From Cupriavidus necator N-1 (GTDB lineage Bacteria > Pseudomonadota > Gammaproteobacteria > Burkholderiales > Burkholderiaceae), in NCBI RefSeq assembly GCF_000219215.1, contig NC_015726.1:2108001-2172000 (forward strand): a stretch of 64,000 nt of DNA, given 5' to 3'. The notes beneath the pieces were generated by a model, which worked only from the letters and a program-made list of their open reading frames with translations, was not told the DNA's origin and did no database searches. Numbering within the stretch: position 1 is the stretch's first letter; the number at the start of each line of letters is the position of its first letter. Both the position numbers and the translations under genes were made by a program. Shown here piece after piece: positions 1 through 64,000 of this stretch.

Positions 1-1599
1 GCCCACGCCGCCTTTGCCGACGCCGACGGCTACACCGCCCCGGCGCGCGCCGAAGCCCTGCTGCTGGGCCTGGGCTTCACGCTGGCGCAGGTGTCGCAGC
101 CAGTGGCCTCGTTCTCCGGCGGATGGCGCATGCGCCTGAACCTGGCGCAGGCGCTGATGTGCCCGTCCGACCTGCTCCTGCTCGACGAACCGACCAACCA
201 CCTGGACCTGGACGCCATCGTCTGGCTGGAGGACTGGCTGGCGCGCTACCCCGGCACGCTGGTGATGATTTCGCACGACCGCGAATTCCTCGACGCGATC
301 TGCAACGTCACCGTGCATATCGAGAACCAGCAACTGCGCCGCTATGGCGGCAACTACACGCTGTTCGAGACCCTGCGCCTGCAGCAGATGGCGCAGCAGC
401 AGTCCGCCTACGTGCGCCAGCAGAAGGAAATCGCGCACCTGGAATCGTTCATCACGCGCTTCAAGGCCAAGGCGACCAAGGCGCGCCAGGCACAGAGCCG
501 CGTCAAGGCGCTGGAAAAGATGGAGCGGCTGGCGCCGGTGCACGTGGCCGCCGGCTTCGCCTTCGAGTTCCGCGAACCCGACGCCGCGCCCAACCCGATG
601 ATGGTGCTCGACGGCGTCGACTGCGGATATGCCGAGGCCGAGCCGCCCGTCACCATCCTGCACAAGCTGGCGCTGTCGATCCAGAACGGCCAGCGCATCG
701 GCCTCTTGGGCGCCAACGGCCAGGGCAAGTCCACGCTGGTCAAGACCCTGGCCGGCACGCAGGACCCGCTCACGGGCAAGCTGCGCCTGGGCAAGGGCCT
801 GCAGATCGGCTACTTCGCCCAGCACCAGCTGGAGACACTGCGCGACCACGACTCGCCGCTGCAGCACCTGGCACGCCTGGCGCCCGACACCCGCGAGCAG
901 GAGCTGCGCGACTTCCTCGGCAGCTTCAACTTCCGCGGCGACATGGCCACCGCGCCGATCGAGCCCTTCTCGGGCGGCGAGAAGGCGCGGCTGGCCCTGG
1001 CGCTGATCGTCTGGCAGAAGCCCAACCTGCTGCTGCTGGACGAACCGACCAACCACCTGGACCTCGATACCCGCGAGGCGCTGACCATGGCGCTGGCGCA
1101 GTTCGAAGGCACGCTGATCCTGGTCTCGCACGACCGCCACCTGCTGCGCGCCACCGCCGACCAGTTCATGCTGGTGGCCGACGGCACCATCAAGCCGTTC
1201 GACGGCGACCTGGACGACTACCGCGACTGGTTGCTGCAACAGGCCGCGGCCAAGCGCAATGCCGCCACCGCCGCGCACCTGGCAGAGAACGCCGGCGATG
1301 CCGCGGCGGCGGTCAACCGCAAGGACCAGCGCCGCGCGGAGGCCGACGAGCGCCAGCGGCTGTCAGCACTGCGCAAGCCGTTGACGAAGGAACTGGAAAA
1401 GGTGGAAAAGCGCATGGCGGTGCTGCAAACCGCCAAGGAGGAGATCGACCAGTTCATGGCCGATGAAAGCAGCTATGCCGAAGCCAACAAGACGAAGCTG
1501 ATGGAGATGCTCAAGCGCCAGGGCGAGGTCAATGGCGAGCTGGAGACGCTTGAGGAGAAGTGGCTGGAGTTGCAGGAGCAGATCGAGCAGATTGCGTAA
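1..1599 (+). CDS. ABC-F family ATPase (YheS/Uup-like), 5' end outside window
   Basis: The reading frame is open from base 1, so the true start lies upstream; 532 codons are present. The visible part begins just before the first signature motif (FSGGWRMRLNLAQAL) and Walker B (LLLLDEPTNHLDLD), then has the linker, a second Walker A (GANGQGKST), a second signature (FSGGEKARLAL) and Walker B (LLLLDEPTNHLDLD). A charged, probably coiled-coil C-terminal tail follows. There are no membrane segments. This is the soluble two-NBD ABC-F architecture; members known to date act on ribosomes as translation factors or antibiotic-resistance proteins. The tail and the linker resemble YheS more than Uup, but the subfamily call is tentative. 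The gene ends at TAA, directly before a tRNA-like fragment and a hairpin terminator. Confidence 0.92.
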   Translation, partial: AHAAFADADGYTAPARAEALLLGLGFTLAQVSQPVASFSGGWRMRLNLAQALMCPSDLLLLDEPTNHLDLDAIVWLEDWLARYPGTLVMISHDREFLDAICNVTVHIENQQLRRYGGNYTLFETLRLQQMAQQQSAYVRQQKEIAHLESFITRFKAKATKARQAQSRVKALEKMERLAPVHVAAGFAFEFREPDAAPNPMMVLDGVDCGYAEAEPPVTILHKLALSIQNGQRIGLLGANGQGKSTLVKTLAGTQDPLTGKLRLGKGLQIGYFAQHQLETLRDHDSPLQHLARLAPDTREQELRDFLGSFNFRGDMATAPIEPFSGGEKARLALALIVWQKPNLLLLDEPTNHLDLDTREALTMALAQFEGTLILVSHDRHLLRATADQFMLVADGTIKPFDGDLDDYRDWLLQQAAAKRNAATAAHLAENAGDAAAAVNRKDQRRAEADERQRLSALRKPLTKELEKVEKRMAVLQTAKEEIDQFMADESSYAEANKTKLMEMLKRQGEVNGELETLEEKWLELQEQIEQIA

Positions 1600-1602
1600 T
1601 CT

Positions 1603-1627
1603 GGTTCGAGTCCCCTCCCTCGCACCA
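1603..1627 (+). other. tRNA 3'-end-like fragment
   Basis: Three bases after the ABC-F stop codon the sequence reads like the last 25 nt of a tRNA: a T-loop core GGTTCGAGTCC, then an acceptor-like stretch ending in CGCACCA. Upstream bases are coding and do not complete a T-stem or cloverleaf, so this is not a functional tRNA. It may be a leftover of a tRNA or an old attachment site, or chance. Confidence 0.4.
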
Positions 1628-1637
1628 CCGCAAACAA

Positions 1638-1664
1638 GAAACGGCGCCAATGGCGCCGTTTCTT
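1638..1664 (+). terminator. Rho-independent terminator after ABC-F gene
   Basis: A perfect stem of about 10 bp (AAACGGCGCC / GGCGCCGTTT) with a 3-nt loop is followed by TCTT. The hairpin is symmetrical and lies between two convergent genes, so it may also serve dsbB on the other strand. Confidence 0.75.
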
Positions 1665-1686
1665 ATGTCGATGGCTTGCTCCCGAC

Positions 1687-2172
1687 TCAGCGGAAATTCT
1701 TCTCGCGCCGGATCAACCCCACCGCCAGTGTCAGCGTCAGGATAAACAGCCAGATCAGCGACCATGCCGGCACCGACAGCCCCAGCACCGGCGGCAGCGG
1801 CGCGGTGCACAGGCCATCGGCGTAGAACACCTGAGGCAGCGCCTTGGCAGTCGGCAGCGCGTTGACCCAGTTTTCCAGCGGGTCGATGCCGCAACTGGCC
1901 TTGGGATTGAGCAGCAGCGACACGTGGTAGACCGCCACCGCAATGCCGGCGATGCCGGACAGCATGCCCAGGCCCTGCCACAGCGAGCGCGTGTTCTGCG
2001 CCACCGCGGCCAGCAGCGAGAAGATGCCGATGCCGATAAAGGCGAAGCGCTGCATCACGCAGAGCGGACAGGGCTGGTAGCCCTTTTCAAACTGCAGGTA
2101 GAGCGCAACGCCGACCAGGCCGAAGGAAACGAGGGCGATCAGCAGGAAGTAGGCGCGGGAGTTGGCTTGCAT
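1687..2172 (-). CDS. dsbB: Disulfide bond formation protein B (DsbB)
   Basis: A 161-residue inner-membrane protein with four hydrophobic segments. It carries the two DsbB cysteine pairs: the redox-active CPLC motif (C35, C38) in the first periplasmic loop, and C94/C122 in the second. In the family, DsbB reoxidises periplasmic DsbA and passes electrons to ubiquinone. QRFAF directly follows CPLC, a typical family position. Length matches the family. The gene stands alone and is convergent with the upstream ABC-F gene; no dsbA is nearby. Confidence 0.93.
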   Translation of the reverse strand: MQANSRAYFLLIALVSFGLVGVALYLQFEKGYQPCPLCVMQRFAFIGIGIFSLLAAVAQNTRSLWQGLGMLSGIAGIAVAVYHVSLLLNPKASCGIDPLENWVNALPTAKALPQVFYADGLCTAPLPPVLGLSVPAWSLIWLFILTLTLAVGLIRREKNFR

Positions 2173-2316
2173 GGTTGGTGATCAGGTGTTCCGATAATCG
2201 GTGCCGTCAGTGGATGGCGCGGCATTGCTGCGCATTATTACCTATTTTGCAGCGCCTGCAGTTGACGTCACACGCAGCGCAAGCCCCCTGCCCTGTGGCG
2301 GATTGACGCAGGGGTG

Positions 2317-2880
2317 CTACCCGCCGGCTGCCTGCCACGCCGTGCGCGGCAAACGGTACAGGCAATGGGGCCGCAACGGATGCCCTGGCGGCAATGCGGG
2401 ATGCTCAAAGCCCACGGCATCCTCGCGCATGCCGAGCCTTTCCATGACCGCCCGCGAGCGGGCATTGGCGAGTGTCGTGAAGGACACGATTTCATCCAGC
2501 CCCAGCCGCTCAAAGCCCCAGGCAAGCGCGCCGCGTGCCGCCTCGGTCGCGTAGCCGCTGCCCCAGGCGTGCCGCGCCAAGCGCCAGGCGATCTCCACGC
2601 AAGGCGCGAACGGCAGCGCCGCGGTGGGCTCGTGCAGTCCGACAAACCCCAGGAAAACACCGTCCGCCTTGCGCTCCGCTACCCAGACGCCCCATCCCTT
2701 CGCTGCGATCAGGCTGCGGCAGTGGTCGGCCATCGCATCGCTTTCAACACGCGTCAGCGGCGCAGGGAAATAGCGCATCACCTGCGCATCGGCATTGAGC
2801 GCGGCAAACGGCGCATAGTCCGCCTCGCGCCACTGCCGCAGCCGCAGGCGTTCGGTCTCGAAGGCGATGCCGTCGTCCAT
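2317..2880 (-). CDS. GNAT N-acetyltransferase, RimJ/RimL type
   Basis: A 187-residue protein starting TERLRLRQWREAD after a short lead, the usual N-terminus of the RimJ/RimL-like GNAT group. The acetyl-CoA-binding region (RHAWGSGYATEA, near residues 103-114) and the C-terminal N-x-x-S-x-x-V-x-E-R-L-G-M motif are present. Such proteins acetylate protein N-termini or small amines; the substrate cannot be read from sequence. The start codon lies 2 nt after the radA stop, so the gene is probably co-transcribed with radA. Confidence 0.85.
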   Translation of the reverse strand: MDDGIAFETERLRLRQWREADYAPFAALNADAQVMRYFPAPLTRVESDAMADHCRSLIAAKGWGVWVAERKADGVFLGFVGLHEPTAALPFAPCVEIAWRLARHAWGSGYATEAARGALAWGFERLGLDEIVSFTTLANARSRAVMERLGMREDAVGFEHPALPPGHPLRPHCLYRLPRTAWQAAGG

Positions 2881-2882
2881 AC

Positions 2883-4244
2883 TCAGTCCAGATGGCGCAC
2901 GCGGTCGATGGCCTGCTCGATGCGTTCCACCGCGATCACTTCGAGCCCGTCGATCTTCTGTTTGGGCGCGTTCGCCTTGGGAATCACGGCGATCGTAAAG
3001 CCCAGCTTGGCGGCTTCCTTCAGGCGCTCCTGCCCGCGCGGGCTGGGGCGGATCTCGCCGGCCAGGCCGACTTCGCCGAACACCACCAGGCCGCGCGGCA
3101 GCGGCTTGTTGCGCATCGATGAATGGATCGACAGCAGCACCGCGAGGTCGGCGGCGGGCTCGGTGATCTTGACCCCGCCCACCGCGTTCAGGAACACGTC
3201 CTGGTCAAAGCAGGCAATGCCCGCGTGCCGGTGCAGCACCGCCAGCAGCAGCGCCAGCCGGTTCTGCTCAAGGCCCACCGCCAGCCGGCGCGGGTTGGGT
3301 ACATGGGCGGTATCGACCAGCGCCTGGATCTCAACCAGCAGCGGACGCGTGCCCTCCTGCGTCACCAGCACGCACGAGCCCGGCACGGTCTCTTCGTGCT
3401 GCGACAGGAACAGCGCCGACGGATTGCTGATGCCGCGCAGGCCGCGCTCGGTCATGGCAAACACGCCCAGCTCATTGACCGCGCCGAAGCGGTTCTTGAA
3501 GGCGCGGATCAGCCGGTGCGACGAGTGGGTATCGCCCTCGAAATACAGCACCGTATCGACGATATGCTCCAGCACGCGCGGACCCGCCAGGCTGCCTTCC
3601 TTGGTCACATGGCCGACCAGGATGATGGTGATGCCGCTGCTCTTGGCAATGCGCGTCAGCTGCGCCGCGCATTCGCGTACCTGCGCGACCGAGCCCGGTG
3701 CGGAGTTCAGCGCCTCGGAGTACAGCGTCTGGATCGAGTCGATCACCGCGACTTCGGGCTTTTCCACTTCCAGCGTGGCCTGGATCTTCTCCAGCTGGAT
3801 TTCGGCAAGCAACCCCAGCGACGGGCTTTCCACGCCCAGCCGCTGCGCGCGCAGCGCGATCTGCGCACCGGATTCTTCGCCGCTGACATAGAGCACGCGG
3901 CGCTGGCCCGCAAGGTTGGCCAGGGCCTGCAGCAGCAGCGTGGACTTGCCGATGCCGGGATCGCCGCCGATCAGCACCACCCCGCCCGACACCAGGCCGC
4001 CGCCCAGCACGCGGTCGAATTCATCGATGCCGCTGGAGAAGCGCGGCACGTCAGCGGCATCGATCTCCGACAGCTTGCGCACCGTGGCCGACGCGGCCAG
4101 CGGCTGGAAGCGCTTGTTCGCGGCGGACTCGGCCACCGTCTCAACCAGCGTGTTCCACTGCTGGCAATGCGGGCACTGGCCGGCCCAGCGCGGCGTGGTG
4201 CCGCCGCATTCAGTACACGTATAGACAGTCTTGGTCTTGGCCAA
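2883..4244 (-). CDS. radA: DNA repair protein RadA (Sms)
   Basis: 453 residues, close to the usual length of about 460. It has an N-terminal four-cysteine zinc finger (C10, C13, C24, C27), Walker A GGDPGIGKST (93-102), the RadA-specific KNRFG motif, and a C-terminal Lon-protease-like domain. RadA is a RecA-family branch-migration helicase of recombinational repair. I chose a TTG start because it gives the standard N-terminus (AKTKTVYTCTECG) and has AAGGA about 10 nt upstream; an upstream in-frame extension would be unlike the family. A terminator separates it from alr upstream. Confidence 0.95.
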   Translation of the reverse strand: MAKTKTVYTCTECGGTTPRWAGQCPHCQQWNTLVETVAESAANKRFQPLAASATVRKLSEIDAADVPRFSSGIDEFDRVLGGGLVSGGVVLIGGDPGIGKSTLLLQALANLAGQRRVLYVSGEESGAQIALRAQRLGVESPSLGLLAEIQLEKIQATLEVEKPEVAVIDSIQTLYSEALNSAPGSVAQVRECAAQLTRIAKSSGITIILVGHVTKEGSLAGPRVLEHIVDTVLYFEGDTHSSHRLIRAFKNRFGAVNELGVFAMTERGLRGISNPSALFLSQHEETVPGSCVLVTQEGTRPLLVEIQALVDTAHVPNPRRLAVGLEQNRLALLLAVLHRHAGIACFDQDVFLNAVGGVKITEPAADLAVLLSIHSSMRNKPLPRGLVVFGEVGLAGEIRPSPRGQERLKEAAKLGFTIAVIPKANAPKQKIDGLEVIAVERIEQAIDRVRHLD

Positions 4245-4260
4245 CGGATGTCCTTGCAGG

Positions 4261-4292
4261 AAAAAACGAGCCGGGCCCACAAGTGGCCCGGC
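4261..4292 (-). terminator. Rho-independent terminator between alr and radA
   Basis: Read on the minus strand: a GC-rich stem GCCGGGCC(C)AC / GTGGCCCGGC with one bulged base, closed by a short loop and followed by six T residues. It sits downstream of alr and just before the radA ribosome-binding site, so it should separate their transcription at least partly. Confidence 0.8.
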
Positions 4293-4339
4293 CGGCAGAT
4301 GGTAAGTGCACGGGCCTGCGCCCGCACCAACGCCCCGGA

Positions 4340-5461
4340 TCAGGCCACGGCAGGCGCGGCGCTGTCCGAAGCCGTGATCGTCGCCACCGAGGTCGGCACG
4401 CGCGGCGCGAGCGCGCACATCAGCTCGTAGCCGACCGTGCCGCTGGCCTGCGCCACCTCGTCGATCGGCAGGCCCTGGCCCCACAGCGTGACCGGGCTGC
4501 CGACCTTGGCCTTCGGGCACGGGGTGAGGTCCACGCACAGCATGTCCATCGACACGCGCCCGACCAGTTCGGTGCGCACGCCATCGACCAGCACCGGCGC
4601 ACGTTGCTCGCCCCAGCCCGACGCGTGGCGCGGGTAGCCGTCGGCATAGCCGCACGCCACCACGCCGATGCGCATCGGCCGCTCGGCGGTGAACAAGGAG
4701 CCGTAGCCGACGGTATCGCCCGGCTGCAGGTCCTGCACCGAGATCAGTTCGCTGTGCAGCGACATGGCGGGCTGCAGGCCGGTGCCGGCAATATCGGCAT
4801 CGCGCCCGGTCGGCGAGGCGCCGTACAGGATGATGCCGGGGCGCACCCAGGCGCGGTGCGCCTGCGGGTGCCACAGCACCGCGGCCGAGTTCGACAGGCT
4901 GGCCTCGCCCGGCAGGTTGGCCGTGGCGGCATCGAACGCCTCGATTTGGTGGGCGACGCCTCGGGCACTATCCGCATCGGAAAAATGCGTCATATGGACG
5001 ATACTGCCTACACAGGGCATGGCACGGGCGCGCTCCCAGGCGGGACGGTAATCCGCCGGATGGAAGCCGAGCCGGTTCATGCCGGTGTTGAGCTTGAGCT
5101 GGATGGCCAGCGGCCCCTTGGCGCGTGCGCTTTCCAACATGCGCAGCTGCTCGTCGCAATGGATCGCGGTGGTCAGGCGGTATTGTTCGATGACGGCAAC
5201 ATCCTGCGGCTGGAAGAAGCCCTCCAGCAGCAGGATCGGGCCCTGCCAGCCAAGGTCACGCAGCAGCACGGCCTCGTTCAGGTCCAGCAGGCCGAAGCCG
5301 TCGGCACCCCGCAGCGCAGCAAAGACGCGGCGGATGCCGTGGCCGTAGGCATTGGCCTTGACCACCGCCCAGATGCGCGAATCCGGCGCCTTGCGGCGGA
5401 TGATGTCGAGATTGTTGGCCAGGGCGGGTTGATGGATGACAGCGTGGATGGGTCTTGGCAT
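4340..5461 (-). CDS. alr: Alanine racemase
   Basis: 373 residues from the ATG at 5461. The pyridoxal-phosphate lysine lies in [11 protein letters not shown] (K35). The PLP phosphate-binding region and the C-terminal beta domain with the catalytic tyrosine (VGYGSLF) are present. Alr interconverts L- and D-alanine for peptidoglycan. A GTG three codons upstream (5470) is an alternative start; ATG gives the more usual N-terminus. The gene is followed by a strong terminator. Confidence 0.95.
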
Positions 5462-6031
5462 GGGAGTCACATCTCAGGAAGCGGACGAGCAAGCAGGCGG
5501 CGCTGGCGGGATGGGCGGCCGGCGCGGGCGCTGGAAGGACGGCTCTGTCTCAGTATCGATGGCGCAAACGTCACCTGTCGGTGTACAGCAGCATGTTGCG
5601 GCGACTGGCATGCGGGAATGTGCGGAATTGGCACGCCCTTGTATCCCAGTCACCATATCGGTTCGACCACGCACCAGATCAGGGAAGACCCGGTCGGCTG
5701 GTCGCGATCGCAGTCGTTATTTGAACACATTCGGATGCCGTTGCCGGGGGTCATTGGGGAATCGGCACGGCAATCCGCTGTCAAAAAGAGCCCTTGCCGG
5801 GGTTCGGGAATGTCATGTTTTCGTGATATAAAGCCGGACGCTCCGGCCATGTTCTAAAAGCGAAGCATTATGTCAATGACTGTCAGGCAAGCCTCAAGAC
5901 GCCGCAGCGCAGCACCTCAGACACAATTCGACACGGCCGCGGCACAAGGTTCCCTGCAAACCATGGCCTCCCCGGTGGGCGCTAGCCTGCCCAGCCTGAG
6001 CGGAGTTCGCGATGGAGAAAAAGTCGACAGC
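5462..6031. other. Intergenic region between divergent alr and lplT
   Basis: About 570 bases without a recognisable gene. The lplT frame stays open back to 5870, giving a 54-codon extension with no family resemblance. I see no convincing hairpin or repeat. Promoters for both genes are expected here, but I could not assign a -35/-10 pair with confidence. Confidence 0.5.
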
Positions 6032-7351
6032 ATGAAGAAGGGTTTTTACACCATCATGGCCGCGCAGTTTTTTTCTTCGCTGGCCGACAACGCCTTACTG
6101 ATCGCCGCGATCGCCCTTCTCACCGAATTGCATTCCCCGCAGTGGATGACCCCGCTGCTCAAGCTGTTCTTCGTTCTTTCCTACGTCGTCCTCGCCGCCT
6201 TCGTCGGCGCCTTTGCCGACTCCATGCCCAAGGGGCGGGTGATGCTCATCACCAACGCCATCAAGGTGGTCGGCTGCGCCATCATGATGTTCGGGCTGCA
6301 CCCGTTGCTGGCGTATGGCGTGGTGGGATTCGGCGCGGCCGCGTACTCGCCGGCCAAGTACGGCATCCTGACCGAACTGCTGCCGCCAGAGAAACTGGTG
6401 ATGGCCAATGGCTGGATCGAAGGGCTGACGGTGGGTTCGATCATCCTGGGCACCGTGGTGGGTGGCGCGCTGATCTCGGTGCATATCTCCAGCCTCCTGC
6501 TGCGCTTTGACGTCCCCCTCATCAACACCGGCATCGACACCCCGGCCGAAGCCGCGATGGTGGTGATCATGCTGTTCTACGTGGTCGCCTCGATCTTCAA
6601 CCTGTTTATCCCCGATACCGGCGCCCGCTATCCGGCGCAGGAAAAGAACCCGATCAGGCTGATCGCAGAGTTCGGCGACTGCTTCGTGGCGCTGTGGCGC
6701 GACAAGCTGGGCCAGATCTCGCTGGCGGTGACCACGCTGTTCTGGGGCGTGGGCGCCACGCTGCAGTTCATCGTGCTGAAGTGGGCCGAGAAGTCGCTGG
6801 GACTGAACCTGTCCCAGGGCGCGCTGCTGCAGGCCGTGGTGGCCGTGGGCGTGGCCGTGGGCGCGATCCTGGCCGCGGCGCGCATCCCGCTGCGCAAATC
6901 GCTGTCGGTGCTGCCCTTTGGCGTGGCCATGGGCGCCACCGTGATGATCATGGCGTTCTACACCAAGGATGCGATGCCCCATGTCACGCTGGACGTGCTG
7001 GGTATGCATATGCCGCTGTACATGGCCATCGCCTATGTGTTCCTGATGGTGGTGGGCGCCATGTCGGGCTACTTCGTGGTGCCGATGAACGCGCTGCTGC
7101 AGCACCGCGGGCACGTGCTGCTGTCGGCCGGCCACTCCATCGCGGTGCAGAACTTCAATGAGAACGTCTCGGTGCTGCTGATGCTGTGCCTGTATGCGCT
7201 GCTGATCAAGCTGAACGTGCCGATCGGCGTGGTCATCATCGCGCTGGGCCTGTTTATCTGCGTGACCATGGCGCTGGTGCTCAAGCTGCACAAGTACAAC
7301 GTTCGCACCTTCAACTCGCTGGCGATGATCGGCGAGGACAAGCACCACTAG
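6032..7351 (+). CDS. lplT: Lysophospholipid transporter LplT (MFS)
   Basis: 439 residues from the ATG at 6032, beginning MKKGFYTIMAAQFFSSLADN, the characteristic LplT start. About 11-12 hydrophobic segments follow, and the MFS loop motif (AFADSMPKGRVM) lies after the second. LplT moves lysophospholipids inward across the inner membrane for re-acylation. The start was chosen by the family N-terminus; GGAG lies about 15 nt upstream. An in-frame ATG at 5870 would add 54 polar residues not seen in the family. No aas-like acyltransferase gene is adjacent. Confidence 0.9.
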   Translation: MKKGFYTIMAAQFFSSLADNALLIAAIALLTELHSPQWMTPLLKLFFVLSYVVLAAFVGAFADSMPKGRVMLITNAIKVVGCAIMMFGLHPLLAYGVVGFGAAAYSPAKYGILTELLPPEKLVMANGWIEGLTVGSIILGTVVGGALISVHISSLLLRFDVPLINTGIDTPAEAAMVVIMLFYVVASIFNLFIPDTGARYPAQEKNPIRLIAEFGDCFVALWRDKLGQISLAVTTLFWGVGATLQFIVLKWAEKSLGLNLSQGALLQAVVAVGVAVGAILAAARIPLRKSLSVLPFGVAMGATVMIMAFYTKDAMPHVTLDVLGMHMPLYMAIAYVFLMVVGAMSGYFVVPMNALLQHRGHVLLSAGHSIAVQNFNENVSVLLMLCLYALLIKLNVPIGVVIIALGLFICVTMALVLKLHKYNVRTFNSLAMIGEDKHH

Positions 7352-7393
7352 GGTCTCTCCCGCGTCCATCTGCCTGCAGCCGGCGCGAGTGGC

Positions 7394-8533
7394 TCAGGCC
7401 GTGTCGCCTGGCGCGGCCTGCTGCCCTGGCCTGGACGGCTCCGCCGCCCGTGCCAGCGCACGCTCTTCCCACCCCGGCGGCACCACGAACCCGCGCGAGA
7501 ATTCGCGCCACCAGCCCGGCGCCTCTGGCCCGGCCGGCTCCAGTTCACACAACATCACCGGCGATTCGCGCCGCCAGCCGTGATCATGGCGCGGGTCCGC
7601 AAAGCGCTGCGCCAGCATCGCATGCAGTGCGCCGACATCTTCCGTGCCGGCTTCGGGCACCAGCGCGCCCGATAACCACCCGGTACGCGGCAGGCGGCAC
7701 CAGCGCAAGCCAGGCCGCGCGGCTGCGCGGGCGGCCCAGCCGTCGAGCGTGGACCACCAGCCGTGCAGATGGTCTGGCGCGATGCCCAGCGCATCCAGCC
7801 CCGGCGGCACCCGGCCATCGCGATAGAACAGCCACCCCAGCAGGTAGACCTCGCTGCGGTCCACCGTATGTCCCAGCAGGGCCTGTGCCTCCGCGGTGCA
7901 GCCCAGCGGGAGCTGGCGGTGCACGATGTGGCCCAGCTTGTCGCCAAGGCGGTCGACCAGGTTCGGGCCGACGAAATCCTGCGCCCGCGGCACCTGGCTG
8001 ACGCCAGGCGCCATCAGGTAGAACTTGGCCGCCATCTCCCAGTGGACCACCGCGCCCGACGCCTGCTCGCGCCAGATAAAGTCCAGCTCGCCCAGCGTGC
8101 GGATACCCTGTCGCCCTGCGCGCCGCACCGGCACGTTGGCAGCCAGCAGCGACAGCCCCTGCATATGGCGCAGCGCGAAATGCAGCAGCCGCTCGGCATG
8201 GCGGCCCAGCCGCAGGCTGCGGCTGGCGGGGTCCTGGTCGGGATCGTCGGCGGAGGGGGCGGCGTGGCCGTCGGCCAGTTCGTCGATGGTGGCGGGCAGC
8301 GTGGCGGGGTCCGCGGCTTCCAGCCAGTGCTGCCAGGCGGCCAGTGTGCCGGCAGGCCAGCGTGCCGGGGCCGCGCCTGGCACCGCCGCCAGCAACGGCG
8401 GCGAGAGCGTGGTCCAGGCCAGGTCGCGCGTGCGCGCCGACGCGGCGCGGCGCCACAGCGGCGGGCCCGACGGCCTGTTGCCGTCGCCGCCGCGGGTCAG
8501 GGAGAGATCAGGCCCCAGTTCCCGCACGGTCAT
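7394..8533 (-). CDS. DUF1853 family protein
   Basis: A 379-residue soluble protein. The N-terminal RDLAWTTLSPPLL, the central RLGRHAERLLHFAL and the segment ending WEMAAKFYLM match what I know of DUF1853, a proteobacterial family of unknown function. The pattern of a charged core with several Trp and acidic residues is loosely nuclease-like, but I cannot name catalytic residues. It is the last gene of the tsaB-rimI-UDG operon, overlapping the UDG gene by 26 nt, so translational coupling is likely. Confidence 0.8.
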   Translation of the reverse strand: MTVRELGPDLSLTRGGDGNRPSGPPLWRRAASARTRDLAWTTLSPPLLAAVPGAAPARWPAGTLAAWQHWLEAADPATLPATIDELADGHAAPSADDPDQDPASRSLRLGRHAERLLHFALRHMQGLSLLAANVPVRRAGRQGIRTLGELDFIWREQASGAVVHWEMAAKFYLMAPGVSQVPRAQDFVGPNLVDRLGDKLGHIVHRQLPLGCTAEAQALLGHTVDRSEVYLLGWLFYRDGRVPPGLDALGIAPDHLHGWWSTLDGWAARAAARPGLRWCRLPRTGWLSGALVPEAGTEDVGALHAMLAQRFADPRHDHGWRRESPVMLCELEPAGPEAPGWWREFSRGFVVPPGWEERALARAAEPSRPGQQAAPGDTA

Positions 8534-9365
8534 GAACCTCCCTGGCCAGGCACAGGTCTTCCCAGGCGCGCGCCTTGTCGGTCAGGGTGCGCAGCAGGTA
8601 AGCCGGATGGTAGGTCACCACCACGGGGATGCCTTCATAGCTATGTACGGTGCCGCGCAGCTTGCCGATCGGCGTGGTGGTGCGCAGCAGCGACTGCGCC
8701 GCAAAGCGGCCCAGCACGACGATCACCCTGGGCTTCACCAGCGCGATCTGGCGGCGCAGGAACGGCTCGCACTGCGCCACCTCTTCGGGCTCCGGGTTGC
8801 GGTTGCCGGGCGGGCGGCACTTGAGCACGTTGGCGATAAACACATTGCGCCCGCGCGCCAGCCCGAGCGAGCCGAGCATATTGTCGAGCAGCTTGCCGGC
8901 CTGGCCGACGAAGGGCTCGCCCTGCAGGTCTTCGTTCTCGCCGGGGGCTTCGCCCACCAGCATCCATTCGGCCTGGCGGTCGCCCACCCCGAATACGGTA
9001 TTGGTGCGGTTCTGGCACAGGCCGCAGGCGGTGCAGCTTGCCACGGCGGCGTCCAGCGCCGGCCATTCCATGCTGGCGATGGCAGCTTCGCGCCCCGCTT
9101 GCGCCGAGCCGGGTTCCGGACCGGCGGGGACCAGGGCAGGCGCAACCGGTGTCCGGGAGACAGGCGGCGCCACCGGCGCCGGCACCGGCATGGCGGGTTC
9201 CGCAACCACTGCGGCAAACTCGGCCACAGGCGCCTCGGCAACAGCCATCGCTGCCTGCGCCACGGCCGCCTCCGGCGCGGCGTCTGCCTGCGCATCCGCG
9301 CGCTCGCGCGGCACCCATTCGGTCGGGATGCCCAGGACTTCCAGGAACTGTGCGCGGCGGCTCAT
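8508..9365 (-). CDS. Type-4-like uracil-DNA glycosylase (Fe-S)
   Basis: 285 residues. An N-terminal linker of about 95 residues rich in Ala/Pro/Val is followed by the glycosylase domain. The Fe-S ligands are visible as CTAC, KCRPP and the Cys in EVAQCEPFL. The active-site motif GEAPGENED and the C-terminal HPAYLLR motif fit family 4 UDGs, which remove uracil from DNA to start base-excision repair. The gene overlaps rimI by 4 nt. The low-complexity N-terminal extension is longer than in minimal family members and is probably a disordered tether. Confidence 0.9.
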   Translation of the reverse strand: MSRRAQFLEVLGIPTEWVPRERADAQADAAPEAAVAQAAMAVAEAPVAEFAAVVAEPAMPVPAPVAPPVSRTPVAPALVPAGPEPGSAQAGREAAIASMEWPALDAAVASCTACGLCQNRTNTVFGVGDRQAEWMLVGEAPGENEDLQGEPFVGQAGKLLDNMLGSLGLARGRNVFIANVLKCRPPGNRNPEPEEVAQCEPFLRRQIALVKPRVIVVLGRFAAQSLLRTTTPIGKLRGTVHSYEGIPVVVTYHPAYLLRTLTDKARAWEDLCLAREVHDRAGTGA

Positions 9366-9922
9366 GCCCTGCCCTCCGTGCCTTCATTGGCGGCGGCCTC
9401 CGCCGGCCAGTTGCGGCGCAGCACCAGCGCGTCCTCGCGCTTGCTGCCCAGGGCCGGGTAATAGCCCTTGCGGCGCCCGATCTCGGCAAACCCCGCCGCC
9501 TGGTACAGCGCGATCGCCCCGGTATTGGACGGCCGCACTTCCAGCAGCATGGTATGGATGCGGTGCGCGTGCGCGGTGGCCAGCACCACCGCCAGCATCA
9601 GCCGCCCCAGCCCCTGGCGCTGGCGCTGCGGCTCGACGGTGATATTGAGCAGGTGCATTTCATCGACCACCGGCATCAGCACGGCGTAGGCCACCAGCGT
9701 GCCCACCGGGTCGCGCAGCGTCAGGCCGAGATGCCCGGACTTGACCGAGTTCTCGAAATTGCCGCGGGTCCACGGATGGCTGTAGGCACGCGCCTCGATA
9801 CCTGCCACGGCCTCCAGGTCGAGCGCGCTCATGCGGCCCAGCGCCCAGCCGACCGGCAGCGCCGGCATGGCGGGCACGGCCGGCCAGTCGTTGCGGTGAT
9901 CGAGCGGATAGGCTGCACTCAC
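9362..9922 (-). CDS. rimI: Ribosomal protein bS18-alanine N-acetyltransferase RimI
   Basis: 186 residues with a GNAT core: MSALDLEAVAGIEARAYSHPW, the acetyl-CoA loop QRQRQGLGRLML, and LEVRPSNTGAIALYQAAGF, all typical of RimI. RimI acetylates the N-terminal alanine of ribosomal protein S18. It follows tsaB with a 4-nt overlap, the classic tsaB-rimI pairing in bacteria, and overlaps the UDG gene by 4 nt. The N-terminus is about 30 residues longer than the E. coli protein. Confidence 0.9.
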   Translation of the reverse strand: MSAAYPLDHRNDWPAVPAMPALPVGWALGRMSALDLEAVAGIEARAYSHPWTRGNFENSVKSGHLGLTLRDPVGTLVAYAVLMPVVDEMHLLNITVEPQRQRQGLGRLMLAVVLATAHAHRIHTMLLEVRPSNTGAIALYQAAGFAEIGRRKGYYPALGSKREDALVLRRNWPAEAAANEGTEGRA

Positions 9923-10677
9923 GATGCGCTCCCGGCCTGGGCCGCGGCACGGGCGGCAGCGACGGCTTCGCGTTCGGCGATGGTCTGGGCGACCTTGTCG
10001 CGCAGGTAGATCGGCACGGCCTGGTCAGCGTCGATGGCCTCGCCGCGCGCCAGTGCGCGCAGTGCAATCGCGACCATCGGCTGCGCATGGGGCATCGCCT
10101 CCGGCAGCACGCGCGCGGCGCGCGCCAGGCCCGCCAGCCGCTCGCCGAAGACGGTGGCTGCGTTGCCGGCCAGCCAGAATTCGCCGTCGGGCAGCGGCAC
10201 GGTTTCCGGCGCGCTGACCTGCATCGGCGTAACTTCCGCCCATTCCCGCGCGCTGGCATGCCAGCGGAAAGCAGCGGAATAGGCTTCATCCATGCGCGCG
10301 TCCAGCGCCACCAGCACCGCGGTATCGTCCGGCAGCGCCGGGGTGGCGGCCCGCGCGCGCTCGGCGCAGGTCATCAGGGTATTGACCGGAACCACCGGCA
10401 GCCCGGCGCCGAAGGCCAGCCCCTGTGCCACGCCGCAGGCGGTGCGCAGGCCGGTGAACGAGCCCGGGCCGGCGCCAAAGGCAATCGCAGCACAGTCCGC
10501 CAGCGCGATGCCGGCTTCGGCCAGCAGTTCGCCGGCAGCCGGCAGCACGCGTGCCGACGAGCGTGCGCCAGTGTGCTCATGGCGCACCAGGCACTCGACT
10601 CCGGCACCCGGCACCGCACGTCCGAGCGCGACCGAGCACCACTCTGTAGAAGTTTCAACAGCAAGAATCCAGGACAT
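9919..10677 (-). CDS. tsaB: tRNA threonylcarbamoyladenosine biosynthesis protein TsaB
   Basis: 252 residues from the ATG at 10677. The N-terminus MSWILAVETSTEWCSVALG and the segment FGAGPGSFTGLRTACGVAQG are diagnostic of TsaB. It is the non-catalytic ASKHA-fold partner of TsaD in making the t6A37 modification of ANN-decoding tRNAs. An upstream in-frame extension exists but lacks family similarity. It is first in the operon tsaB-rimI-UDG-DUF1853 and divergent from the acyl-CoA-binding protein gene. Confidence 0.93.
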   Translation of the reverse strand: MSWILAVETSTEWCSVALGRAVPGAGVECLVRHEHTGARSSARVLPAAGELLAEAGIALADCAAIAFGAGPGSFTGLRTACGVAQGLAFGAGLPVVPVNTLMTCAERARAATPALPDDTAVLVALDARMDEAYSAAFRWHASAREWAEVTPMQVSAPETVPLPDGEFWLAGNAATVFGERLAGLARAARVLPEAMPHAQPMVAIALRALARGEAIDADQAVPIYLRDKVAQTIAEREAVAAARAAAQAGSAS

Positions 10678-10806
10678 GGCGCGATTGTATCCGGTGACGC
10701 CCGGAATCGAGGGCTTCTTCGGTTTTATACGGACGGCGCGGCGGCGCCGGGCGGCTATCATCGGCCTGCACTTTCGCAATCCAGACAGCACCTACGGAGG
10801 AACCCC

Positions 10807-11076
10807 ATGAGCGACCTGCAGGCACGCTTCGACCAGGCCCAGATCGACGTCAAGCAACTGAGCGAGCGCCCCAGCAACATGTCCCTGCTGCGCCTGTACG
10901 CGCTGTTCAAGCAAGGCAGCGAAGGCGATGCCCACGGCGACAAGCCCGGCATGACCGACTTTGTCGGCCGCTACAAGTTTGAAGCCTGGGAAGCCCTGCG
11001 CGGCACCGCGCGCGAACAGGCGATGGAGCAGTACATCGCGCTGGTGGGAGAACTGCGCAGCGGCGCAGCCAGCTAA
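10807..11076 (+). CDS. Acyl-CoA-binding protein
   Basis: 89 residues, the full length of a stand-alone ACBP domain. Visible family motifs are LYALFKQGSEGDAHG and the segment KFEAWEAL. The fold is a four-helix bundle that binds medium- and long-chain acyl-CoA esters in the cytoplasm. A strong Shine-Dalgarno sequence (GGAGG) lies six bases before the ATG. ACBPs are mainly eukaryotic but occur in some beta-proteobacteria with strong lipid or PHA metabolism. Confidence 0.92.
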   Translation: MSDLQARFDQAQIDVKQLSERPSNMSLLRLYALFKQGSEGDAHGDKPGMTDFVGRYKFEAWEALRGTAREQAMEQYIALVGELRSGAAS

Positions 11077-11101
11077 GCCGGCGCAGCCAGGCCCGGCGGC
11101 T

Positions 11102-12583
11102 TCAGGCCGCCGGCACCGGCCGCGGCCGGATCCGCCACGCCGCGAACATCGCGCTGGCGATCACCACGCCCACCGCCAGGAAGGTTTCATCGAAGGCCCG
11201 GATGCGCGCCGCCTGCACGGCGGCGTCGCCGGCCTGGCCCAGCACCGCGCCGTGCTCCGCCAGCCGCCATTGCAGCCCCACGCCGGCCAGGCTCACGCCG
11301 ATAGCGCCGCCCAGCTGGCGCAGGAAGTTGATGCAGCTCGAGCCCTGCGCGATCAGCGTGAAGTCCACCCCCCGCATTGCCCCCAGCGTCAGCGACGGCA
11401 GGATGCAGCCCAGCCCGATCCGCCCCAGCACCGCCAGTGCCACCAGCACCAGATAAGGCGTGGCGCGCGAGCCCAGCGCCATCAGCAGGAACGACAGCGA
11501 CAGCAGCGCCAGCCCGAACGACACCTGGACATGCGGCGCGATCTTGTGGGTGAAGCGCCCCGATACGGCAATCGTCAGCGCCAGCACCACGCCCGCCGGG
11601 AACAGCACCAGGCCCGCGCGCGACGGCGTGTATTCCAGCGCCATCTGCATATAGATCGGCAGCAGGTAGGTCGAGCCGAACAGCCCCGCGCCGTAGATAA
11701 AGGCCACCACCGCCCCGGCCGCGAACTGCCGGTAGCTGTAGAGCCGCAGGTTCATCAGCGGATGCGCCGCGCGCAGCTGCCATAGCACGAACGCCGCCAG
11801 CATCAGCACGCCGAAGCCCGACAGCGCCAGGCCTGCGGGCACGCTGTCGCGCATCTCGACCACGCCGTTGAGCAGGCTGACCGTGGCAATGCCGGCCAGG
11901 CCCAGCCCGCGCCAGTCCAGCGGCTGGCGCTCGCCCATCATGATCGAGTCCACCGCCATGAAGCGCCGCGCCATCAGCACGCCAATCAGCGTCAGCGGCA
12001 CCACCACGAAGAAGATCGAGCGCCAGCCGAAGGCCTCGACCAGGAAACCACCCAGGCTGGGCCCCAGCGCCGGCGCCAGCACCACGCCAAAGCCGAACAT
12101 GCTGATCGCCTTGCCCTGCTCACGCTCTTCGAAGACGCGCAGGATCAGGATATTGGGCAGCGGCTGCATGATGCCCGCGGCGATGCCTTCGGCCACGCGC
12201 ATCGCGATCATCACGCCGTAGGTCGGTGAAAAGCCGCCGAAGAACCCGCCCGCGCCCAGCAGCAGCGAGGCCCCCAGGAAGGTGCGGCGCAGCCCGTAGC
12301 GATTCAGCAGCCAGGGCGTCAGCAGCATCGACAGCGTCATCGCGATCATGAAGCTGGCCGCCACCCATTGCGCGCGCTCCTGCCCCAGCACGAAGTGCCG
12401 GCTCAGGTCCGGAATCGCTACGTTGATGATGGTGGACGAGACGATCGACGAGATCGTGCCCAGCATCAGCGTCACCAGCACCAGCCAGCGCAGCCGCTCG
12501 CCGTAGCGCTCACGCAGCGCCAGCCGGGTCGGCAGACCCGGCCGCTGGCCGGAACCCTCCGGCGTGGCGGAGCCCTCGCTCAC
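11102..12583 (-). CDS. MFS transporter, DHA2 (EmrB/QacA) family
   Basis: A 493-residue membrane protein with about 14 hydrophobic segments. An early TM ends IINVAIPDLSRHF, the loop LLTPWLLNRYGLRR follows, and a motif-C-like stretch GVVLAPALGPSLGG lies near residue 180; these features mark DHA2 drug:H+ antiporters. The substrate is unknown, and no membrane-fusion partner (EmrA) is adjacent. Its start overlaps the end of the upstream SRPBCC-type gene by 4 nt, so the two form a small operon. Confidence 0.88.
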   Translation of the reverse strand: MSEGSATPEGSGQRPGLPTRLALRERYGERLRWLVLVTLMLGTISSIVSSTIINVAIPDLSRHFVLGQERAQWVAASFMIAMTLSMLLTPWLLNRYGLRRTFLGASLLLGAGGFFGGFSPTYGVMIAMRVAEGIAAGIMQPLPNILILRVFEEREQGKAISMFGFGVVLAPALGPSLGGFLVEAFGWRSIFFVVVPLTLIGVLMARRFMAVDSIMMGERQPLDWRGLGLAGIATVSLLNGVVEMRDSVPAGLALSGFGVLMLAAFVLWQLRAAHPLMNLRLYSYRQFAAGAVVAFIYGAGLFGSTYLLPIYMQMALEYTPSRAGLVLFPAGVVLALTIAVSGRFTHKIAPHVQVSFGLALLSLSFLLMALGSRATPYLVLVALAVLGRIGLGCILPSLTLGAMRGVDFTLIAQGSSCINFLRQLGGAIGVSLAGVGLQWRLAEHGAVLGQAGDAAVQAARIRAFDETFLAVGVVIASAMFAAWRIRPRPVPAA

Positions 12584-13056
12584 CCCAGCCGTCCGGTGTC
12601 AGCGATCTCGCGGATCTTGCGCACGGTGTCGATATCGGCCTCGTGGTAGGCGGATTTGACGATCTCGGCGTAGCGGTCATCGCCGCTGGCGTCGACCGCC
12701 GGCATGGTGGTGTTGTAGACAAAGCGCAGCAGCAGCGCGCCCGGGCCCGGGGTCTCGATCGCCATGGTCAGCGTGCCGCCGGCATGCTCGGCCGTAGCCG
12801 CGGTTTCATAGCGCACCTGCCGGCGCGGCTCGAACACCACATGATCCTGGATCGACGCCTCGCCAAAATGCAGCACGCGATCGATCCAGTTGTCGCCGCG
12901 GCCGACTACCTCGGCGCGGTCCAGCCCCAGCACGAAGAGTTCGGGCGACTCGGCGCGCAGCACCAGCCCTTGCCACAGCTGGTCAGGCGTCAGCGGATCC
13001 AGTTGAGGATTGCCCGGATCGTTGATCTCAACCAAGTGCTCGAAACGCAACTTCAT
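12580..13056 (-). CDS. SRPBCC / AtaL-like (DUF1857) protein
   Basis: 158 residues from the ATG at 13056 (AGGGAG just upstream). The sequence begins with a beta strand (MKLRFEHLVEIND), contains WIDRVLHFG and EPRRQVRYET, and ends in a long helix. This fits the small DUF1857 branch of the START/SRPBCC superfamily, which binds hydrophobic ligands. Its function is unknown. It is translationally coupled (4-nt overlap) to an MFS pump, which might suggest handling of the same compound; that is inference only. Confidence 0.75.
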   Translation of the reverse strand: MKLRFEHLVEINDPGNPQLDPLTPDQLWQGLVLRAESPELFVLGLDRAEVVGRGDNWIDRVLHFGEASIQDHVVFEPRRQVRYETAATAEHAGGTLTMAIETPGPGALLLRFVYNTTMPAVDASGDDRYAEIVKSAYHEADIDTVRKIREIADTGRLG

Positions 13057-13191
13057 TCTCCCTGTCTGCAATGATTCGATATTATGAAGTCTCCGCGTGT
13101 TCGGGAGACCTTTTTGTCTGCGCGGTGCAACATGGCTTGACACGAGCCATTGCCCTTTATCGACCAATATCCACGCCAACTGGAGTCCCGC

Positions 13192-13866
13192 ATGAGCGCT
13201 GCGCCGCTGGCCGAAACCGATCCCCTGCAGATCCTTGTCTACGCCGACTCGCTGTCATGGGGCATCGTGCCCGGCACGCGCCGGCGCCTGCCGTTCCCGG
13301 TGCGCTGGCCCGGCCGGCTGGAGCTGGGCTTGAACGCCGAAGGCGGCGCCCCGGTGCGCATCATCGAAGACTGCCTGAACGGCCGCCGCACGGTCTGGGA
13401 CGATCCCTTCAAACCCGGCCGCAACGGCCTGCAGGGGCTGGCGCAGCGCATTGAAATCCACTCGCCGCTGGCACTGGTGGTCCTGATGCTGGGCAACAAC
13501 GATTTCCAGTCGATGCACCCGCACAACGCCTGGCACGCCGCCCAGGGCATCGCCACTCTGGTGCAGGCCATCCGTAGCGCGCCGATCGAGCCTGGCATGC
13601 CGGTGCCGCCGGTGCTGGTCGTCACCCCACCCCCGATCCGCACCCCGCGCGGCCCGCTGGCGCCCAAGTTTGCCGGCGGCGAGCATAAGTGGACGGGCCT
13701 GCCGCAAGCCGTGGCCGAGGTCTGCACGCAATTGGGCTGTCCGCTGTTCGACGCCGGCACCGTGATCCAGAGCAGCGAGGTCGACGGCGTGCACCTGGAT
13801 GCCGACGCGCACCTCGCACTCGGCGACGCGCTGCGCCCGGTCGTGCGGCAGATGCTGCGCGCCTAG
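13192..13866 (+). CDS. SGNH/GDSL hydrolase
   Basis: 224 residues, no signal peptide. The catalytic blocks are visible: YADSLSWG (block I, nucleophile Ser), LMLGNNDF (block III, Asn) and DGVHLDADAH (block V, Asp and His). This matches cytosolic arylesterase-type SGNH hydrolases that act on esters or acyl groups; the physiological substrate is unknown. The chosen ATG has TGGAG upstream; an in-frame ATG 14 codons earlier is less well supported. A perfect inverted repeat lies just after the stop. Confidence 0.87.
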   Translation: MSAAPLAETDPLQILVYADSLSWGIVPGTRRRLPFPVRWPGRLELGLNAEGGAPVRIIEDCLNGRRTVWDDPFKPGRNGLQGLAQRIEIHSPLALVVLMLGNNDFQSMHPHNAWHAAQGIATLVQAIRSAPIEPGMPVPPVLVVTPPPIRTPRGPLAPKFAGGEHKWTGLPQAVAEVCTQLGCPLFDAGTVIQSSEVDGVHLDADAHLALGDALRPVVRQMLRA

Positions 13867-13874
13867 CGCGCAGT

Positions 13875-13930
13875 TCCTGACACCTGCCTGCGGCCGGCTG
13901 AAACATCACTCCTGACAGCAGGTGTCAGGA
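13875..13930. repeat. 13-bp perfect inverted repeat downstream of SGNH gene
   Basis: TCCTGACACCTGC at 13875-13887 is repeated in inverse as GCAGGTGTCAGGA at 13918-13930, with a 30-nt loop. No T-run follows, so it is either a factor-dependent terminator or stabiliser, or an operator for the VOC gene that starts 54 bases later. Confidence 0.7.
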
Positions 13931-13983
13931 GACCCGGCGCACAATGCGGCCGCTCTCACACGGAACGCCGCCAGGAGGCTGTC

Positions 13984-14382
13984 ATGGAGTTGCTGATCAA
14001 TATCGATGTCGACGATCTGCCGCGCGGCATCGACTTCTACGCGCAGGGGCTTGGCCTGACGCTGAACCGCAAGCTGTTCGACGGCACCGTCGCCGAAATG
14101 CTGGGCGGCAATACTCCGATCTACCTGCTCGCCAAGCCCGCCGGCACCCGCCCCACCACCCGCGCCGACACCCGGCGCGACTACCGCCGCCACTGGACCC
14201 CTGTCCACCTCGACTTTGTCGTCGCCAACCTGGAACAGGCCATCGAACGCGCGCTGGAAGCCGGCGCCGAGATCGAGGACTGGCCGCAGGACTTTGACTG
14301 GGGGCGGCAGGCAACGCTGTCAGACCCGTTCGGGCATGGCTTGTGTTTTATCGAATGGAAGGGCGCGGGGTACGGGGCGTAG
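13984..14382 (+). CDS. VOC (glyoxalase/bleomycin-resistance) family protein
   Basis: A 132-residue protein with two beta-alpha-beta-beta-beta modules (MELLINIDVDDLPRGIDFY and the half around WTPVHLDFVVANLEQAI) ending in DPFGHGLCFIEW. This is the vicinal-oxygen-chelate fold. Metal-ligand positions are plausible (His in PVHLDF, Glu in FIEW), but the specific activity is unknown. A good ribosome-binding site (AGGAGG) precedes the ATG. Confidence 0.82.
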   Translation: MELLINIDVDDLPRGIDFYAQGLGLTLNRKLFDGTVAEMLGGNTPIYLLAKPAGTRPTTRADTRRDYRRHWTPVHLDFVVANLEQAIERALEAGAEIEDWPQDFDWGRQATLSDPFGHGLCFIEWKGAGYGA

Positions 14383-14543
14383 CCGGCTGAGCCCGCCGTA
14401 CCTGCGACACCAGCGGTTTTCGGACTATTCGCGTATCCGTGGCCTGGCCCAAATGTCACATTTCCATGCGGCATCGGGCTTGCCTGTTTCCCTGACGCTC
14501 GCGTTGTAATAACATTGTGCTGACGCGCAATGAGGGGCAAGAA

Positions 14544-14792
14544 ATGAAAGCGACGATCCGCAAGATGGGCAACTCACAAGGTGTCCTGATCCCCAAGGCA
14601 ATCCTGGCGCAGCTAGGTCTGGAGAATGAAGTGGAAATGGAAATCGTGAATGACGCCCTGGTGCTCCGGCGCCCTAGGCAAGCACCGCGGCAAGGCTGGG
14701 CGGAAGCCAGCCAGGCCATCGCCGCGGCCGGTGACGACGCCCTGGTATTGGGCGACTTCCCCAACACCGACGACGCGGAGCTGAAGTGGTAG
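14544..14792 (+). CDS. MazE/AbrB-type antitoxin
   Basis: An 82-residue protein with an N-terminal AbrB/MazE swapped-hairpin DNA-binding motif (IRKMGNSQGVLIPKAIL) and a flexible acidic C-terminus (LVLGDFPNTDDAELKW), the part that in this family wraps around and blocks the toxin. It overlaps the toxin gene by 7 nt. In such modules the antitoxin, alone and with toxin, represses the shared promoter. GAGGGG lies about 8 nt before the ATG. Confidence 0.88.
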   Translation: MKATIRKMGNSQGVLIPKAILAQLGLENEVEMEIVNDALVLRRPRQAPRQGWAEASQAIAAAGDDALVLGDFPNTDDAELKW

Positions 14793-15106
14793 CGCGCGGC
14801 GACGTCTGGCTGGTTGCGCTTGACCCGACCGTCGGCAGCGAGATCGAGAAGACACGCCCCTGCGTCATCCTCTCGCCGCCGGAAATGCACGACTACCTGC
14901 GCACCGTCACCGTGGCGCCAATGACCACCGGCAGCAGGCCGGCACCGTTTCGCGTCCCGGTGACCTTCCAGCGCAAGACTGGCCTGATCCTGCTGGACCA
15001 GCTCCGGACCGTGGACAAGTCCCGGCTGGTCAGGCGGGCCGGCGGCCTGAGTGACAGGATTGTGGAGGACACCTTGCGGACATTGCGCGAAGTCTTTGCA
15101 GACTGA
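14786..15106 (+). CDS. MazF/PemK-type toxin (mRNA interferase)
   Basis: 106 residues starting at a GTG inside the antitoxin gene. It has RGDVWLVALDPTVGSE near the start, TRPCVILSP and the later TVAPMTTGSRPAPFRVPV, all typical of MazF/PemK endoribonucleases. The conserved Arg of the RGDVW loop and Thr/Ser of MTTGS are present, so the toxin looks intact. Together with the preceding gene it forms a chromosomal type II toxin-antitoxin module. Confidence 0.9.
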   Translation: MVARGDVWLVALDPTVGSEIEKTRPCVILSPPEMHDYLRTVTVAPMTTGSRPAPFRVPVTFQRKTGLILLDQLRTVDKSRLVRRAGGLSDRIVEDTLRTLREVFAD

Positions 15107-15135
15107 GCCGTGACGCAGAAGCATTTAATGCCGGC

Positions 15136-15189
15136 AATCTGGCGTCATTTGGATTCATAAGCATATGAAAAGGAAATAGACGCCAGATT
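15136..15189. promoter_or_regulatory. Nested inverted repeats upstream of MetQ-like gene
   Basis: Outer arms AATCTGGCGTC (15136-15146) and GACGCCAGATT (15179-15189) are perfect 11-bp complements. Inside the loop is a second perfect dyad, TTCATA-N4-TATGAA (15154-15169). No T-run follows. The site lies about 120-170 bases before the binding-protein start, so it is a candidate operator or structured leader. The inner ATAAGCATATGAA-like core is reminiscent of promoters of sulfur-starvation genes in related bacteria, which is inference. Confidence 0.5.
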
Positions 15190-15309
15190 CATTCCCGCTG
15201 CGCCATCTGGACGCAATTGCGTTAATCTGTGGCCATCGCCCCGGTCAGGCGATCCCTGCCCAGGCGACAGTCTCACTCGCCACATAACCAGAATATCTCC
15301 AGAACTCCT

Positions 15310-16122
15310 ATGCGCAGCACGTCTCTCATCAAGCGTCTGGCGGTCGCAGTGTCCGCCCTTGGTTTTATCGCCGCCGGCAGCGCGTCGCCCCAGGAACAGA
15401 CTATCCGCGTTGGCACCGTCAGCGGCCCGGACGCCGAGGTCTGGCAAGTCGTCCAGAAAGTGGCCAAGCGCAATGGCCTGAACGTCAAGGTCGTGGAGTT
15501 CAACGACTACGTGCAGCCCAATGCCGCACTGGATGCCGGCGACCTGGACGCCAACAGCTTCCAGCACCAGCCCTACCTGGACAGCCAGGTGAAGCAGCGC
15601 GGCTACAAGATGCAGAGCGTGGGCTACACCTATATCTCGCCGCTGGGTATCTACGCGAAGAACCTGAAGTCGCCGAAGGACCTGCCGCAAGGCGCCAAGG
15701 TAGCCGTGCCCAACGACCCGTCCAATGAGAACCGCGCGCTGCTGCTGCTCCAGTCGCAAGGCGTGATCAAGCTGAAGGCAGGCGCCGGCACCAACGGTGT
15801 CAACGCCACCCCGCTGGACGTGGCCGAGAACCCGAAGAAGCTGAAGCTCGTGGAACTGGATGCCGCCCAGCTGGCCCGCGCCCTGCCCGATGTCAGCGCC
15901 GCCGTGATCAACACCAACTACGCGCTCGCCGCCGGCCTGCAGCCGACCAAGGACGCGCTCGCGCTGGAAGACATCCACAGCCCGTACGCCAACATCATCG
16001 TCGTGCGCACGCAGGACAAGGACAAGCCGTGGGTCAAGAAGCTGGTGGCAGCGTACCAGTCTGAAGACGTGCGCCAGTTCATGAAGGCCCAGTACAAGGG
16101 CGCGATGGTGCCGTCGTTCTGA
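15310..16122 (+). CDS. MetQ/NlpA-family substrate-binding protein
   Basis: 270 residues. An N-terminal signal peptide (MRSTSLIKRLAVAVSALGF...) is followed by the NlpA fold: IRVGTVSGPDAEVWQVV, VKVVEFNDYVQPNAALDAGD, NSFQHQPYLD, and PNDPSNENRALLLLQ. Family members bind methionine or related sulfur compounds for MetNI ABC importers. The classic NlpA lipobox cysteine is absent (the region reads FIAAGSASPQ), so the protein is predicted to be soluble in the periplasm. No metN or metI gene is nearby, making this an orphan receptor. Confidence 0.88.
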   Translation: MRSTSLIKRLAVAVSALGFIAAGSASPQEQTIRVGTVSGPDAEVWQVVQKVAKRNGLNVKVVEFNDYVQPNAALDAGDLDANSFQHQPYLDSQVKQRGYKMQSVGYTYISPLGIYAKNLKSPKDLPQGAKVAVPNDPSNENRALLLLQSQGVIKLKAGAGTNGVNATPLDVAENPKKLKLVELDAAQLARALPDVSAAVINTNYALAAGLQPTKDALALEDIHSPYANIIVVRTQDKDKPWVKKLVAAYQSEDVRQFMKAQYKGAMVPSF

Positions 16123-16192
16123 TTGCACGTGGCACACCGGATCGCCGTAGCGCAGTCCGGCCAGCGATGCCGCGTGTGCCCGCCGGAGGTGC

Positions 16193-16220
16193 TTGCAAAT
16201 TTGTGAACCTTCGGTAAAAT
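16193..16220 (+). promoter_or_regulatory. Promoter of first tRNA-Leu gene
   Basis: TTGCAA (16193-16198), 16-nt spacer, TAAAAT (16215-16220), 14 nt before the tRNA. The second tRNA-Leu copy has the same two hexamers at the same spacing. Confidence 0.7.
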
Positions 16221-16234
16221 GCGCCGCTCACCTT

Positions 16235-16321
16235 GCCCAGGTGGCGGAATTGGTAGACGCACTAGGTTCAGGTCCTAGCGGTGGCAACACTGTGGAGGTT
16301 CGAGTCCTCTCCTGGGCACCA
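16235..16321 (+). tRNA. tRNA-Leu (CAG)
   Basis: An 87-nt class II tRNA. Acceptor GCCCAGG pairs with CCTGGGC, followed by encoded CCA. The anticodon stem CTAGG/CCTAG encloses the loop TTCAGGT, giving anticodon CAG (reads CUG). The variable arm and T-arm (GGTTCGAGTCC) are present. The sequence is identical to the copy at 18502-18588. Confidence 0.97.
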
Positions 16322-16329
16322 ATATTTAG

Positions 16330-16357
16330 AAAGGCTCGCGTAAGCGAGCCTTTCTTC
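16330..16357 (+). terminator. Terminator after first tRNA-Leu
   Basis: A perfect 10-bp stem AAAGGCTCGC / GCGAGCCTTT with a GTAA tetraloop, followed by CTTC. It differs in sequence from the terminator after the second tRNA copy. Confidence 0.8.
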
Positions 16358-16372
16358 GTTTCAGCCCGGGAA

Positions 16373-16431
16373 GGGAAGTCCTTGAGGACTTCCCGCGAGG
16401 ACGAGAAAAGGCAACGCTTGCAAGCGTTGCC
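16373..16431. repeat. Two short perfect palindromes between tRNA-Leu copies
   Basis: The first is GGGAAGTCC-TTGA-GGACTTCCC (16373-16394), a 9-bp hairpin. The second spans 16410-16431 and is a perfect 22-nt palindrome with half site GGCAACGCTTG. They sit between the first tRNA-Leu terminator and the truncated tRNA copy and match no gene. Confidence 0.65.
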
Positions 16432-16450
16432 CGGGGTCGCGCCTGGGTGA

Positions 16451-16520
16451 TCGAGTCCTCTCCTGGGCACCAAGGTTTCAAAGCGAGAAGCCCGCACGAA
16501 AGTGCGGGCTTTTTGTTTTT
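16451..16520 (+). pseudogene. Truncated tRNA-Leu 3' end with its terminator
   Basis: From about TCGAGTCCTCTCCTGGGCACCA onward this stretch repeats the last part of tRNA-Leu and the 45 bases that follow the second tRNA copy, including the terminator stem AGCCCGCAC-GAAA-GTGCGGGCT and T-run (stem at 16489-16510). I see only about two mismatches over roughly 68 bases against 18568-18635. The 5' two-thirds of the tRNA are missing, so it cannot be functional. It is either the remains of a third tandem tRNA gene or a tRNA-derived attachment-site copy. Confidence 0.8.
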
Positions 16521-16547
16521 ACAGCCGCCAACGGACATTGAAGCGGT

Positions 16548-17372
16548 TCAGCGTTTTTGCGGCTGCCCCAGGACCGGGGGCGCCGGCGGCGGCAGCGGCG
16601 TGGCAACCGGCTCCAGCCCGGTGGTTCGCACGATCGTGGCTGCCGCCGGGGACGCCAGGAACCGAACAAACCGCGAAGCCGCAGCGCTCTGGTGGCCGGC
16701 CACCATCCCGGCGGAGAAGAAGACCCGCTGCTGCAGTTCGGCTGGCAGCGGGCCGACGAAATCCAGCTCCTTGAACGGCAGCAGCTCGCTGACTTGCTGG
16801 AAGCCGATTTCCGCATCGCCTCGGGCCACCACGGCGCCGACGCGCTCGCTTTTGATCTTGCGGGCCTTGTCCTTGATCTGGTCCGCGACGCCGAGCCGGT
16901 GGAACAATTCACCAGACAGATAAGTCCCACTGGCGCTGGCTGAATACGCAATCGATTTAGCGTTGAGCAAGGTCTGCTTCAGGCCCTCCACGGTGCTGAT
17001 GTCGGGCTTGGGCGTGCCCTTGCGGACCGACATGCCGATCAGCGACTGCGCCAGGTCCACCCGGCTGCCCGCTGCCACCTTGCCCTCCGCTATCAGCTTG
17101 TCGAGACCCGAGTCCGCCAGGATCACCACATCAAAGGTCTCGCCGCGTGCCAGCCGGCTGGGGATGGAATCGGGTGCATTGCCCATCGACGCGCCGTAGG
17201 CGGTGATGATCCGGTCCTGCGTGGCGGCTTCATACAGCGGCACCAGTTGCTGGTATGCCGCGGTGAAACCGCCCGAGGTAATCACATGGATATCGTCTGC
17301 CCAGGCGGGCGCGGCCAGCCATACCAGGAAAACCAGTGCGGCCTTTCTGGCGGCCAGGGCGGTCAGCTTCAT
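16548..17372 (-). CDS. ModA-like periplasmic substrate-binding protein
   Basis: 274 residues from the ATG at 17372 (AAGGAG upstream). A signal peptide ending APAWA is followed by DDIHVITSGGFTAAYQQLVPLYE, RGETFDVVILADSGLDKLIAEG and SASASGTYLSGELFHRLG, the type II periplasmic-binding fold of the molybdate-binding (ModA, SBP_bac_11) group. The ligand is not certain; many such stand-alone proteins bind other oxyanions. No permease or ATPase accompanies it. It is divergent from a LysR gene, which probably regulates it, and the pair is bracketed by tRNA-Leu repeats. Confidence 0.85.
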   Translation of the reverse strand: MKLTALAARKAALVFLVWLAAPAWADDIHVITSGGFTAAYQQLVPLYEAATQDRIITAYGASMGNAPDSIPSRLARGETFDVVILADSGLDKLIAEGKVAAGSRVDLAQSLIGMSVRKGTPKPDISTVEGLKQTLLNAKSIAYSASASGTYLSGELFHRLGVADQIKDKARKIKSERVGAVVARGDAEIGFQQVSELLPFKELDFVGPLPAELQQRVFFSAGMVAGHQSAAASRFVRFLASPAAATIVRTTGLEPVATPLPPPAPPVLGQPQKR

Positions 17373-17492
17373 TTTGTCTCCTTGATCTCGTTGCTGGCGC
17401 CGCAAGAGCTCCAGTCTTCCTCGTTCTTCTGCATTGCCAGAGTATTCGCGCAACACTATTCTGTGAATTGCAATGTTCTGATGATTTCATGC

Positions 17493-18398
17493 ATGTCACG
17501 CATCAATTTCGCACTTGAGGATTTGCAGGCATTTATCGCCACGGCGGAGAAAGGCAGTTTCCGGGTGGCAGCCGAGACTCTGCATATCTCGCAACCAGCG
17601 CTGAGCCGCCGGATCGACAAACTTGAAAAGACGCTCGGCTCTCGCCTGCTTGAACGCACCACCCGCCGCGTGGAGATGACACCCGTCGGCAGGCAGTTCC
17701 TAGAGGAAGCGCGGGCTGCTCTGGATATTCTCGACAGCGCAGTGTTCCGCCTTGGTGACGAAGCTGCGCTCCGGCGCGGGCTGGTGACGGTGGCGGCGAT
17801 ACCGTCTGCCGCGGCGCATCTGCTGCCCGATGCCATCAGCGTGTTTGCAGCCCGTCATCCTGGCGTGCGCGTGCGCGTGATCGACGAAAGCGCCAACGCG
17901 GCGCTGTCCAGCGTGCTGTCGGGCGAATCGGACTTTGGGCTCAACTTCATGGGTTCCCAGGAACCCAATATCGAGTTCCGCCCGATCCGTACCGAGCCCT
18001 ATCTGCTGGTGTTGCGGCGCGACCATCCCTGGGCCGATCGCAAGTCGGTCGCATGGGCGGACCTGGCGGGGCAGCGCATGGCCGGCGTGTCCAGGCAAAG
18101 CGGCAATCGCGCCCTGATCGAGAATGCCATCGCCCATCTTGAACAGCGCCCGACCATCTATTACGAAGCCAACCACGTCGTTGGCGTGCTGGCGCTGGTG
18201 GAAGCCCGCCTCGGCATGGCCGTGCTGCCGGGCCTGGCACTGCCACGCGATCATCCCCGCCTGTGCGCCATCCCGCTGACCGAGCCTGCCGTGGACCGTG
18301 TTCTGGCGCTGATACGCCGTCGCGACCGAGCGTTGCAGCCTGCGGCCAAGGCGCTGTTTGACATCCTCACTTCTGAGGCTGAAATGTCCGCCGATTGA
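17493..18398 (+). CDS. LysR-family transcriptional regulator
   Basis: 301 residues. The N-terminal winged helix (LEDLQAFIATAEKGSFRVAAETLHISQPALSRRIDKLE, in parts) is followed by a periplasmic-binding-like effector domain. The start ATG was chosen for the standard N-terminus; an ATG four codons upstream is possible. It is transcribed away from the ModA-like gene with a 120-nt shared region, the usual layout for a LysR regulator and its target. The inducer is unknown. Confidence 0.9.
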   Translation: MSRINFALEDLQAFIATAEKGSFRVAAETLHISQPALSRRIDKLEKTLGSRLLERTTRRVEMTPVGRQFLEEARAALDILDSAVFRLGDEAALRRGLVTVAAIPSAAAHLLPDAISVFAARHPGVRVRVIDESANAALSSVLSGESDFGLNFMGSQEPNIEFRPIRTEPYLLVLRRDHPWADRKSVAWADLAGQRMAGVSRQSGNRALIENAIAHLEQRPTIYYEANHVVGVLALVEARLGMAVLPGLALPRDHPRLCAIPLTEPAVDRVLALIRRRDRALQPAAKALFDILTSEAEMSAD

Positions 18399-18459
18399 CC
18401 AGCAACAGCGGCCCACCGCATCTCAACTGGATTTCTTGCGCCAAAGCCGGCCGAGGGAC

Positions 18460-18487
18460 TTGCAAAATCCGCAGCGCGCTGTAAAAT
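18460..18487 (+). promoter_or_regulatory. Promoter of second tRNA-Leu gene
   Basis: TTGCAA (18460-18465), 16-nt spacer, TAAAAT (18482-18487). Hexamers and spacing equal those before the first copy, although the spacer differs. The bases from GCTCACCTT into the tRNA are identical, so the duplication includes the promoter. Confidence 0.7.
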
Positions 18488-18501
18488 CCGGCGCTCACCT
18501 T

Positions 18502-18588
18502 GCCCAGGTGGCGGAATTGGTAGACGCACTAGGTTCAGGTCCTAGCGGTGGCAACACTGTGGAGGTTCGAGTCCTCTCCTGGGCACCA
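18502..18588 (+). tRNA. tRNA-Leu (CAG), second identical copy
   Basis: The same 87 nt as the copy at 16235-16321: acceptor GCCCAGG/CCTGGGC, anticodon loop TTCAGGT (CAG), class II variable arm, encoded CCA. Confidence 0.97.
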
Positions 18589-18603
18589 AGGTTTCAAAGC
18601 GAA

Positions 18604-18635
18604 AAGCCCGCACGAAAGTGCGGGCTTTTTGTTTT
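18604..18635 (+). terminator. Terminator after second tRNA-Leu
   Basis: Stem AGCCCGCAC / GTGCGGGCT with a GAAA tetraloop, then a T-rich tail. The same element follows the truncated tRNA fragment at 16451-16520. Confidence 0.85.
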
Positions 18636-19230
18636 GCCTCGACGGACTCGTCATTCATCCGCGCACAGCTTTGCCGCCGTCTGGTCCAGCTGCGCCTTCA
18701 CCATTGCCAACAGCGAATACACGTTGTGGCAACCCTCCGAACGCTCGCTCTCGATTTCAACCAGCAACAGGAGGGCATTTGCTCAAGGGAGTCGATCGTG
18801 CCAGCCGGCACGATATGCCGGGATCCTGCAGGGTGATGGGTAGACATTTGCATCGCGCTTATCTCCTACTAACCAGAGAGAGCCCGCCAGCCCAGGTGAG
18901 AGGAAGGTGGCGGGACTGACAACGGGGGTGACATACCGGGGAACCTCAGCAGAAGAAGACCCGGCCAGCCTTGCAGCTGCCCCGCCCGGCCCGCCATGGA
19001 AACATGGTTGCCCGCGCGACTCTTGATTGAATGAGATCGAATCTGCCGAGGTTCTTTCGGGTTGTCACCCCCGCTCACCGAACCCTTCGGCGAGGCTTGC
19101 AGTTTCCCGCCCCCGCTATAGTGCGGCGATAAGACGTTTCGCATTCGCCACTCCGTCACCGATCGCGTACATTATTCCTATCCAAAGGCGCGGCCGTGCC
19201 GCCTGACAAGAATCACTACGGAGACCTACC
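18636..19230. other. Gene-free region with a long imperfect hairpin
   Basis: About 600 bases without a convincing gene. Within it, CGGGGGTGACA (18923-18933) pairs perfectly with 19063-19073; GAACCTC (18941-18947) pairs with 19048-19054; GCAG (18949-18952) pairs with 19043-19046. The loop between holds a small hairpin CCATG-GAAA-CATGG. The result is a stem of more than 20 bp with internal bulges enclosing about 90 nt, a candidate structured RNA or degenerate palindromic element. Nothing else stands out. Confidence 0.5.
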
Positions 19231-20781
19231 GTGGGCAAACTACAAGAGCGTCGCCATTTCCTGGGAGCCGCGCTGGGCGGCCTGCTTGTCCCCGCCCTGC
19301 CCGCCTGCGGCGGCGGCAATGACGATCCGCCCAACCCTCCCGAGCCGGTTCCCGAATCCCAGATCACCCAGGCCATTGCCCAGCTCGACAAGCTGGCCGC
19401 CGACCTGATGGCCAGTTCCCGCGTGCCGGGCATGGCCGTCGCCGTGGTGCGCGGCAACCAGACCGTTTACGCCAAAGGCTTCGGCCGTCGGCTGGTGACC
19501 GACCCCGCGCCGGTCGATGCCGACACCGTGTTCCAGCTGGCATCGGTGTCTAAATCCGTCGGCGCCACCGTGGTGGCACGCCAGGTCGGCCGTGGCGGCA
19601 TCGGCTGGGATACGCCGGTGCGCGCGCACCTGCCCTGGTTTGCGCTGTCCGACGCCGAGGTCACGCAGGGCGTCACCATCGGCGATCTCTACGCCCACCG
19701 CTCCGGCCTGCCCGACCACGGCGGCGACCTCCTTGAAGACATGGGGTACGACCGCCGGCAAGTATTGACGCGACTGCGCTACCTGCCGCTGCATCCGTTC
19801 CACGCGGTCTACGCCTACACCAACTTTGGCCTGACCGCCGCCGCCGAGGCGGTCGCCACCGCGGCCGGGATCGACTGGGCCACGCTGTCCGAGCAAGCCA
19901 TCTACCAACCCCTGGGAATGACCCGCACCAGTTCGCGCTACGCCGACTTTGCCGCACGCGACAACCGCGCCCTGGGCCACGTCAGAGTCAATGGCAACTG
20001 GGTGCAAGGCGCGGGCCGGATGCCGGATGCGCAATCCCCCGCCGGCGGCGTCAGTGCCTCGGTCAACGACATGGCGAAATGGCTGGCGATGCTGCTCGCC
20101 AAGGGCGAGTTCGCCGGGCAACGCGTGGTCGACGCCGCCGCGCTGACCCCCGCGCTGAGCCAGCAGATGCAGAGCAGTCCGCCCGTCGACGGACGCCCTG
20201 CCGGCTACTACGGCTATGGCTTCAATGTCGGCACCACCGAACTTGGCCTGACCTCCTACAACCACTCCGGCGCCTTCGTGGCCGGCGCGGCCACCAACTT
20301 CACCGCGTTGCCGGCGCTCAACCTGGCCATCGTGACGCTGACCAACGCGCAGCCCATCGGCGTTCCGGAAACCCTGAGCGCACAGTTCTTCGACCTGGTG
20401 CAATACGGCGCCATCCGCCGCGACTGGGGCAAGATCTACGGCGACGCATTCGCGCCGCTGCTGGCGCCGGAAGGCCGCCTGGTCGGTCAGCCGCGCCCCG
20501 CCAGTCCGCTGCCGGCGCGTGCACTGTCGGCGTACACCGGCACCTACCAGAACGACTACTACGGCCCGCTGCAGGTCGCCGACCAGGGCGGCACGCTGGT
20601 GATGACGCTGGGCGCCACCCCGCTGGTGCTGCCGCTGAGCCACTGGGACGGAGACGTCTTCACTTTTACGCTCGAAAACGAGAACGCCACGCCGGGCACG
20701 ATCTCGCAGGCAGCGTTCTCCAGCGACCGCGTGTGGCTGGAGTATTACGAGCACGAAGGCTTGGGCATGCTTGTCCGCTAG
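19231..20781 (+). CDS. Exported serine hydrolase (class C beta-lactamase/PBP-like)
   Basis: 516 residues from a GTG start with GGAGA upstream. The N-terminus has a twin-arginine-like motif (RRHFLGAALGG) and a possible lipobox (LPAC), so it is probably Tat-exported and may be lipid-anchored. The serine hydrolase core has SVSK (S-x-x-K nucleophile) and YTN (Y-x-N). A C-terminal domain of about 110 residues follows. Such proteins are usually D-aminopeptidases, esterases or carboxypeptidases rather than resistance enzymes. The cytochrome gene follows 43 bases later and may be co-transcribed. Confidence 0.87.
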   Translation: MGKLQERRHFLGAALGGLLVPALPACGGGNDDPPNPPEPVPESQITQAIAQLDKLAADLMASSRVPGMAVAVVRGNQTVYAKGFGRRLVTDPAPVDADTVFQLASVSKSVGATVVARQVGRGGIGWDTPVRAHLPWFALSDAEVTQGVTIGDLYAHRSGLPDHGGDLLEDMGYDRRQVLTRLRYLPLHPFHAVYAYTNFGLTAAAEAVATAAGIDWATLSEQAIYQPLGMTRTSSRYADFAARDNRALGHVRVNGNWVQGAGRMPDAQSPAGGVSASVNDMAKWLAMLLAKGEFAGQRVVDAAALTPALSQQMQSSPPVDGRPAGYYGYGFNVGTTELGLTSYNHSGAFVAGAATNFTALPALNLAIVTLTNAQPIGVPETLSAQFFDLVQYGAIRRDWGKIYGDAFAPLLAPEGRLVGQPRPASPLPARALSAYTGTYQNDYYGPLQVADQGGTLVMTLGATPLVLPLSHWDGDVFTFTLENENATPGTISQAAFSSDRVWLEYYEHEGLGMLVR

Positions 20782-20824
20782 TACTGCAAGTTGTGCCGGG
20801 CCAATTCAACCAGGAGAATGACGC

Positions 20825-21691
20825 ATGAGTAACTGGCTGGCAAAGGCCGTTGGCGCGCTTGGCTGCGCCCTAGCGTTCCTGGCAGGTCCGGCGTGCGCCG
20901 CGGATCCAGCGACCCTGACCATTTCGGCAGGCACGCAGCAGCGCAGCTGGACCCGCGACGAACTGCTGCGCGATCCGCGCCTGGTCGAGGTGCCGGTGGA
21001 TGACGACAACCTGAAGCGCCGCCTCACATTCAAGGCCATCCCCCTGACAGCCCTGCTGCAGGGCATGCCGGTGAACGACAGCGCCAGTGCCACGACCGCG
21101 GCCAGCGATGGCTATGTTGCCCACTTGCCGATGCGCCTGTTGCTGGCCGAGCGCGCCGACGGACCACGCGCGTGGCTGGCGGTCGAGAACCCCGCCGCGC
21201 CGTGGCCAAGGCTCAAGGACCAGGACATCGGCCCGTTCCGCCTGATCTGGACCGTGCCATCCGGGCGCGCCGCCGCGGCGATCAACGAGAGTCACTGGAC
21301 CTACAGCATCGTGCGCATCGACATCACCGCGTCGCCCGCCGAGCGCTATGCAGCCATCCGGCCCGCCGCTGGCCAGCCTGCCGATGGACCGGTCATGCGC
21401 GGCTTCGCAACCTTCCAGCGCGTCTGCTTCTCGTGCCACTCCCTCAACCGGGTCGGCGACGCCAACCTCGGCCCCGACCTGAACGTGCCGTACAACCCGG
21501 TGGAGTACCTGGGCGACGACAAGCTGGCCAGGCTGATCCGTGACCCGCAGTCATTGCGCTGGTGGCCGAACTCGCGCATGTCGGCCATCGACGAACAGAC
21601 GCTGTCCAGCGCGGACCTGAAGGACCTGCTGGCATACCTGCGCCATATGGCCGGGCGCAAGGCGGCCGCGCCCGCTCACGCAACGCGATAA
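20825..21691 (+). CDS. Periplasmic c-type cytochrome with oxidoreductase-like N-domain
   Basis: 288 residues with a signal peptide ending AGPACAA. Residues 25-180 resemble the small molybdopterin-oxidoreductase-like (sulfite-oxidase-type) domain seen fused to cytochromes (LTFKAIPLTALLQG, LAVENPAAPWPRLKDQDIGPF). A mono-haem cytochrome c domain follows: CFSCH binds haem and the Met in NSRMSAID is the likely distal ligand. No key molybdenum-binding cysteine is obvious. The role is probably electron transfer to an unidentified oxidase or acceptor. A good Shine-Dalgarno (AGGAG) precedes the ATG. Confidence 0.82.
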   Translation: MSNWLAKAVGALGCALAFLAGPACAADPATLTISAGTQQRSWTRDELLRDPRLVEVPVDDDNLKRRLTFKAIPLTALLQGMPVNDSASATTAASDGYVAHLPMRLLLAERADGPRAWLAVENPAAPWPRLKDQDIGPFRLIWTVPSGRAAAAINESHWTYSIVRIDITASPAERYAAIRPAAGQPADGPVMRGFATFQRVCFSCHSLNRVGDANLGPDLNVPYNPVEYLGDDKLARLIRDPQSLRWWPNSRMSAIDEQTLSSADLKDLLAYLRHMAGRKAAAPAHATR

Positions 21692-22768
21692 CGCTGAATG
21701 ACCTCCGGATCCGGGTCGATGCCCAGGCCCGGGCCAGTGGGTACCGCGATCATGCCGTTCCGCGGCACCACGGCATCGCCAAGCACTTGCGCGTCCATGT
21801 CGAAATAGCGCCATTCGATCATGGCCGCGGCATCCCCCAGCGCTGCCGTGGCGTGAATACTGGCCAGCAGCCCCGGACCGTCATAGAAGGTATGGACCAT
21901 CACTTGCGTGTTGTGCGCCTCGGCCAGCGCAAAGACGTTGCGCAAGGCGCTGATGCCACCCATCTTGGCCGGGCTGGGTTGCACCACATCGACGGCGCCC
22001 ACGCTGAGCAGGTGCTGGAACTCCATCAGCGTGGTGGCATTCTCGCCGGCGGCGACCGGGATGGCGCAGGGCGGCCAGTCCGGCGTAATTCTCCGGCGGC
22101 CACAGGGGTTCTTCCAGCCACCGTAGCGAAGAGGGTTCCAGCGCGCGCGCCATGTCGATGGCCTCATGGAGCGGCCACGGGCAGTTCGTATCCAGCGTGA
22201 TCTCGATATCCGGGCCTGCCGCTTCGCGCGCGGCGCGGATGACCGTCAGGTCGACCTCATGCAGCTTCAGGCTCCGGTAGCCATCGGCGATGGCCCGCCT
22301 GACGTTGACCGCGATCGTTGCGGGATCGGCATACCGGATCAGGCTGGCATAGGCAGGCAGGCGGTCCCGCCGCGCGCCGCCGAGCAGCCGGTGAACGGGC
22401 AGCCCGGCCGCTTTGCCGCAGAGGTCCCACAGGGCGATATCGAGCGCGGACAGCCCGTAGAAGATGGCCCCGCTGCGCCCGAAGACATGGAACCTGCGCT
22501 GCAGGTCCAGGCCGATGGCGTCGATCTGGGTTGCGTCCCGGCCGATGCAGGCAGGTGCCAGCATCTGTTCGATGGCAGCCTTGACCGCCGGAATCCCCAC
22601 GAATCCGAAGGTCTCGCCCCAGCCGGCCAGCCCGTCGTCGGTCGACACCTTGAGCAGCAGCGAGTCGGCGGCCTGCATCCCGGCGCCGCCCCAGACGCCC
22701 GCGGCGGAAACGCCGCCCACCGTGAACGAAACGCGCAGGACGATGGCTTCGATGCTCGCGATCTTCAT
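21676..22768 (-). pseudogene. Frameshifted mandelate racemase/muconate lactonizing-type gene
   Basis: The start ATG at 22768 has AAGGAGG upstream. The first frame gives the capping domain and much of the barrel (MKIASIEAIVLRVSF ... SLKLHEVD ... LDTNCPW ... WLEEPLWPPENYAGLAAL) as far as about 22065. The family sequence then resumes in another frame (IPVAAGENATTLMEFQHLL ... PSPAKMGGISAL) and runs to 21676. Two missing bases in a GCGC repeat would restore one frame of about 364 residues. It is either a recent pseudogene or a sequencing error. The intact protein would be an enolase-superfamily sugar-acid dehydratase or racemase, fitting the tartrate cluster. Confidence 0.85.
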
Positions 22769-22877
22769 GGCGCGCCCTCCTTCCGCTACCCGCAGTCCGC
22801 CCGTGCATCGCATAAGGCGATGCCGGGCAGAGTTCAATATAGGCGAGAAGGCAAGGAACCGAATGACCGCTGGTCAC

Positions 22878-23864
22878 CTACTCGATCGTCACCTTCCCGT
22901 CCTTCACCAGCTTGGCGAACTTGACCGTCTCGTCCTGGATCCTCTTGGCAAACTCCTGCGGGGTGCTCGCCATCGGCTCGGCCCCGACCGCCGCCATGCG
23001 CTGCTGGAAGTCCGGCGATTTCACGATCTTGACGATCTCGGCGTTCAGCCGCGTCACGATGGGCGCCGGCGTGGCGGCCGGCGCCAGCACGCCGAACCAG
23101 GTGCCGATATCAAAGCCCTTCAGCCCCGCCTCTTCCAGCGTCGGCACATCAGGCAGGACACTGGAGCGCCGCGCGGTGGTCACGGCCAGGGCGCGCAGCT
23201 TGCCCGACTTGATGTGCTGCAGCACCGGCGTCAGGGTATCGAACGACATCGTCACCTGCCCGCCGAGCAGATCGGTCGTCAGCGGGCCGCTGCCCTTGTA
23301 AGGCACGTGCAGCAGCGGCGCACCCGTGGCGGCCTGGAACTGGGTGCCGATCAGGTGCTGCGCGGTGCCGTTGCCATTGGAGCCATAGGCAAACTCCGGC
23401 GACGCCTTCTTCGCCAGGGCTACCAGTTCCGTAACGTTCTTCGCCGAAGTCTTGGCGGCATTGATGACCAGCACGTTGGGAACCATGGCGACCGTGGCGA
23501 TGGGCGCCAGGTCCTTCTGGAAGCTGTAGGGCAGCTTCTTGTAGACGCTGCTGGCGATGGTATGGTGGACCGCGCCCATCAGCAGGGTGTAGCCGTCGGG
23601 CTTGCCCTTGGCGACGTAGTCCGCGCCCACGGTGGCGCCGGCGCCGGGCCGGTTCTCGACGATCACGGGCTGGCCCAGGCTTTTCGACAACTGGTCGCCC
23701 AGCGCGCGGGCCAGCACGTCGGTGGTGCCGCCCGACGGGAACGGCACCACCAGGGTGATCGGCTTGGCCGGCCATTCCTGTGCCAGGCAAGTGCCGCTGA
23801 GGATAAAGCCGGCTGCCAGCATGGCCACACCGGAAATACGACGCACGAGTTCAGTACCACGCAT
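22878..23864 (-). CDS. Bug-family (TctC-like) periplasmic binding protein
   Basis: 328 residues from the ATG at 23864 (GGAGAC upstream). After a signal peptide ending CLAQ comes the Bug signature: WPAKPITLVVPFPSGGTTDVLAR, VENRPGAGATVGADYVAK, and DGYTLLMG. These receptors bind carboxylates or amides and are very numerous in Cupriavidus and Bordetella. No TctA/TctB membrane genes are nearby. It lies between eno and the racemase-family gene, so a sugar-acid ligand is a reasonable guess. Confidence 0.9.
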   Translation of the reverse strand: MRGTELVRRISGVAMLAAGFILSGTCLAQEWPAKPITLVVPFPSGGTTDVLARALGDQLSKSLGQPVIVENRPGAGATVGADYVAKGKPDGYTLLMGAVHHTIASSVYKKLPYSFQKDLAPIATVAMVPNVLVINAAKTSAKNVTELVALAKKASPEFAYGSNGNGTAQHLIGTQFQAATGAPLLHVPYKGSGPLTTDLLGGQVTMSFDTLTPVLQHIKSGKLRALAVTTARRSSVLPDVPTLEEAGLKGFDIGTWFGVLAPAATPAPIVTRLNAEIVKIVKSPDFQQRMAAVGAEPMASTPQEFAKRIQDETVKFAKLVKDGKVTIE

Positions 23865-23917
23865 GATTTGTCTCCTGAATATTCTATGTTTCCCGCCAGC
23901 TTCGGCGGGTTGACGCT

Positions 23918-26629
<2,712 letters not shown>

Positions 26630-26633
<4 letters not shown>

Positions 26634-27922
26634 GCGGATGCTCCATATGCGCGCGTCAGCAAGATCGCGCGAAAGTCGTTGACATTGGTCAGCGTGGGAC
26701 CGGTAACTACGGCATCCCCCAGCGCCTCGAAAAATCCATGGCCGTCGTTGGCGGCCAGCGCATCCTGCGGGCGCAGGCCGGCGCGCCAGGCACGTTCCAG
26801 CGTGTCGGGGCCGAGCACGGCCCCTGCGATCTCTTCCTGGCCGTCGACACCATCGGTGTCGCCCGCGATCGCATGAATGCCGGGTTCGCCGCGCAGCGTC
26901 AGCGCCAGCGACAACAGGAACTCCACGTTCCTGCCGCCCCTGCCGGCGCCGCGCACGGTGACCGTGGTCTCGCCACCGGACAGCAGCACGCACGGCGCAG
27001 CAAACGGCTGGCCATGCCTGGCGGCTTCCAGCGCGATACCGCCCAGGACCTTGCCGACATCGCGGGCTTCGCCTTCGATGGCGTCGCCCAACGTGTGCAC
27101 GGCATAGCCGGCCTCGCGGCCCACCTGCGCAGCCGCTTCCAGCGCCAGCCGGGGCGTGGCGATGAACTCGGTGCGGATGCGCGGCAAGCGCGGGTCGCCG
27201 GGCTTGAGCGTCTCTGCGGCGTCGGACGCCAGCACTGCCATCACGTTGGGCGGCAGGTCGATCGCATACCGTTTGACGATGGCCAGCGCATCGGCGCGCG
27301 TGGTCGGGTCAGGCACGGTCGGACCCGAGGCGATATCGATCGGGTCATCGCCCGGCACATCGGAAATCAGCAGGTTCAGCACCCGCGCCGGATAGCAGGC
27401 CGCGGCCAGCCGGCCGCCCTTGATGGCGGACAGGTGCCGGCGCACGCAATTCATCTCCGAAATCGTGGCGCCGGACTTGAGCAGCGCGCGATTGACGCGT
27501 TGCTTGTCGTCAAGCGTGATGCCGGCAAGCGGCAGTGGCAGCAGCGACGACCCGCCGCCCGAGACCAGGCAGATCACCAGGTCGTCCTCGCCCAGGCCCG
27601 CCACCAGCTCCAGCATGCGCTGCGAAGCGGCCAGCCCGGCGTCGTCCGGCACGGGGTGCGCGGCCTCCACGATCTCGATGCGCGAACACGGCACCGCATA
27701 GCCGTAGCGGGTGACGACCAGGCCTTCAAGCGGGCCGGGCCATGCCGCCTCCAGCGCGTTCGCCATGGCCGCCGACGCTTTGCCGGCCCCAATGACAACG
27801 GTGCGTCCGCGCGGCGGCGGCGGCAGGTGCCGCGCCAGGGTCCTGGCAGGCTGCGCGGCGGCGACCGCCGCTTCGAACATGCGCTGCAGCAGCACGGTGG
27901 GCTCGGAATATGGCTTGGTCAC
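26630..27922 (-). CDS. ttuD: Glycerate 2-kinase (GckA/TtuD, MOFRL type)
   Basis: 430 residues. The N-terminal domain has VVIGAGKASAAMANALE, the core has LVSGGGSSLLPLP and MNCVRRHLSAIKGGRLA, and the C-terminal MOFRL domain contains LLSGGETTVTVRG and DTDGVDG. This family was first called hydroxypyruvate reductase TtuD, but its members phosphorylate glycerate to 2-phosphoglycerate. It sits between dctA (9-nt gap) and pyk (4-nt overlap), giving the enolase its substrate. Confidence 0.9.
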
Positions 27923-27931
27923 GTCGGCCCC

Positions 27932-29287
27932 TTAGTGCATCAGATTGGCGTGGGCATCCGCCGCGGCGGCGATGCGTGCGCGTAGCGGGGTTTCATCCCG
28001 GCTCGCCGGCACCGCATCGGCTTCGTCATCGAGCTTGCCGTCCAGTGCATCGGCCAGTTGCCGGCGATCCACCGCCCCCACCCATCGTGCAATGGCCAGT
28101 GTGCCCACGGCATTGCCGATCGTGTTGGTGATGGCACGCGCCTCGGACATGAAGCGATCGACACCGAGCAGCAGCACCATGCCGGCAACCGGGATCTTGC
28201 CCAGCGACGCCAGCGTTGCCGCCAGCGTGATAAAGCCGGAGCCGGTCACGCCCGCCGAACCCTTGGAGGTCAGCAGCAGCACGCCAAGCACCACCAGTTG
28301 GTCCGTCATGGTCAGCGGCGTATTGGTCGCCTGGGCCACGAAGATCGCGGCCATGGTGTAGTAGATGCACTGCCCGTCCGGGTTGAAGGTCAGGCCGGAA
28401 GGCACGACCAGCCCCACCACTGGCTTGCTGACGCCGGCGTTTTCCAGCTTGCGCATCAGCTGCGGCACCACCGACTCCGACGAGCTGGTGCCGAGCACGG
28501 TGAACAGCTCATCGCGGATGTACTTCAGGAACTTCCACAGGCTGAATCCGGACAGCCGGGCCACGCCCCCCAGCACGATCACCACGAACAGGAAGCAGGT
28601 GATGTACATCGTGCCCATCAGCTTGCCCAGCGAGACCACCGAGCCCAGGCCGTATTTGCCCACGGTAAAGGCCATGGCGCCGAACGCCGCGATCGGCGCC
28701 AGCCGCATAATCATCCCCACGACAGTGAAGATGCCGTGCGTAAAGGAATCCAGGAAATCCACCACCGGCCTGGCGCGCGCCCCGATATGCGACAACGCAA
28801 TGCCGAACAACGTGGCAAAGACCAGGATCTGTAGGATGTCGTTCTTGGCCAGCGCGTCGACGATGCTGGTCGGCACCAGGTTCATCATAAAGTCGATGAA
28901 CGTGTGCGGTTTCTCCGCGGCATGCGTGTAGCTGGCGATGGCCTTGGTGTCCAGGTGCGCCGGATCGATATTCATGCCATGGCCCGGCTGGACCACGTTG
29001 ACGACGACTAGGCCCAGGGCCAGCGCAAACGTCGACAACACCTCAAAGTAGATCAGGGCCCGCACGCCGACGCGGCCGAGCTCCTTCATGTTCTCCATGC
29101 GCGCGATGCCGAGCACCACCGTCGCAAAGATGATGGGCGCGAACACCATCTTGATCAGCTTGATGAACACGTCGCCAAGCGGCTTCAGGTCACTCGCGAT
29201 ATCGGGCGCCCACACGCCCAGGGCAACGCCGGCGCCAACGCCTAGCAATACCTGGACATAGAGCTTGCCAAGCAGCCTATGAATCAT
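27932..29287 (-). CDS. dctA: C4-dicarboxylate transporter DctA
   Basis: 451 residues of the glutamate/dicarboxylate:cation symporter family. Signature parts are GTSSSESVVPQLM, GLVVPSGLTFNPDG (unwound TM7 region), and TSKGSAGVTGSGF (hairpin 2). DctA imports succinate, fumarate, malate and similar acids; in this cluster tartrate is the likely cargo, taking the place of the ttuB transporter of Agrobacterium. The ATG has AGGAG upstream. A 149-nt gap separates it from ttuC and contains a short palindrome (CCCGGCC-T-GGCCGGG). Confidence 0.93.
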   Translation of the reverse strand: MIHRLLGKLYVQVLLGVGAGVALGVWAPDIASDLKPLGDVFIKLIKMVFAPIIFATVVLGIARMENMKELGRVGVRALIYFEVLSTFALALGLVVVNVVQPGHGMNIDPAHLDTKAIASYTHAAEKPHTFIDFMMNLVPTSIVDALAKNDILQILVFATLFGIALSHIGARARPVVDFLDSFTHGIFTVVGMIMRLAPIAAFGAMAFTVGKYGLGSVVSLGKLMGTMYITCFLFVVIVLGGVARLSGFSLWKFLKYIRDELFTVLGTSSSESVVPQLMRKLENAGVSKPVVGLVVPSGLTFNPDGQCIYYTMAAIFVAQATNTPLTMTDQLVVLGVLLLTSKGSAGVTGSGFITLAATLASLGKIPVAGMVLLLGVDRFMSEARAITNTIGNAVGTLAIARWVGAVDRRQLADALDGKLDDEADAVPASRDETPLRARIAAAADAHANLMH

Positions 29288-29436
29288 TGCTGTCTCCTGC
29301 TGTGTCTTTAAGGCAAAGCGCTCCCCGGCGCAGCTCTCAACGGCTGCTCGTCATGCTCGGAAGGCTGTACGGGCCGTGCAGGCCCGCAGGATGCGCCCCG
29401 GCCTGGCCGGGACGCGCGGCTGGCGTGGCCTGGCGC

Positions 29437-30525
29437 TCAGGCCGCCTTCGCCTGCTTGCCGGCGGCGAGGAGGTCGCACACGGCCTTGGTCACTTCAGCG
29501 GTGGTCGCCTTGCCGCCCAGGTCGCCGGTATGCAGCGCCGGGTTGGCGGTCACGGCTTCGACGGCCTGCATCACGCGCTGCGCCGCCTCGTTCTCGCCAA
29601 GGTGTTCCAGCAGCATGACCACCGACCAGAAGGTGCCGACCGGGTTGGCCAGGCCTTTGCCCATGATGTCAAAGGCCGAGCCGTGGATCGGCTCGAACAT
29701 CGACGGATACCGGCGCTCCGGATCGATATTGCCGGTCGGGGCGATGCCCAGGCTGCCGGCCAGCGCCGCGGCCAAGTCGCTCAGGATGTCGGCATGCAGG
29801 TTGGTGGCGACGATGGTGTCCAGCGACGCCGGACGGTTCACCATACGCGCCGTGGCCGCATCGACCAGTTCCTTGTCCCAGGTGACGTCCGGGAATTCCC
29901 TGGCCACCTGCACAGCAACTTCGTCCCACATCACCATGGCGTGGCGCTGCGCGTTGGACTTGGTGATCACCGTCAGCAGCTTGCGGGGACGCGACTGGGC
30001 CAGCTTGAAGGCAAAGCGCAGGATGCGCTCCACCCCCACGCGGGTCATCATGCTGACGTCGGTGGCTGCCTCGATCGGGTGGCCCTGGTGCACGCGGCCG
30101 CCCACGCCCGAGTATTCGCCTTCCGAGTTCTCACGCACGATCACCCAGTTCAGGTCCTCCGCGGCACAGCGCTTGAGCGGCGCATCGATGCCGGGTAGGA
30201 TGCGCGTCGGGCGCACGTTGGCGTACTGGTCGAAGCCCTGGCAGATCTTCAGGCGCAGGCCCCACAGGGTGATGTGATCCGGGATATGCGGGTCGCCGGC
30301 CGAGCCGAACAGGATGGCATCCTTGTCGCGCAGCGCGTCCAGGCCGTCGGCCGGCATCATCACGCCGTGCTGGCGATAGTAGTCGCCGCCCCAGTCGAAG
30401 TCTTCGAATTCAAAACGGAAGCCTGCGCCGGCAGACGCCAGTGCCTCCATCACTTCACGGCCGGCCGGCACCACCTCCTTGCCAATGCCATCGCCGGGGA
30501 TCGTTGCAATGCGGTACGTCTTCAT
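29437..30525 (-). CDS. ttuC: Tartrate dehydrogenase / D-malate dehydrogenase
   Basis: 362 residues of the isocitrate/isopropylmalate dehydrogenase superfamily. Visible are IATIPGDGIGKEV, VRENSEGEYSGVGGR, the catalytic lysine region ITKSNAQRHAM and the metal-binding NLHADILSDLAAAL. The length and NSEGEYSGVGG match TtuC/YeaU enzymes, which oxidise tartrate and D-malate with NAD and can decarboxylate tartrate to D-glycerate. It is the first gene of the operon, divergent from a LysR gene. AGGAGA precedes the ATG. Confidence 0.93.
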   Translation of the reverse strand: MKTYRIATIPGDGIGKEVVPAGREVMEALASAGAGFRFEFEDFDWGGDYYRQHGVMMPADGLDALRDKDAILFGSAGDPHIPDHITLWGLRLKICQGFDQYANVRPTRILPGIDAPLKRCAAEDLNWVIVRENSEGEYSGVGGRVHQGHPIEAATDVSMMTRVGVERILRFAFKLAQSRPRKLLTVITKSNAQRHAMVMWDEVAVQVAREFPDVTWDKELVDAATARMVNRPASLDTIVATNLHADILSDLAAALAGSLGIAPTGNIDPERRYPSMFEPIHGSAFDIMGKGLANPVGTFWSVVMLLEHLGENEAAQRVMQAVEAVTANPALHTGDLGGKATTAEVTKAVCDLLAAGKQAKAA

Positions 30526-30604
30526 CTGTGTCTCCTGGTCTGAATCGCGTTGAGTACGTGGAGCGGATTCTGGGCCGTGGACAAGGTATTGGATCGCTTG
30601 TAGA

Positions 30605-30621
30605 GTTAAACCATTCTTAAC
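30605..30621. promoter_or_regulatory. Dyad GTTAA-N7-TTAAC in ttuC/LysR intergenic region
   Basis: A short perfect inverted repeat in an AT-rich stretch, 84 bases upstream of ttuC and 18 bases before the LysR gene. Its spacing fits a LysR-type box (inverted repeat with about 11-13 bases between outer T and A), so it is the best candidate operator for autoregulation and tartrate induction. Confidence 0.55.
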
Positions 30622-30638
30622 CTGAAATTAAAGATGGA

Positions 30639-31562
30639 ATGGCGTCATCGTCCGGTATTCAGCCTTCCGAGCTGGGCTTTTTCACATCAGTCGCCACCGC
30701 AGGCAGCCTGAGCGCGGCCGCACGCGGCCTCGGAATCACAACGGCCGCGGTCAGCAAGCGGCTGGCGCAGATGGAGGCGCGCATCGGCATGCCGCTGGTG
30801 ACGCGCACCACGCGGCGCATGAGCCTGACGCCGGAGGGCGAGGTCTATCTGGAGCACGCACGGCGCATCCTCAGCGACATCGACGACCTGGACCAGATCC
30901 TGACCCGCTCAAAGGGCCGGCCGAGCGGCCTCTTGCGGGTCAATGCCACGCTGGGGTTCGGGCGCATGCATGTGGCGCCAGTGATTTCCGAGTATGTCGC
31001 TGCCTACCCGGAGGTGGACGTCCAGCTCCAGCTCTCCGCCGACCCGCCGCCGCTGACCGAAGACGCCTTCGACGTCTGCATCCGCTTCGGCCAGCCGCCC
31101 GACGCCCGCATCGTGGCCAGGAAGCTGGCGCCGAACCGGCGCCAGCTGTGCGCCTCGCCCAAATACCTGCGCAGCCACGGCACGCCGCATACGCCCGCGG
31201 ACCTGCGCCTGCATAACTGCATCGGCATCCGCCAAGGCAGCGACGCCTATGGCGTATGGCGCCTGACCTCAGGCAAGGGGGTGAAGGCGCGGACCGAATC
31301 GGTCCATGTGCGCGGCAACCTCACCACCAATGACGGCGAAATCGCGGTGAACTGGGCGCTGGAAGGCCACGGCATCGTGATGCGCGCCGAGTGGGATATC
31401 GAGCGATTCCTGCGCAGCGGGCGCCTGGTGCAGGTACTGCCTCAATACGCGACGCCGGAGGCAGACATCTACGCCGTCTACCAGCAGCGGCACCAGCTGT
31501 CGTCCCGGATCCGGCTGTTCGTGGAGTTCCTGGCGGCGAAGTTCAGTGAGTTTGGGAAGTAG
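30639..31562 (+). CDS. LysR-family regulator of tartrate cluster (TtuA-like)
   Basis: 307 residues. Winged-helix N-terminus (LGFFTSVATAGSLSAAARGLG, in part; ITTAAVSKRLAQMEARIG), then an effector domain typical of the CrgA/DsdC-like group (VNATLGFGRMHVAPVISEY, FDVCIRFGQPPDARIVARKLA). It is divergent from ttuC over a 113-nt region holding a GTTAA dyad. Position and family suggest it activates the tartrate operon, as ttuA does in Agrobacterium; the inducer is inferred. Confidence 0.9.
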   Translation: MASSSGIQPSELGFFTSVATAGSLSAAARGLGITTAAVSKRLAQMEARIGMPLVTRTTRRMSLTPEGEVYLEHARRILSDIDDLDQILTRSKGRPSGLLRVNATLGFGRMHVAPVISEYVAAYPEVDVQLQLSADPPPLTEDAFDVCIRFGQPPDARIVARKLAPNRRQLCASPKYLRSHGTPHTPADLRLHNCIGIRQGSDAYGVWRLTSGKGVKARTESVHVRGNLTTNDGEIAVNWALEGHGIVMRAEWDIERFLRSGRLVQVLPQYATPEADIYAVYQQRHQLSSRIRLFVEFLAAKFSEFGK

Positions 31563-31609
31563 CGGCGGCAAGCAGTCAAGCGTTCACGCAGGCGAAAAAA
31601 GCTCAACGC

Positions 31610-32275
31610 CTATTGGCTCTCGATCCACTGAATCGCGAAGCGCATCAGCTCCTTGCCGTTGGGAATATCCAGCTTTTCCTTGATGTTGGCCTGATGTGCC
31701 TCGATGGTCTTGACGCTGCGATTCAGCTTCGCGGCGATCTGGCGGGTGCTGAAGCCGAGTCCGATCAGGTGCAGGACTTCGAATTCCCGTTCCGAAAGGC
31801 TCGCGATCGAGCCCGTCGGTTTTTTTTGAGGAGCCTTCAGGGCCCGCGCCAGCTTTTCATGCATGGCGGCGCTCAGATAGACATTGCCTGCCAGCACCTC
31901 GCGGATGGCGTTCACAATATGCTCCGTGGCCTCGAGTTTCATCAGATACCCGTTGGCGCCTGCCCGCAGTGCGCGTTCGGCAAACAGCGTTTCGTCATGC
32001 ATGCTGAGGACAAGGATTGCCAGCTTTGGATAGTGTTGCCGAAGCGTCTTGACAAGATCCAGGCCGGAATTCGAGTGCAGGCTGAGGTCCACAATGGCCA
32101 TGTCAGGCTGGCAGGTCATCAACGCCAGCGCATCTTCGGCACTGCTGGCCGCACAGCAGACGTGCAGGTCCTCATGCAGATTCAGCATTTGGCTTAACCC
32201 CTCCCGGATGATGGGGTGGTCATCCACGATCAGGATCTGGGTCGCGCGGCCCGGGCTAGATGACTGCTGTTGCAT
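31610..32275 (-). CDS. NarL/FixJ-type response regulator
   Basis: 221 residues from the ATG at 32275. The receiver domain has the acidic pair D18-D19, phosphoacceptor D63 (MAIVDLSLHS) and the switch Ser/Lys region, followed by a LuxR-type HTH (SLSEREFEVLHLIGLGFSTR, then VKTIEAHQANIKEKL). Its start lies 20 nt inside the end of the upstream histidine kinase gene, so the two are translationally coupled. Targets are unknown; the adjacent exported repeat protein is one candidate. Confidence 0.93.
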   Translation of the reverse strand: MQQQSSSPGRATQILIVDDHPIIREGLSQMLNLHEDLHVCCAASSAEDALALMTCQPDMAIVDLSLHSNSGLDLVKTLRQHYPKLAILVLSMHDETLFAERALRAGANGYLMKLEATEHIVNAIREVLAGNVYLSAAMHEKLARALKAPQKKPTGSIASLSEREFEVLHLIGLGFSTRQIAAKLNRSVKTIEAHQANIKEKLDIPNGKELMRFAIQWIESQ

Positions 32276-33926
32276 GGCCCGGACTCTCTGGTATCGGATA
32301 GCTGATGGCAACCGTGGTGCCACCCAGAGCATTGCGGGTGATCGTGCAGGAGCCGCCCAGGAGGCTTGCCCGGTGACGCAGGTTGTGAAGACCCAGCCCC
32401 GAAGCACGCTCCATTTTTTCCGGGTCGACCCCCACCCCATCGTCACTGATGGAAAGGCGCTGCATTCCGCCTTCGCGCTCGAGGTCGATCCCGATGTGGT
32501 GTCCCTGGCTATATTTCAGCGCATTATTCACGGCTTCCTGTGCTGCACGGTAAAGGTTGATCTGCATCGGCGGATCCAGCAAGTCCACGTCTGACCCGAT
32601 GCGCAGCGTGCAGTCTATGCCGTCCAGTGCGCAGGTCGTCTGCGCCAGGCCTTGCAGTGCGACCGCAAGGCCACCCGATTCCATGGCGACCGGGTCCAGG
32701 CCATGGGCAATCTTGCGAGTCATCAAGGACGCCTGATTCACCAGTCCGACGATGGTAGCCGCGTCCGCGGCAGCCGGGTGGCCATACTTCTGCAGTGTTT
32801 GATTCAAGGTGGCGCAGTAGAAGCCCAGGCTGGTGAGGTGCTGCCCGAGGCCGTCATGCAGTTCCCGGCCGATGAGCCTCTGCTGCTGATCGCCGATCCG
32901 GATCAGTTCCGCTTCCAGCAGACGACGACGCGCCATCTCCTGCTTCAGCTCATGGTTTGCCCGCTCCAGGTCCCGGGTTCGCTCCTGCACGCGCCGCTCC
33001 AGTTCGATGTGGGATGCCTGCAGCAGGCGATGAACGCGCTTCTCCTGGGCATGTGCCGCCACCAGCAGCAGCCCGGTTACTGCCACGACGTTCGCGAAGG
33101 CGCACCATCTCACAAGGCTATCCACTGGAGACTCGGCGGCAAAGGGACCGGTGCCGTTCGTGGTGCCCCAGATGGCCACGATCGAGACCATCAGAGTTGC
33201 GAAGGTGGTGCCCAGATGATCGAAGCGCAGAGCCGCCCAGATAATGAACGGAAGAATCGCCAGGGCTGAAGGATAGTAGCCGTGCCCGGCAAGTTCGGGA
33301 GCGCCGAAGATGAGGTAACTTGCCCAGAGGATGGCAACCGCCAGTCCGCACGCTTCCACGGCCTGCTTTGCGGAGTGCACAGGGCCAGGACTCGCAAGCA
33401 AGCTGAGCAGGGGCGGCGCCACCACCAGCACCCCCATCATGTCACCGAGCCACCATTCCAGGACTGCTTTGCCGTACTCGGAAGCCGACACCCGGCCCGC
33501 TTCAAAGAGGGCGGTCGCGCCAATCAGGGCACTCACTGCCGTGCTGACCGCCGCAGCCAGGATGACGAAGGCCAACACGTCCCTGATGCGGTCGAGGGTG
33601 ATCTGGAATCGGGCCACGCGCGTCAACAACAACGTGGCCGTCAGGGCTGCAGCCGTCGCGCCGAAGCCAATCAGCGCCGCCATTGGCAGTGGCACGCCGA
33701 CCGACATATTGGCAAGAAAGGAGCCAATGGCAATTCCGGGGGCGGCTGCGAAGCCCATGACAAGGAGCGCAACGAGGGCGATGCCGCTGGAAGGCCACAC
33801 CAGAGACACTGCACCGCCCACTACTGCATAAGCCAGTCCCAGCCTTGCACTTGCGAAATACGCCAAAGCGACAAATCCGGTATAGACGAAAAGTCTGAGC
33901 CTTAAATTGCGCGGGATAATAAACAT
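32256..33926 (-). CDS. MASE1-domain sensor histidine kinase
   Basis: 556 residues from the ATG at 33926. About eight hydrophobic segments form an N-terminal MASE1 sensor (YFASARLGLAYAVVGGAVSLVWPSSGIALVALL, in parts). A coiled coil (LERRVQERTRDLERANHELK) leads into a HisKA_3 dimerisation domain with the phospho-His in RELHDGLGQHL, then an HATPase with N-box NALKYSQG, DDGVGVD and GLGLHNLRHRA. A GTG at 33962 would add 12 residues. MASE1 ligands are not known. It pairs with the following response regulator. Confidence 0.92.
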   Translation of the reverse strand: MFIIPRNLRLRLFVYTGFVALAYFASARLGLAYAVVGGAVSLVWPSSGIALVALLVMGFAAAPGIAIGSFLANMSVGVPLPMAALIGFGATAAALTATLLLTRVARFQITLDRIRDVLAFVILAAAVSTAVSALIGATALFEAGRVSASEYGKAVLEWWLGDMMGVLVVAPPLLSLLASPGPVHSAKQAVEACGLAVAILWASYLIFGAPELAGHGYYPSALAILPFIIWAALRFDHLGTTFATLMVSIVAIWGTTNGTGPFAAESPVDSLVRWCAFANVVAVTGLLLVAAHAQEKRVHRLLQASHIELERRVQERTRDLERANHELKQEMARRRLLEAELIRIGDQQQRLIGRELHDGLGQHLTSLGFYCATLNQTLQKYGHPAAADAATIVGLVNQASLMTRKIAHGLDPVAMESGGLAVALQGLAQTTCALDGIDCTLRIGSDVDLLDPPMQINLYRAAQEAVNNALKYSQGHHIGIDLEREGGMQRLSISDDGVGVDPEKMERASGLGLHNLRHRASLLGGSCTITRNALGGTTVAISYPIPESPGHATAVI

Positions 33927-34197
33927 TGTTCGCTTCAAATCCTCGGGAACAGACACTGTCACAGCCAGTCATTTCTATCGTTAAGCGGAATGACGACACT
34001 CTTGCGAAAGTGAATGTTCCATGCAGCTGCGGCAAATCACGAGCCTGCACCGAATCGATGCAAGGCGAAGTGCTGCAAAACCATGGTGCCGCAACACTAC
34101 TATGAATCTACTTCAGAACTCCCCCGCGCGGTAAGCGTGGCCGGACGGATTCGATCGCCACCGTGCAGTAATGCAGGGTGAGTCTTCCTTGCCGACC

Positions 34198-34218
34198 GGC
34201 TAGGGCAATCCCCTAGCC
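34198..34218. promoter_or_regulatory. Perfect 8-bp inverted repeat, candidate operator
   Basis: GGCTAGGG-CAATC-CCCTAGCC in the 436-bp region between the divergent histidine kinase gene and the exported repeat-protein gene. The rest of that region has no gene and is AT-richer near the repeat-protein start. No T-run follows, so an operator or protein-binding site is more likely than a terminator. Confidence 0.55.
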
Positions 34219-34362
34219 TCTTTTCGGAAAAAAGCCTTATTCATATGCTTGCTGTCAGGGCCTACATTTCATTGCACTTGTGCGAAGTTGCGACCCTCAA
34301 GCTGAAGCGAAAGAAGAATCGTTTCGGTGTTTTTGCAACGACCTGAAATGGAGGTAAGAAAA

Positions 34363-34581
34363 ATGATAAAGACAGTCATACTGCTCGCTGCGGCGAGTGC
34401 GGCGCTTAGTGCCGGAATTGCCTATGCCGGCATCGGGGCGCGGGATGTCTACACTGACGGCGCCAGCACGATGGGGCCGCGAGACCCATATTCCGATGGG
34501 GGGAAGACCACAAAATTTGACGTCTATTCAGATGGGGCGAAAGTCACGGATAGACGCGACGCGTTCACCGATGGCGCATGA
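34363..34581 (+). CDS. Small exported protein with four DxYSDG repeats
   Basis: 72 residues from the ATG at 34363, with GGAGG nine bases upstream. A signal peptide (about residues 1-22, ending AYA) is followed by a mature part of about 50 residues made of four repeats: DVYTDGA (28-34), DPYSDGG (41-47), DVYSDGA (53-59), DAFTDGA (66-72), spaced 12-13 residues apart with basic linkers. The consensus D-x-(Y/F)-(S/T)-D-G-(A/G) places two Asp per repeat, which could bind cations; that is inference. It has no cysteine. I recall similar repeats in hypothetical proteins of Burkholderiaceae but no known function. A strong terminator follows, so it is a single-gene transcript. Confidence 0.85.
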   Translation: MIKTVILLAAASAALSAGIAYAGIGARDVYTDGASTMGPRDPYSDGGKTTKFDVYSDGAKVTDRRDAFTDGA

Positions 34582-34694
34582 ATCACCAACCGCGATCGAC
34601 TCGTTGGCGACAGCATGTAAGGAATTACAGAAAAAAGTCCCCTGAAAAAAAATACGTGTCCGGCACTCAGCCTCCTCGGCCATAAACCAGCAAC

Positions 34695-34728
34695 TCCCCC
34701 GAGTCACAGCCTCGGGGGATTTTTTTTG
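34695..34728 (+). terminator. Strong rho-independent terminator
   Basis: Stem TCCCCCGAG / CTCGGGGGA with a 7-nt loop, followed by nine T residues. It ends the small repeat-protein transcript, 114 bases after its stop codon. Confidence 0.9.
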
Positions 34729-34762
34729 CAGGGAGCGGAGCGGCATCGCTCAAGCAGATCAG

Positions 34763-37702
34763 TCATGTTTCAGCGCTCCCGCGCGTCGTGCTTCGCACAC
34801 CGTATCGTGCAATGTCAACCTCGTCGATCTGGTCAGCGTGCATGAACCGTTGCGCATACTGCATATAGACACCGGATGCCAGGAACAGCTGGAACAGTTC
34901 GGGATCGATATGGTGCTGTGCCGCGGCCACTGACATGATATGGACCGACTCGGACAGCGTCTTGGCTTTCTTGTACGGTCGATCCGCCGCAGTCAGCGCT
35001 TCAAAGATATCCGCGACCGCCAGCATTCTGGCGAGCGGACTCATATCCTCTTGACGCAGCTGGCGCGGGTATCCGGTTCCATCCATCTTCTCGTGATGGC
35101 TGCCGGCAATCTCCGGCACCTGGCGCAAATGCTTGGGGAACGGCAAACGCGACAGCATGATCTGCGTCTGGACGATGTGGTCTTCGATCTTGAAGCGCTC
35201 TTCTTCGCAGAGCGTACCCCGTCCCACCATCAGGTTGTGCAGTTCGCCCCGGTGGTACAGATAGGCTGGCGTGTTCCGCTTGAATCCCCACGGATTGCCA
35301 GCGGCAATCGTATCGTGCACGCTCCGCGGCACCAGGTGTTCCGGTTTGTCCGCCAACAGCGGCTCTTGCGCGGGCAGTGCCGCAGCGGGTATGCCGGCTT
35401 TGCGCGCGCGCTCGTCCGGGGACAGGCCGATGCGGTCGTCCAGCGTTCGGGTCCAGGTGCGTGCGGCAATCCGGCGCAGCCGTTCTTTGCGGCCTGCATC
35501 CATGGATTCACCACCCTGGTTGCATTCGGCGACGAAGGCGAAGTCGTCATCCAGTTCCTGCAGCGTCGTGTCTCGCCTCGAGATGGCGTCAGCGGCGTCC
35601 TCCCCCGCGGCGATACCGCGCAGGCAGCGGATCTCGGCTTCGCGCTTCAGGACTTCAAAGCGCATGCGCACCTCGTGGAGCCTGTCGTACAGCGTTTCCA
35701 GCTTCGTTGCCTTGTCGATGATGTACTCGGGGGTCGTCACCTTTCCACAATCATGCAGCCATGCTGCAACGTGCAAGGCTTCCCACTGCGCCTCGCTCAT
35801 GGAAAACGACTGAAAGGGACCTTCCCTGGCATCGCATGCCGCCTGAGCCAGCATCCTGGCCAGCTCTGGCACCCGGGAGCAATGGCCACCGGTGTGCGGG
35901 CTTTTTGCATCAATCGCATCCGCCAGCAAGCGGATGAACGCGTTGAACAGCTCGCGCTGGGCATTGGTGAGCTCCCGAACCTCAATCGCCCCGGCGTAGA
36001 GACTGGCCAATGTGCTCACGAAGGCAAGCTGGGCGGCTTCCATCGGCGTCTCGCGCAGCACGAGGATGAGTCCCTGAAGCTCGTGTTGCCGATTGACCAG
36101 CGGCATCGCGACGGCGTGATTCACTTCGCCCAGGGACAACGCCCCCAATGCAGCGGACTGGAGTTCGTCCTTCGTCAGGCAGCCGCTTTGCGGGCTGCCT
36201 TCACTGGCAGCGGTGCGGATCAGCGGCAAGGCCTGGCCAAGCGATAGCCGCGACAGACCCGGTGCCATGTCATTGCCGTAGCAATCCTGCGCGGCAACCA
36301 CTGCGAGATCATCGCCATCAGCCAGATAGAAGATACCGGCCTTTCCTTCAGCCTCGTTCAGCGTCTTTTTCAGCAGTACAGGCAATAGCTGCTCGAGGCG
36401 CCCTTCGGCAGCGATGGCCTGCACGATGATGAGAAAGCGCCTGATGGTCTGTCTCATTTGTTCGGTGGCGCTGCTGAGCGCATTGACCTCCCTGATTTGG
36501 GTCTGTACCGACAATGGATGATGAAAGTCGAAATGGTGAATCCCTTCCAGCCCTTCTGACAAGACGTCCAACGGCCTGGCAATGCGGCGCGACACCAGCC
36601 AGAGCAATGGCATGCAAAGCAGGACGATGCCAACCGTGACGGCTATTCCTATCCACGCCTGGTATCTTGCATCCGCCAGCAGTTCGTCCTCAGGTACGGC
36701 AGACAACAGGAAAAGCGGCTTGCCTTTCGGAGCGGGAATCGGGTCTGTCGTCGTGTACCAGGTTACCCCGTCCACGGACAACGTCTCGCGCCTGGGGGCG
36801 CCCCCGCTGGATGACATGGCCGATGCCAGCGCGGTGAGTATCGGAATGCCATACGCGCCCGCAGCCGCGTGAAGATCGGCCTGGGCGACGTCGGGCGCCG
36901 TTGAAGATTCGGGCAGCCTGCTGTCTATGCCCAGCACTTTGCCACGGCTATCAAGCAGCGCCAGCATCGTGCTCGCAGTGGCCTTCTTCCTTGCCAGCAT
37001 CTGCCCAAGGAAGTCCAGCCGGAAATCGCCCCCCACTACGGCCCTGCGCTCGGGTGTACGTGAGGCAAAGGTGCTGCCGGCTTCCCGGTCCGAAAAAAAG
37101 AGGTACGGATCCGTTCGCACCAGCGCCTCAGAAGCCATGGCGGCCTGGTACCATGCGCGAGCCCTGGGGTCGAACCGGCGCGCAAAGTCCGTGTCGTCAA
37201 CTGTCGAGAGGTGAGCCAGATCGGCATCAAAGAAACTGGTCTGCCCGGTGGGCGCCGTACCGCTGCGTTCGACACTGCGAACGGCATAGGCGGCCGTGGC
37301 TGGCGCCTTGAAAATGGCCCGGTCCGAGTCCTGGCGCAAGGATCGAACATAGAAAAACGCGCCGTCCGCATAGCCTATGTAGAGCGACTGCAGCGCAGGT
37401 GCGTTCTCCAGTGCATCGCGCACCAGGCCGAGTCGCGCCATGCGGGCCTGAAGGGTCCGGGCCTCCGCAAGAGAGCTATGGCTGACCAGCTTGACGGCGA
37501 TTTGCGCGGGCGCCAGCAACTCGTCGACCTCATCAAGCATCTGCTGGCTGATCCTGCGTGTAGTGTCGGCAGTGGCAGCCTCCAACGCTGCCTTCGTCAT
37601 CAGGTAGTTGATGCCGCACGACAAGGCGCCGACAAGAAAGACCAGCGAACCAAACAGCACCCACAGGTACTGATGCAGCGGAAGAGCTCTTGGCAATCGC
37701 AT
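34763..37702 (-). CDS. Membrane HD-GYP-type phosphodiesterase with Cache, HAMP and GAF-like parts
   Basis: 979 residues. TM helix near residues 12-35, a large periplasmic Cache-like sensor to about 345, a second TM (IGIAVTVGIVLLCMPLLWLV), HAMP (RRIARPLDVLSEGLEGI), a GAF-like domain (about 430-590), then the HD output domain. The metal-binding HDCGK lies near residue 655; the HHEKMDGTGYP motif lies near 880, about 220 residues later. That insertion is far longer than in canonical HD-GYP proteins but is seen in a known subgroup. Cyclic-di-GMP hydrolysis is likely, not proven. It is convergent with the small repeat-protein gene. Confidence 0.88.
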   Translation of the reverse strand: MRLPRALPLHQYLWVLFGSLVFLVGALSCGINYLMTKAALEAATADTTRRISQQMLDEVDELLAPAQIAVKLVSHSSLAEARTLQARMARLGLVRDALENAPALQSLYIGYADGAFFYVRSLRQDSDRAIFKAPATAAYAVRSVERSGTAPTGQTSFFDADLAHLSTVDDTDFARRFDPRARAWYQAAMASEALVRTDPYLFFSDREAGSTFASRTPERRAVVGGDFRLDFLGQMLARKKATASTMLALLDSRGKVLGIDSRLPESSTAPDVAQADLHAAAGAYGIPILTALASAMSSSGGAPRRETLSVDGVTWYTTTDPIPAPKGKPLFLLSAVPEDELLADARYQAWIGIAVTVGIVLLCMPLLWLVSRRIARPLDVLSEGLEGIHHFDFHHPLSVQTQIREVNALSSATEQMRQTIRRFLIIVQAIAAEGRLEQLLPVLLKKTLNEAEGKAGIFYLADGDDLAVVAAQDCYGNDMAPGLSRLSLGQALPLIRTAASEGSPQSGCLTKDELQSAALGALSLGEVNHAVAMPLVNRQHELQGLILVLRETPMEAAQLAFVSTLASLYAGAIEVRELTNAQRELFNAFIRLLADAIDAKSPHTGGHCSRVPELARMLAQAACDAREGPFQSFSMSEAQWEALHVAAWLHDCGKVTTPEYIIDKATKLETLYDRLHEVRMRFEVLKREAEIRCLRGIAAGEDAADAISRRDTTLQELDDDFAFVAECNQGGESMDAGRKERLRRIAARTWTRTLDDRIGLSPDERARKAGIPAAALPAQEPLLADKPEHLVPRSVHDTIAAGNPWGFKRNTPAYLYHRGELHNLMVGRGTLCEEERFKIEDHIVQTQIMLSRLPFPKHLRQVPEIAGSHHEKMDGTGYPRQLRQEDMSPLARMLAVADIFEALTAADRPYKKAKTLSESVHIMSVAAAQHHIDPELFQLFLASGVYMQYAQRFMHADQIDEVDIARYGVRSTTRGSAET

Positions 37703-37942
37703 ACGACCCTCCAGGGGAGACTGTCTGCGCGATGCGTGCGAATCGCTGCAAACTATGGCCCTGAAGCTTCGAATGCGTTTGCCTGTGCGTCAAGCCACAC
37801 CTGGATGTGTGCACCAATTCGGGTGGGGAAAAGTGCACACAACGATGCATTTGCGCGTTCGTGCCTGGATAAGAACGGCGTAGTGCGGGCAAAAGCCGGA
37901 CGCGGCCAGACAACTCCGCGCCTGCTCGTCGCCGCCGCGCTT

Positions 37943-38962
37943 TCACAGCAGGCGCTCCGCCTCCTCGATCAGGGCGGTGGGCGACAGCATGTCGCCACGC
38001 GCGAAACGCACCAGTTCGACGGATCGCACCAGCGGCGGATCGCCCGGGACGTGGGCAGTGAGCAGGTCGATGTCGTATGCCGGCCCCGCGCTGTCCGTCG
38101 CGAGCAGCACGTTCATGGCACTAAGCCGCAAATGTCTTTGCTCGATGGAAAAGCAGGAGCGTGCGTCCGCCAGGACCTCAGCCAGACATTCCAGTTGACG
38201 GTCAAGCGCCCCGGTTTCGGGGCCGAGCTGCGCAAGTTCCTGCTCGTTCGCGGCAATCTGCCCGCTCAGGTTGGCCTGCTCGCCGGGACTTGCGTCGGCA
38301 TCGCCGCCGAGCACCGAACGCATGCCGGTGCCTTGCTGCTGGAGCAGGCGCAGGCGCGCCACCAGCAGCGCCTGCTCGCGCGCGAGAACGTCGCGGCGTG
38401 ACTTGCCGGCAGCGAAACGGGCGAGACCCTCCATGCTGAACTGATCGAACATGCGCCGCACAATTTCCTCGCGCAGCGCGGCCTCGCTGCGAGCGATGAT
38501 CCTGACCTTATGATCGCCGAAACTGACGGTGGTTTGCGGCACTTCCGTGCGCATGACATCGCCTTCCAGCGCAACCCCGAGCGTGCGCCGCTCGGTCATC
38601 GCCATCCCCAGCACTGCAAACGCCTGCGGCGTATCGGGCGACTGTTCGAAGAACGCTCGCAGATCAGGAGAACGGCTGAAGGCCAGCTGCACGTCACGCG
38701 GCGTGCCGAAGAAGGCGTGAATATAGGGATCGTCACCCCATGCCTGCATGCTGGCCTCCCGCGGCGCGGGAAGACCCTGGACCAGTTCGCGCACGTAGTC
38801 CTGCGCTTGCTCGAGCGCAGGCCGAAGCCGCTGCTGGTAGCGTGATACCAGACGCAAGCGCGGATAGATCCGGGTCACGCGCTCGGTCAGCTCGGCAATC
38901 TCTTGCCTGTCGTGCGCGTGGACTTGCGCTTTGCGCCGGCGCAACCACCCCAGAAAACCCAT
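37943..38962 (-). CDS. Conserved-looking protein of unknown function, 339 aa
   Basis: I do not recognise this protein. It begins with a short basic stretch (MGFLGWLRRRK), has no signal peptide or membrane segments, and is rich in Arg, Gln, Leu and Ala with heptad-like stretches (about 185-260) that suggest coiled coils. A beta-rich middle (TVSFGDHKVRIIARSE) separates two helical parts. The ATG at 38962 has GGGAG at good spacing; one two codons upstream is too close to it. It runs in the same direction as the following duplicated-domain protein gene, 29 bases away from that gene's stop. Codon use is like the neighbours, so it is a real gene. Confidence 0.75.
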   Translation of the reverse strand: MGFLGWLRRRKAQVHAHDRQEIAELTERVTRIYPRLRLVSRYQQRLRPALEQAQDYVRELVQGLPAPREASMQAWGDDPYIHAFFGTPRDVQLAFSRSPDLRAFFEQSPDTPQAFAVLGMAMTERRTLGVALEGDVMRTEVPQTTVSFGDHKVRIIARSEAALREEIVRRMFDQFSMEGLARFAAGKSRRDVLAREQALLVARLRLLQQQGTGMRSVLGGDADASPGEQANLSGQIAANEQELAQLGPETGALDRQLECLAEVLADARSCFSIEQRHLRLSAMNVLLATDSAGPAYDIDLLTAHVPGDPPLVRSVELVRFARGDMLSPTALIEEAERLL

Positions 38963-38991
38963 CGGCATACTCCCACCCGGCGCCGCCTTAC

Positions 38992-39579
38992 TCAGCGGGC
39001 ATGCTTGGGCGTGACGGAAATGGCAAGGGCTTCGGTGTAGACGGCCTGCACCTGGTCACCGCGTCGAACCGCCTTCAGTTGCTTCGGATCCACGACATGC
39101 ACGTCCACCGTCTTGCCTCTTGGCCCTTTGAGCGTCACCATGCCGGTCTTGGCGTTGACGGCCACCACGTCGGCAGTCACCGTCACCTCGCGCCCGACCA
39201 TGCCGCCGGGCTTGGCGCCAGGAGCGGCCCGGTCGGCGGTCTCGCGTTCGGTGCTGGAGCGCATGCCACTCTGCCTGGCGAGGGTCACTGACAAGGCCTG
39301 CGTGTACTCGACCGTGACCATGTCGCCCACGCGGAGCTGCTCGAAGTTGCGCACGTCCTCGCCGACCTGTACGTCCGTGACCTTGCCCTGCTTGTTCTTG
39401 AGCGAAATGGTGCGCGTGGCGGCATCGATGGCCACCACCGTGGCGGTCGCCTTGACCGTGCCGGTGGTCTTGGTAGCCCCCACGCCCGACACCGTGTCCA
39501 CGCGAGTCTCGGGCTGTGCCAGCACCGGAAGAGTTGCCGCGGCAAGTACCGCCGCCACGATTAGCTTGCTGGGATGCAT
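38992..39579 (-). CDS. Periplasmic protein with two copies of a small beta domain
   Basis: 195 residues with a signal peptide ending LPVLAQ. The mature part contains an internal duplication: residues about 42-100 (VKATATVVAIDAATRTISLK ... VGDMVTVEYTQALSV) align with about 130-190 (VTVTADVVAVNAKTGMVTLK ... RGDQVQAVYTEALAI). Each copy looks like a small beta barrel (OB-like). The linker is polar. Function is unknown; similar exported proteins occur in Burkholderiaceae and Pseudomonas. It lies upstream of the 339-residue unknown gene and may share its transcript. Confidence 0.78.
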   Translation of the reverse strand: MHPSKLIVAAVLAAATLPVLAQPETRVDTVSGVGATKTTGTVKATATVVAIDAATRTISLKNKQGKVTDVQVGEDVRNFEQLRVGDMVTVEYTQALSVTLARQSGMRSSTERETADRAAPGAKPGGMVGREVTVTADVVAVNAKTGMVTLKGPRGKTVDVHVVDPKQLKAVRRGDQVQAVYTEALAISVTPKHAR

Positions 39580-39786
39580 GACTTACTCCTCGAGCCCCGT
39601 CTGTGGCATACCGTCGTTCGGCGGCGTCGGCACAACGCTGGCGCTTCTACCGAAAAGGTCTATAAACCATAGCATACGAACGGTTATTCGCCTGCCCCGC
39701 GCCCGTCACTCCACATTTGCGTTGGCACTCACGGACTGGGCCCTAATTCAGGTATACGACTATCCAGGCACGTGGGAGGCATGCCA

Positions 39787-40734
39787 ATGCATCAACCCAA
39801 GATTGTCGTGGTCGGCGCAGGACTGGTTGGCGGCTCGGCGGCCCTGTTTGCGGCCGTGGCCATCCCGAGCGCGGAGGTGGTCATCATCGATGTTGCCCGA
39901 ATCCGGGCCGAAGGGCAGGCGCTGGACCTCGCCCACTCCGCCGCATTCTGGGGAAACAATCGTTTCTATGCGGGCGACTACGAGAACGCTCGCGACGCGG
40001 ACGTCGTCGTCATCACTGCCGGCGTCGGCGTGAAGCCGGGGCAGACTCGCCTGGACCTGGCCAAGACCAATGCGGGCATCGCGGCGGAAATCGTGGATCG
40101 CATTGCGCCCCTGGCGCCGGATGCCATCTACGTCATCGCGACCAACCCCTGCGATGTGTTGGCTGGCGTCGTTTTTGACCGCCTGCGCTGCGCGCGGGAG
40201 CGCGTCATCAGCACAGGCACCTCTCTCGACACAGGACGGCTGCGATCGCTTCTGTCCGAGCGGCTGGGCGTCGTGGCGCCGGGGATTCACGCCTACGTTG
40301 TCGGCGAACACGGCGAATCCGCGGTCATCGCATGGTCGGGTGCAACGGTCTGCGGCATGCCCCTCGAAACCTTCCTGTCCAGGACCGGCAAGGAGCTGGG
40401 GCCAGCCAGCCGCGATCTGATCCTGCGCTCCGTGCACGAGGCGGCCAAGCTCATCAAGGAAGGCAAGGGCGCCACCCACTATGGCATCGCCAGTGCGATC
40501 GGGCGAATCTGCCAGGCCATCGTGCATAACGCCGACCTGATTCTCACGGTTGGCATCGTACATCCCGAAGTCGAAGGCGTGCCAGAGGTGTGCGTGTCGC
40601 TGCCGATGGTGGTCAATGGCGGCGGAGCGCAGTTGCTGGCTTACCCGGAACTCAACCCCACCGAGCGCGAGAGCCTGCGGCGCAGCGCGCGCATCGTCAA
40701 GGAGGCGACCGACAGCGTGCTGCTGGACCGGTAG
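39787..40734 (+). CDS. L-lactate/malate-type dehydrogenase
   Basis: 315 residues from the ATG at 39787, which has GGGAGG at proper spacing; an ATG two codons upstream is too close. Rossmann motif VVVGAGLVGGSAA, catalytic DLAKTN and NPCDVLAG, and the His loop GEHGES are those of LDH. In the substrate-specificity loop (GVGVKPGQTRLDL) the residue that is Gln in LDH and Arg in MDH is Val, so the 2-oxoacid preference may be broader or different. It is followed 54 bases later by an anion transporter gene, suggesting a carboxylate-use pair. Confidence 0.85.
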   Translation: MHQPKIVVVGAGLVGGSAALFAAVAIPSAEVVIIDVARIRAEGQALDLAHSAAFWGNNRFYAGDYENARDADVVVITAGVGVKPGQTRLDLAKTNAGIAAEIVDRIAPLAPDAIYVIATNPCDVLAGVVFDRLRCARERVISTGTSLDTGRLRSLLSERLGVVAPGIHAYVVGEHGESAVIAWSGATVCGMPLETFLSRTGKELGPASRDLILRSVHEAAKLIKEGKGATHYGIASAIGRICQAIVHNADLILTVGIVHPEVEGVPEVCVSLPMVVNGGGAQLLAYPELNPTERESLRRSARIVKEATDSVLLDR

Positions 40735-40788
40735 GGGCATCGCGCACGCTCCGGAGTACCGAACCACGCCGCCGCCAGGAGGCTGATC

Positions 40789-42267
40789 ATGGATGTATCG
40801 CCCGCCAAGGCTCCACCGCCTGCAAGCTCCCCGGCCGCGAAACCAGCGGCCCCCGCTGGGCATCTCAAAGATCTCTGGAGATTTCTAGTCCCGGTGGGAA
40901 TCGGCATCGTCCTCTGGTTTCTGCCGGCGCCGGCCGGCCTGGAGGTGAAGGCGTGGCACATGTTCGCGGTATTTGTCGCCACCATCGCCGGCATCATGAC
41001 CGCCCCCCTGCCCATGGCCGCCGTCGCCATTATCGGCGCCACGGCAGGCGTGCTTGCTGGTGTCGTGTCCTTTGCCGACGTCACCAAATCCACGGGCACC
41101 GACCTGGTCTGGCTGGTGATGCTCGCCTTCTTCATTTCCCGAGGCGTCATCAAGACCGGGCTGGGGCGCCGCATTGCCCTGCTGTTCATGCGCCTGCTGG
41201 GCAAGCGAACCGTGGGACTTGGTTATGGGCTGGCCCTGACCGAACTCATGATCTCGCCCGCCATGCCAAGCATCACCGCCCGCGCCGGCGGGGTGATGCT
41301 GCCGATTACCAAGGCGATAGCGGAAGTCCTCGGCAGCCATGCCGATGACCCGGATTCCCGCGGCAAGGTGGGAAGCTATCTGATCCTCTGCGCCTTCCAC
41401 GCGAACATCATTACCGCAGGCATGTTCATCACGGCGATGGCTGGCAATCCCCTTGCGGTCAAGCTGGCCGCGGACCAGGGCGTCTCGATCAGCTGGCTCG
41501 ACTGGGCGGTGGCCGCATCGGTTCCCGGCCTGGTGTGCCTGGCCATCATTCCGGTCGCCATGCTGTGGATTGTCCAGCCGCAGATCCGCCAGACACCCGA
41601 TGCAACGGCCCTGGCCCAACGGGAACTCGTCGCCCTAGGCCCCATCTCCGCCAAGGAAATCATCATGGCGGCAATTTTCCTTGGCTTGCTGGTGCTCTGG
41701 ATTTTCGGTGAGGACCTGGCCATCGGCGCAACGCTGGCGGCGGCTCTCGGCGTCTCGCTGCTGTTCATCACCGGCGTGCTGACCTGGGACGATGCCCTGA
41801 ACGAGAAGTCCGCCTGGGACACCATGATCTGGATCGGTCTGCTGATCATGCTGGCCTCCAAGCTCAATGAGTACGGCATGGTCTCCTGGTTCGGCAAGGA
41901 GTTCGGGGCGCACCTCGAGGGCTTCCACAGGCTGGCCGTCTATATGCTGGTGGCGGCGATCTATTGCTACATTCACTACTTCTTCGCCAGCGCCACGGCA
42001 CATATCAGCGCGCTCTTCCCCCTGTCCATGGCGCTGATGGTCGCGGCCGGCATCCCGCCTTTCACCGCGGCGGTCGCCCTGGGCGTCCTGAGCAATGTCA
42101 ACGGTTGCCTGACCCAATATGGCATCGGCTCCGGACCGGTCATGTTCGGCGCGGGCTACGTCACCCAGGGGGAATGGTGGAAGGCTGGCTTTCTGATGAG
42201 CCTTATCTACATGTTCGTCTGGCTGGTGATCGGCCCGCTTTGGTGGCAGTTCCTCGGGCACGTCTGA
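40789..42267 (+). CDS. DASS-family (SLC13/CitT-type) carboxylate transporter
   Basis: 492 residues with about 12-14 hydrophobic segments. Family marks include the N-terminal region GIMTAPLPMAAVAIIGA, the conserved ISPAMPSITARAGGVMLPI (SNT/SNP-like cation motif region), DTMIWIGLLIMLASKLNE and FFASATAHISALFPL. DASS carriers move di- and tricarboxylates, 2-oxoglutarate or sulfate by symport or exchange. It follows the lactate/malate-type dehydrogenase gene with AGGAG before its ATG and is probably in the same operon. Confidence 0.9.
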   Translation: MDVSPAKAPPPASSPAAKPAAPAGHLKDLWRFLVPVGIGIVLWFLPAPAGLEVKAWHMFAVFVATIAGIMTAPLPMAAVAIIGATAGVLAGVVSFADVTKSTGTDLVWLVMLAFFISRGVIKTGLGRRIALLFMRLLGKRTVGLGYGLALTELMISPAMPSITARAGGVMLPITKAIAEVLGSHADDPDSRGKVGSYLILCAFHANIITAGMFITAMAGNPLAVKLAADQGVSISWLDWAVAASVPGLVCLAIIPVAMLWIVQPQIRQTPDATALAQRELVALGPISAKEIIMAAIFLGLLVLWIFGEDLAIGATLAAALGVSLLFITGVLTWDDALNEKSAWDTMIWIGLLIMLASKLNEYGMVSWFGKEFGAHLEGFHRLAVYMLVAAIYCYIHYFFASATAHISALFPLSMALMVAAGIPPFTAAVALGVLSNVNGCLTQYGIGSGPVMFGAGYVTQGEWWKAGFLMSLIYMFVWLVIGPLWWQFLGHV

Positions 42268-42513
42268 CACCGCACCGGGCAGGAAAATGGGCCAGCCCCC
42301 CCTGATCGGGGATGGCTCCGGACGGCATCAAGTGCGCACCATGAAGCACTTTTATCCATTCCTTGATTGTTGGAACAACTCGCGCCAATCATGCATCCCT
42401 ACCCGACTGCCGGTGTCGCTAACAATAGCTTACATACACGGACATCCGGTTGAATTACCCTCCGCTGCCTGAACCTTGCCCGCCCGGGCCCACCACACGG
42501 AAAACAGCCACAT

Positions 42514-42792
42514 ATGAAGAAGATCCACGCGTACCCGCTGATGGCAATGGCCATGCTGACTACCGCCTCGGGGGCCGCCTTTGCGCAGCATGTCGTGGGG
42601 GGAATGGGCGAGGAAGTCAGGATCGGCGCGTTCGCCGGTCCGACGCACGGCACCGACAGCAATCGCGGCATGCCCACGGGGCGCAGGTTCAATACGGCAA
42701 AGCCAGGCAGGCAAGCCGCCGACCCGCGTAGCGCACGCCCGATCAACGCGCGCGGAGCTGCACCCACGCTCCCCGGCAAGCATTTGCCATAG
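42514..42792 (+). CDS. Small exported protein of unknown function
   Basis: 92 residues with a signal peptide (MKKIHAYPLMAMAMLTTASG..., cleavage after AFA near residue 24). The mature part is low-complexity, rich in Gly, Arg, Pro and Ala, with no cysteine and no recognisable domain; it is likely disordered. The ribosome-binding site is weak. The coding call rests mainly on the signal peptide and on lying alone in a gap between two operons. Confidence 0.55.
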   Translation: MKKIHAYPLMAMAMLTTASGAAFAQHVVGGMGEEVRIGAFAGPTHGTDSNRGMPTGRRFNTAKPGRQAADPRSARPINARGAAPTLPGKHLP

Positions 42793-42920
42793 CCGCGCGC
42801 CTGCGTTCGCGATCATCCTGGATCGCCGACGCGACAACCGGCGCGCCCACGCTGCCCGCGCCTTGGACAAGCCCGAATCCGCGCTGCTATATTGCGTGGA
42901 TCGATCCTGGTCCAACCTAT

Positions 42921-43184
42921 ATGGCACGCACGCTTTTGCCCGCCGCGCTGGCGGCATCGCTCTACGGTTGCGCCGGCGCGCCGTCCTTCAGCCTGTTCGG
43001 TGCCTATTTCCCGCTCTGGCTCCTGAGCGCCGTGCTTGGCATTGCCGGCGCGGTCGTGTCCTATCGGATCTTCATCATGACGGGCTGGGCGGAAACGGTC
43101 CGCTACCAGCTTCTGGTCAATACGGCGATCGGCGTCATGATTGCTGAAATCGTCTGGCTACTGGGTACGGGACACATCCTATGA
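42921..43184 (+). CDS. ytcA: YtcA-like small lipoprotein of efflux operon
   Basis: 87 residues. A lipobox-like end of the signal (SLYGC) is followed by APSFSLFGAYFPLWLL and a second hydrophobic segment, the YtcA pattern. The E. coli gene heads ytcA-mdtNOP. Its stop overlaps the start of the membrane-fusion gene by 4 nt (ATGA). The role is unknown beyond association with the pump. Confidence 0.85.
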   Translation: MARTLLPAALAASLYGCAGAPSFSLFGAYFPLWLLSAVLGIAGAVVSYRIFIMTGWAETVRYQLLVNTAIGVMIAEIVWLLGTGHIL

Positions 43185-44230
43185 AAATGGCCGGCCTCCG
43201 CAAAAGCCCGCTGCGCGGCAAACTGATCGCCCTGGTCATCGTCCTGCTGGCCGCCCTGCTGTCCTTCTACGCCTACCATCGCACGCTTCGCTTCCCGGCA
43301 TCGGACGATGCCTCGCTCGATGCCGACCTGGTCCACGTTGCGTCGCCGGTAGGCGGCCGGATTGCACGCATCCATGTGGCGGAGAACCAGCTGGTGGCCA
43401 AGGGCGATGTCCTGTTCGAGATCGATCCGGTGCCGTATCAGCTGGCCGTGGCCCAGGCCCGTGCCGACCTGGAGCTGGCGCAGGCAACCCTTGGCACGCG
43501 GCGGCGCACGATTGCCACCGAGCAGGCCACGGCGGCGGTGGCGTCAGACCAGATCGCACGGGCCGAGCAGAACTACGCGCTCACGGCGCGCACGGTGGAA
43601 CGGTTGCGCCCGCTGGCTGCGGACGGCTACGTGCCCAGGCAGCAGCTGGACCAGGCGCAGGTGGCGCAGCGCGACGCCGCGGTGACTTTGAAGCAGGCCA
43701 ACGTGCAGCGCGCCGCCACGGCACAGGCGGTCGGTGATGAAGCCGGCGCCATCGCCACCGTGCATGCGCGCGAGGCGGCACTGGCGATTGCGCGGCGTGC
43801 GCTTGACGACACCGTGGTGCGCGCCCCGCATGCCGGCCGCGTGAGCGGGCTGACGGTGCTGTCCGGCGAGGTCGTGCTCCCCAACCAGTCGCTGTTCCTG
43901 CTGGTGCATACCGGGGAATGGTTCGCGGTGGCGAACTTCCGCGAGACTTACCTGGCTGATATCCATGTCGGCGACTGTGCCACGGTCTATTCGATGATCG
44001 ACCGGCGCCAGGCCATCCGCGGGAAGGTGGAAGGCATCGGTGTCGGCATCACCGATACCGACCGCGTGAACCTGCCGCGCTCCCTGCCCTATGTCCAGCC
44101 GTCCGTGAACTGGGTACGCGTGGCCAAACGCTTCCCGGTGCGCATCAAGCTGGCAGATCCGCCGGAAGCGCTGGCCAGGGTGGGCGCGAGCGCAACCGTC
44201 GAGATCCGGCATGGCGCAGCCTGCAGCTGA
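43181..44230 (+). CDS. mdtN: HlyD-type membrane fusion protein (MdtN-like)
   Basis: 349 residues: one N-terminal membrane anchor, a biotinyl-lipoyl half (VASPVGGRIARIHVAENQLV), a long alpha-helical hairpin (about 90-200), the second lipoyl half (VRAPHAGRVSGLTVLSGEVV) and a beta-barrel. It is the periplasmic adaptor joining the FUSC inner-membrane protein to the outer-membrane factor. Gene order and overlaps (4 nt with ytcA, 20 nt with the FUSC gene) match mdtNOP. Confidence 0.9.
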   Translation: MKMAGLRKSPLRGKLIALVIVLLAALLSFYAYHRTLRFPASDDASLDADLVHVASPVGGRIARIHVAENQLVAKGDVLFEIDPVPYQLAVAQARADLELAQATLGTRRRTIATEQATAAVASDQIARAEQNYALTARTVERLRPLAADGYVPRQQLDQAQVAQRDAAVTLKQANVQRAATAQAVGDEAGAIATVHAREAALAIARRALDDTVVRAPHAGRVSGLTVLSGEVVLPNQSLFLLVHTGEWFAVANFRETYLADIHVGDCATVYSMIDRRQAIRGKVEGIGVGITDTDRVNLPRSLPYVQPSVNWVRVAKRFPVRIKLADPPEALARVGASATVEIRHGAACS

Positions 44231-46190
44231 CAAGTTGCGCCTGGGCCTGGCGGATATCCGGGCCCTGCTGGCGCCGCTCCCCGGCCGTGCGGCAGCTGCC
44301 ACGCGCATCACGGTGGCCTGTACCCTGACGGTACTGGTGACCAGTATCTACGGCACCCCTGAGGCGGCCATCTCCGCTTATGTGATTTTCTTCATCAACC
44401 GGGCCGACCGTACCTCCAGCGTCGTCATGAGCGTGGCCGCGCTGGTGCTGGTCAGCATGATCATCGGCCTGGTGATATGGCTCGCCGATTTCAGCGTCGA
44501 CGACCCGCTGCGCCGCGTGGCGTGCATGGCGGTGGTGTCGGCGGCAGTACTGTTCCTGGCCTCGGCCAGCAAGCTGCGGCCGGTCGGCGCCATCGTGGCG
44601 ATGATCATCGGCTTTGGGCTCGACGAACTCGGGCTGGTGCCGTCTGGCGAAATCGCTACGCGTGCCCTGCTCTATGCCTGGCTGATGGTGGCGATTCCCC
44701 TCGGCGTCAATGTGGTGGTCAACCTGGTGCTGGGCCCGGCGCCGCGCCGGCTGGCGACCGACCGCCTGGCCCATTGCCTGCAGCTTGCTGCACACAGCCT
44801 GCAGGCTCCCGATGGTGACCCAGAGGCGCTGCACGAGGCCTTGCGCGATGGCGTCCAGCCTGTCGCAGGCTGGCTGAAGCTGGCGAAGATCGAAGGCAGC
44901 ATCGACGCGCAGGATCTGCTGGCACTGCGGCAGGCCGCGTCGTCGACCATGGCGATTCTGCTGGCGGCAGATGTCGCACGCCGGCAGCCCGGGGCGCAAC
45001 TGCCGGCAGCCGTTGCCGTGCCCATCGCCACTACGCTCGACGACATGGCGCGCATGCTCGATGCCGGCGGCTATCCGGTGGAAATCGGGCTGAGCGTGCC
45101 CGGTATTGCAGGGCTGTCGCCCGTGCAGGAAGCGGTTGCCGCGGAACTAGTCGGCGCCATCAACCGCTACGCAGAGCCAGGCGACCCCGCGCCGCAGGAG
45201 CAAGCCGACCAGGCACATGGCGGCTTCCTCGATGCCGACGCGTTCTCGAATCCGGCCCATGTCCGCTACGCCCTCAAGACCACCGGCGCGGCAATGTTCT
45301 GCTACTTGCTGTATCAGCAGCTGAACTGGCCCGGCATTCATACCTGCTTTATCACCTGCTACCTGGTGTCGCTTGGCACCGCGGCGGAAACCGTGGAAAA
45401 GCTGACGCTGCGGCTGGCCGGCTGCCTGGTCGGCGCGGTGATCGGCACGGCAGCCATTGTCTACGTGGTGCCATCACTCACCTCGGTGGGCGGGCTGATG
45501 CTGCTGGTGTTTGCCGGCACGTGGATATCGGCATGGGTGGCGCAGGGCTCGCCGCGCATTGCCTACGCAGGCTTCCAGGTGGCGTTTGCGTTCTACCTGT
45601 GCGTCATCCAGGGTTCCGGACCGGGCTTTGACCTGACCATTGCGCGCGACCGGGTGATTGGCGTGGTGCTGGGCAATCTGGTTGTGTACCTGGTCTTCAC
45701 GCGGATCTGGCCAGTCAGTATTGCCAGCCGCATCGAGGCGGCACTGGCGGCACTGGTCACGCAATGGCAGCAACTGACCGAGGCGCGTCGGCCCGATGCC
45801 CGACGCAGCCATGCCGCGGCCGCCATGGCACGGCACACTGAGATCACGCAGGACCTGATCCTGGCCAACTATGAACCCGCATCGGTCAGCCCGGGGCGGG
45901 ACTGGATCGAAGACAGGCGCCGGCGCCTGGCCGCGCTCGATGCGATTGCGGGCCCCCTGTTCCTACTCGCGGAGCGCTTTCCCGGCGACCCGGAAATTGC
46001 ACGGCGATTGCACACGCCGCAGGCTACCGACGCTGTAGCGCCAACTGCGCAAGCTGCCAACGGCACCCACGATGCACAAGCCGACAAGGTCCGTCACGCC
46101 CTGCTGACCTTGGTCGACCGGCGCCTGGCGGATTCGCCCGCCGAGGCACCGGCTGCGACCTCTCCAACTTCCATTCATGCGCAAACCTGA
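44211..46190 (+). CDS. mdtO: FUSC-family inner-membrane efflux protein (MdtO/AaeB-like)
   Basis: 659 residues with two clusters of membrane segments: the first near residues 25-180 (LTVLVTSIYGTPEAAISAYVIFF, in parts), the second near 350-500 (MFCYLLYQQLNWPGIHTCFITC, in parts). Soluble helical parts of about 170 and 150 residues follow each cluster. This is the fusaric-acid-resistance/aromatic acid exporter fold. The likely role is export of aromatic or hydroxylated aromatic acids. It overlaps both neighbours, so the operon is tightly coupled. Confidence 0.9.
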   Translation: MAQPAADKLRLGLADIRALLAPLPGRAAAATRITVACTLTVLVTSIYGTPEAAISAYVIFFINRADRTSSVVMSVAALVLVSMIIGLVIWLADFSVDDPLRRVACMAVVSAAVLFLASASKLRPVGAIVAMIIGFGLDELGLVPSGEIATRALLYAWLMVAIPLGVNVVVNLVLGPAPRRLATDRLAHCLQLAAHSLQAPDGDPEALHEALRDGVQPVAGWLKLAKIEGSIDAQDLLALRQAASSTMAILLAADVARRQPGAQLPAAVAVPIATTLDDMARMLDAGGYPVEIGLSVPGIAGLSPVQEAVAAELVGAINRYAEPGDPAPQEQADQAHGGFLDADAFSNPAHVRYALKTTGAAMFCYLLYQQLNWPGIHTCFITCYLVSLGTAAETVEKLTLRLAGCLVGAVIGTAAIVYVVPSLTSVGGLMLLVFAGTWISAWVAQGSPRIAYAGFQVAFAFYLCVIQGSGPGFDLTIARDRVIGVVLGNLVVYLVFTRIWPVSIASRIEAALAALVTQWQQLTEARRPDARRSHAAAAMARHTEITQDLILANYEPASVSPGRDWIEDRRRRLAALDAIAGPLFLLAERFPGDPEIARRLHTPQATDAVAPTAQAANGTHDAQADKVRHALLTLVDRRLADSPAEAPAATSPTSIHAQT

Positions 46191-47742
46191 TTCGCTGGCG
46201 ATCCCGCTGACACTGGTCGCCGCCGTGACGCTGGCCGGATGTGCCACCGCGTCGCTCGACCTGGCCCCGCCGGCCTCCGACCGGCCATGGCAGCCCGAGA
46301 CCACCGCGTCCGGCGAGATCGTGCCGGGCGCGGCCAGCAAGCCGGCACCGGCAACCCGGCCATCCGACTACACGCTGCCGGCCAACACCGCGCTGGCATC
46401 CGTGCCCCCGCCAGCTGCACTCGATACCACGCACGCTTACACGCTGCCCGAGCTGATCGACCTAGCAGAATCCACCAACCCGCTGACCCGGATTGCCTGG
46501 AACGACGCGCGCAATGCCGCACTGGCCGCCGGCATCGCCAGGAGCAGCTACCTGCCGTACATCTCCGCGGCGGCGATGGGCGGCTACCAGAACGGACACA
46601 GCGCTTCGTCCACGGCGCTGGGCACGCTGGGCGCAAACGCGTCGACGCATGGCGCGGTCTCGGTGCTGTCGCTGCAGTGGCTGCTGTTCGATTTCGGCGA
46701 GCGCGCGGGCATTGTCGATGCCACTGAACAGGCATCGATTGCCGCGAACATCGGCTTTACCGCGGCGCACCAGAAGATCATTCACGAAGTCAGCACGGCG
46801 TTCTATCGCTACCAGGCCGCGCGTTCGCGCGCGACCACCGTGCAGCAGGCGATGCGCAACGCCGATGCCGTGCTTGCCGCCGCCAAGGCGCGCTACCAGC
46901 GCGGCATCGGCACCGTGGTGGAAGTCGCCCAGGCCACGCAGAATCGAGCGCAGACCAATCTCGCCACGGTGCAGGCGCAAGGGGCCGAAACCGATGCCTA
47001 CCTGGCACTGGTCACGGCCATCGGCATCTCCCCGCTTTCCAGGCCCCAAATAGCCGAGATGCCGGTGCGGCTCCTGTCGCCGGCCATGCGCAGCTCGATC
47101 GAGCAGATCGTTGAACGTGCGATTGCAAGCCGGCCAGACGTGCTGGCGGCCTATGCCATCGAACGCGCCAGCCAGGCCAAGGTCAGGGCGGCAGAGGCCG
47201 GCTTCATGCCCAAGGTGTTCATGTCTGCATTCACGTCGTACGCGTCCGGCGGCTCGGCAATCACCGCGATTCCGCCGGTCGGCCAGCAGCCGCCCACGGT
47301 CAACCTGAACGGCTACCGCTACGGCGCCAGCGTGTTCCTGGGCGTGACCGTACCGATCTACGACGGCGGGGTGCGCTCCGCGGTGCTGGCACAGGCGCGC
47401 AACGACGCCGACAGCGCGTCGGCCAGGCTGACGCGCGCCAAGGAAGAGTCCGTGCGCCAGATCGTGGTCAGCCAGAGCGCGCTCGAATCGAGCCTGGCCG
47501 CCTACGATGCGGCCAGGGCACTGGCCGAGGCCGCGCAGATTACCTATGACGCTGCCTTCGCCGCGTATAGCAAGGGCGTGGGGCCTGTCACCGAAGCCAA
47601 TCTGGCGCAGAACCAGTTACTGCTGGCGCGCAATGCGTCTGCCGACGCCTATAACGGGGCGCTCGCCGCTGCGGCGACATTGGCGCTTGCGACGGGGTCG
47701 GTCGGCGCGGTGCGCGATGGAGGTGAATGGCCGGTGCGGTGA
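46177..47742 (+). CDS. mdtP: TolC-family outer-membrane efflux lipoprotein (MdtP-like)
   Basis: 521 residues with a lipoprotein signal (TLAGC lipobox near residue 22). The duplicated outer-membrane efflux domain is visible as two long helical repeats (YTLPELIDLAESTNPLTRIAW near 90; IVERAIASRPDVLAAYAIE near 310) plus beta strands (GVTVPIYDGGVRSAVLAQA). It is the outer-membrane channel of the ytcA-mdtNOP-type system. A 14-nt overlap with the FUSC gene supports one transcript. Confidence 0.9.
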   Translation: MRKPDSLAIPLTLVAAVTLAGCATASLDLAPPASDRPWQPETTASGEIVPGAASKPAPATRPSDYTLPANTALASVPPPAALDTTHAYTLPELIDLAESTNPLTRIAWNDARNAALAAGIARSSYLPYISAAAMGGYQNGHSASSTALGTLGANASTHGAVSVLSLQWLLFDFGERAGIVDATEQASIAANIGFTAAHQKIIHEVSTAFYRYQAARSRATTVQQAMRNADAVLAAAKARYQRGIGTVVEVAQATQNRAQTNLATVQAQGAETDAYLALVTAIGISPLSRPQIAEMPVRLLSPAMRSSIEQIVERAIASRPDVLAAYAIERASQAKVRAAEAGFMPKVFMSAFTSYASGGSAITAIPPVGQQPPTVNLNGYRYGASVFLGVTVPIYDGGVRSAVLAQARNDADSASARLTRAKEESVRQIVVSQSALESSLAAYDAARALAEAAQITYDAAFAAYSKGVGPVTEANLAQNQLLLARNASADAYNGALAAAATLALATGSVGAVRDGGEWPVR

Positions 47743-47760
47743 TACCGCCTGGTGTACTGC

Positions 47761-48225
47761 TCAACCCTGCCGAGGCTGCACCGCCGCCGCAAGGCCGGGC
47801 TTGCGCAGCATTTTCTCGACATCTCCCGCGTGCAGTTCCTCCAGCTGGATCAACTGCCGCGCATACTCTTCCAGCGCGACGGAGCACCCCTCGACCAGGC
47901 TTAGCAGCTCACGGTACAGATCCAGGGCCTGCATCTCCGTCGCAAGCGATTCACGCAGGATCGCGCCGATATCGGTCGTGTGGCTGTCCAGAAGTCCGCC
48001 AATGCCAAGCGAGGGATAGGCGCCTAGGGTCGTGATCCATTCGCCGGCCTGGTGCGCGTGCAGCAGCGACTCATTCGCCTGCTCACGCAGCCACGACACG
48101 ATGGGAATGCGGCCGAAGCCGAATATCAGGAATGAATAGTGCGTGTAGCGCACAACACCAGCGAGCTCAGCTTCGAGTATTCGATTGAGTACGCCGACGA
48201 CCTTTTCCTGTTCGATTTCCGACAT
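47761..48225 (-). CDS. Bacterioferritin-like di-iron protein
   Basis: 154 residues forming a four-helix ferritin-like bundle. Di-iron ligands are plausible at E19 (EAEL), E51-x-x-H54 (ANESLLHAH), E94 (ATEMQAL) and E128-x-x-H131 (EELHAGD). No haem-binding Met of classical Bfr is obvious, so this is closer to the Dps-like/bacterioferritin-like group for iron storage or oxidative defence. It is convergent with the efflux operon, with an 18-base gap, and followed upstream by a universal stress protein gene on the same strand. Confidence 0.85.
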   Translation of the reverse strand: MSEIEQEKVVGVLNRILEAELAGVVRYTHYSFLIFGFGRIPIVSWLREQANESLLHAHQAGEWITTLGAYPSLGIGGLLDSHTTDIGAILRESLATEMQALDLYRELLSLVEGCSVALEEYARQLIQLEELHAGDVEKMLRKPGLAAAVQPRQG

Positions 48226-48297
48226 GGCAGATTCCTCCCTGAGGTAGGTTCGGACTGCAAGCCGGCCCCCGTAGCCGGGCGCCGCGCAATCCCGTCA

Positions 48298-48729
48298 TTA
48301 GCGGTAGACGAGGACAGGGACCCGGCAATGGGTGAGAACTTTCTGGGTTTCACTGCCGACCAACAGCCCCTCCAGGCCCCTGCGGCCGTGCGACGCCATG
48401 AAGATCACGTCACACCCGTGCCTCGCGGCGGCATCGATGATGCCCTTGTAGGGTACCGAGGTCGTCATATCCGTTTCGCATGTGACTCCCGCGGCCCTGG
48501 CTGCAGCAACAACCACTTCCAGCCTAGCGGTTGCATGCGCGGCCTCCTGCTCTTCGAAGGCCTTGCGCCTGGGATGGCCGGAATCGCCTGACGCCACGTA
48601 GGGATACTCTTCCATGCACGTATAGGCCGTCAGCCTGGCGCCACCGGCTTTGACAAAGCCAATGGCCGCGTCCATTGCCATTCTTGAAAGTTCTGAGCCA
48701 TCGGTGGCCAGCAAAATGTGCTTGAACAC
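48298..48729 (-). CDS. Universal stress protein (UspA family)
   Basis: 143 residues from a GTG start with AAGGAG upstream. The N-terminus FKHILLATDGSELSRMAMD and the C-terminal ATP-binding motif (FMASHGRRGLEGLLVGSETQ, G-2x-G-9x-G-(S/T) pattern) are those of ATP-binding Usp proteins. It acts in stress survival by unknown effectors. It lies upstream of the ferritin-like gene on the same strand with a 72-base gap, so the two may be co-expressed. Confidence 0.9.
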   Translation of the reverse strand: MFKHILLATDGSELSRMAMDAAIGFVKAGGARLTAYTCMEEYPYVASGDSGHPRRKAFEEQEAAHATARLEVVVAAARAAGVTCETDMTTSVPYKGIIDAAARHGCDVIFMASHGRRGLEGLLVGSETQKVLTHCRVPVLVYR

Positions 48730-48862
48730 GATTCTTCTCCTTAGGCGATTGATCCCGGCGGGCAGCAACAGCCCACTAGTCAGAGTTCAGTATGGACAAG
48801 AATCCGCCTCTCGCCACCCACGCAAATGCACCTGCGCACACGCCGAGGCGGCCGCAGCGCCC

Positions 48863-48973
48863 TCACCCATCGATCTTGAAGCCAATATCCTTGATGAACT
48901 GGCCCCAACGCGCATGATCGACCCGGATCTGCGCGGCGAAGGCTTCAGGCGTGGCGGCAGATGCGGGCGCGGA
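48863..48973 (-). pseudogene. Remnant C-terminus of a Bug-family binding protein
   Basis: The last 35 or so codons of a TctC/Bug gene remain: SAATPEAFAAQIRVDHARW, then GQFIKDIGFKIDG and a stop. This is the standard Bug C-terminus. Upstream, the frame runs straight into the end of the LysR gene, eight bases away, so the rest of the gene has been deleted. The deletion joined a LysR gene to the tail of what was probably its target. Confidence 0.8.
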
Positions 48974-48980
48974 TTGGGTC

Positions 48981-49910
48981 TCAGGCCGCCCCCCGGAGCG
49001 GCCCGAACCGCTCCACGTACAACCCGGCCACCCAATCGACAAACACCCGCACCCGCGGCGCCAGCTGCCGGTGGAACGGATACAGCGCTGACACCGGCAA
49101 GTCCGGGCAGGGCCAGGCCTCAAGCACGGGCACCAGCCGTCCTGCGCGCAGGTGCTCTGCCACGCGGAAGCGCGGCACCTGGATCAGGCCGCAGCCGGCC
49201 AGGGCCGAGCTGGTATAGCACTCGGCATCGCTCACCGAGATCCAGCCGCGCGCCTTGAACTCCTGCACCTCGCCACCGACGGTCAGCGTGAAGGGATAAC
49301 GGTTGTCATGGTTGTGCGAGAAGAACCCCACGCCGATGTGTTGCGCCAGTTCCGACGGGTGTTGCGGCGTGCCGTGCGCGGCCAGGTATCCTGGGCTGGC
49401 GCACAGCACCTCCGGCATATCCGCAAGACGCCGGGCCACCAGCGAGGAATCGCGCGGCCGGCCGGCACGCACCACGCAATCGATGCCCTCCCCGACCAGG
49501 TCGACCAGCCGGTCGCCGCTGCTGACGATCAGGTCGATATGCGGATAGCGCTCCCGAAACTCGCCGATGCGCGGCAGGATGATCATGGTGGCGTGGGTGC
49601 CATGCAGGTCCAGCCGCAGCGTGCCGCGCGGGTTGGCCACCTGCGTGCTGAGCGAGGTCTCGGCGTCTTCCAGGTCCTGCAGCACGCGCTTGCTGCGCTC
49701 ATAGAACGCCTGGCCGTCCAGCGTGGGGCGCACCTGGCGCGTGGTGCGCTCCAGCAGGCGCGCGCCGATGCGGGCCTCAAGTTCCTTGATGGCGTGCGTC
49801 GCGGTGGCCCGTGGCATGTCCAACGCGCTGGCGGCGCCGGTGAAGGAACCCAGTTCCACGATCCGGGTAAAGAGTTGCAGCGCGTCGAAGCGGTCCATGC
49901 GGGGGCTCAT
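48981..49910 (-). CDS. LysR-family transcriptional regulator
   Basis: 309 residues. Winged helix (LQLFTRIVELGSFTGAASAL, then ATATHAIKELEARIG) and a CrgA-type effector domain (LRLDLHGTHATMIILPRIGEF, IDCVVRAGRPRDSSLVARRLA). An alternative start lies four codons in. It is adjacent to the tail remnant of a Bug gene, so it may have lost its original target. The next gene upstream is divergent and encodes an ABC exporter; a regulatory link is not evident. Confidence 0.9.
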   Translation of the reverse strand: MSPRMDRFDALQLFTRIVELGSFTGAASALDMPRATATHAIKELEARIGARLLERTTRQVRPTLDGQAFYERSKRVLQDLEDAETSLSTQVANPRGTLRLDLHGTHATMIILPRIGEFRERYPHIDLIVSSGDRLVDLVGEGIDCVVRAGRPRDSSLVARRLADMPEVLCASPGYLAAHGTPQHPSELAQHIGVGFFSHNHDNRYPFTLTVGGEVQEFKARGWISVSDAECYTSSALAGCGLIQVPRFRVAEHLRAGRLVPVLEAWPCPDLPVSALYPFHRQLAPRVRVFVDWVAGLYVERFGPLRGAA

Positions 49911-50138
49911 AGCGGAAGGGTCACTTCCGGATTGGAATCAGGTTCCCGGCCTGCGTCAAGCCGGATCTCCACTCGCTTGTCCAGGGTCAGTCCCTGAGCC
50001 CGGCCAGGGACCACGAATCAGCCAGGCATCGATTCTGCTAGCCTATATTTCATTCATAGTCTTCTGCCGTTCTCCCGCGTGTCCCGTGGCGGGGCCATGT
50101 GGCGAGTATGCAATCCGGTTAGTGCTGGGAGATGGGAT

Positions 50139-51902
50139 ATGAGCGCCGTTCCTGAGTCGCGGGTCACCGGCACCACTTCGGCCCAAGGGAAACGCCCCGT
50201 CACTTCCACCCGGCACGTGTGGACCCGATACTGGGCCATTGCAAAACCTTACTGGTTCTCGCGGGAAAAATGGAAAGCCTCGGGCTTGCTGGTCCTGCTG
50301 ATCCTGCTGCTGTTGGGCCAGACCCAGACCGAGGTACTGATCGTCAAGCAGACCGGTGAATTCACTTCGGCCCTGGCGGCGCAAGACGCGGATCGCTTCT
50401 GGGCCTCGATCACGAAGTGTCTTTATATCCTGATGGTGGCAGTTCCCATCTACGCTGTTTATTACTACCTGAGGAATAAGCTTGGCCTGCTCTGGAGGCG
50501 CTGGCTGACCAGTCACTATCTGGACCGGTATTTCAAAAGCCGGGTCTACTACAAGCTCAATTCAGATGCCGCGATCGACAACCCGGACCAGCGCATCGCG
50601 GAGGACATCAATACCTTCACGCGGCAATCCCTGTTTTTCCTTTCGATCGGCATCGGCGCGCTGCTGCAGCTCATTGCATTCAGCGCCGTCCTGTGGTCGA
50701 TCTCCAGGGAGCTGGTCTACTTTCTTGTCATCTATGCCATCGCCGGCACATTCATCTCCATCTTCTTCTTCGGCCGCGTCCTGATCGGCCTGAACTTCTT
50801 CCAGCTAAGGCGGGAGGCGGATTTCCGCTTCAGCCTGATCCGGGTGCGTGAGAACGCCGAGTCCATCGCGTTCTATCGCGGCGAAGCGCTGGAATCAACC
50901 CATGTGAGCGGCCGTTTCGGTAAGGCCTTCCAGAACTTCGACCGCCTCATCAAGTGGCAGCTGAGCCTGAACATGTTCCAGTATGCCTATGGCTTCCTGA
51001 CCATCCTGCTGCCCAGCGCCATCGTCGCTTCACGCGTGCTTTCCGGCGAGCTTGAAGTCGGCAGCGCCATCCAGGCGGCCGGCGCGTTCGCCGCCATACT
51101 GAACGCGCTGACCGTGATCGTTGACAACTTTGAAGACCTGAGCCGGTTCGTGGCGGGGCTGGATCGACTGGACACATTCTCCATCGCGCTGACCGGGACG
51201 GCAGCAGCCTCCGTGAAGCCGGCCACCACGATCGAGTCCATCCATGACTCCCGCCTGGCGCTGGAACATGTCACCTTGCGCACGCCGAATCAAGAGCGAA
51301 CGCTGGTCACTGACCTGACCCTGTCGGTCAACCCGGGAGAGGGCCTGCTCATCGTCGGCGCCAGCGGCGGCGGCAAGAGTTCCCTGATGCGCGCGATCGC
51401 CGGATTGTGGAACAACGGCACGGGATGCATCGTGCGGCCAATGCCGCAGGAGATGCTATTCCTGCCGCAGCATCCTTACATGGTGGTCGGCAGCCTGCGC
51501 AGCCAGCTGCTGTACCCGAACCACATTGGCCAGCGGATCCCGGACGAGGAGCTTCTGAAGTTGCTGGAGATGGTCAACCTGAAGGACATCGCTGGCCGGT
51601 TTGGCGGCCTGGACACGGAAGTGGACTGGGGGAAAGTCCTGTCTCTTGGCGAGCAACAGCGGCTGACCATCGCTCGCGTACTGCTCTCAAAACCGCGCTA
51701 TGTCATGCTGGACGAAGCGACCAGTGCCCTGGATATCCGCAATGAGGAAAGCATGTACCAGTTGCTGGCCGACCTGCAGGCGACGCTTGTCAGCGTCAGC
51801 CACCGCCCCACTCTGCTGAAATTCCACCACCAGGTCCTGGAACTGCCCGGGAACGGAAAGTGGTGGCTGCATCCGACCAGGGACTATCGCCTGGGGTGGT
51901 AG
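50139..51902 (+). CDS. ABC transporter, SbmA/BacA (YddA)-type permease-ATPase
   Basis: 587 residues from the ATG at 50139 (GGGAG upstream). The N-terminal half is a six-helix ABC_membrane_2/SbmA-like domain (RRWLTSHYLDRYFKSRVYY, DNPDQRIAEDINTFT). The C-terminal half is an NBD with Walker A GASGGGKSS, signature LSLGEQQR, Walker B VMLDEATSALD and switch His (SVSHRP). Relatives import peptide antibiotics or export fatty-acid-type compounds (vitamin B12 in mycobacteria); the substrate here is unknown. Confidence 0.9.
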   Translation: MSAVPESRVTGTTSAQGKRPVTSTRHVWTRYWAIAKPYWFSREKWKASGLLVLLILLLLGQTQTEVLIVKQTGEFTSALAAQDADRFWASITKCLYILMVAVPIYAVYYYLRNKLGLLWRRWLTSHYLDRYFKSRVYYKLNSDAAIDNPDQRIAEDINTFTRQSLFFLSIGIGALLQLIAFSAVLWSISRELVYFLVIYAIAGTFISIFFFGRVLIGLNFFQLRREADFRFSLIRVRENAESIAFYRGEALESTHVSGRFGKAFQNFDRLIKWQLSLNMFQYAYGFLTILLPSAIVASRVLSGELEVGSAIQAAGAFAAILNALTVIVDNFEDLSRFVAGLDRLDTFSIALTGTAAASVKPATTIESIHDSRLALEHVTLRTPNQERTLVTDLTLSVNPGEGLLIVGASGGGKSSLMRAIAGLWNNGTGCIVRPMPQEMLFLPQHPYMVVGSLRSQLLYPNHIGQRIPDEELLKLLEMVNLKDIAGRFGGLDTEVDWGKVLSLGEQQRLTIARVLLSKPRYVMLDEATSALDIRNEESMYQLLADLQATLVSVSHRPTLLKFHHQVLELPGNGKWWLHPTRDYRLGW

Positions 51903-51987
51903 GCGTCCAGCTGCCTTGTAGCGGCCCCAACCATCATCGTGCTGTGCTAACGTCGCGCGAGGCACATTTGATGTGGAGGGCGTTTGC

Positions 51988-53025
51988 ATGCAAGCGGGCA
52001 TTGTCGAGGCCGGCTATGGCTCGGACCCGGTCGGTCTGGTCAGCGGTTTTCTGTTCGAACCCGGCGGACCGGTGCGCGAGATTGATTCCCGCGCCGCAGC
52101 GGCATGGCTGCAGCAGATGCCGTCAGTACCGCCGGACGCCGCGCACCATCGCCCCTTCCTGTGGCTACACTTCAACCTGTCGCACAGCGCATGCGAACGC
52201 TGGATGAAGGGCCAGCTGGCCCTGCCGGACGAATTCTTCGAGGCCCTGCGGCAGGGTTCGCGCTCGACGCGGATCGAGCGCCTGGACGCCGCCCTGCTGG
52301 CCGTGGTCAACGACGTGATCTACAACTTCGGCGTCACGTCGACGGATATCTCCACGCTCTGGGCCCACGCCGACCACCGCTTGCTGGTGACGGCCCGCGC
52401 CAGGCCGCTGCGTTCCGTGGACCGGCTGCGCGAGGCGGTGCGGCGCGGAGAGGCATTCCGCTCGCCACTGGACCTTGTGGTGCACCTGTTGCGTGACCAG
52501 GCCGACGTGCTGGTGCAGATCGTGCGCGAGACCGGTGTGAACGTCGACCAGATCGAGGACCAGTTGCTGTCGCAGCGCCTGCACGGCAACCGCGCCGACC
52601 TGGGTTCGATGCGGCGCGGGCTGGTGCGGCTGCAACGGCTGCTGGCGCCCGAGCCCGGCGCCCTGTTCCGGCTGTTGAACCGGCCGCCGGCCTGGCTGCA
52701 GGAATCGGACTTGCAGGAGTTGCGTGAATCGACCGAGGAATTCTCGCTGGTACTCAACGACCTGGCCGCGCTGGTCGAACGCATCAAGCTGTTGCAGGAA
52801 GAAATTGCCGCCAAGCTCAACGAGCAAACCAACCGCACGCTGTTCACGCTGACGCTGGTGACTGTGCTGGCGCTTCCGATCAATATCGTGGCCGGCTTCT
52901 TCGGCATGAATGTGGGCGGCATTCCGCTGGCCGGACACCCGCACGGCTTTTGGGTACTGGTGGCGCTAGTGGCAAGTTTCACGGTACTGGCCGGGCGCTG
53001 GGCATTCCGCAAGCAGGCCGGGTAG
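51988..53025 (+). CDS. CorA/ZntB-family divalent cation transporter
   Basis: 345 residues from the ATG at 51988 with GGAGG nine bases upstream. A large cytoplasmic funnel domain with a long helix (about 195-280) is followed by two C-terminal membrane helices and the pore signature GMN (FFGMNVGGIP). The N-terminal FLWLHFNLSH and the pore loop are closer to ZntB (zinc) than to CorA (magnesium). Ion preference is not certain. Confidence 0.9.
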   Translation: MQAGIVEAGYGSDPVGLVSGFLFEPGGPVREIDSRAAAAWLQQMPSVPPDAAHHRPFLWLHFNLSHSACERWMKGQLALPDEFFEALRQGSRSTRIERLDAALLAVVNDVIYNFGVTSTDISTLWAHADHRLLVTARARPLRSVDRLREAVRRGEAFRSPLDLVVHLLRDQADVLVQIVRETGVNVDQIEDQLLSQRLHGNRADLGSMRRGLVRLQRLLAPEPGALFRLLNRPPAWLQESDLQELRESTEEFSLVLNDLAALVERIKLLQEEIAAKLNEQTNRTLFTLTLVTVLALPINIVAGFFGMNVGGIPLAGHPHGFWVLVALVASFTVLAGRWAFRKQAG

Positions 53026-53101
53026 GTAACGCTTGCGGGATGTACCATACTTCAGGCAGTGTCCCCTGGCTCTCAACCCCCCAAACCTGAGGAACCCGGC
53101 C

Positions 53102-53584
53102 ATGAAGCTACTTCGCATTGCTGCCCTGGCGTTCGTGCTTTCGGGATGCGCCATGAACCAGGGCGCGCCAGGCACGGCGCAGGCGTCGCGCACAGAAAGC
53201 TGCAAGATGACGTCGGAGCAGGAGATTGCGGCGTTGTTTGATCGATGGAATCGGTCACTGCAGACAGGCGATCCACACAAGGTGGTGGCCAACTATGCGG
53301 AACGGTCCATTCTTCTTCCGACGGTATCCAACAAGCCTCGCTTGACCGTCGCGGAGAAAGAGGACTATTTCCATCACTTCCTGCAAAACGGTCCGTCCGG
53401 GAAGATCGACTTCCGCACCATTGAGCTGGGATGCAATTCCGCGGTGGATTCCGGGCTCTACACCTTCACCTTCGCACGGACGGGCGCCGTGGTGAAGGCC
53501 CGCTTTACCTACACCTATCACTGGGATGGCAAGCAATGGCTCATTACAAGCCATCACTCGTCGGCCATGCCGGAGAAGACGTAA
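53102..53584 (+). CDS. NTF2-like lipoprotein (SgcJ/EcaC family)
   Basis: 160 residues with a lipoprotein signal (LSGC lipobox near residue 16). The mature domain (EQEIAALFDRWNRSLQTGDPHKVVANYAERSILLPTVSN, in parts; FTYTYHWDGKQWLITSHHSS) is a SnoaL/NTF2-like cone fold of the SgcJ/EcaC (CaMKII-association-like) group. Function unknown. It lies 76 bases after the ZntB-type gene on the same strand and is convergent with phaB. Confidence 0.82.
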   Translation: MKLLRIAALAFVLSGCAMNQGAPGTAQASRTESCKMTSEQEIAALFDRWNRSLQTGDPHKVVANYAERSILLPTVSNKPRLTVAEKEDYFHHFLQNGPSGKIDFRTIELGCNSAVDSGLYTFTFARTGAVVKARFTYTYHWDGKQWLITSHHSSAMPEKT

Positions 53585-53659
53585 CTGAGGCCTGAGCCTC
53601 AGTTACCGAGGGCGAGGGCCCCGCCGCGCACTCACCTGGCGGCGCCTGGCCCAGCGCCC

Positions 53660-54403
53660 TTACTGCATGTGCTGCCCGCCGTTGATGGCGATATTGGACC
53701 CGGTCACGTAGGCCGCATCCTCCGAGCACAGGTAGGCAACCAGTGCGGCGACTTCTTCCGGCTTGCCGACGCGGCCGACCGGAATCTGCGGCAGGATCTT
53801 GGTCTCCATGATTTCCTTGGGCACGGCGTTGACCATCTTGGTGGCAAGGTAGCCCGGAGAGACGGTGTTGACGGTCACGCCCTTTCTTGCCACTTCCAGT
53901 GCCAGCGACTTGGTGAAGCCGTGCATCCCGGCCTTGGCGGCTGCATAGTTGGTCTGACCAAAGGCGCCCTTGGATGCGTTGACCGACGAGATGTTGATGA
54001 TGCGTCCCCAGCCGCGTTCGACCATGCCTTCGCAAAGCGGCTTGGTGAGATTGAACACCGAGTCGAGGTTGGTCCGCATCACGGCATCCCAGTTCGGCTT
54101 GTCCATCTTCTTGAAGGCCATGTCGCGGGTAATGCCGGCGTTGTTCACCAGGATATCTACGCGACCTACGTCAGCCAGGATCTGCGCAGCGCAAGCCTGG
54201 CAGGCATCGTAGTCGGAGACATCCACCTCGTAGGCACGCATCTCGCGGCCGCTGGCGGCCATCGCGGCAAGCCAGTCCTGGGCGTTCGCATTGCCCGGCG
54301 AGTGCGTCACCACCACGGTGTGGCCTGCGTCGTGCAACTTGATGCTGATGGCTTCTCCCAGCCCACCCATACCACCTGTTACCAGTGCAATTCTCTTCGT
54401 CAT
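53660..54403 (-). CDS. phaB: Acetoacetyl-CoA reductase (PhaB/PhbB)
   Basis: 247 residues, the size of Cupriavidus PhaB. NADPH-binding LVTGGMGGLGEAI, NNAG, catalytic Ser (NISSVNASKG) and Y-x-x-x-K (YAAAKAG) are intact, as is the family-specific TRDMAFKKMDKPNWDAVM. It reduces acetoacetyl-CoA to (R)-3-hydroxybutyryl-CoA for polyhydroxybutyrate synthesis. It is not next to phaC or phaA, so it is probably one of the extra phaB paralogues. A phasin gene lies upstream on the same strand. Confidence 0.92.
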   Translation of the reverse strand: MTKRIALVTGGMGGLGEAISIKLHDAGHTVVVTHSPGNANAQDWLAAMAASGREMRAYEVDVSDYDACQACAAQILADVGRVDILVNNAGITRDMAFKKMDKPNWDAVMRTNLDSVFNLTKPLCEGMVERGWGRIINISSVNASKGAFGQTNYAAAKAGMHGFTKSLALEVARKGVTVNTVSPGYLATKMVNAVPKEIMETKILPQIPVGRVGKPEEVAALVAYLCSEDAAYVTGSNIAINGGQHMQ

Positions 54404-54670
54404 GCTGCGTGCTTCATTCTCGTAAAGTTGAAAGACCCCTGCCTTGCCGGGACGGGCGTTTGCCCTGACTATCCCGACCACATTCCCACTGCCCTGGCGC
54501 GAAAATAGCGAGGGCGAGCCGGGCCGGATGATTCCGGTCCCGGCTTGTATGCCGATGCGGGAAGATTGGCGTCGCAGTGCTGCACACCAGGAGAACTGAT
54601 GCCCCTGGCCTGCAAGCCTGCGATCTCTGTTCAGCGCGCCGGCCTGGCCGGCACGGCCGGCCGCACGCCG

Positions 54671-55228
54671 TTACTGCTTCGAAGCGCGGGGCGCCGCCTG
54701 CTGGGCCGCGCCGGACGCAGCTGCGGCGGTCTTGGCAAAGTTGGCCTTGGCGGCTTCAGCCGTCTGCTTTGCGGCGTCCTGGAACGATTGAAAGGTGCTG
54801 CTGGCGGCCGCTACGCTCGATTGCAGCAGCGCGGTGATCGCTTCAGACCCGGCCGGCGCGTTCTTCACGAAGGTGTCGACGAAGGCTTGCACATTGCGGT
54901 TGTGCTGTTCGTACTGGCCCTCGACCGCCTTGGTCAGTTCCACCTGCGTGTTCGACGCGATTTCGTACACGTGGCGTGCATACGCAACCGCCTTCTCCGC
55001 GGCGGGCTGGGCCAGATTGCTCTGCACGGCGAACACGTCACGCAGGTCCTTTCCGGCCAGCACCGCTTCGACATTGCCCTGGCCTTCGGCAAGCGTCGTC
55101 CTGACTGCCTGCAGGTTCAACTCGGTCAACTTCTGGAAGCCGTCAAAAGCCATGTTCGTCAGCGCGAACAGTTGGTTCAGACTGGACTTTTGCACTGCAG
55201 CAAATTGCTCGGGCATAAAAGGGGACAT
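54671..55228 (-). CDS. phaP: Phasin (PhaP family)
   Basis: 185 residues from the ATG at 55228 (AGGAGA upstream). The family core is clear: MPEQFAAVQKSSLNQLFAL, LTELNLQAVRTTLAEGQ, YARHVYEIASNTQVELTKAVE, VKNAPAGSEAITALLQSS, with an Ala/Lys-rich tail. Phasins coat PHB granules. The sequence differs enough from the main PhaP1 that I take it as a paralogue. The gap to phaB is 267 bases, so a separate promoter for phaB is possible. Confidence 0.92.
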   Translation of the reverse strand: MSPFMPEQFAAVQKSSLNQLFALTNMAFDGFQKLTELNLQAVRTTLAEGQGNVEAVLAGKDLRDVFAVQSNLAQPAAEKAVAYARHVYEIASNTQVELTKAVEGQYEQHNRNVQAFVDTFVKNAPAGSEAITALLQSSVAAASSTFQSFQDAAKQTAEAAKANFAKTAAAASGAAQQAAPRASKQ

Positions 55229-55596
55229 GCGAAATCTCCTGTGGATTGATCGAACGGATTCGCGCAAGAGTGCTGCAAATTGAATCCGCCACCGTATGGC
55301 TTGCGGATTGGCAGCGCCACCAATCCTGCAGCGCACCATCCGAGTGCGAATCCTAGAGGCTTTCCTCTAATTTGATCCCTAGGTATATACCCAAAAAGTC
55401 TTTAAAACATGACATTAAAAGTGCAATATAAGACACTTACGTTACATGTATTTACGTAGAAATGTTGCGGTGCATGACACGTGTGGGGCGCACCTCACCC
55501 CGGACGCTTGAAACGGATCGCCGAATACACCAAGAGGGAGAAGCGGAAATGGGATCGAGGCAACAGGATCGCGGCGGCCCGAGCTGACGGCACGGC
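55229..55596. other. AT-rich region upstream of phasin gene
   Basis: About 370 bases without a gene. The stretch 55370-55460 is markedly AT-rich for this genome and probably holds the phasin promoter. It includes a short perfect hairpin TAGAGG-CTTT-CCTCTA (about 55354-55369). TGC-rich pieces near 55464-55475 (TTGCGGTGCA) could be a PhaR-type operator; that is only a guess. Confidence 0.45.
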
Positions 55597-57873
55597 TCAT
55601 GTAGCAGCCTTCCTGAGCCGCAACGCATTGGTAATGACCGAGGCAGAACTCAGGCTCATCGCCAGCGCCGCAATCATCGGCGACAACAGCAGGCCTGTCA
55701 TTGGATACAGAACGCCCGCCGCCAGCGGAACGCCCAAGGCGTTATAAATGAACGCAAAACCGAGGTTCTGCTTCATGTTCCGAATGGTCGCTTGCGAGAG
55801 TTTCCGGGCACGGGCAATGCCGCGCAAATCCCCTTTGACCAGCGTGACCTGAGCGCTGTTCATCGCGACATCAGTGCCCGTGCCCATGGCAATACCAACG
55901 TCCGCCTTCGCCAGCGCCGGCGCATCATTGATACCGTCGCCCGCCATGGCCACCACCGCGCCTGCCTGTTGCAGGGAACTGACAAGTTCAAGCTTGTCGG
56001 CCGGCTTCACCTCGCCGTGGAACTCGTCAATGCCGAGTTTCCCGGCCACCGCCTTTGCCGTTGCAATCCCGTCACCGGTCGCCATCACGACACGGATACC
56101 TTCTTCCCTGAGATGCGCCAGCGCCTCCGGCGTGGTGGCCTTGACCGGATCCGAGACGGCGAGCAGGCCAGCAAGCGTGCCTTCGACGGCGAGATACATC
56201 ACGCTGGCGCCTTGCGCACGCAGCGCATCAGCCTGCGCCACGAGCCGATCAATGGGAATTCCTTCAGCTTGCATGAGCGCCGTGTTTCCGATCGCGACCT
56301 TCCTGCCGCCCAGCTTGCCTCTTACCCCGATCCCGGAACTCGACTCGAAGCCCTCCGGCTTTTCCAACTGCAGGCCGCGCTCACGGGCTGCTTCAACAAT
56401 CGCGGCAGCCAGAGGATGTTCGCTGCCCTGATCCAGGCTGGCAGCTAACCGCAGCACGTCCTCCTCGGCATAGCCATTGGTGCCGATCGCGCGCTCAAAA
56501 ACCGGCCGACCCTCGGTGAGCGTCCCGGTCTTGTCGATAATCAGGGTATCGACCGTGCGCAGGTTCTCGATTGCAGCGGCATCGCGGAACAGCACGCCGT
56601 TGGAAGCGCCCTTCCCGCTTGCGACCATGATGGACATCGGCGTGGCGAGACCCAGTGCGCACGGACATGCGATGATCAGCACCGCGACCGCATTGATCAG
56701 GCCGAACACCCAGCTCGGCTCGGGGCCGAAGAGTCCCCACGCGACAAAAGTCAGCACCGCAATGCCGATGACACCGAGGACGAAGACGCCGGCAACCTTG
56801 TCCGCCATCCGCTGCATCGGCGCCTTCGATCGCTGCGCTTGCGCCACCATCTGGACTATCTGGGACAGCACGGTCTGGGAGCCTACCTTTTCGGATTGGA
56901 TGACGAGGCTGCCCGACGTGTTCATCGTGGCGCCGATGACGCGGTCGCCGACGCGCTTGGTGGTCGGAATGGGCTCGCCGGTTATCATCGATTCGTCGAC
57001 CGCGCTGGAGCCTTCCGTTACCACGCCATCGACCGGCACCTTCTCGCCGGGCCGCACGCGCAGCAGGTCGCCCACGTGGACATGGCTGAGCGGCACGTCC
57101 TCTTCGGCTCCGTCGGGGCCGATACGCCTCGCCGTCTTTGGCGCCAGTCCCAGCAGCGACTTGATGGCGGCGGAAGTCTGGGAGCGGGCCTTTAGTTCAA
57201 GCAACTGACCCAGCAGCGTGAGGGAAATGATCACCGCCGCTGCCTCGAAGTAGACACCGATGCGGCCATGCTCGGCAAACACCTGCGGAAATACGCCAGG
57301 TATGACGGTCGCAATGACGCTGTAGACATAGGCCGCACCTGTGCCGATTCCGATCAGCGTCCACATGTTCGGACTGCGGTTGACGATCGACTGGAAACAC
57401 CGCACGAAGAACGGCCAGCCCGCCCACAGCACCACAGGCGTCGCCAATGCAAGCTCTACCCAGCTCTGGGTCGACACCTGCATCCAGCCAAGGCGATGCC
57501 CGAACATGGCCAGTACGAACACCACACCGGTGAGCGGTAGCGTCCACCAGAAGCGGTGACGAAAATCCACCAGCTCGGGGTTCTCTCCTTCATCCAGTTC
57601 CGGCAACAACGGTTCCAGCGCCATGCCGCATTTGGGGCAGTTGCCCGGATGATCCTGGCGGATCTCCGGGTGCATGGGACAGGTATAGATTGTTCCCTCG
57701 GCAGCTGGCTGCGCCGCCCCGGCGCCAGTGCCAGCCTGTTCATGAACATGGTCATGGTGATGCGCATGCTCGTGATGATGACCAGGATCGGACTGGTCCT
57801 GAGCCGAGGTATGTGCACCGGCGCTGTGGCGGCCAGGCTCGGTTGCATCGCGTTCGTTGCTTGTCCTGTTCAT
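55597..57873 (-). CDS. Copper-type P1B ATPase with His-rich N-terminus and HMBD
   Basis: 758 residues. A His-rich stretch (about 32-44) is followed by a heavy-metal-binding domain YTCPMHPEI...[11 protein letters not shown] (C65, M67, H68, C79, C82). There is no classical HMA (CxxC) domain. The P-type core has the transmembrane CPC (C403-P-C405) and the phosphorylation site DKTGT (D447), plus TGE and HP motifs. This architecture matches CopF/SilP-type exporters of Cu(I) or Ag(I). It is preceded by a 17-codon ORF and a MerR-type promoter. Confidence 0.92.
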
Positions 57874-57884
57874 CCTGGCTTCCT

Positions 57885-57938
57885 TCAGTTGTTGGGCCGG
57901 GCATCCACTGCGTCATCCGGCTTGCCTTTTACCTTCAT
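57885..57938 (-). CDS. 17-codon leader ORF before the copper ATPase
   Basis: An ATG with an ideal ribosome-binding site (AAGGAG, 7 bases upstream) opens a 17-residue frame, [17 protein letters not shown], whose TGA lies 11 bases before the ATPase ATG. It lies within the transcript expected from the MerR-type promoter at 58006-58036. It has no cysteine or His. It could be a leader peptide that couples translation of the ATPase, a small protein, or a decayed gene. Confidence 0.5.
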
Positions 57939-58005
57939 GACACGCTCCTTACGCGAAGATGACGGCCATTCGAGATGGGACGTCCATGTCACGCCTGATG
58001 ACGCC

Positions 58006-58036
58006 AGCTTAGAGGTTCCCATCGTTGGAAGGTCAA
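58006..58036 (-). promoter_or_regulatory. MerR-family (CueR-like) promoter for copper ATPase
   Basis: On the minus strand TTGACC (58031-58036) and TAAGCT (58006-58011) are separated by 19 bp, the stretched spacer typical of MerR-family promoters. The dyad ACCTTCC-N7-GGAACCT overlaps the spacer and closely matches the CueR/copA operator. It points at the leader ORF and ATPase. No merR-type regulator gene is in this window, so control must come from elsewhere. Confidence 0.8.
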
Positions 58037-58135
58037 GGGCAAGGAGGCACGGTGGCTGGACTGCTCTCAAAGAACCAACGCGCTCGGGTCCAGGATGAGT
58101 TGGCCGCCAACGAGAAGTCGCCTTCAGGGGCGAGG

Positions 58136-58578
58136 TCAGCCGCCGGTGAAGAGATGACTACGGTCGATATAGACGCGAACACCTTGAGCATCCGGCACGC
58201 CCGGCAAGAGGACCCCCAGGTCTACGTTCGTTCCGCGAATCGATTCGGCAAACTTCCACGTTGCCTCCTGCTCGCCACTCCTGAACGTCACGGTCTCGCT
58301 GGACGCAACGTTGACGTACTTCATGCCGGAGGTCACCGCCACGGTGCGGGAAGCTGTTCCTGCAGCTACCTGGCTGCCAAAAAGGCGGCCTGCGAACCGA
58401 CACGCGTTGCGCTTACCTGCGCTGCTGCCGGAGCTGCGGCGGGTTCTGCGGCCTGGCGCTGAACATGCTGCGCCACGTCGTCGCCGGCGTTGGTCTTCGA
58501 CTTATCGGTGCTCCATGCTGTGGAGATGGACAACGCCAAAAGAATCAGCGCGACGGCCACGGACTTGTTGGTTTTCAT
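58136..58578 (-). pseudogene. czcE-like periplasmic metal-binding protein gene, frameshifted
   Basis: The ATG at 58578 (GGAG upstream) starts a signal peptide (MKTNKSVAVALILLALSIS...) and a linker. The frame then breaks at a run of five T's on the coding strand (58379-58383) and stops at 58366. One added T restores FFGSQVAAGTASRTVAVTSG followed by MKYVNVASSETVTFRSGEQ, the CzcE family core, ending at 58136 (about 147 residues). CzcE is a periplasmic copper-binding protein of Cupriavidus metallidurans. The break may be real or a homopolymer sequencing error. Confidence 0.78.
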
Positions 58579-58778
58579 GGTGCACTCCATTGAAGTTTCG
58601 AGGCATCGACCTCTTGAATCAATGGTATGAGGCTATGTCTCACCGGGGCGTTACGCGGCCATTACATGCCGGTAAGCTGTAGTGCCACTAGCCTGTCCAG
58701 TCGGCGATGCCGTTCGCGGATGAGTACGTCAGAAGGCAGGCATTCATAATCGCCCTGAAGAACAGCCGACGTTGCTTG

Positions 58779-58799
58779 ACCTTCCTCCCATGGGAAGGT
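58779..58799. promoter_or_regulatory. Perfect MerR-type dyad (ACCTTCC-N7-GGAAGGT)
   Basis: A perfect 21-bp CueR/PbrR-like operator, with TTGACC at 58776-58781 on the plus strand. At 19-bp spacing the -10 would be CATTTG, which is poor; the minus strand is no better. It lies between the czcE-like gene (minus) and the small frameshifted ORF (plus) and could serve either. Confidence 0.6.
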
Positions 58800-58803
58800 C
58801 CAT

Positions 58804-58967
58804 TTGAATGACGATGTCCTTGCCGTGTTCAGGCGGGCATGCGAGCAAGAACAATATGTCGTCGCCGATCTTCTCCTGAGCGCCCTCGAAGCCATGGCTG
58901 GTCAAGGCCAGGACAGCCGGCAACTGGACGAGACGTACCTCGTTTTGGCGAACTGCTGCGCGCCTGA
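58804..58967 (+). pseudogene. Small ORF of unknown function, apparently frameshifted
   Basis: From a TTG at 58804 the frame gives NDDVLAVFRRACEQEQYVV, then ADLLLSALEAMAGQGQDSRQ and LDETYLV, a short helical sequence I think belongs to a family of small cytoplasmic proteins in Burkholderiaceae. The frame then runs into the antisense shadow of the next gene. Adding one T to the TTTT run at 58943-58946 gives FGELLRA and a stop at 58967, a clean 54-residue protein. The start is uncertain because it lies only five bases after a MerR-type dyad. Confidence 0.45.
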
Positions 58968-59048
58968 AAGCCGCGGCAATGCGTGGGATACCGCCCCCGC
59001 CTCGCAGACAAGCGCGAGGCACCTTGCCCTGTGCGTTTGGGGCTCCCG

Positions 59049-59486
59049 TCAGCGCGCCTTGTTCGCAAGCGCTTCTACTTCAGCGCGCAACCGCTCTTCC
59101 TGCTCCCGCAGTTCTGGCGTGAGTTCAGCACCGAAGTCCTCGACCTCAAACAGCGGGCGAATCTCGATTTCGGACTCGCTTTCCATGGGGTTGGGGCAGC
59201 GCCTGACCCATTCGACAGCCTCATCCATTGACTCGACCTGCCACAACCAGAATCCGGCAACGAGTTCGTTGGTTTGCGGAAACGGCCCATCCGTCACAGT
59301 CCGCTGGTCGCCCGAAAAGCGCACCCGCTTTCCCCTGGCGCTCGGGTGCAAGCCCTCGCCCGCAAGCATGACGCCTGCCTTGACGAGCTCTTCATTGAAC
59401 TTGCCCATTGCCGCAAGCAACTCCGTGCTTGGCATCTTGCCGCTTTCTGATTCGCTCGTGGCCTTCACCATCACTATGACACGCAT
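59049..59486 (-). CDS. YciI/DGPF-domain protein
   Basis: 145 residues from the ATG at 59486 (AGGAGG upstream). MRVIVMVKATSESESG, FNEELVKAGVMLAGEGLHPSARG, the name-giving DGPF (VTDGPFPQTNELVAGFWLWQV, in part) and MDEAVEWVRRCPNP identify the YciI-like DGPF family. These are small dimeric ferredoxin-like proteins often linked to ECF sigma factors; none is nearby. Function unknown. Divergent from arsR. Confidence 0.88.
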   Translation of the reverse strand: MRVIVMVKATSESESGKMPSTELLAAMGKFNEELVKAGVMLAGEGLHPSARGKRVRFSGDQRTVTDGPFPQTNELVAGFWLWQVESMDEAVEWVRRCPNPMESESEIEIRPLFEVEDFGAELTPELREQEERLRAEVEALANKAR

Positions 59487-59638
59487 TGTGTTCCTCCTAG
59501 ACGGAATCGTTGGCGCCACAAAATACCGAAGCGGAGCCGCTGCGGCAGTGAGCGCCGGAACCAGGATCCAATCAGAATAGTTGAATTCGACAGCACCTGA
59601 CTTGCGCGGACCGCGCCAGTGCCTCTACAGTTCGACCG

Positions 59639-60004
59639 ATGAAGAATGAAACTGCCGTAGCAGCGCTCGCTGCACTTGCCCAGGATTCCCGATTGGCGAT
59701 CTTCCGCTTGCTGGTCCAGGCCGGCCCGGACGGCGTCAGCGCGGGCCGGATCCGCGAAGCGCTGGGTGTGGCACCCGCGACGCTGTCCTTCCATCTGAAA
59801 GAACTGGTTCACGCCGGCCTCATCAAGAACACACAGGAAGGCAAGTTCGTGATCTATCGAGCCCAATTCGAGACGATGAACGCGCTCATTGCCTTCCTGA
59901 CGGAACATTGCTGCGAAGGCAATCCGCAAGGCTGCGGCGTGCCGGATGTAGCATGCAAGCCGGCGGCCACTAAACGCGGCGGCGTCTCGACCGAACCGGC
60001 CTGA
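59639..60004 (+). CDS. arsR: ArsR-family repressor
   Basis: 121 residues. Winged helix typical of the ArsR group lacking the helix-3 ELCVCDL motif (ALAQDSRLAIFRLLVQAG, LGVAPATLSFHLKELVHAGL). C-terminal cysteines (EHCCEGNPQGCG) are likely As(III) ligands, as in other ArsR variants with CC near the C-terminus. It is convergent with acr3 (gap of 40 bases), so it may control its own promoter or the arsenic operon in trans. It is a paralogue of the repressor at 62143-62457. Confidence 0.88.
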   Translation: MKNETAVAALAALAQDSRLAIFRLLVQAGPDGVSAGRIREALGVAPATLSFHLKELVHAGLIKNTQEGKFVIYRAQFETMNALIAFLTEHCCEGNPQGCGVPDVACKPAATKRGGVSTEPA

Positions 60005-60044
60005 GCATCACGGTCGTCGAGATCAGAGCGCCCTGGGGCGAGCG

Positions 60045-61121
60045 TCAGGCCTTGCGCCCCGCTTCATACCAGCCTTGGGTCCGATTGACGATGCCGACCA
60101 CCAGCAGCATGACCGGCACTTCAATCAGCACCCCGACCACGGTTGCCAGCGCCGCCCCTGACTTGAAGCCGAACAGGCTGATCGCCGTCGCCACCGCCAG
60201 CTCGAAGAAATTGCTGGCGCCGATCAGCGAGGACGGGCCCGCCACGCAATGCGCCACACCCAGCTTCCGGTTCAGCAGATACGCCAGGCCGGAATTCAGG
60301 AACACCTGGATCAGGATGGGCACCGCCAGCAGCGCGATCACCAGCGGTTGCTCGATGATGGCCTGGCCCTGGAAGGCGAACAGCAGCACCAGCGTCAACA
60401 GCAGCGCGGCGATGGAATACGGTCCGAGCTTGCCCACGACCCGCTGGAAATGCGCCACGCCCTTGCTCAGCAGCAGCTTGCGCAGCACCTGCGAAATCGC
60501 CACCGGCACCACGATATACAGCGCAACCGACGTCAGCAGCGTATCCCACGGCACCGTGATCGACGACAGGCCAAGCAGCAGTGCCACCACCGGCGCGAAC
60601 GCCACCACCATGATGGCATCGTTCAGCGCCACCTGCGACAGCGTGAAATACGGGTCGCCCTTGCAGAGCTGGCTCCAAACGAACACCATCGCCGTGCACG
60701 GTGCCGCAGCCAGCAGGATCAGCCCGGCGATATAGCTGTCGAGCTGCTCGGCGGGCAGCATGGGCGCAAACAGGTGCCGCACGAACAGCCAGCCCAGCAG
60801 CGCCATCGAGAACGGCTTGACCGCCCAGTTGATGAACAGCGTCACACCGATGCCGCGCCAGTGGGATTTCACCTGGCCCAGTGCGCCGAAGTCGATCTTC
60901 AGCAGCATCGGGATAATCATGATCCAGATAAGGATGCCGACCGGCAGGTTCACCTGCGCGTACTCCATGCTGCCGATCGCCTGGAACGCGCCCGGCATCG
61001 CCTGCCCCAGCGCAATCCCGACGATGATGCACAGGGCAACCCACATGGTCAGGTAGCGTTCAAAGAAGCCAATGGCGGGCTTCGTCGAAATGGGGGCGTG
61101 GGTGGTTGCGTGCTGATTCAT
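60045..61121 (-). CDS. acr3: Arsenite efflux permease Acr3
   Basis: 358 residues with ten predicted membrane segments. It has the N-terminal FFERYLTMWVALCIIVGIALG, the conserved cysteine region LLAAAPCTAMVFVWSQL, and QVALNDAIMVVAFAPVVALLLG. Acr3 exports arsenite using the proton gradient and is unrelated to ArsB. It is the last gene of arsR-arsI-arsC-acr3, starting 16 bases after arsC. Confidence 0.95.
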   Translation of the reverse strand: MNQHATTHAPISTKPAIGFFERYLTMWVALCIIVGIALGQAMPGAFQAIGSMEYAQVNLPVGILIWIMIIPMLLKIDFGALGQVKSHWRGIGVTLFINWAVKPFSMALLGWLFVRHLFAPMLPAEQLDSYIAGLILLAAAPCTAMVFVWSQLCKGDPYFTLSQVALNDAIMVVAFAPVVALLLGLSSITVPWDTLLTSVALYIVVPVAISQVLRKLLLSKGVAHFQRVVGKLGPYSIAALLLTLVLLFAFQGQAIIEQPLVIALLAVPILIQVFLNSGLAYLLNRKLGVAHCVAGPSSLIGASNFFELAVATAISLFGFKSGAALATVVGVLIEVPVMLLVVGIVNRTQGWYEAGRKA

Positions 61122-61137
61122 TGGAGTTCCGGCGCCT

Positions 61138-61632
61138 TCAGTTCTTCGCGATCGCGTTGAGTGCGTCCTGCAGCTGCGCATTGCTCATGCCTTCCAGCGG
61201 CAACGCCAGCAGTTGCAGCATGCGGTAGCCAATGGCCTCGCGCGTCAGCTCGAACGCCAGGCGCTTGCCTTCGTCGCCGCCCAGGGCGTTGGACGGATCG
61301 GCATAGCCCCAGTGCACCTTGACCGGGCTGCCAGGCCAATAGGGGCACTGCTCCGCCGCGGCGCTGTCGCAGACCGTGATCACGATCCGCATTTCCGGCG
61401 CGTTGTCGCCGACGAATTCGTCCCAGCTCTTGCTGCGGTAGCCGGTCACGTCGACACCGGCATTGGTCAGCGCCTCCAGTGCGAACGGGTTCAGGCGCCC
61501 GCTCGGTGCGCTGCCGGCGCTGAAGGCGCGCACATCCTTGCCGAGCTTCCTGGCCCAATGGTTGAGCATCCCTTCGCTCAGCACACTGCGGGCGGAGTTA
61601 TGGGTGCACAGGATCAGAACGTTGGTGGTCAT
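61138..61632 (-). CDS. arsC: Arsenate reductase ArsC (LMW-phosphatase type)
   Basis: 164 residues. The phosphatase P-loop C-T-H-N-S-A-R-S (C9 to R15) opens the protein; the Asp general acid and a conserved region ITVCDSAAAEQCPYWPG follow. These ArsC enzymes reduce arsenate to arsenite, with thioredoxin or glutaredoxin/mycothiol as donor; the size and the CDSA...CP cysteines fit the class common in beta-proteobacteria. Its product is exported by Acr3, encoded 16 bases downstream. Confidence 0.93.
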   Translation of the reverse strand: MTTNVLILCTHNSARSVLSEGMLNHWARKLGKDVRAFSAGSAPSGRLNPFALEALTNAGVDVTGYRSKSWDEFVGDNAPEMRIVITVCDSAAAEQCPYWPGSPVKVHWGYADPSNALGGDEGKRLAFELTREAIGYRMLQLLALPLEGMSNAQLQDALNAIAKN

Positions 61633-61646
61633 GGGAGAAGGTGTGC

Positions 61647-62129
61647 TCAGCAGCACGACGAGTTGGAGTTCACCGCAATCCCGATCGGCTTGCCGCGCGG
61701 GGCACGCGGGGCACAGCAGGCGGAGCCTTCGGCGGACGTCGGTTCAGGCTTGCTTTCACCAAATACAGGTACGTTGCCCAGCGTATGGAAGTGCTCCCAT
61801 GCAATGCCCTGTGGATCGGTGACCCAGTGCTTTTCGCTGCGGGCATAGCAGCAGGTGGTTTCACCCTGGTCCAGCAGCGCCATATCGGCCGCCTCGGCGC
61901 GCGCTTTCAGTTCAGCAAGCTCGGCGGCGTCATCAGTCTGGAAACCGAGATGGTCGACGCCCGCCCCCTGGCCGCGCGTGGAGATTGCGAAGTTGATGCG
62001 CGGATCCTCGAGCATCCATTTGGCGTAGTCGCTCTCGACTCGCGTCGGTTCAGCGGCAAAGAGCTTCGAATAGAAGGCAATGCTCTTGCCAAGGTCGTCG
62101 ACATGGACGTGAACGTGAAAGCGCTTCAT
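61647..62129 (-). CDS. arsI: ArsI C-As lyase / CadI-type VOC protein
   Basis: 160 residues with the VOC fold. Metal-ligand candidates H5, H60 (VDHLGF) and E112 (WEHF) fit ArsI, and the vicinal cysteine pair C93-C94 (TTCCYARSEKHWVTDPQG) is the trivalent-organoarsenical binding site of that family. Further cysteines lie at the C-terminus (ACCAP and final SSCC). ArsI demethylates methylarsenite to arsenite. It is second in the ars operon, 14 bases before arsC. Confidence 0.92.
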   Translation of the reverse strand: MKRFHVHVHVDDLGKSIAFYSKLFAAEPTRVESDYAKWMLEDPRINFAISTRGQGAGVDHLGFQTDDAAELAELKARAEAADMALLDQGETTCCYARSEKHWVTDPQGIAWEHFHTLGNVPVFGESKPEPTSAEGSACCAPRAPRGKPIGIAVNSNSSCC

Positions 62130-62142
62130 CTGGACATCTCCA

Positions 62143-62457
62143 TCAGCAGTGACAGGAAACCGCCGCTTCCTCGACGCCTTCGCAGCAATTGGCGGTCAGG
62201 TAGCCGAGCAACGCATTCATATGCGCGAAAGCGGCGCGATAGATCAGGTTGCGTCCGTCCCGCTCCTGCGTCACCAGGCCGGCGTGCGCCAGTTCCTTCA
62301 GGTGGAACGACAAGGTGGCCGCAGGCACGCCCAGCCGCTCGACCATCGCGCCGGGTGTCATGCCACCCGGGCCGGCGACGACCAGCATTCGAAAGACCTG
62401 GAGGCGCAGCCCGTGGGCCAGTGCCGCAAGGGAGCGGACAACATCATTCTCTTCCAT
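62143..62457 (-). CDS. arsR: ArsR-family repressor of ars operon
   Basis: 104 residues from the ATG at 62457. MEENDVVRSLAALAHGLRLQ, LGVPAATLSFHLKELAHAGL and C-terminal cysteines (TANCCEG, VSCHC) mark it as an As(III)-responsive ArsR of the same subtype as the repressor at 59639. It leads the operon arsR-arsI-arsC-acr3. An imperfect dyad overlaps its start codon, so autoregulation is likely. Confidence 0.92.
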   Translation of the reverse strand: MEENDVVRSLAALAHGLRLQVFRMLVVAGPGGMTPGAMVERLGVPAATLSFHLKELAHAGLVTQERDGRNLIYRAAFAHMNALLGYLTANCCEGVEEAAVSCHC

Positions 62458-62479
62458 ATTTCTACAATACTGGAAATGT
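62454..62479. promoter_or_regulatory. Candidate ArsR operator
   Basis: CATATTTC-N10-GAAATGTG, with 7 of 8 matching bases, overlaps the start codon of the first ars operon gene. The AT-rich centre (TACAATACT) can include the promoter -10. Confidence 0.5.
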
Positions 62480-62575
62480 GGGATTGATGCAATACCCGAT
62501 CCGGCGAAGCGCTGCGGGCGCCCTGCCCGCCGTCCGCGTCGTTCCTGGGACAACCCTGCCCGCGATGCCCGCGTC

Positions 62576-63271
62576 CTAGTCCATCAGATCCGTGTACTCA
62601 CCTTTCGCATAGGGCCGTGTGCGGTTCCACGGAGCGGGTTGCGGCAAGGCAGCGGCGGTCACCCGCGTGATCTTCTTCTGCGTGCCGCTGGCATTGCGCG
62701 ACTGGACCAGTCGCGGATACTGGCCGGCCACGTCCCACTGGACCGTCACCTGTTCATCGCCGCGCTTTGCGCGGTACTCCTGCACACCGCCGCGCGCAGG
62801 GCCGCTTGCGCTCATGGTCTTGAGCGCTGCCGGATCCAGCAGGTGGTAGGCGGTCGCCCACGAGCCGTCGAAGCCGACGTTGCCATACTCGGCCGGGCTG
62901 ACTTCGAAGGTCTTGCGCATGGCGTCGCTGACCAGCCGCACCGACAGCTTGCCGGACGGCTGCCGCTCGATCCAGCGCGCGGCGGCCGACATGTCCATGT
63001 GCTTATGGCCCTTGTCTGCCTTGGCGTGCTCGGCTTCGTCATGCGCCCCGTGCGGGATCTCGCGCTCGATCCAGACCGTGCCGCCCTCGCGGTAGACACG
63101 TTCGGTGAAGTAGATGTCGCGACGCACACCGTCGGCCCCGATCGCCGACAACTCATGCTGCACGCGCAGCGCCAGGGGGCCGGTGGCCTTGGCCGGCTCT
63201 GCCGCCACGGCGGTGAAGGCTGCCGAGACCAGCAGCAGTGCGAGGACTGGAGTGGCTTGCTTGGTTTTCAT
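62576..63271 (-). CDS. Exported protein of unknown function beside phoA
   Basis: 231 residues with a signal peptide ending VAAEP. The mature part has no cysteine, a His/Lys/Asp-rich stretch (HGAHDEAEHAKADKGHKHMD, about 75-94) that could bind metal, and a beta-rich remainder (LSVRLVSDAMRKTFEVSP, VTVQWDVAGQYPRLVQSRN). I do not recognise a named family. It lies 101 bases after the phoA stop on the same strand and may be co-transcribed with it, which hints at a role around the phosphatase. Confidence 0.75.
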   Translation of the reverse strand: MKTKQATPVLALLLVSAAFTAVAAEPAKATGPLALRVQHELSAIGADGVRRDIYFTERVYREGGTVWIEREIPHGAHDEAEHAKADKGHKHMDMSAAARWIERQPSGKLSVRLVSDAMRKTFEVSPAEYGNVGFDGSWATAYHLLDPAALKTMSASGPARGGVQEYRAKRGDEQVTVQWDVAGQYPRLVQSRNASGTQKKITRVTAAALPQPAPWNRTRPYAKGEYTDLMD

Positions 63272-63372
63272 GAAATCCGTTCAGAAAGCGAAAATGCGCA
63301 CGCCGGCAAACCGGCGCGCGCATGGCATCAAAAGACACTGTGCTCAGTCGTGCAGCAAGGCCGCGGCCGCCA

Positions 63373-64000
63373 TCAGAGGCCCAGCGCGGACTTCACGACG
63401 CTGAAGACCTTGGTGTTATCGATGGTGCCCTTGAGCGCGGCATTGCCCGGCCCCGTCGAGAACAGCATCACATCGCCGCCGCCGTGGGTTTCCGAGCCCG
63501 GCGAGCCGAGGTTCACGCCGACTTCCTGCAGGTAGCCGTCGGCCGTGGTGTCCACCAGCGCGGGATTGTCGCGCGGGGACTTGCGCGGACCACCGCCGTT
63601 GCCAAACACCAGCGTGGTGTAAGGCAGGCCGTCGGCCGCCGTGGCCGGCTGCTTGGTCTTGATGTCCGTCACCGTGCCCAGGATCGGGTTGCCGCGATGC
63701 GAGTAGCCGTTGATCGTCATCGTGTGGTCGTGGTCGGCGGTGACGACGATCATCGTGTTCGACAGGTCCACCATCGACAGCGCACGCTTGATGGCATCGT
63801 CAAACGCGATCGTGTCTTCCAGCGCGCGCTTGGCGTTGGTGCCGTGCAGCGCATGGTCGATCCGGCCGCCCTCCACCATGAGGAAATAGCCGCTGCCGTT
63901 CTTCTGCAGGATGCGGATGGCCTTCTCGGTCATGTCGGCCAGGCTAGGCTCGTCGACATTGTTCTTGACGCGGTCCAGCTCGTAGTTGAGGTGGTCCATG
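63373..64000 (-). CDS. phoA: Alkaline phosphatase PhoA, C-terminal part
   Basis: The frame is open at the window edge; 209 or so C-terminal residues are visible. Metal-ligand motifs are intact: MVEGGRIDHALH (Glu/Asp/His), IVVTADHDHTM (Asp-His) and ETHGGGDVM (His). The catalytic Ser region lies outside the window. PhoA is a periplasmic Zn/Mg phosphomonoesterase, usually induced by phosphate starvation. A gene for an exported protein of unknown function follows on the same strand. Confidence 0.92.
   Translation of the reverse strand, partial: MDHLNYELDRVKNNVDEPSLADMTEKAIRILQKNGSGYFLMVEGGRIDHALHGTNAKRALEDTIAFDDAIKRALSMVDLSNTMIVVTADHDHTMTINGYSHRGNPILGTVTDIKTKQPATAADGLPYTTLVFGNGGGPRKSPRDNPALVDTTADGYLQEVGVNLGSPGSETHGGGDVMLFSTGPGNAALKGTIDNTKVFSVVKSALGL

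Follow-up and report, generated by a model that had tools for sequence, protein, structure and literature searches.

In this work, we asked what is encoded by a small gene at positions 34363-34581 (plus strand) of the window, the 64,000-nucleotide stretch of Cupriavidus necator N-1 DNA analysed here, and how it is related to the two-component signalling pair beside it. The open reading frame starts with ATG, has relatives, and encodes an exported-looking protein of 72 residues, MIKTVILLAAASAALSAGIAYA|GIGARDVYTDGASTMGPRDPYSDGGKTTKFDVYSDGAKVTDRRDAFTDGA, in which the bar marks a cut site placed by eye. The signal-peptide-like N-terminus, MIKTVILLAAASAALSAGIAYA|G, was also read by eye, with no predictor behind the call; it covers residues 1-22 (34363-34428, plus strand; AYA|G), and residues 2-16 are helical in a low-confidence AlphaFold2 model. 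Four repeat cores of the form D-x-[YF]-[ST]-D-G follow on the plus strand, DVYTDG (34444-34461), DPYSDG (34483-34500), DVYSDG (34519-34536) and DAFTDG (34558-34575); they start at residues 28, 41, 53 and 66, and all four lie inside the 50-residue mature part. The gene is preceded by the Shine-Dalgarno sequence GGAGG (34350-34354) and followed by an intrinsic terminator (34695-34719) and then eight T, both signals on the plus strand. The first-pass annotation had described an exported-looking 72-residue protein with four repeats at a spacing of 12-13 residues, its own Shine-Dalgarno sequence and its own terminator, and all of this was confirmed on the sequence. It had also stated that the protein ends exactly at the last repeat. 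This is true of the window copy, which stops at repeat 4 (34576-34581), and of five of the 15 aligned close relatives, while the other ten carry a C-terminal extension of about 12-13 residues past the last repeat.

A crude GC-based gene caller did not pick this short open reading frame, and one could argue that there is no protein gene here and that the repeats arose in a frame left open by chance. This explanation is refuted by the comparative data, and we give it practically no weight. CopQ-like relatives were found in 60 of 60 genomes of the genus. All 15 pairs of six genes had a dN/dS ratio below 1, with values of 0.18-0.43 between the window gene and five orthologues and 0.06-0.61 among those five (10 pairs). 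Moreover, more than two repeats appeared in none of 200,000 shuffles that kept the composition of the mature part, and exactly two appeared in three of them. AlphaFold2 (28 sequences) returned no fold, with a mean pLDDT of 54 and a pTM of 0.20, which is compatible with a disordered repeat peptide but is no proof of disorder; judged from this model, the window protein is probably such a peptide.

The first-pass annotation knew of no function for repeats of this kind, a statement that has to be corrected because the repeat family is already in print as CopQ/CzcJ/MmrQ. According to excerpts of the report published in 2010 (PMC2864759), CopQ, CzcJ, MmrQ, MmsQ and others of Cupriavidus metallidurans CH34 form one family, characterized by a signal sequence and by RDXXTDG repeated three to four times with fixed spacers; the genes are induced by various metals, and by BLAST the family was confined to Cupriavidus and Ralstonia. 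Some of the genes sit in cop and czc clusters (PMC2864759, PMC7563307, both in excerpts), 21 copQ homologues are given for CH34 in the accessible part of PMC7563307, and passages of the literature describe the proteins as poorly characterised. The window protein is a new member of this known but functionally obscure family. In common with the excerpted description of the CH34 proteins, it is small, has a signal sequence (by eye), RDXXTDG-type repeats at set spacing and several paralogues. The repeats agree in a relaxed form, since all four read D-x-[YF]-[ST]-D-G and two of the four the strict RDxxTDG. Unlike the CH34 genes, the window gene has no adjoining metal-resistance cluster and is paired with a MASE1/LuxR-type two-component system. 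Relatives of it carry the name CopQ in sequence records, and the pMOL30 gene in the copQ position encodes a protein identical to the window protein at 33 of 75 positions over nearly the full length; the pMOL30 record says 'hypothetical protein', and its identity as copQ was deduced from its place by copE and a CzcE-family gene.

A search of the N-1 genome gave 39 matching stretches. From a profile search, with the stretches grouped into genes by eye and a single weak match (E 0.15) set aside, the number of CopQ-like genes comes to about 26 (14 on contig C1, nine on C3, three on C2 and none on C4). Twenty own-genome proteins that were read, the window's included, have two to nine repeats by a loose pattern, and 92 pooled repeat units read mostly K-[F/R]-D-P-[Y/F]-T-D-G-A-[R/K]. 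Homologues with conserved repeats beyond close strains, which the first-pass annotation had named as a test, are thus present across the genus. Among 150 Burkholderiaceae genomes, CopQ-like genes were detected in 27, which belong to two of 25 genera (14 of the own genus and 13 of genus g24, which includes Ralstonia sp. SET104), in agreement with the published restriction to Cupriavidus and Ralstonia; the other 123 genomes gave no match at E 1e-8. Among the matches listed, no genome of the own genus or g24 was without a CopQ-like match, as judged for g24 from row order. In a wider protein search, the names listed for the best 120 of 1,133 relatives were Cupriavidus, Ralstonia and 'Burkholderiaceae bacterium 16'. 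A frame of 97 residues with equal bit score and profile span was observed in both genera (G114:C97:189380, G033:C71:76508, G191:C3:379815); from these equal scores and spans, rather than from the sequences, it looks like a recently transferred CopQ copy.

Divergently to the copQ-like gene, on the minus strand, lie a MASE1-HisKA_3-HATPase sensor kinase (32256-33962) and a receiver plus LuxR-type (GerE) response regulator (31610-32275, with an ATG start overlapping the kinase end and chosen by eye), and an HD-GYP gene is convergent, so the neighbours are those given in the first-pass annotation. In 11 out of 36 loci, copQ has both kinase and regulator as divergent neighbours; these are mostly the loci of the closest copQ copies, plus a Ralstonia one. 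Two copQ copies of 72-78% identity, one of them on a 3.8-kb contig, have no kinase or regulator, and high-scoring copQ relatives that have no kinase include L019 (3.8-kb contig), L020, L089, L092 and others. The intergenic block between kinase and copQ, with a palindrome and a TTTTCGG tail, is conserved in 11 aligned sequences, the window included. It contains the conserved element TAGGGCAATCCCCTAGCCTCTTTTCGG (34201-34227, plus strand), the proposed operator of the response regulator, within which the inner palindrome TAGGG-N5-CCCTA occupies 34201-34215 on the same strand. A search of 60 genus genomes for the 27-base element, allowing up to two mismatches, gave 22 sites spread over 21 genomes, whereas the reversed-pattern control gave 0. 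One genome (G032) has two sites and the other 20 have one each, the own genome among them, and 21 of the 22 sites have a same-strand copQ match 113-136 bp downstream. The element is absent in 39 of the 60 genomes, and therefore the unit, though widespread in the genus, is not found throughout it.

By comparing loci with and without this element, the linkage becomes clear. The kinase divergently adjoins copQ in 20 of 20 element-bearing loci other than the window (66-91% identical, three partly covered), and it is absent in 12 of 12 copQ relatives that have no element and were chosen and fetched. Furthermore, the identities of kinase and copQ to their window counterparts co-vary (Spearman 0.80, n=20). 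No HD-GYP gene lies beside copQ in any of the 20 other element-bearing loci, bar a 3% fragment in L134, which rules out the HD-GYP sensor as part of the unit; it is a local neighbour only. A LysR gene lies beside copQ in one of the same 20 loci. The earlier proposal of an output of a signalling island accordingly stands for the kinase/regulator pair, through conserved linkage and the element, and falls for the HD-GYP sensor. Neighbours that differ in every genome, the outcome against which that proposal had been set, were not what we observed, as two neighbours are conserved.

The kinase itself was detected at E ≤1e-60 in two of 25 genomes (0 of 5 in the own genus, 1 of 11 in g24 and 1 of 9 in other genera), the g24 genome with the kinase also having copQ, and in four of 66 further genomes with up to 21 candidates scored per genome; an order-wide search of 399 genomes returned the own genome only, and with up to three candidates scored per genome this is no measure of absence. 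UhpA/UhpB and MctR/MctS are among the better NCBIfam matches of the window regulator and kinase, yet they remain under the cut-offs: the UhpB model gave 108.5 of 408 bits on the kinase and the UhpA model 112.9 of 258 bits on the regulator, in both cases below the equivalog cut-off. A heavy-metal-sensor model matches the kinase weakly (18.3 of 292.55 bits). Among the papers pairing MASE1 with Cupriavidus, no title names the kinase/regulator pair.

A scan found no sigma-70 consensus promoter upstream of the copQ-like gene. The proposed -10 element is TACATT (34263-34268, plus strand), conserved in alignments and with no good -35, and it would place the palindrome centre near -67. LuxR-type regulators such as UhpA can activate from a position near -67; UhpA activates from about -64, and its partner kinase UhpB carries MASE1. 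The exact TAGGG-N5-CCCTA occurs once in the 8.48 Mb of the own genome. A large palindrome regulon was considered and rejected, because up to one mismatch gave 39 sites per strand versus 109 for the reversed-pattern control. Another copQ-like gene (C3:2507755-2508012) has one of these mismatched palindromes 86 bp upstream, a placement not separable from chance.

Kinase homologues of 75-78% identity are present in five genomes of two other Burkholderiaceae genera, g13 and g20, for which the survey of 150 family genomes gave no CopQ-like match. The element, in the broadened form TARGGCARTCCCYTAGNNNNTTTTNGG and with up to three mismatches, was found in five of five of these genomes, and a gene starts 110-146 bp past it in the g13/g20 loci, or 238 bp in L121. 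The genes behind the element are various: a DUF4148 protein in L087, divergent to the kinase (Pfam E 1.2e-6), and in L121 (E 1.2e-11), LrgA in L120, and PstS in L087, where it was identified with Pfam. L118 and L120 each have a similar PstS-like N-terminus, and L119 shares its first residues. The presence of PstS and LrgA behind the element suggests that the kinase signal need not be a metal. In L087, L118, L119 and L120, the PstS-like phosphate-binding gene comes after the regulator gene, and its position behind the element is a possible hint at the kinase signal. In Cupriavidus, locus L090 has a second element copy, after a truncated regulator and before an exported-looking ORF of 79-81 residues with no Pfam match. 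This truncated regulator (L090 4504-6698) adjoins a cyclase-like gene (by eye); the element is kept there and the following ORF is unrelated.

The segment after the element is also alike among the loci, CCTTATTCAT...GTCAGGGCATACA-T in its best conserved form, and stands at a near-equal distance except in the outer L087 tandem copy. It would mean that the promoter, beyond the palindrome alone, appears to be shared. This bears on whether the palindrome and its T run could be an RNA terminator or attenuator instead of a regulator-binding site. The stem of 8 pairs followed by TCTTTTCGG was flagged as terminator-like, and most sister-genus copies lie directly 3' of the regulator gene; a terminator is nevertheless quite improbable, as the similar promoter-like segment keeps its distance in divergent and collinear layouts alike, in 11 of the 21 sites pairing is lost at one or more of the five inner positions with the letters still largely conserved, and no plus-strand gene is apparent upstream in the window for the element to terminate. 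We return to the proposed operator, which belongs to what is new here: a dedicated two-component unit whose promoter also precedes other genes, two of them DUF4148 genes, in sister genera.

A different role within the same circuit can be imagined for the exported repeat protein, namely that of a kinase accessory which, by binding to the MASE1 sensor or by titrating its ligand, would provide feedback and not envelope protection. That kinase and copQ are linked one to one and diverge in parallel agrees with such a role, and the single element seen in each of 20 of the 21 genomes is what a closed circuit predicts. However, a two-component protein was only one of the 40 scanned neighbour genes of the paralogues, and behind the element the sister-genus kinase homologues have genes of other kinds, unrelated to copQ, which means that signalling in those genera does without this CopQ. 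We consider an accessory role improbable, and we retain the protein as an output of the pair. The specificity of the element, with one site per genome in those 20 of 21 genomes, makes the circuit testable with a single reporter and two deletions.

The occurrence of DUF4148 genes behind the element raises the relation between the two families. DUF4148 (PF13663) proteins resemble the CopQ-like ones in being small, exported, multiplied, near two-component systems (PMC7549894, in excerpts), and in two cases placed behind the same element. They differ in having no D-x-Y-T-D-G repeats and no detected homology past the signal peptide (hhalign probability 6%), and the window protein gave no PF13663 match up to E 10. 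The DUF4148 alignment (A5) was composed of 10 of 15 stretches fetched and the two element-driven DUF4148 proteins, with L103 and L105 (wrong frame picked in both), L107, L111 and L115 left out. DUF4148 was found in 89 of 150 family genomes and 15 of 25 genera, in up to 35 copies. It was also found in five of 14 own-genus genomes (1-6 copies), with none in the own genome, and in one of 13 g24 genomes. Since DUF4148 thus occurs in few genomes of the own genus and g24, and CopQ in those 27 genomes only, the exclusion of the two by genus is strong but not complete. In the parts of the published reports that were accessible, DUF4148 genes follow immediately after the genes of the metal-resistance system IrlRS and of another system like it, which was termed possibly coincidental (PMC7549894), a DUF4148 operon belongs to the genes with the strongest induction by arsenite and antimonite (PMC11719878), and passages of the literature call the proteins without known biochemical activity. 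A word search of a literature collection found no paper in which both DUF4148 and CopQ occur.

We hypothesize that CopQ-like and DUF4148 proteins are non-homologous functional equivalents, interchangeable outputs of separate stress regulators, and that an ancestral unit kept its promoter and exchanged its output (CopQ in Cupriavidus/Ralstonia; DUF4148, PstS and LrgA in the other genera). The argument is drawn from the shared promoter (in two DUF4148 loci), size, export, similar amplification and complementary distribution, and we regard such an equivalence as a serious possibility, although at somewhat less than even chances. The best reading of the element-bearing loci is that the slot behind the element can be filled by DUF4148 too. 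In many genomes of its own genera each family amounts to tens of copies, and both are tied to metals and two-component systems in the printed excerpts; a promoter shared before CopQ or DUF4148 suggests that the two serve the same purpose, and studies of one could then shed light on the other as well.

Taking both parts together, we find it rather likely that the window protein is a CopQ-like family member and at the same time serves the divergent MASE1 kinase/LuxR-type regulator as its dedicated output, and it is best read as a disordered CopQ-like envelope-stress protein. From the family membership, linkage, operator/promoter-like module and coding constraint observed here, we infer a mechanism in which a stress signal would activate the MASE1 kinase. 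The phosphorylated regulator would then dimerise on the element, the palindrome of which is about 67 bp upstream of the predicted transcription start, and would switch on a promoter that has no good -35 box. The CopQ-like protein would be exported through Sec, and its D-P-[YF]-T-D-G-A-[RK] repeats may act as a multivalent weak periplasmic binder, of cations or of an envelope partner, by which the stress would be buffered. Taken alone, the buffering step is tentative, and we hold it to be rather doubtful. The nearest published case, as far as the accessible text of PMC7380067 goes, is that of PrsQ1/PrsQ2 with AgrRS: an evolved strain loses its silver resistance when the CopQ-like prsQ1 or prsQ2 is deleted, and prsQ2 is activated by the response regulator AgrR, prsQ1 being reported there as neither AgrR-bound nor up in RNA-seq. 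The two systems are alike in having CopQ-like exported proteins, with prsQ2 as a two-component output. On the other hand, AgrR is OmpR-type and has the box ATKACANNNNTGTMAT; the window element differs from it, and this box was not found near the window gene with up to two mismatches, so that the gene was not placed in the AgrR regulon.

The silver phenotype also speaks for a narrower function, that of a strict metal buffer, in which the repeats would bind or reduce Ag, Cu and Cd via Asp and Tyr as a periplasmic sponge. PrsQ1 and PrsQ2 are needed for silver resistance in that report, the metal induction of CopQ-like genes and the place of some in cop/czc clusters point the same way, and the mature window protein has 9 Asp and 3 Tyr. 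Soft-metal ligands are scarce in the family, however: the mature parts of 118 relatives, taken from the best 120 of 1,133, contain 13 Cys, 95 His and 35 Met in 13,186 residues, and 110 of the 118 relatives have no Cys, which argues against a classical soft-metal chelator. The cation binding that the first-pass annotation put forward as possible is thus not favoured in this form, although the published family is linked to metals. No Pfam/NCBIfam metal-binding match was found for the window protein, and the Pfam calcium/metal-binding repeat families gave only a VWF-like model at E 0.67, under the cut-off. Moreover, several paralogues adjoin TetR, LysR, MarR/OsmC and ECF genes and not metal pumps. 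We conclude that a strict metal buffer is unlikely, and on residue composition direct soft-metal chelation also seems unlikely to be the whole story; a more general envelope-stress protein is preferred. Within the window, a CusF-like exported protein (38992-39579; CusF match under the Pfam cut-off) is encoded 4.4 kb from the window gene and adjoins a 341-residue protein (37943-38968) with no Pfam/NCBIfam match.

The neighbours of the own-genome paralogues were scanned as 40 genes hand-picked from 20 loci, with the pBB2-like contig loci L050 and L060 left out. DNA-binding regulators or sigma factors account for 13 of the 40, at least three of these 13 being not immediately adjacent. The neighbours include three TetR, three LysR and two MarR regulators, one of OmpR type and an ECF sigma factor; two OsmC genes, a mechanosensitive channel, an RND pump and an outer-membrane efflux protein are found as well. 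This picture suggests stress in general, although thiolase, acetyl-CoA hydrolase and other plainly metabolic genes also occur. In a control of distal genes (82 of 87 meeting the cut), four LysR, two response regulators and three HATPase were found among the matches listed (25 of 188 families), and the excess of regulators beside the paralogues is suggestive only. Near C3:1880151, the own paralogue that outside the window is most similar to the copQ-like gene, there is an IS605-type OrfB transposase gene (L068 9098-10393). At C1:1187863-1190080 (L071), two copQ-like genes, one with nine repeats, alternate with two TetR genes, as if a copQ-TetR pair had been duplicated in tandem. At C3:1746950-1747171 (L072), a copQ-like gene stands between OsmC and MarR genes in an apparent operon, which suggests a response to peroxide or electrophiles rather than to metals.
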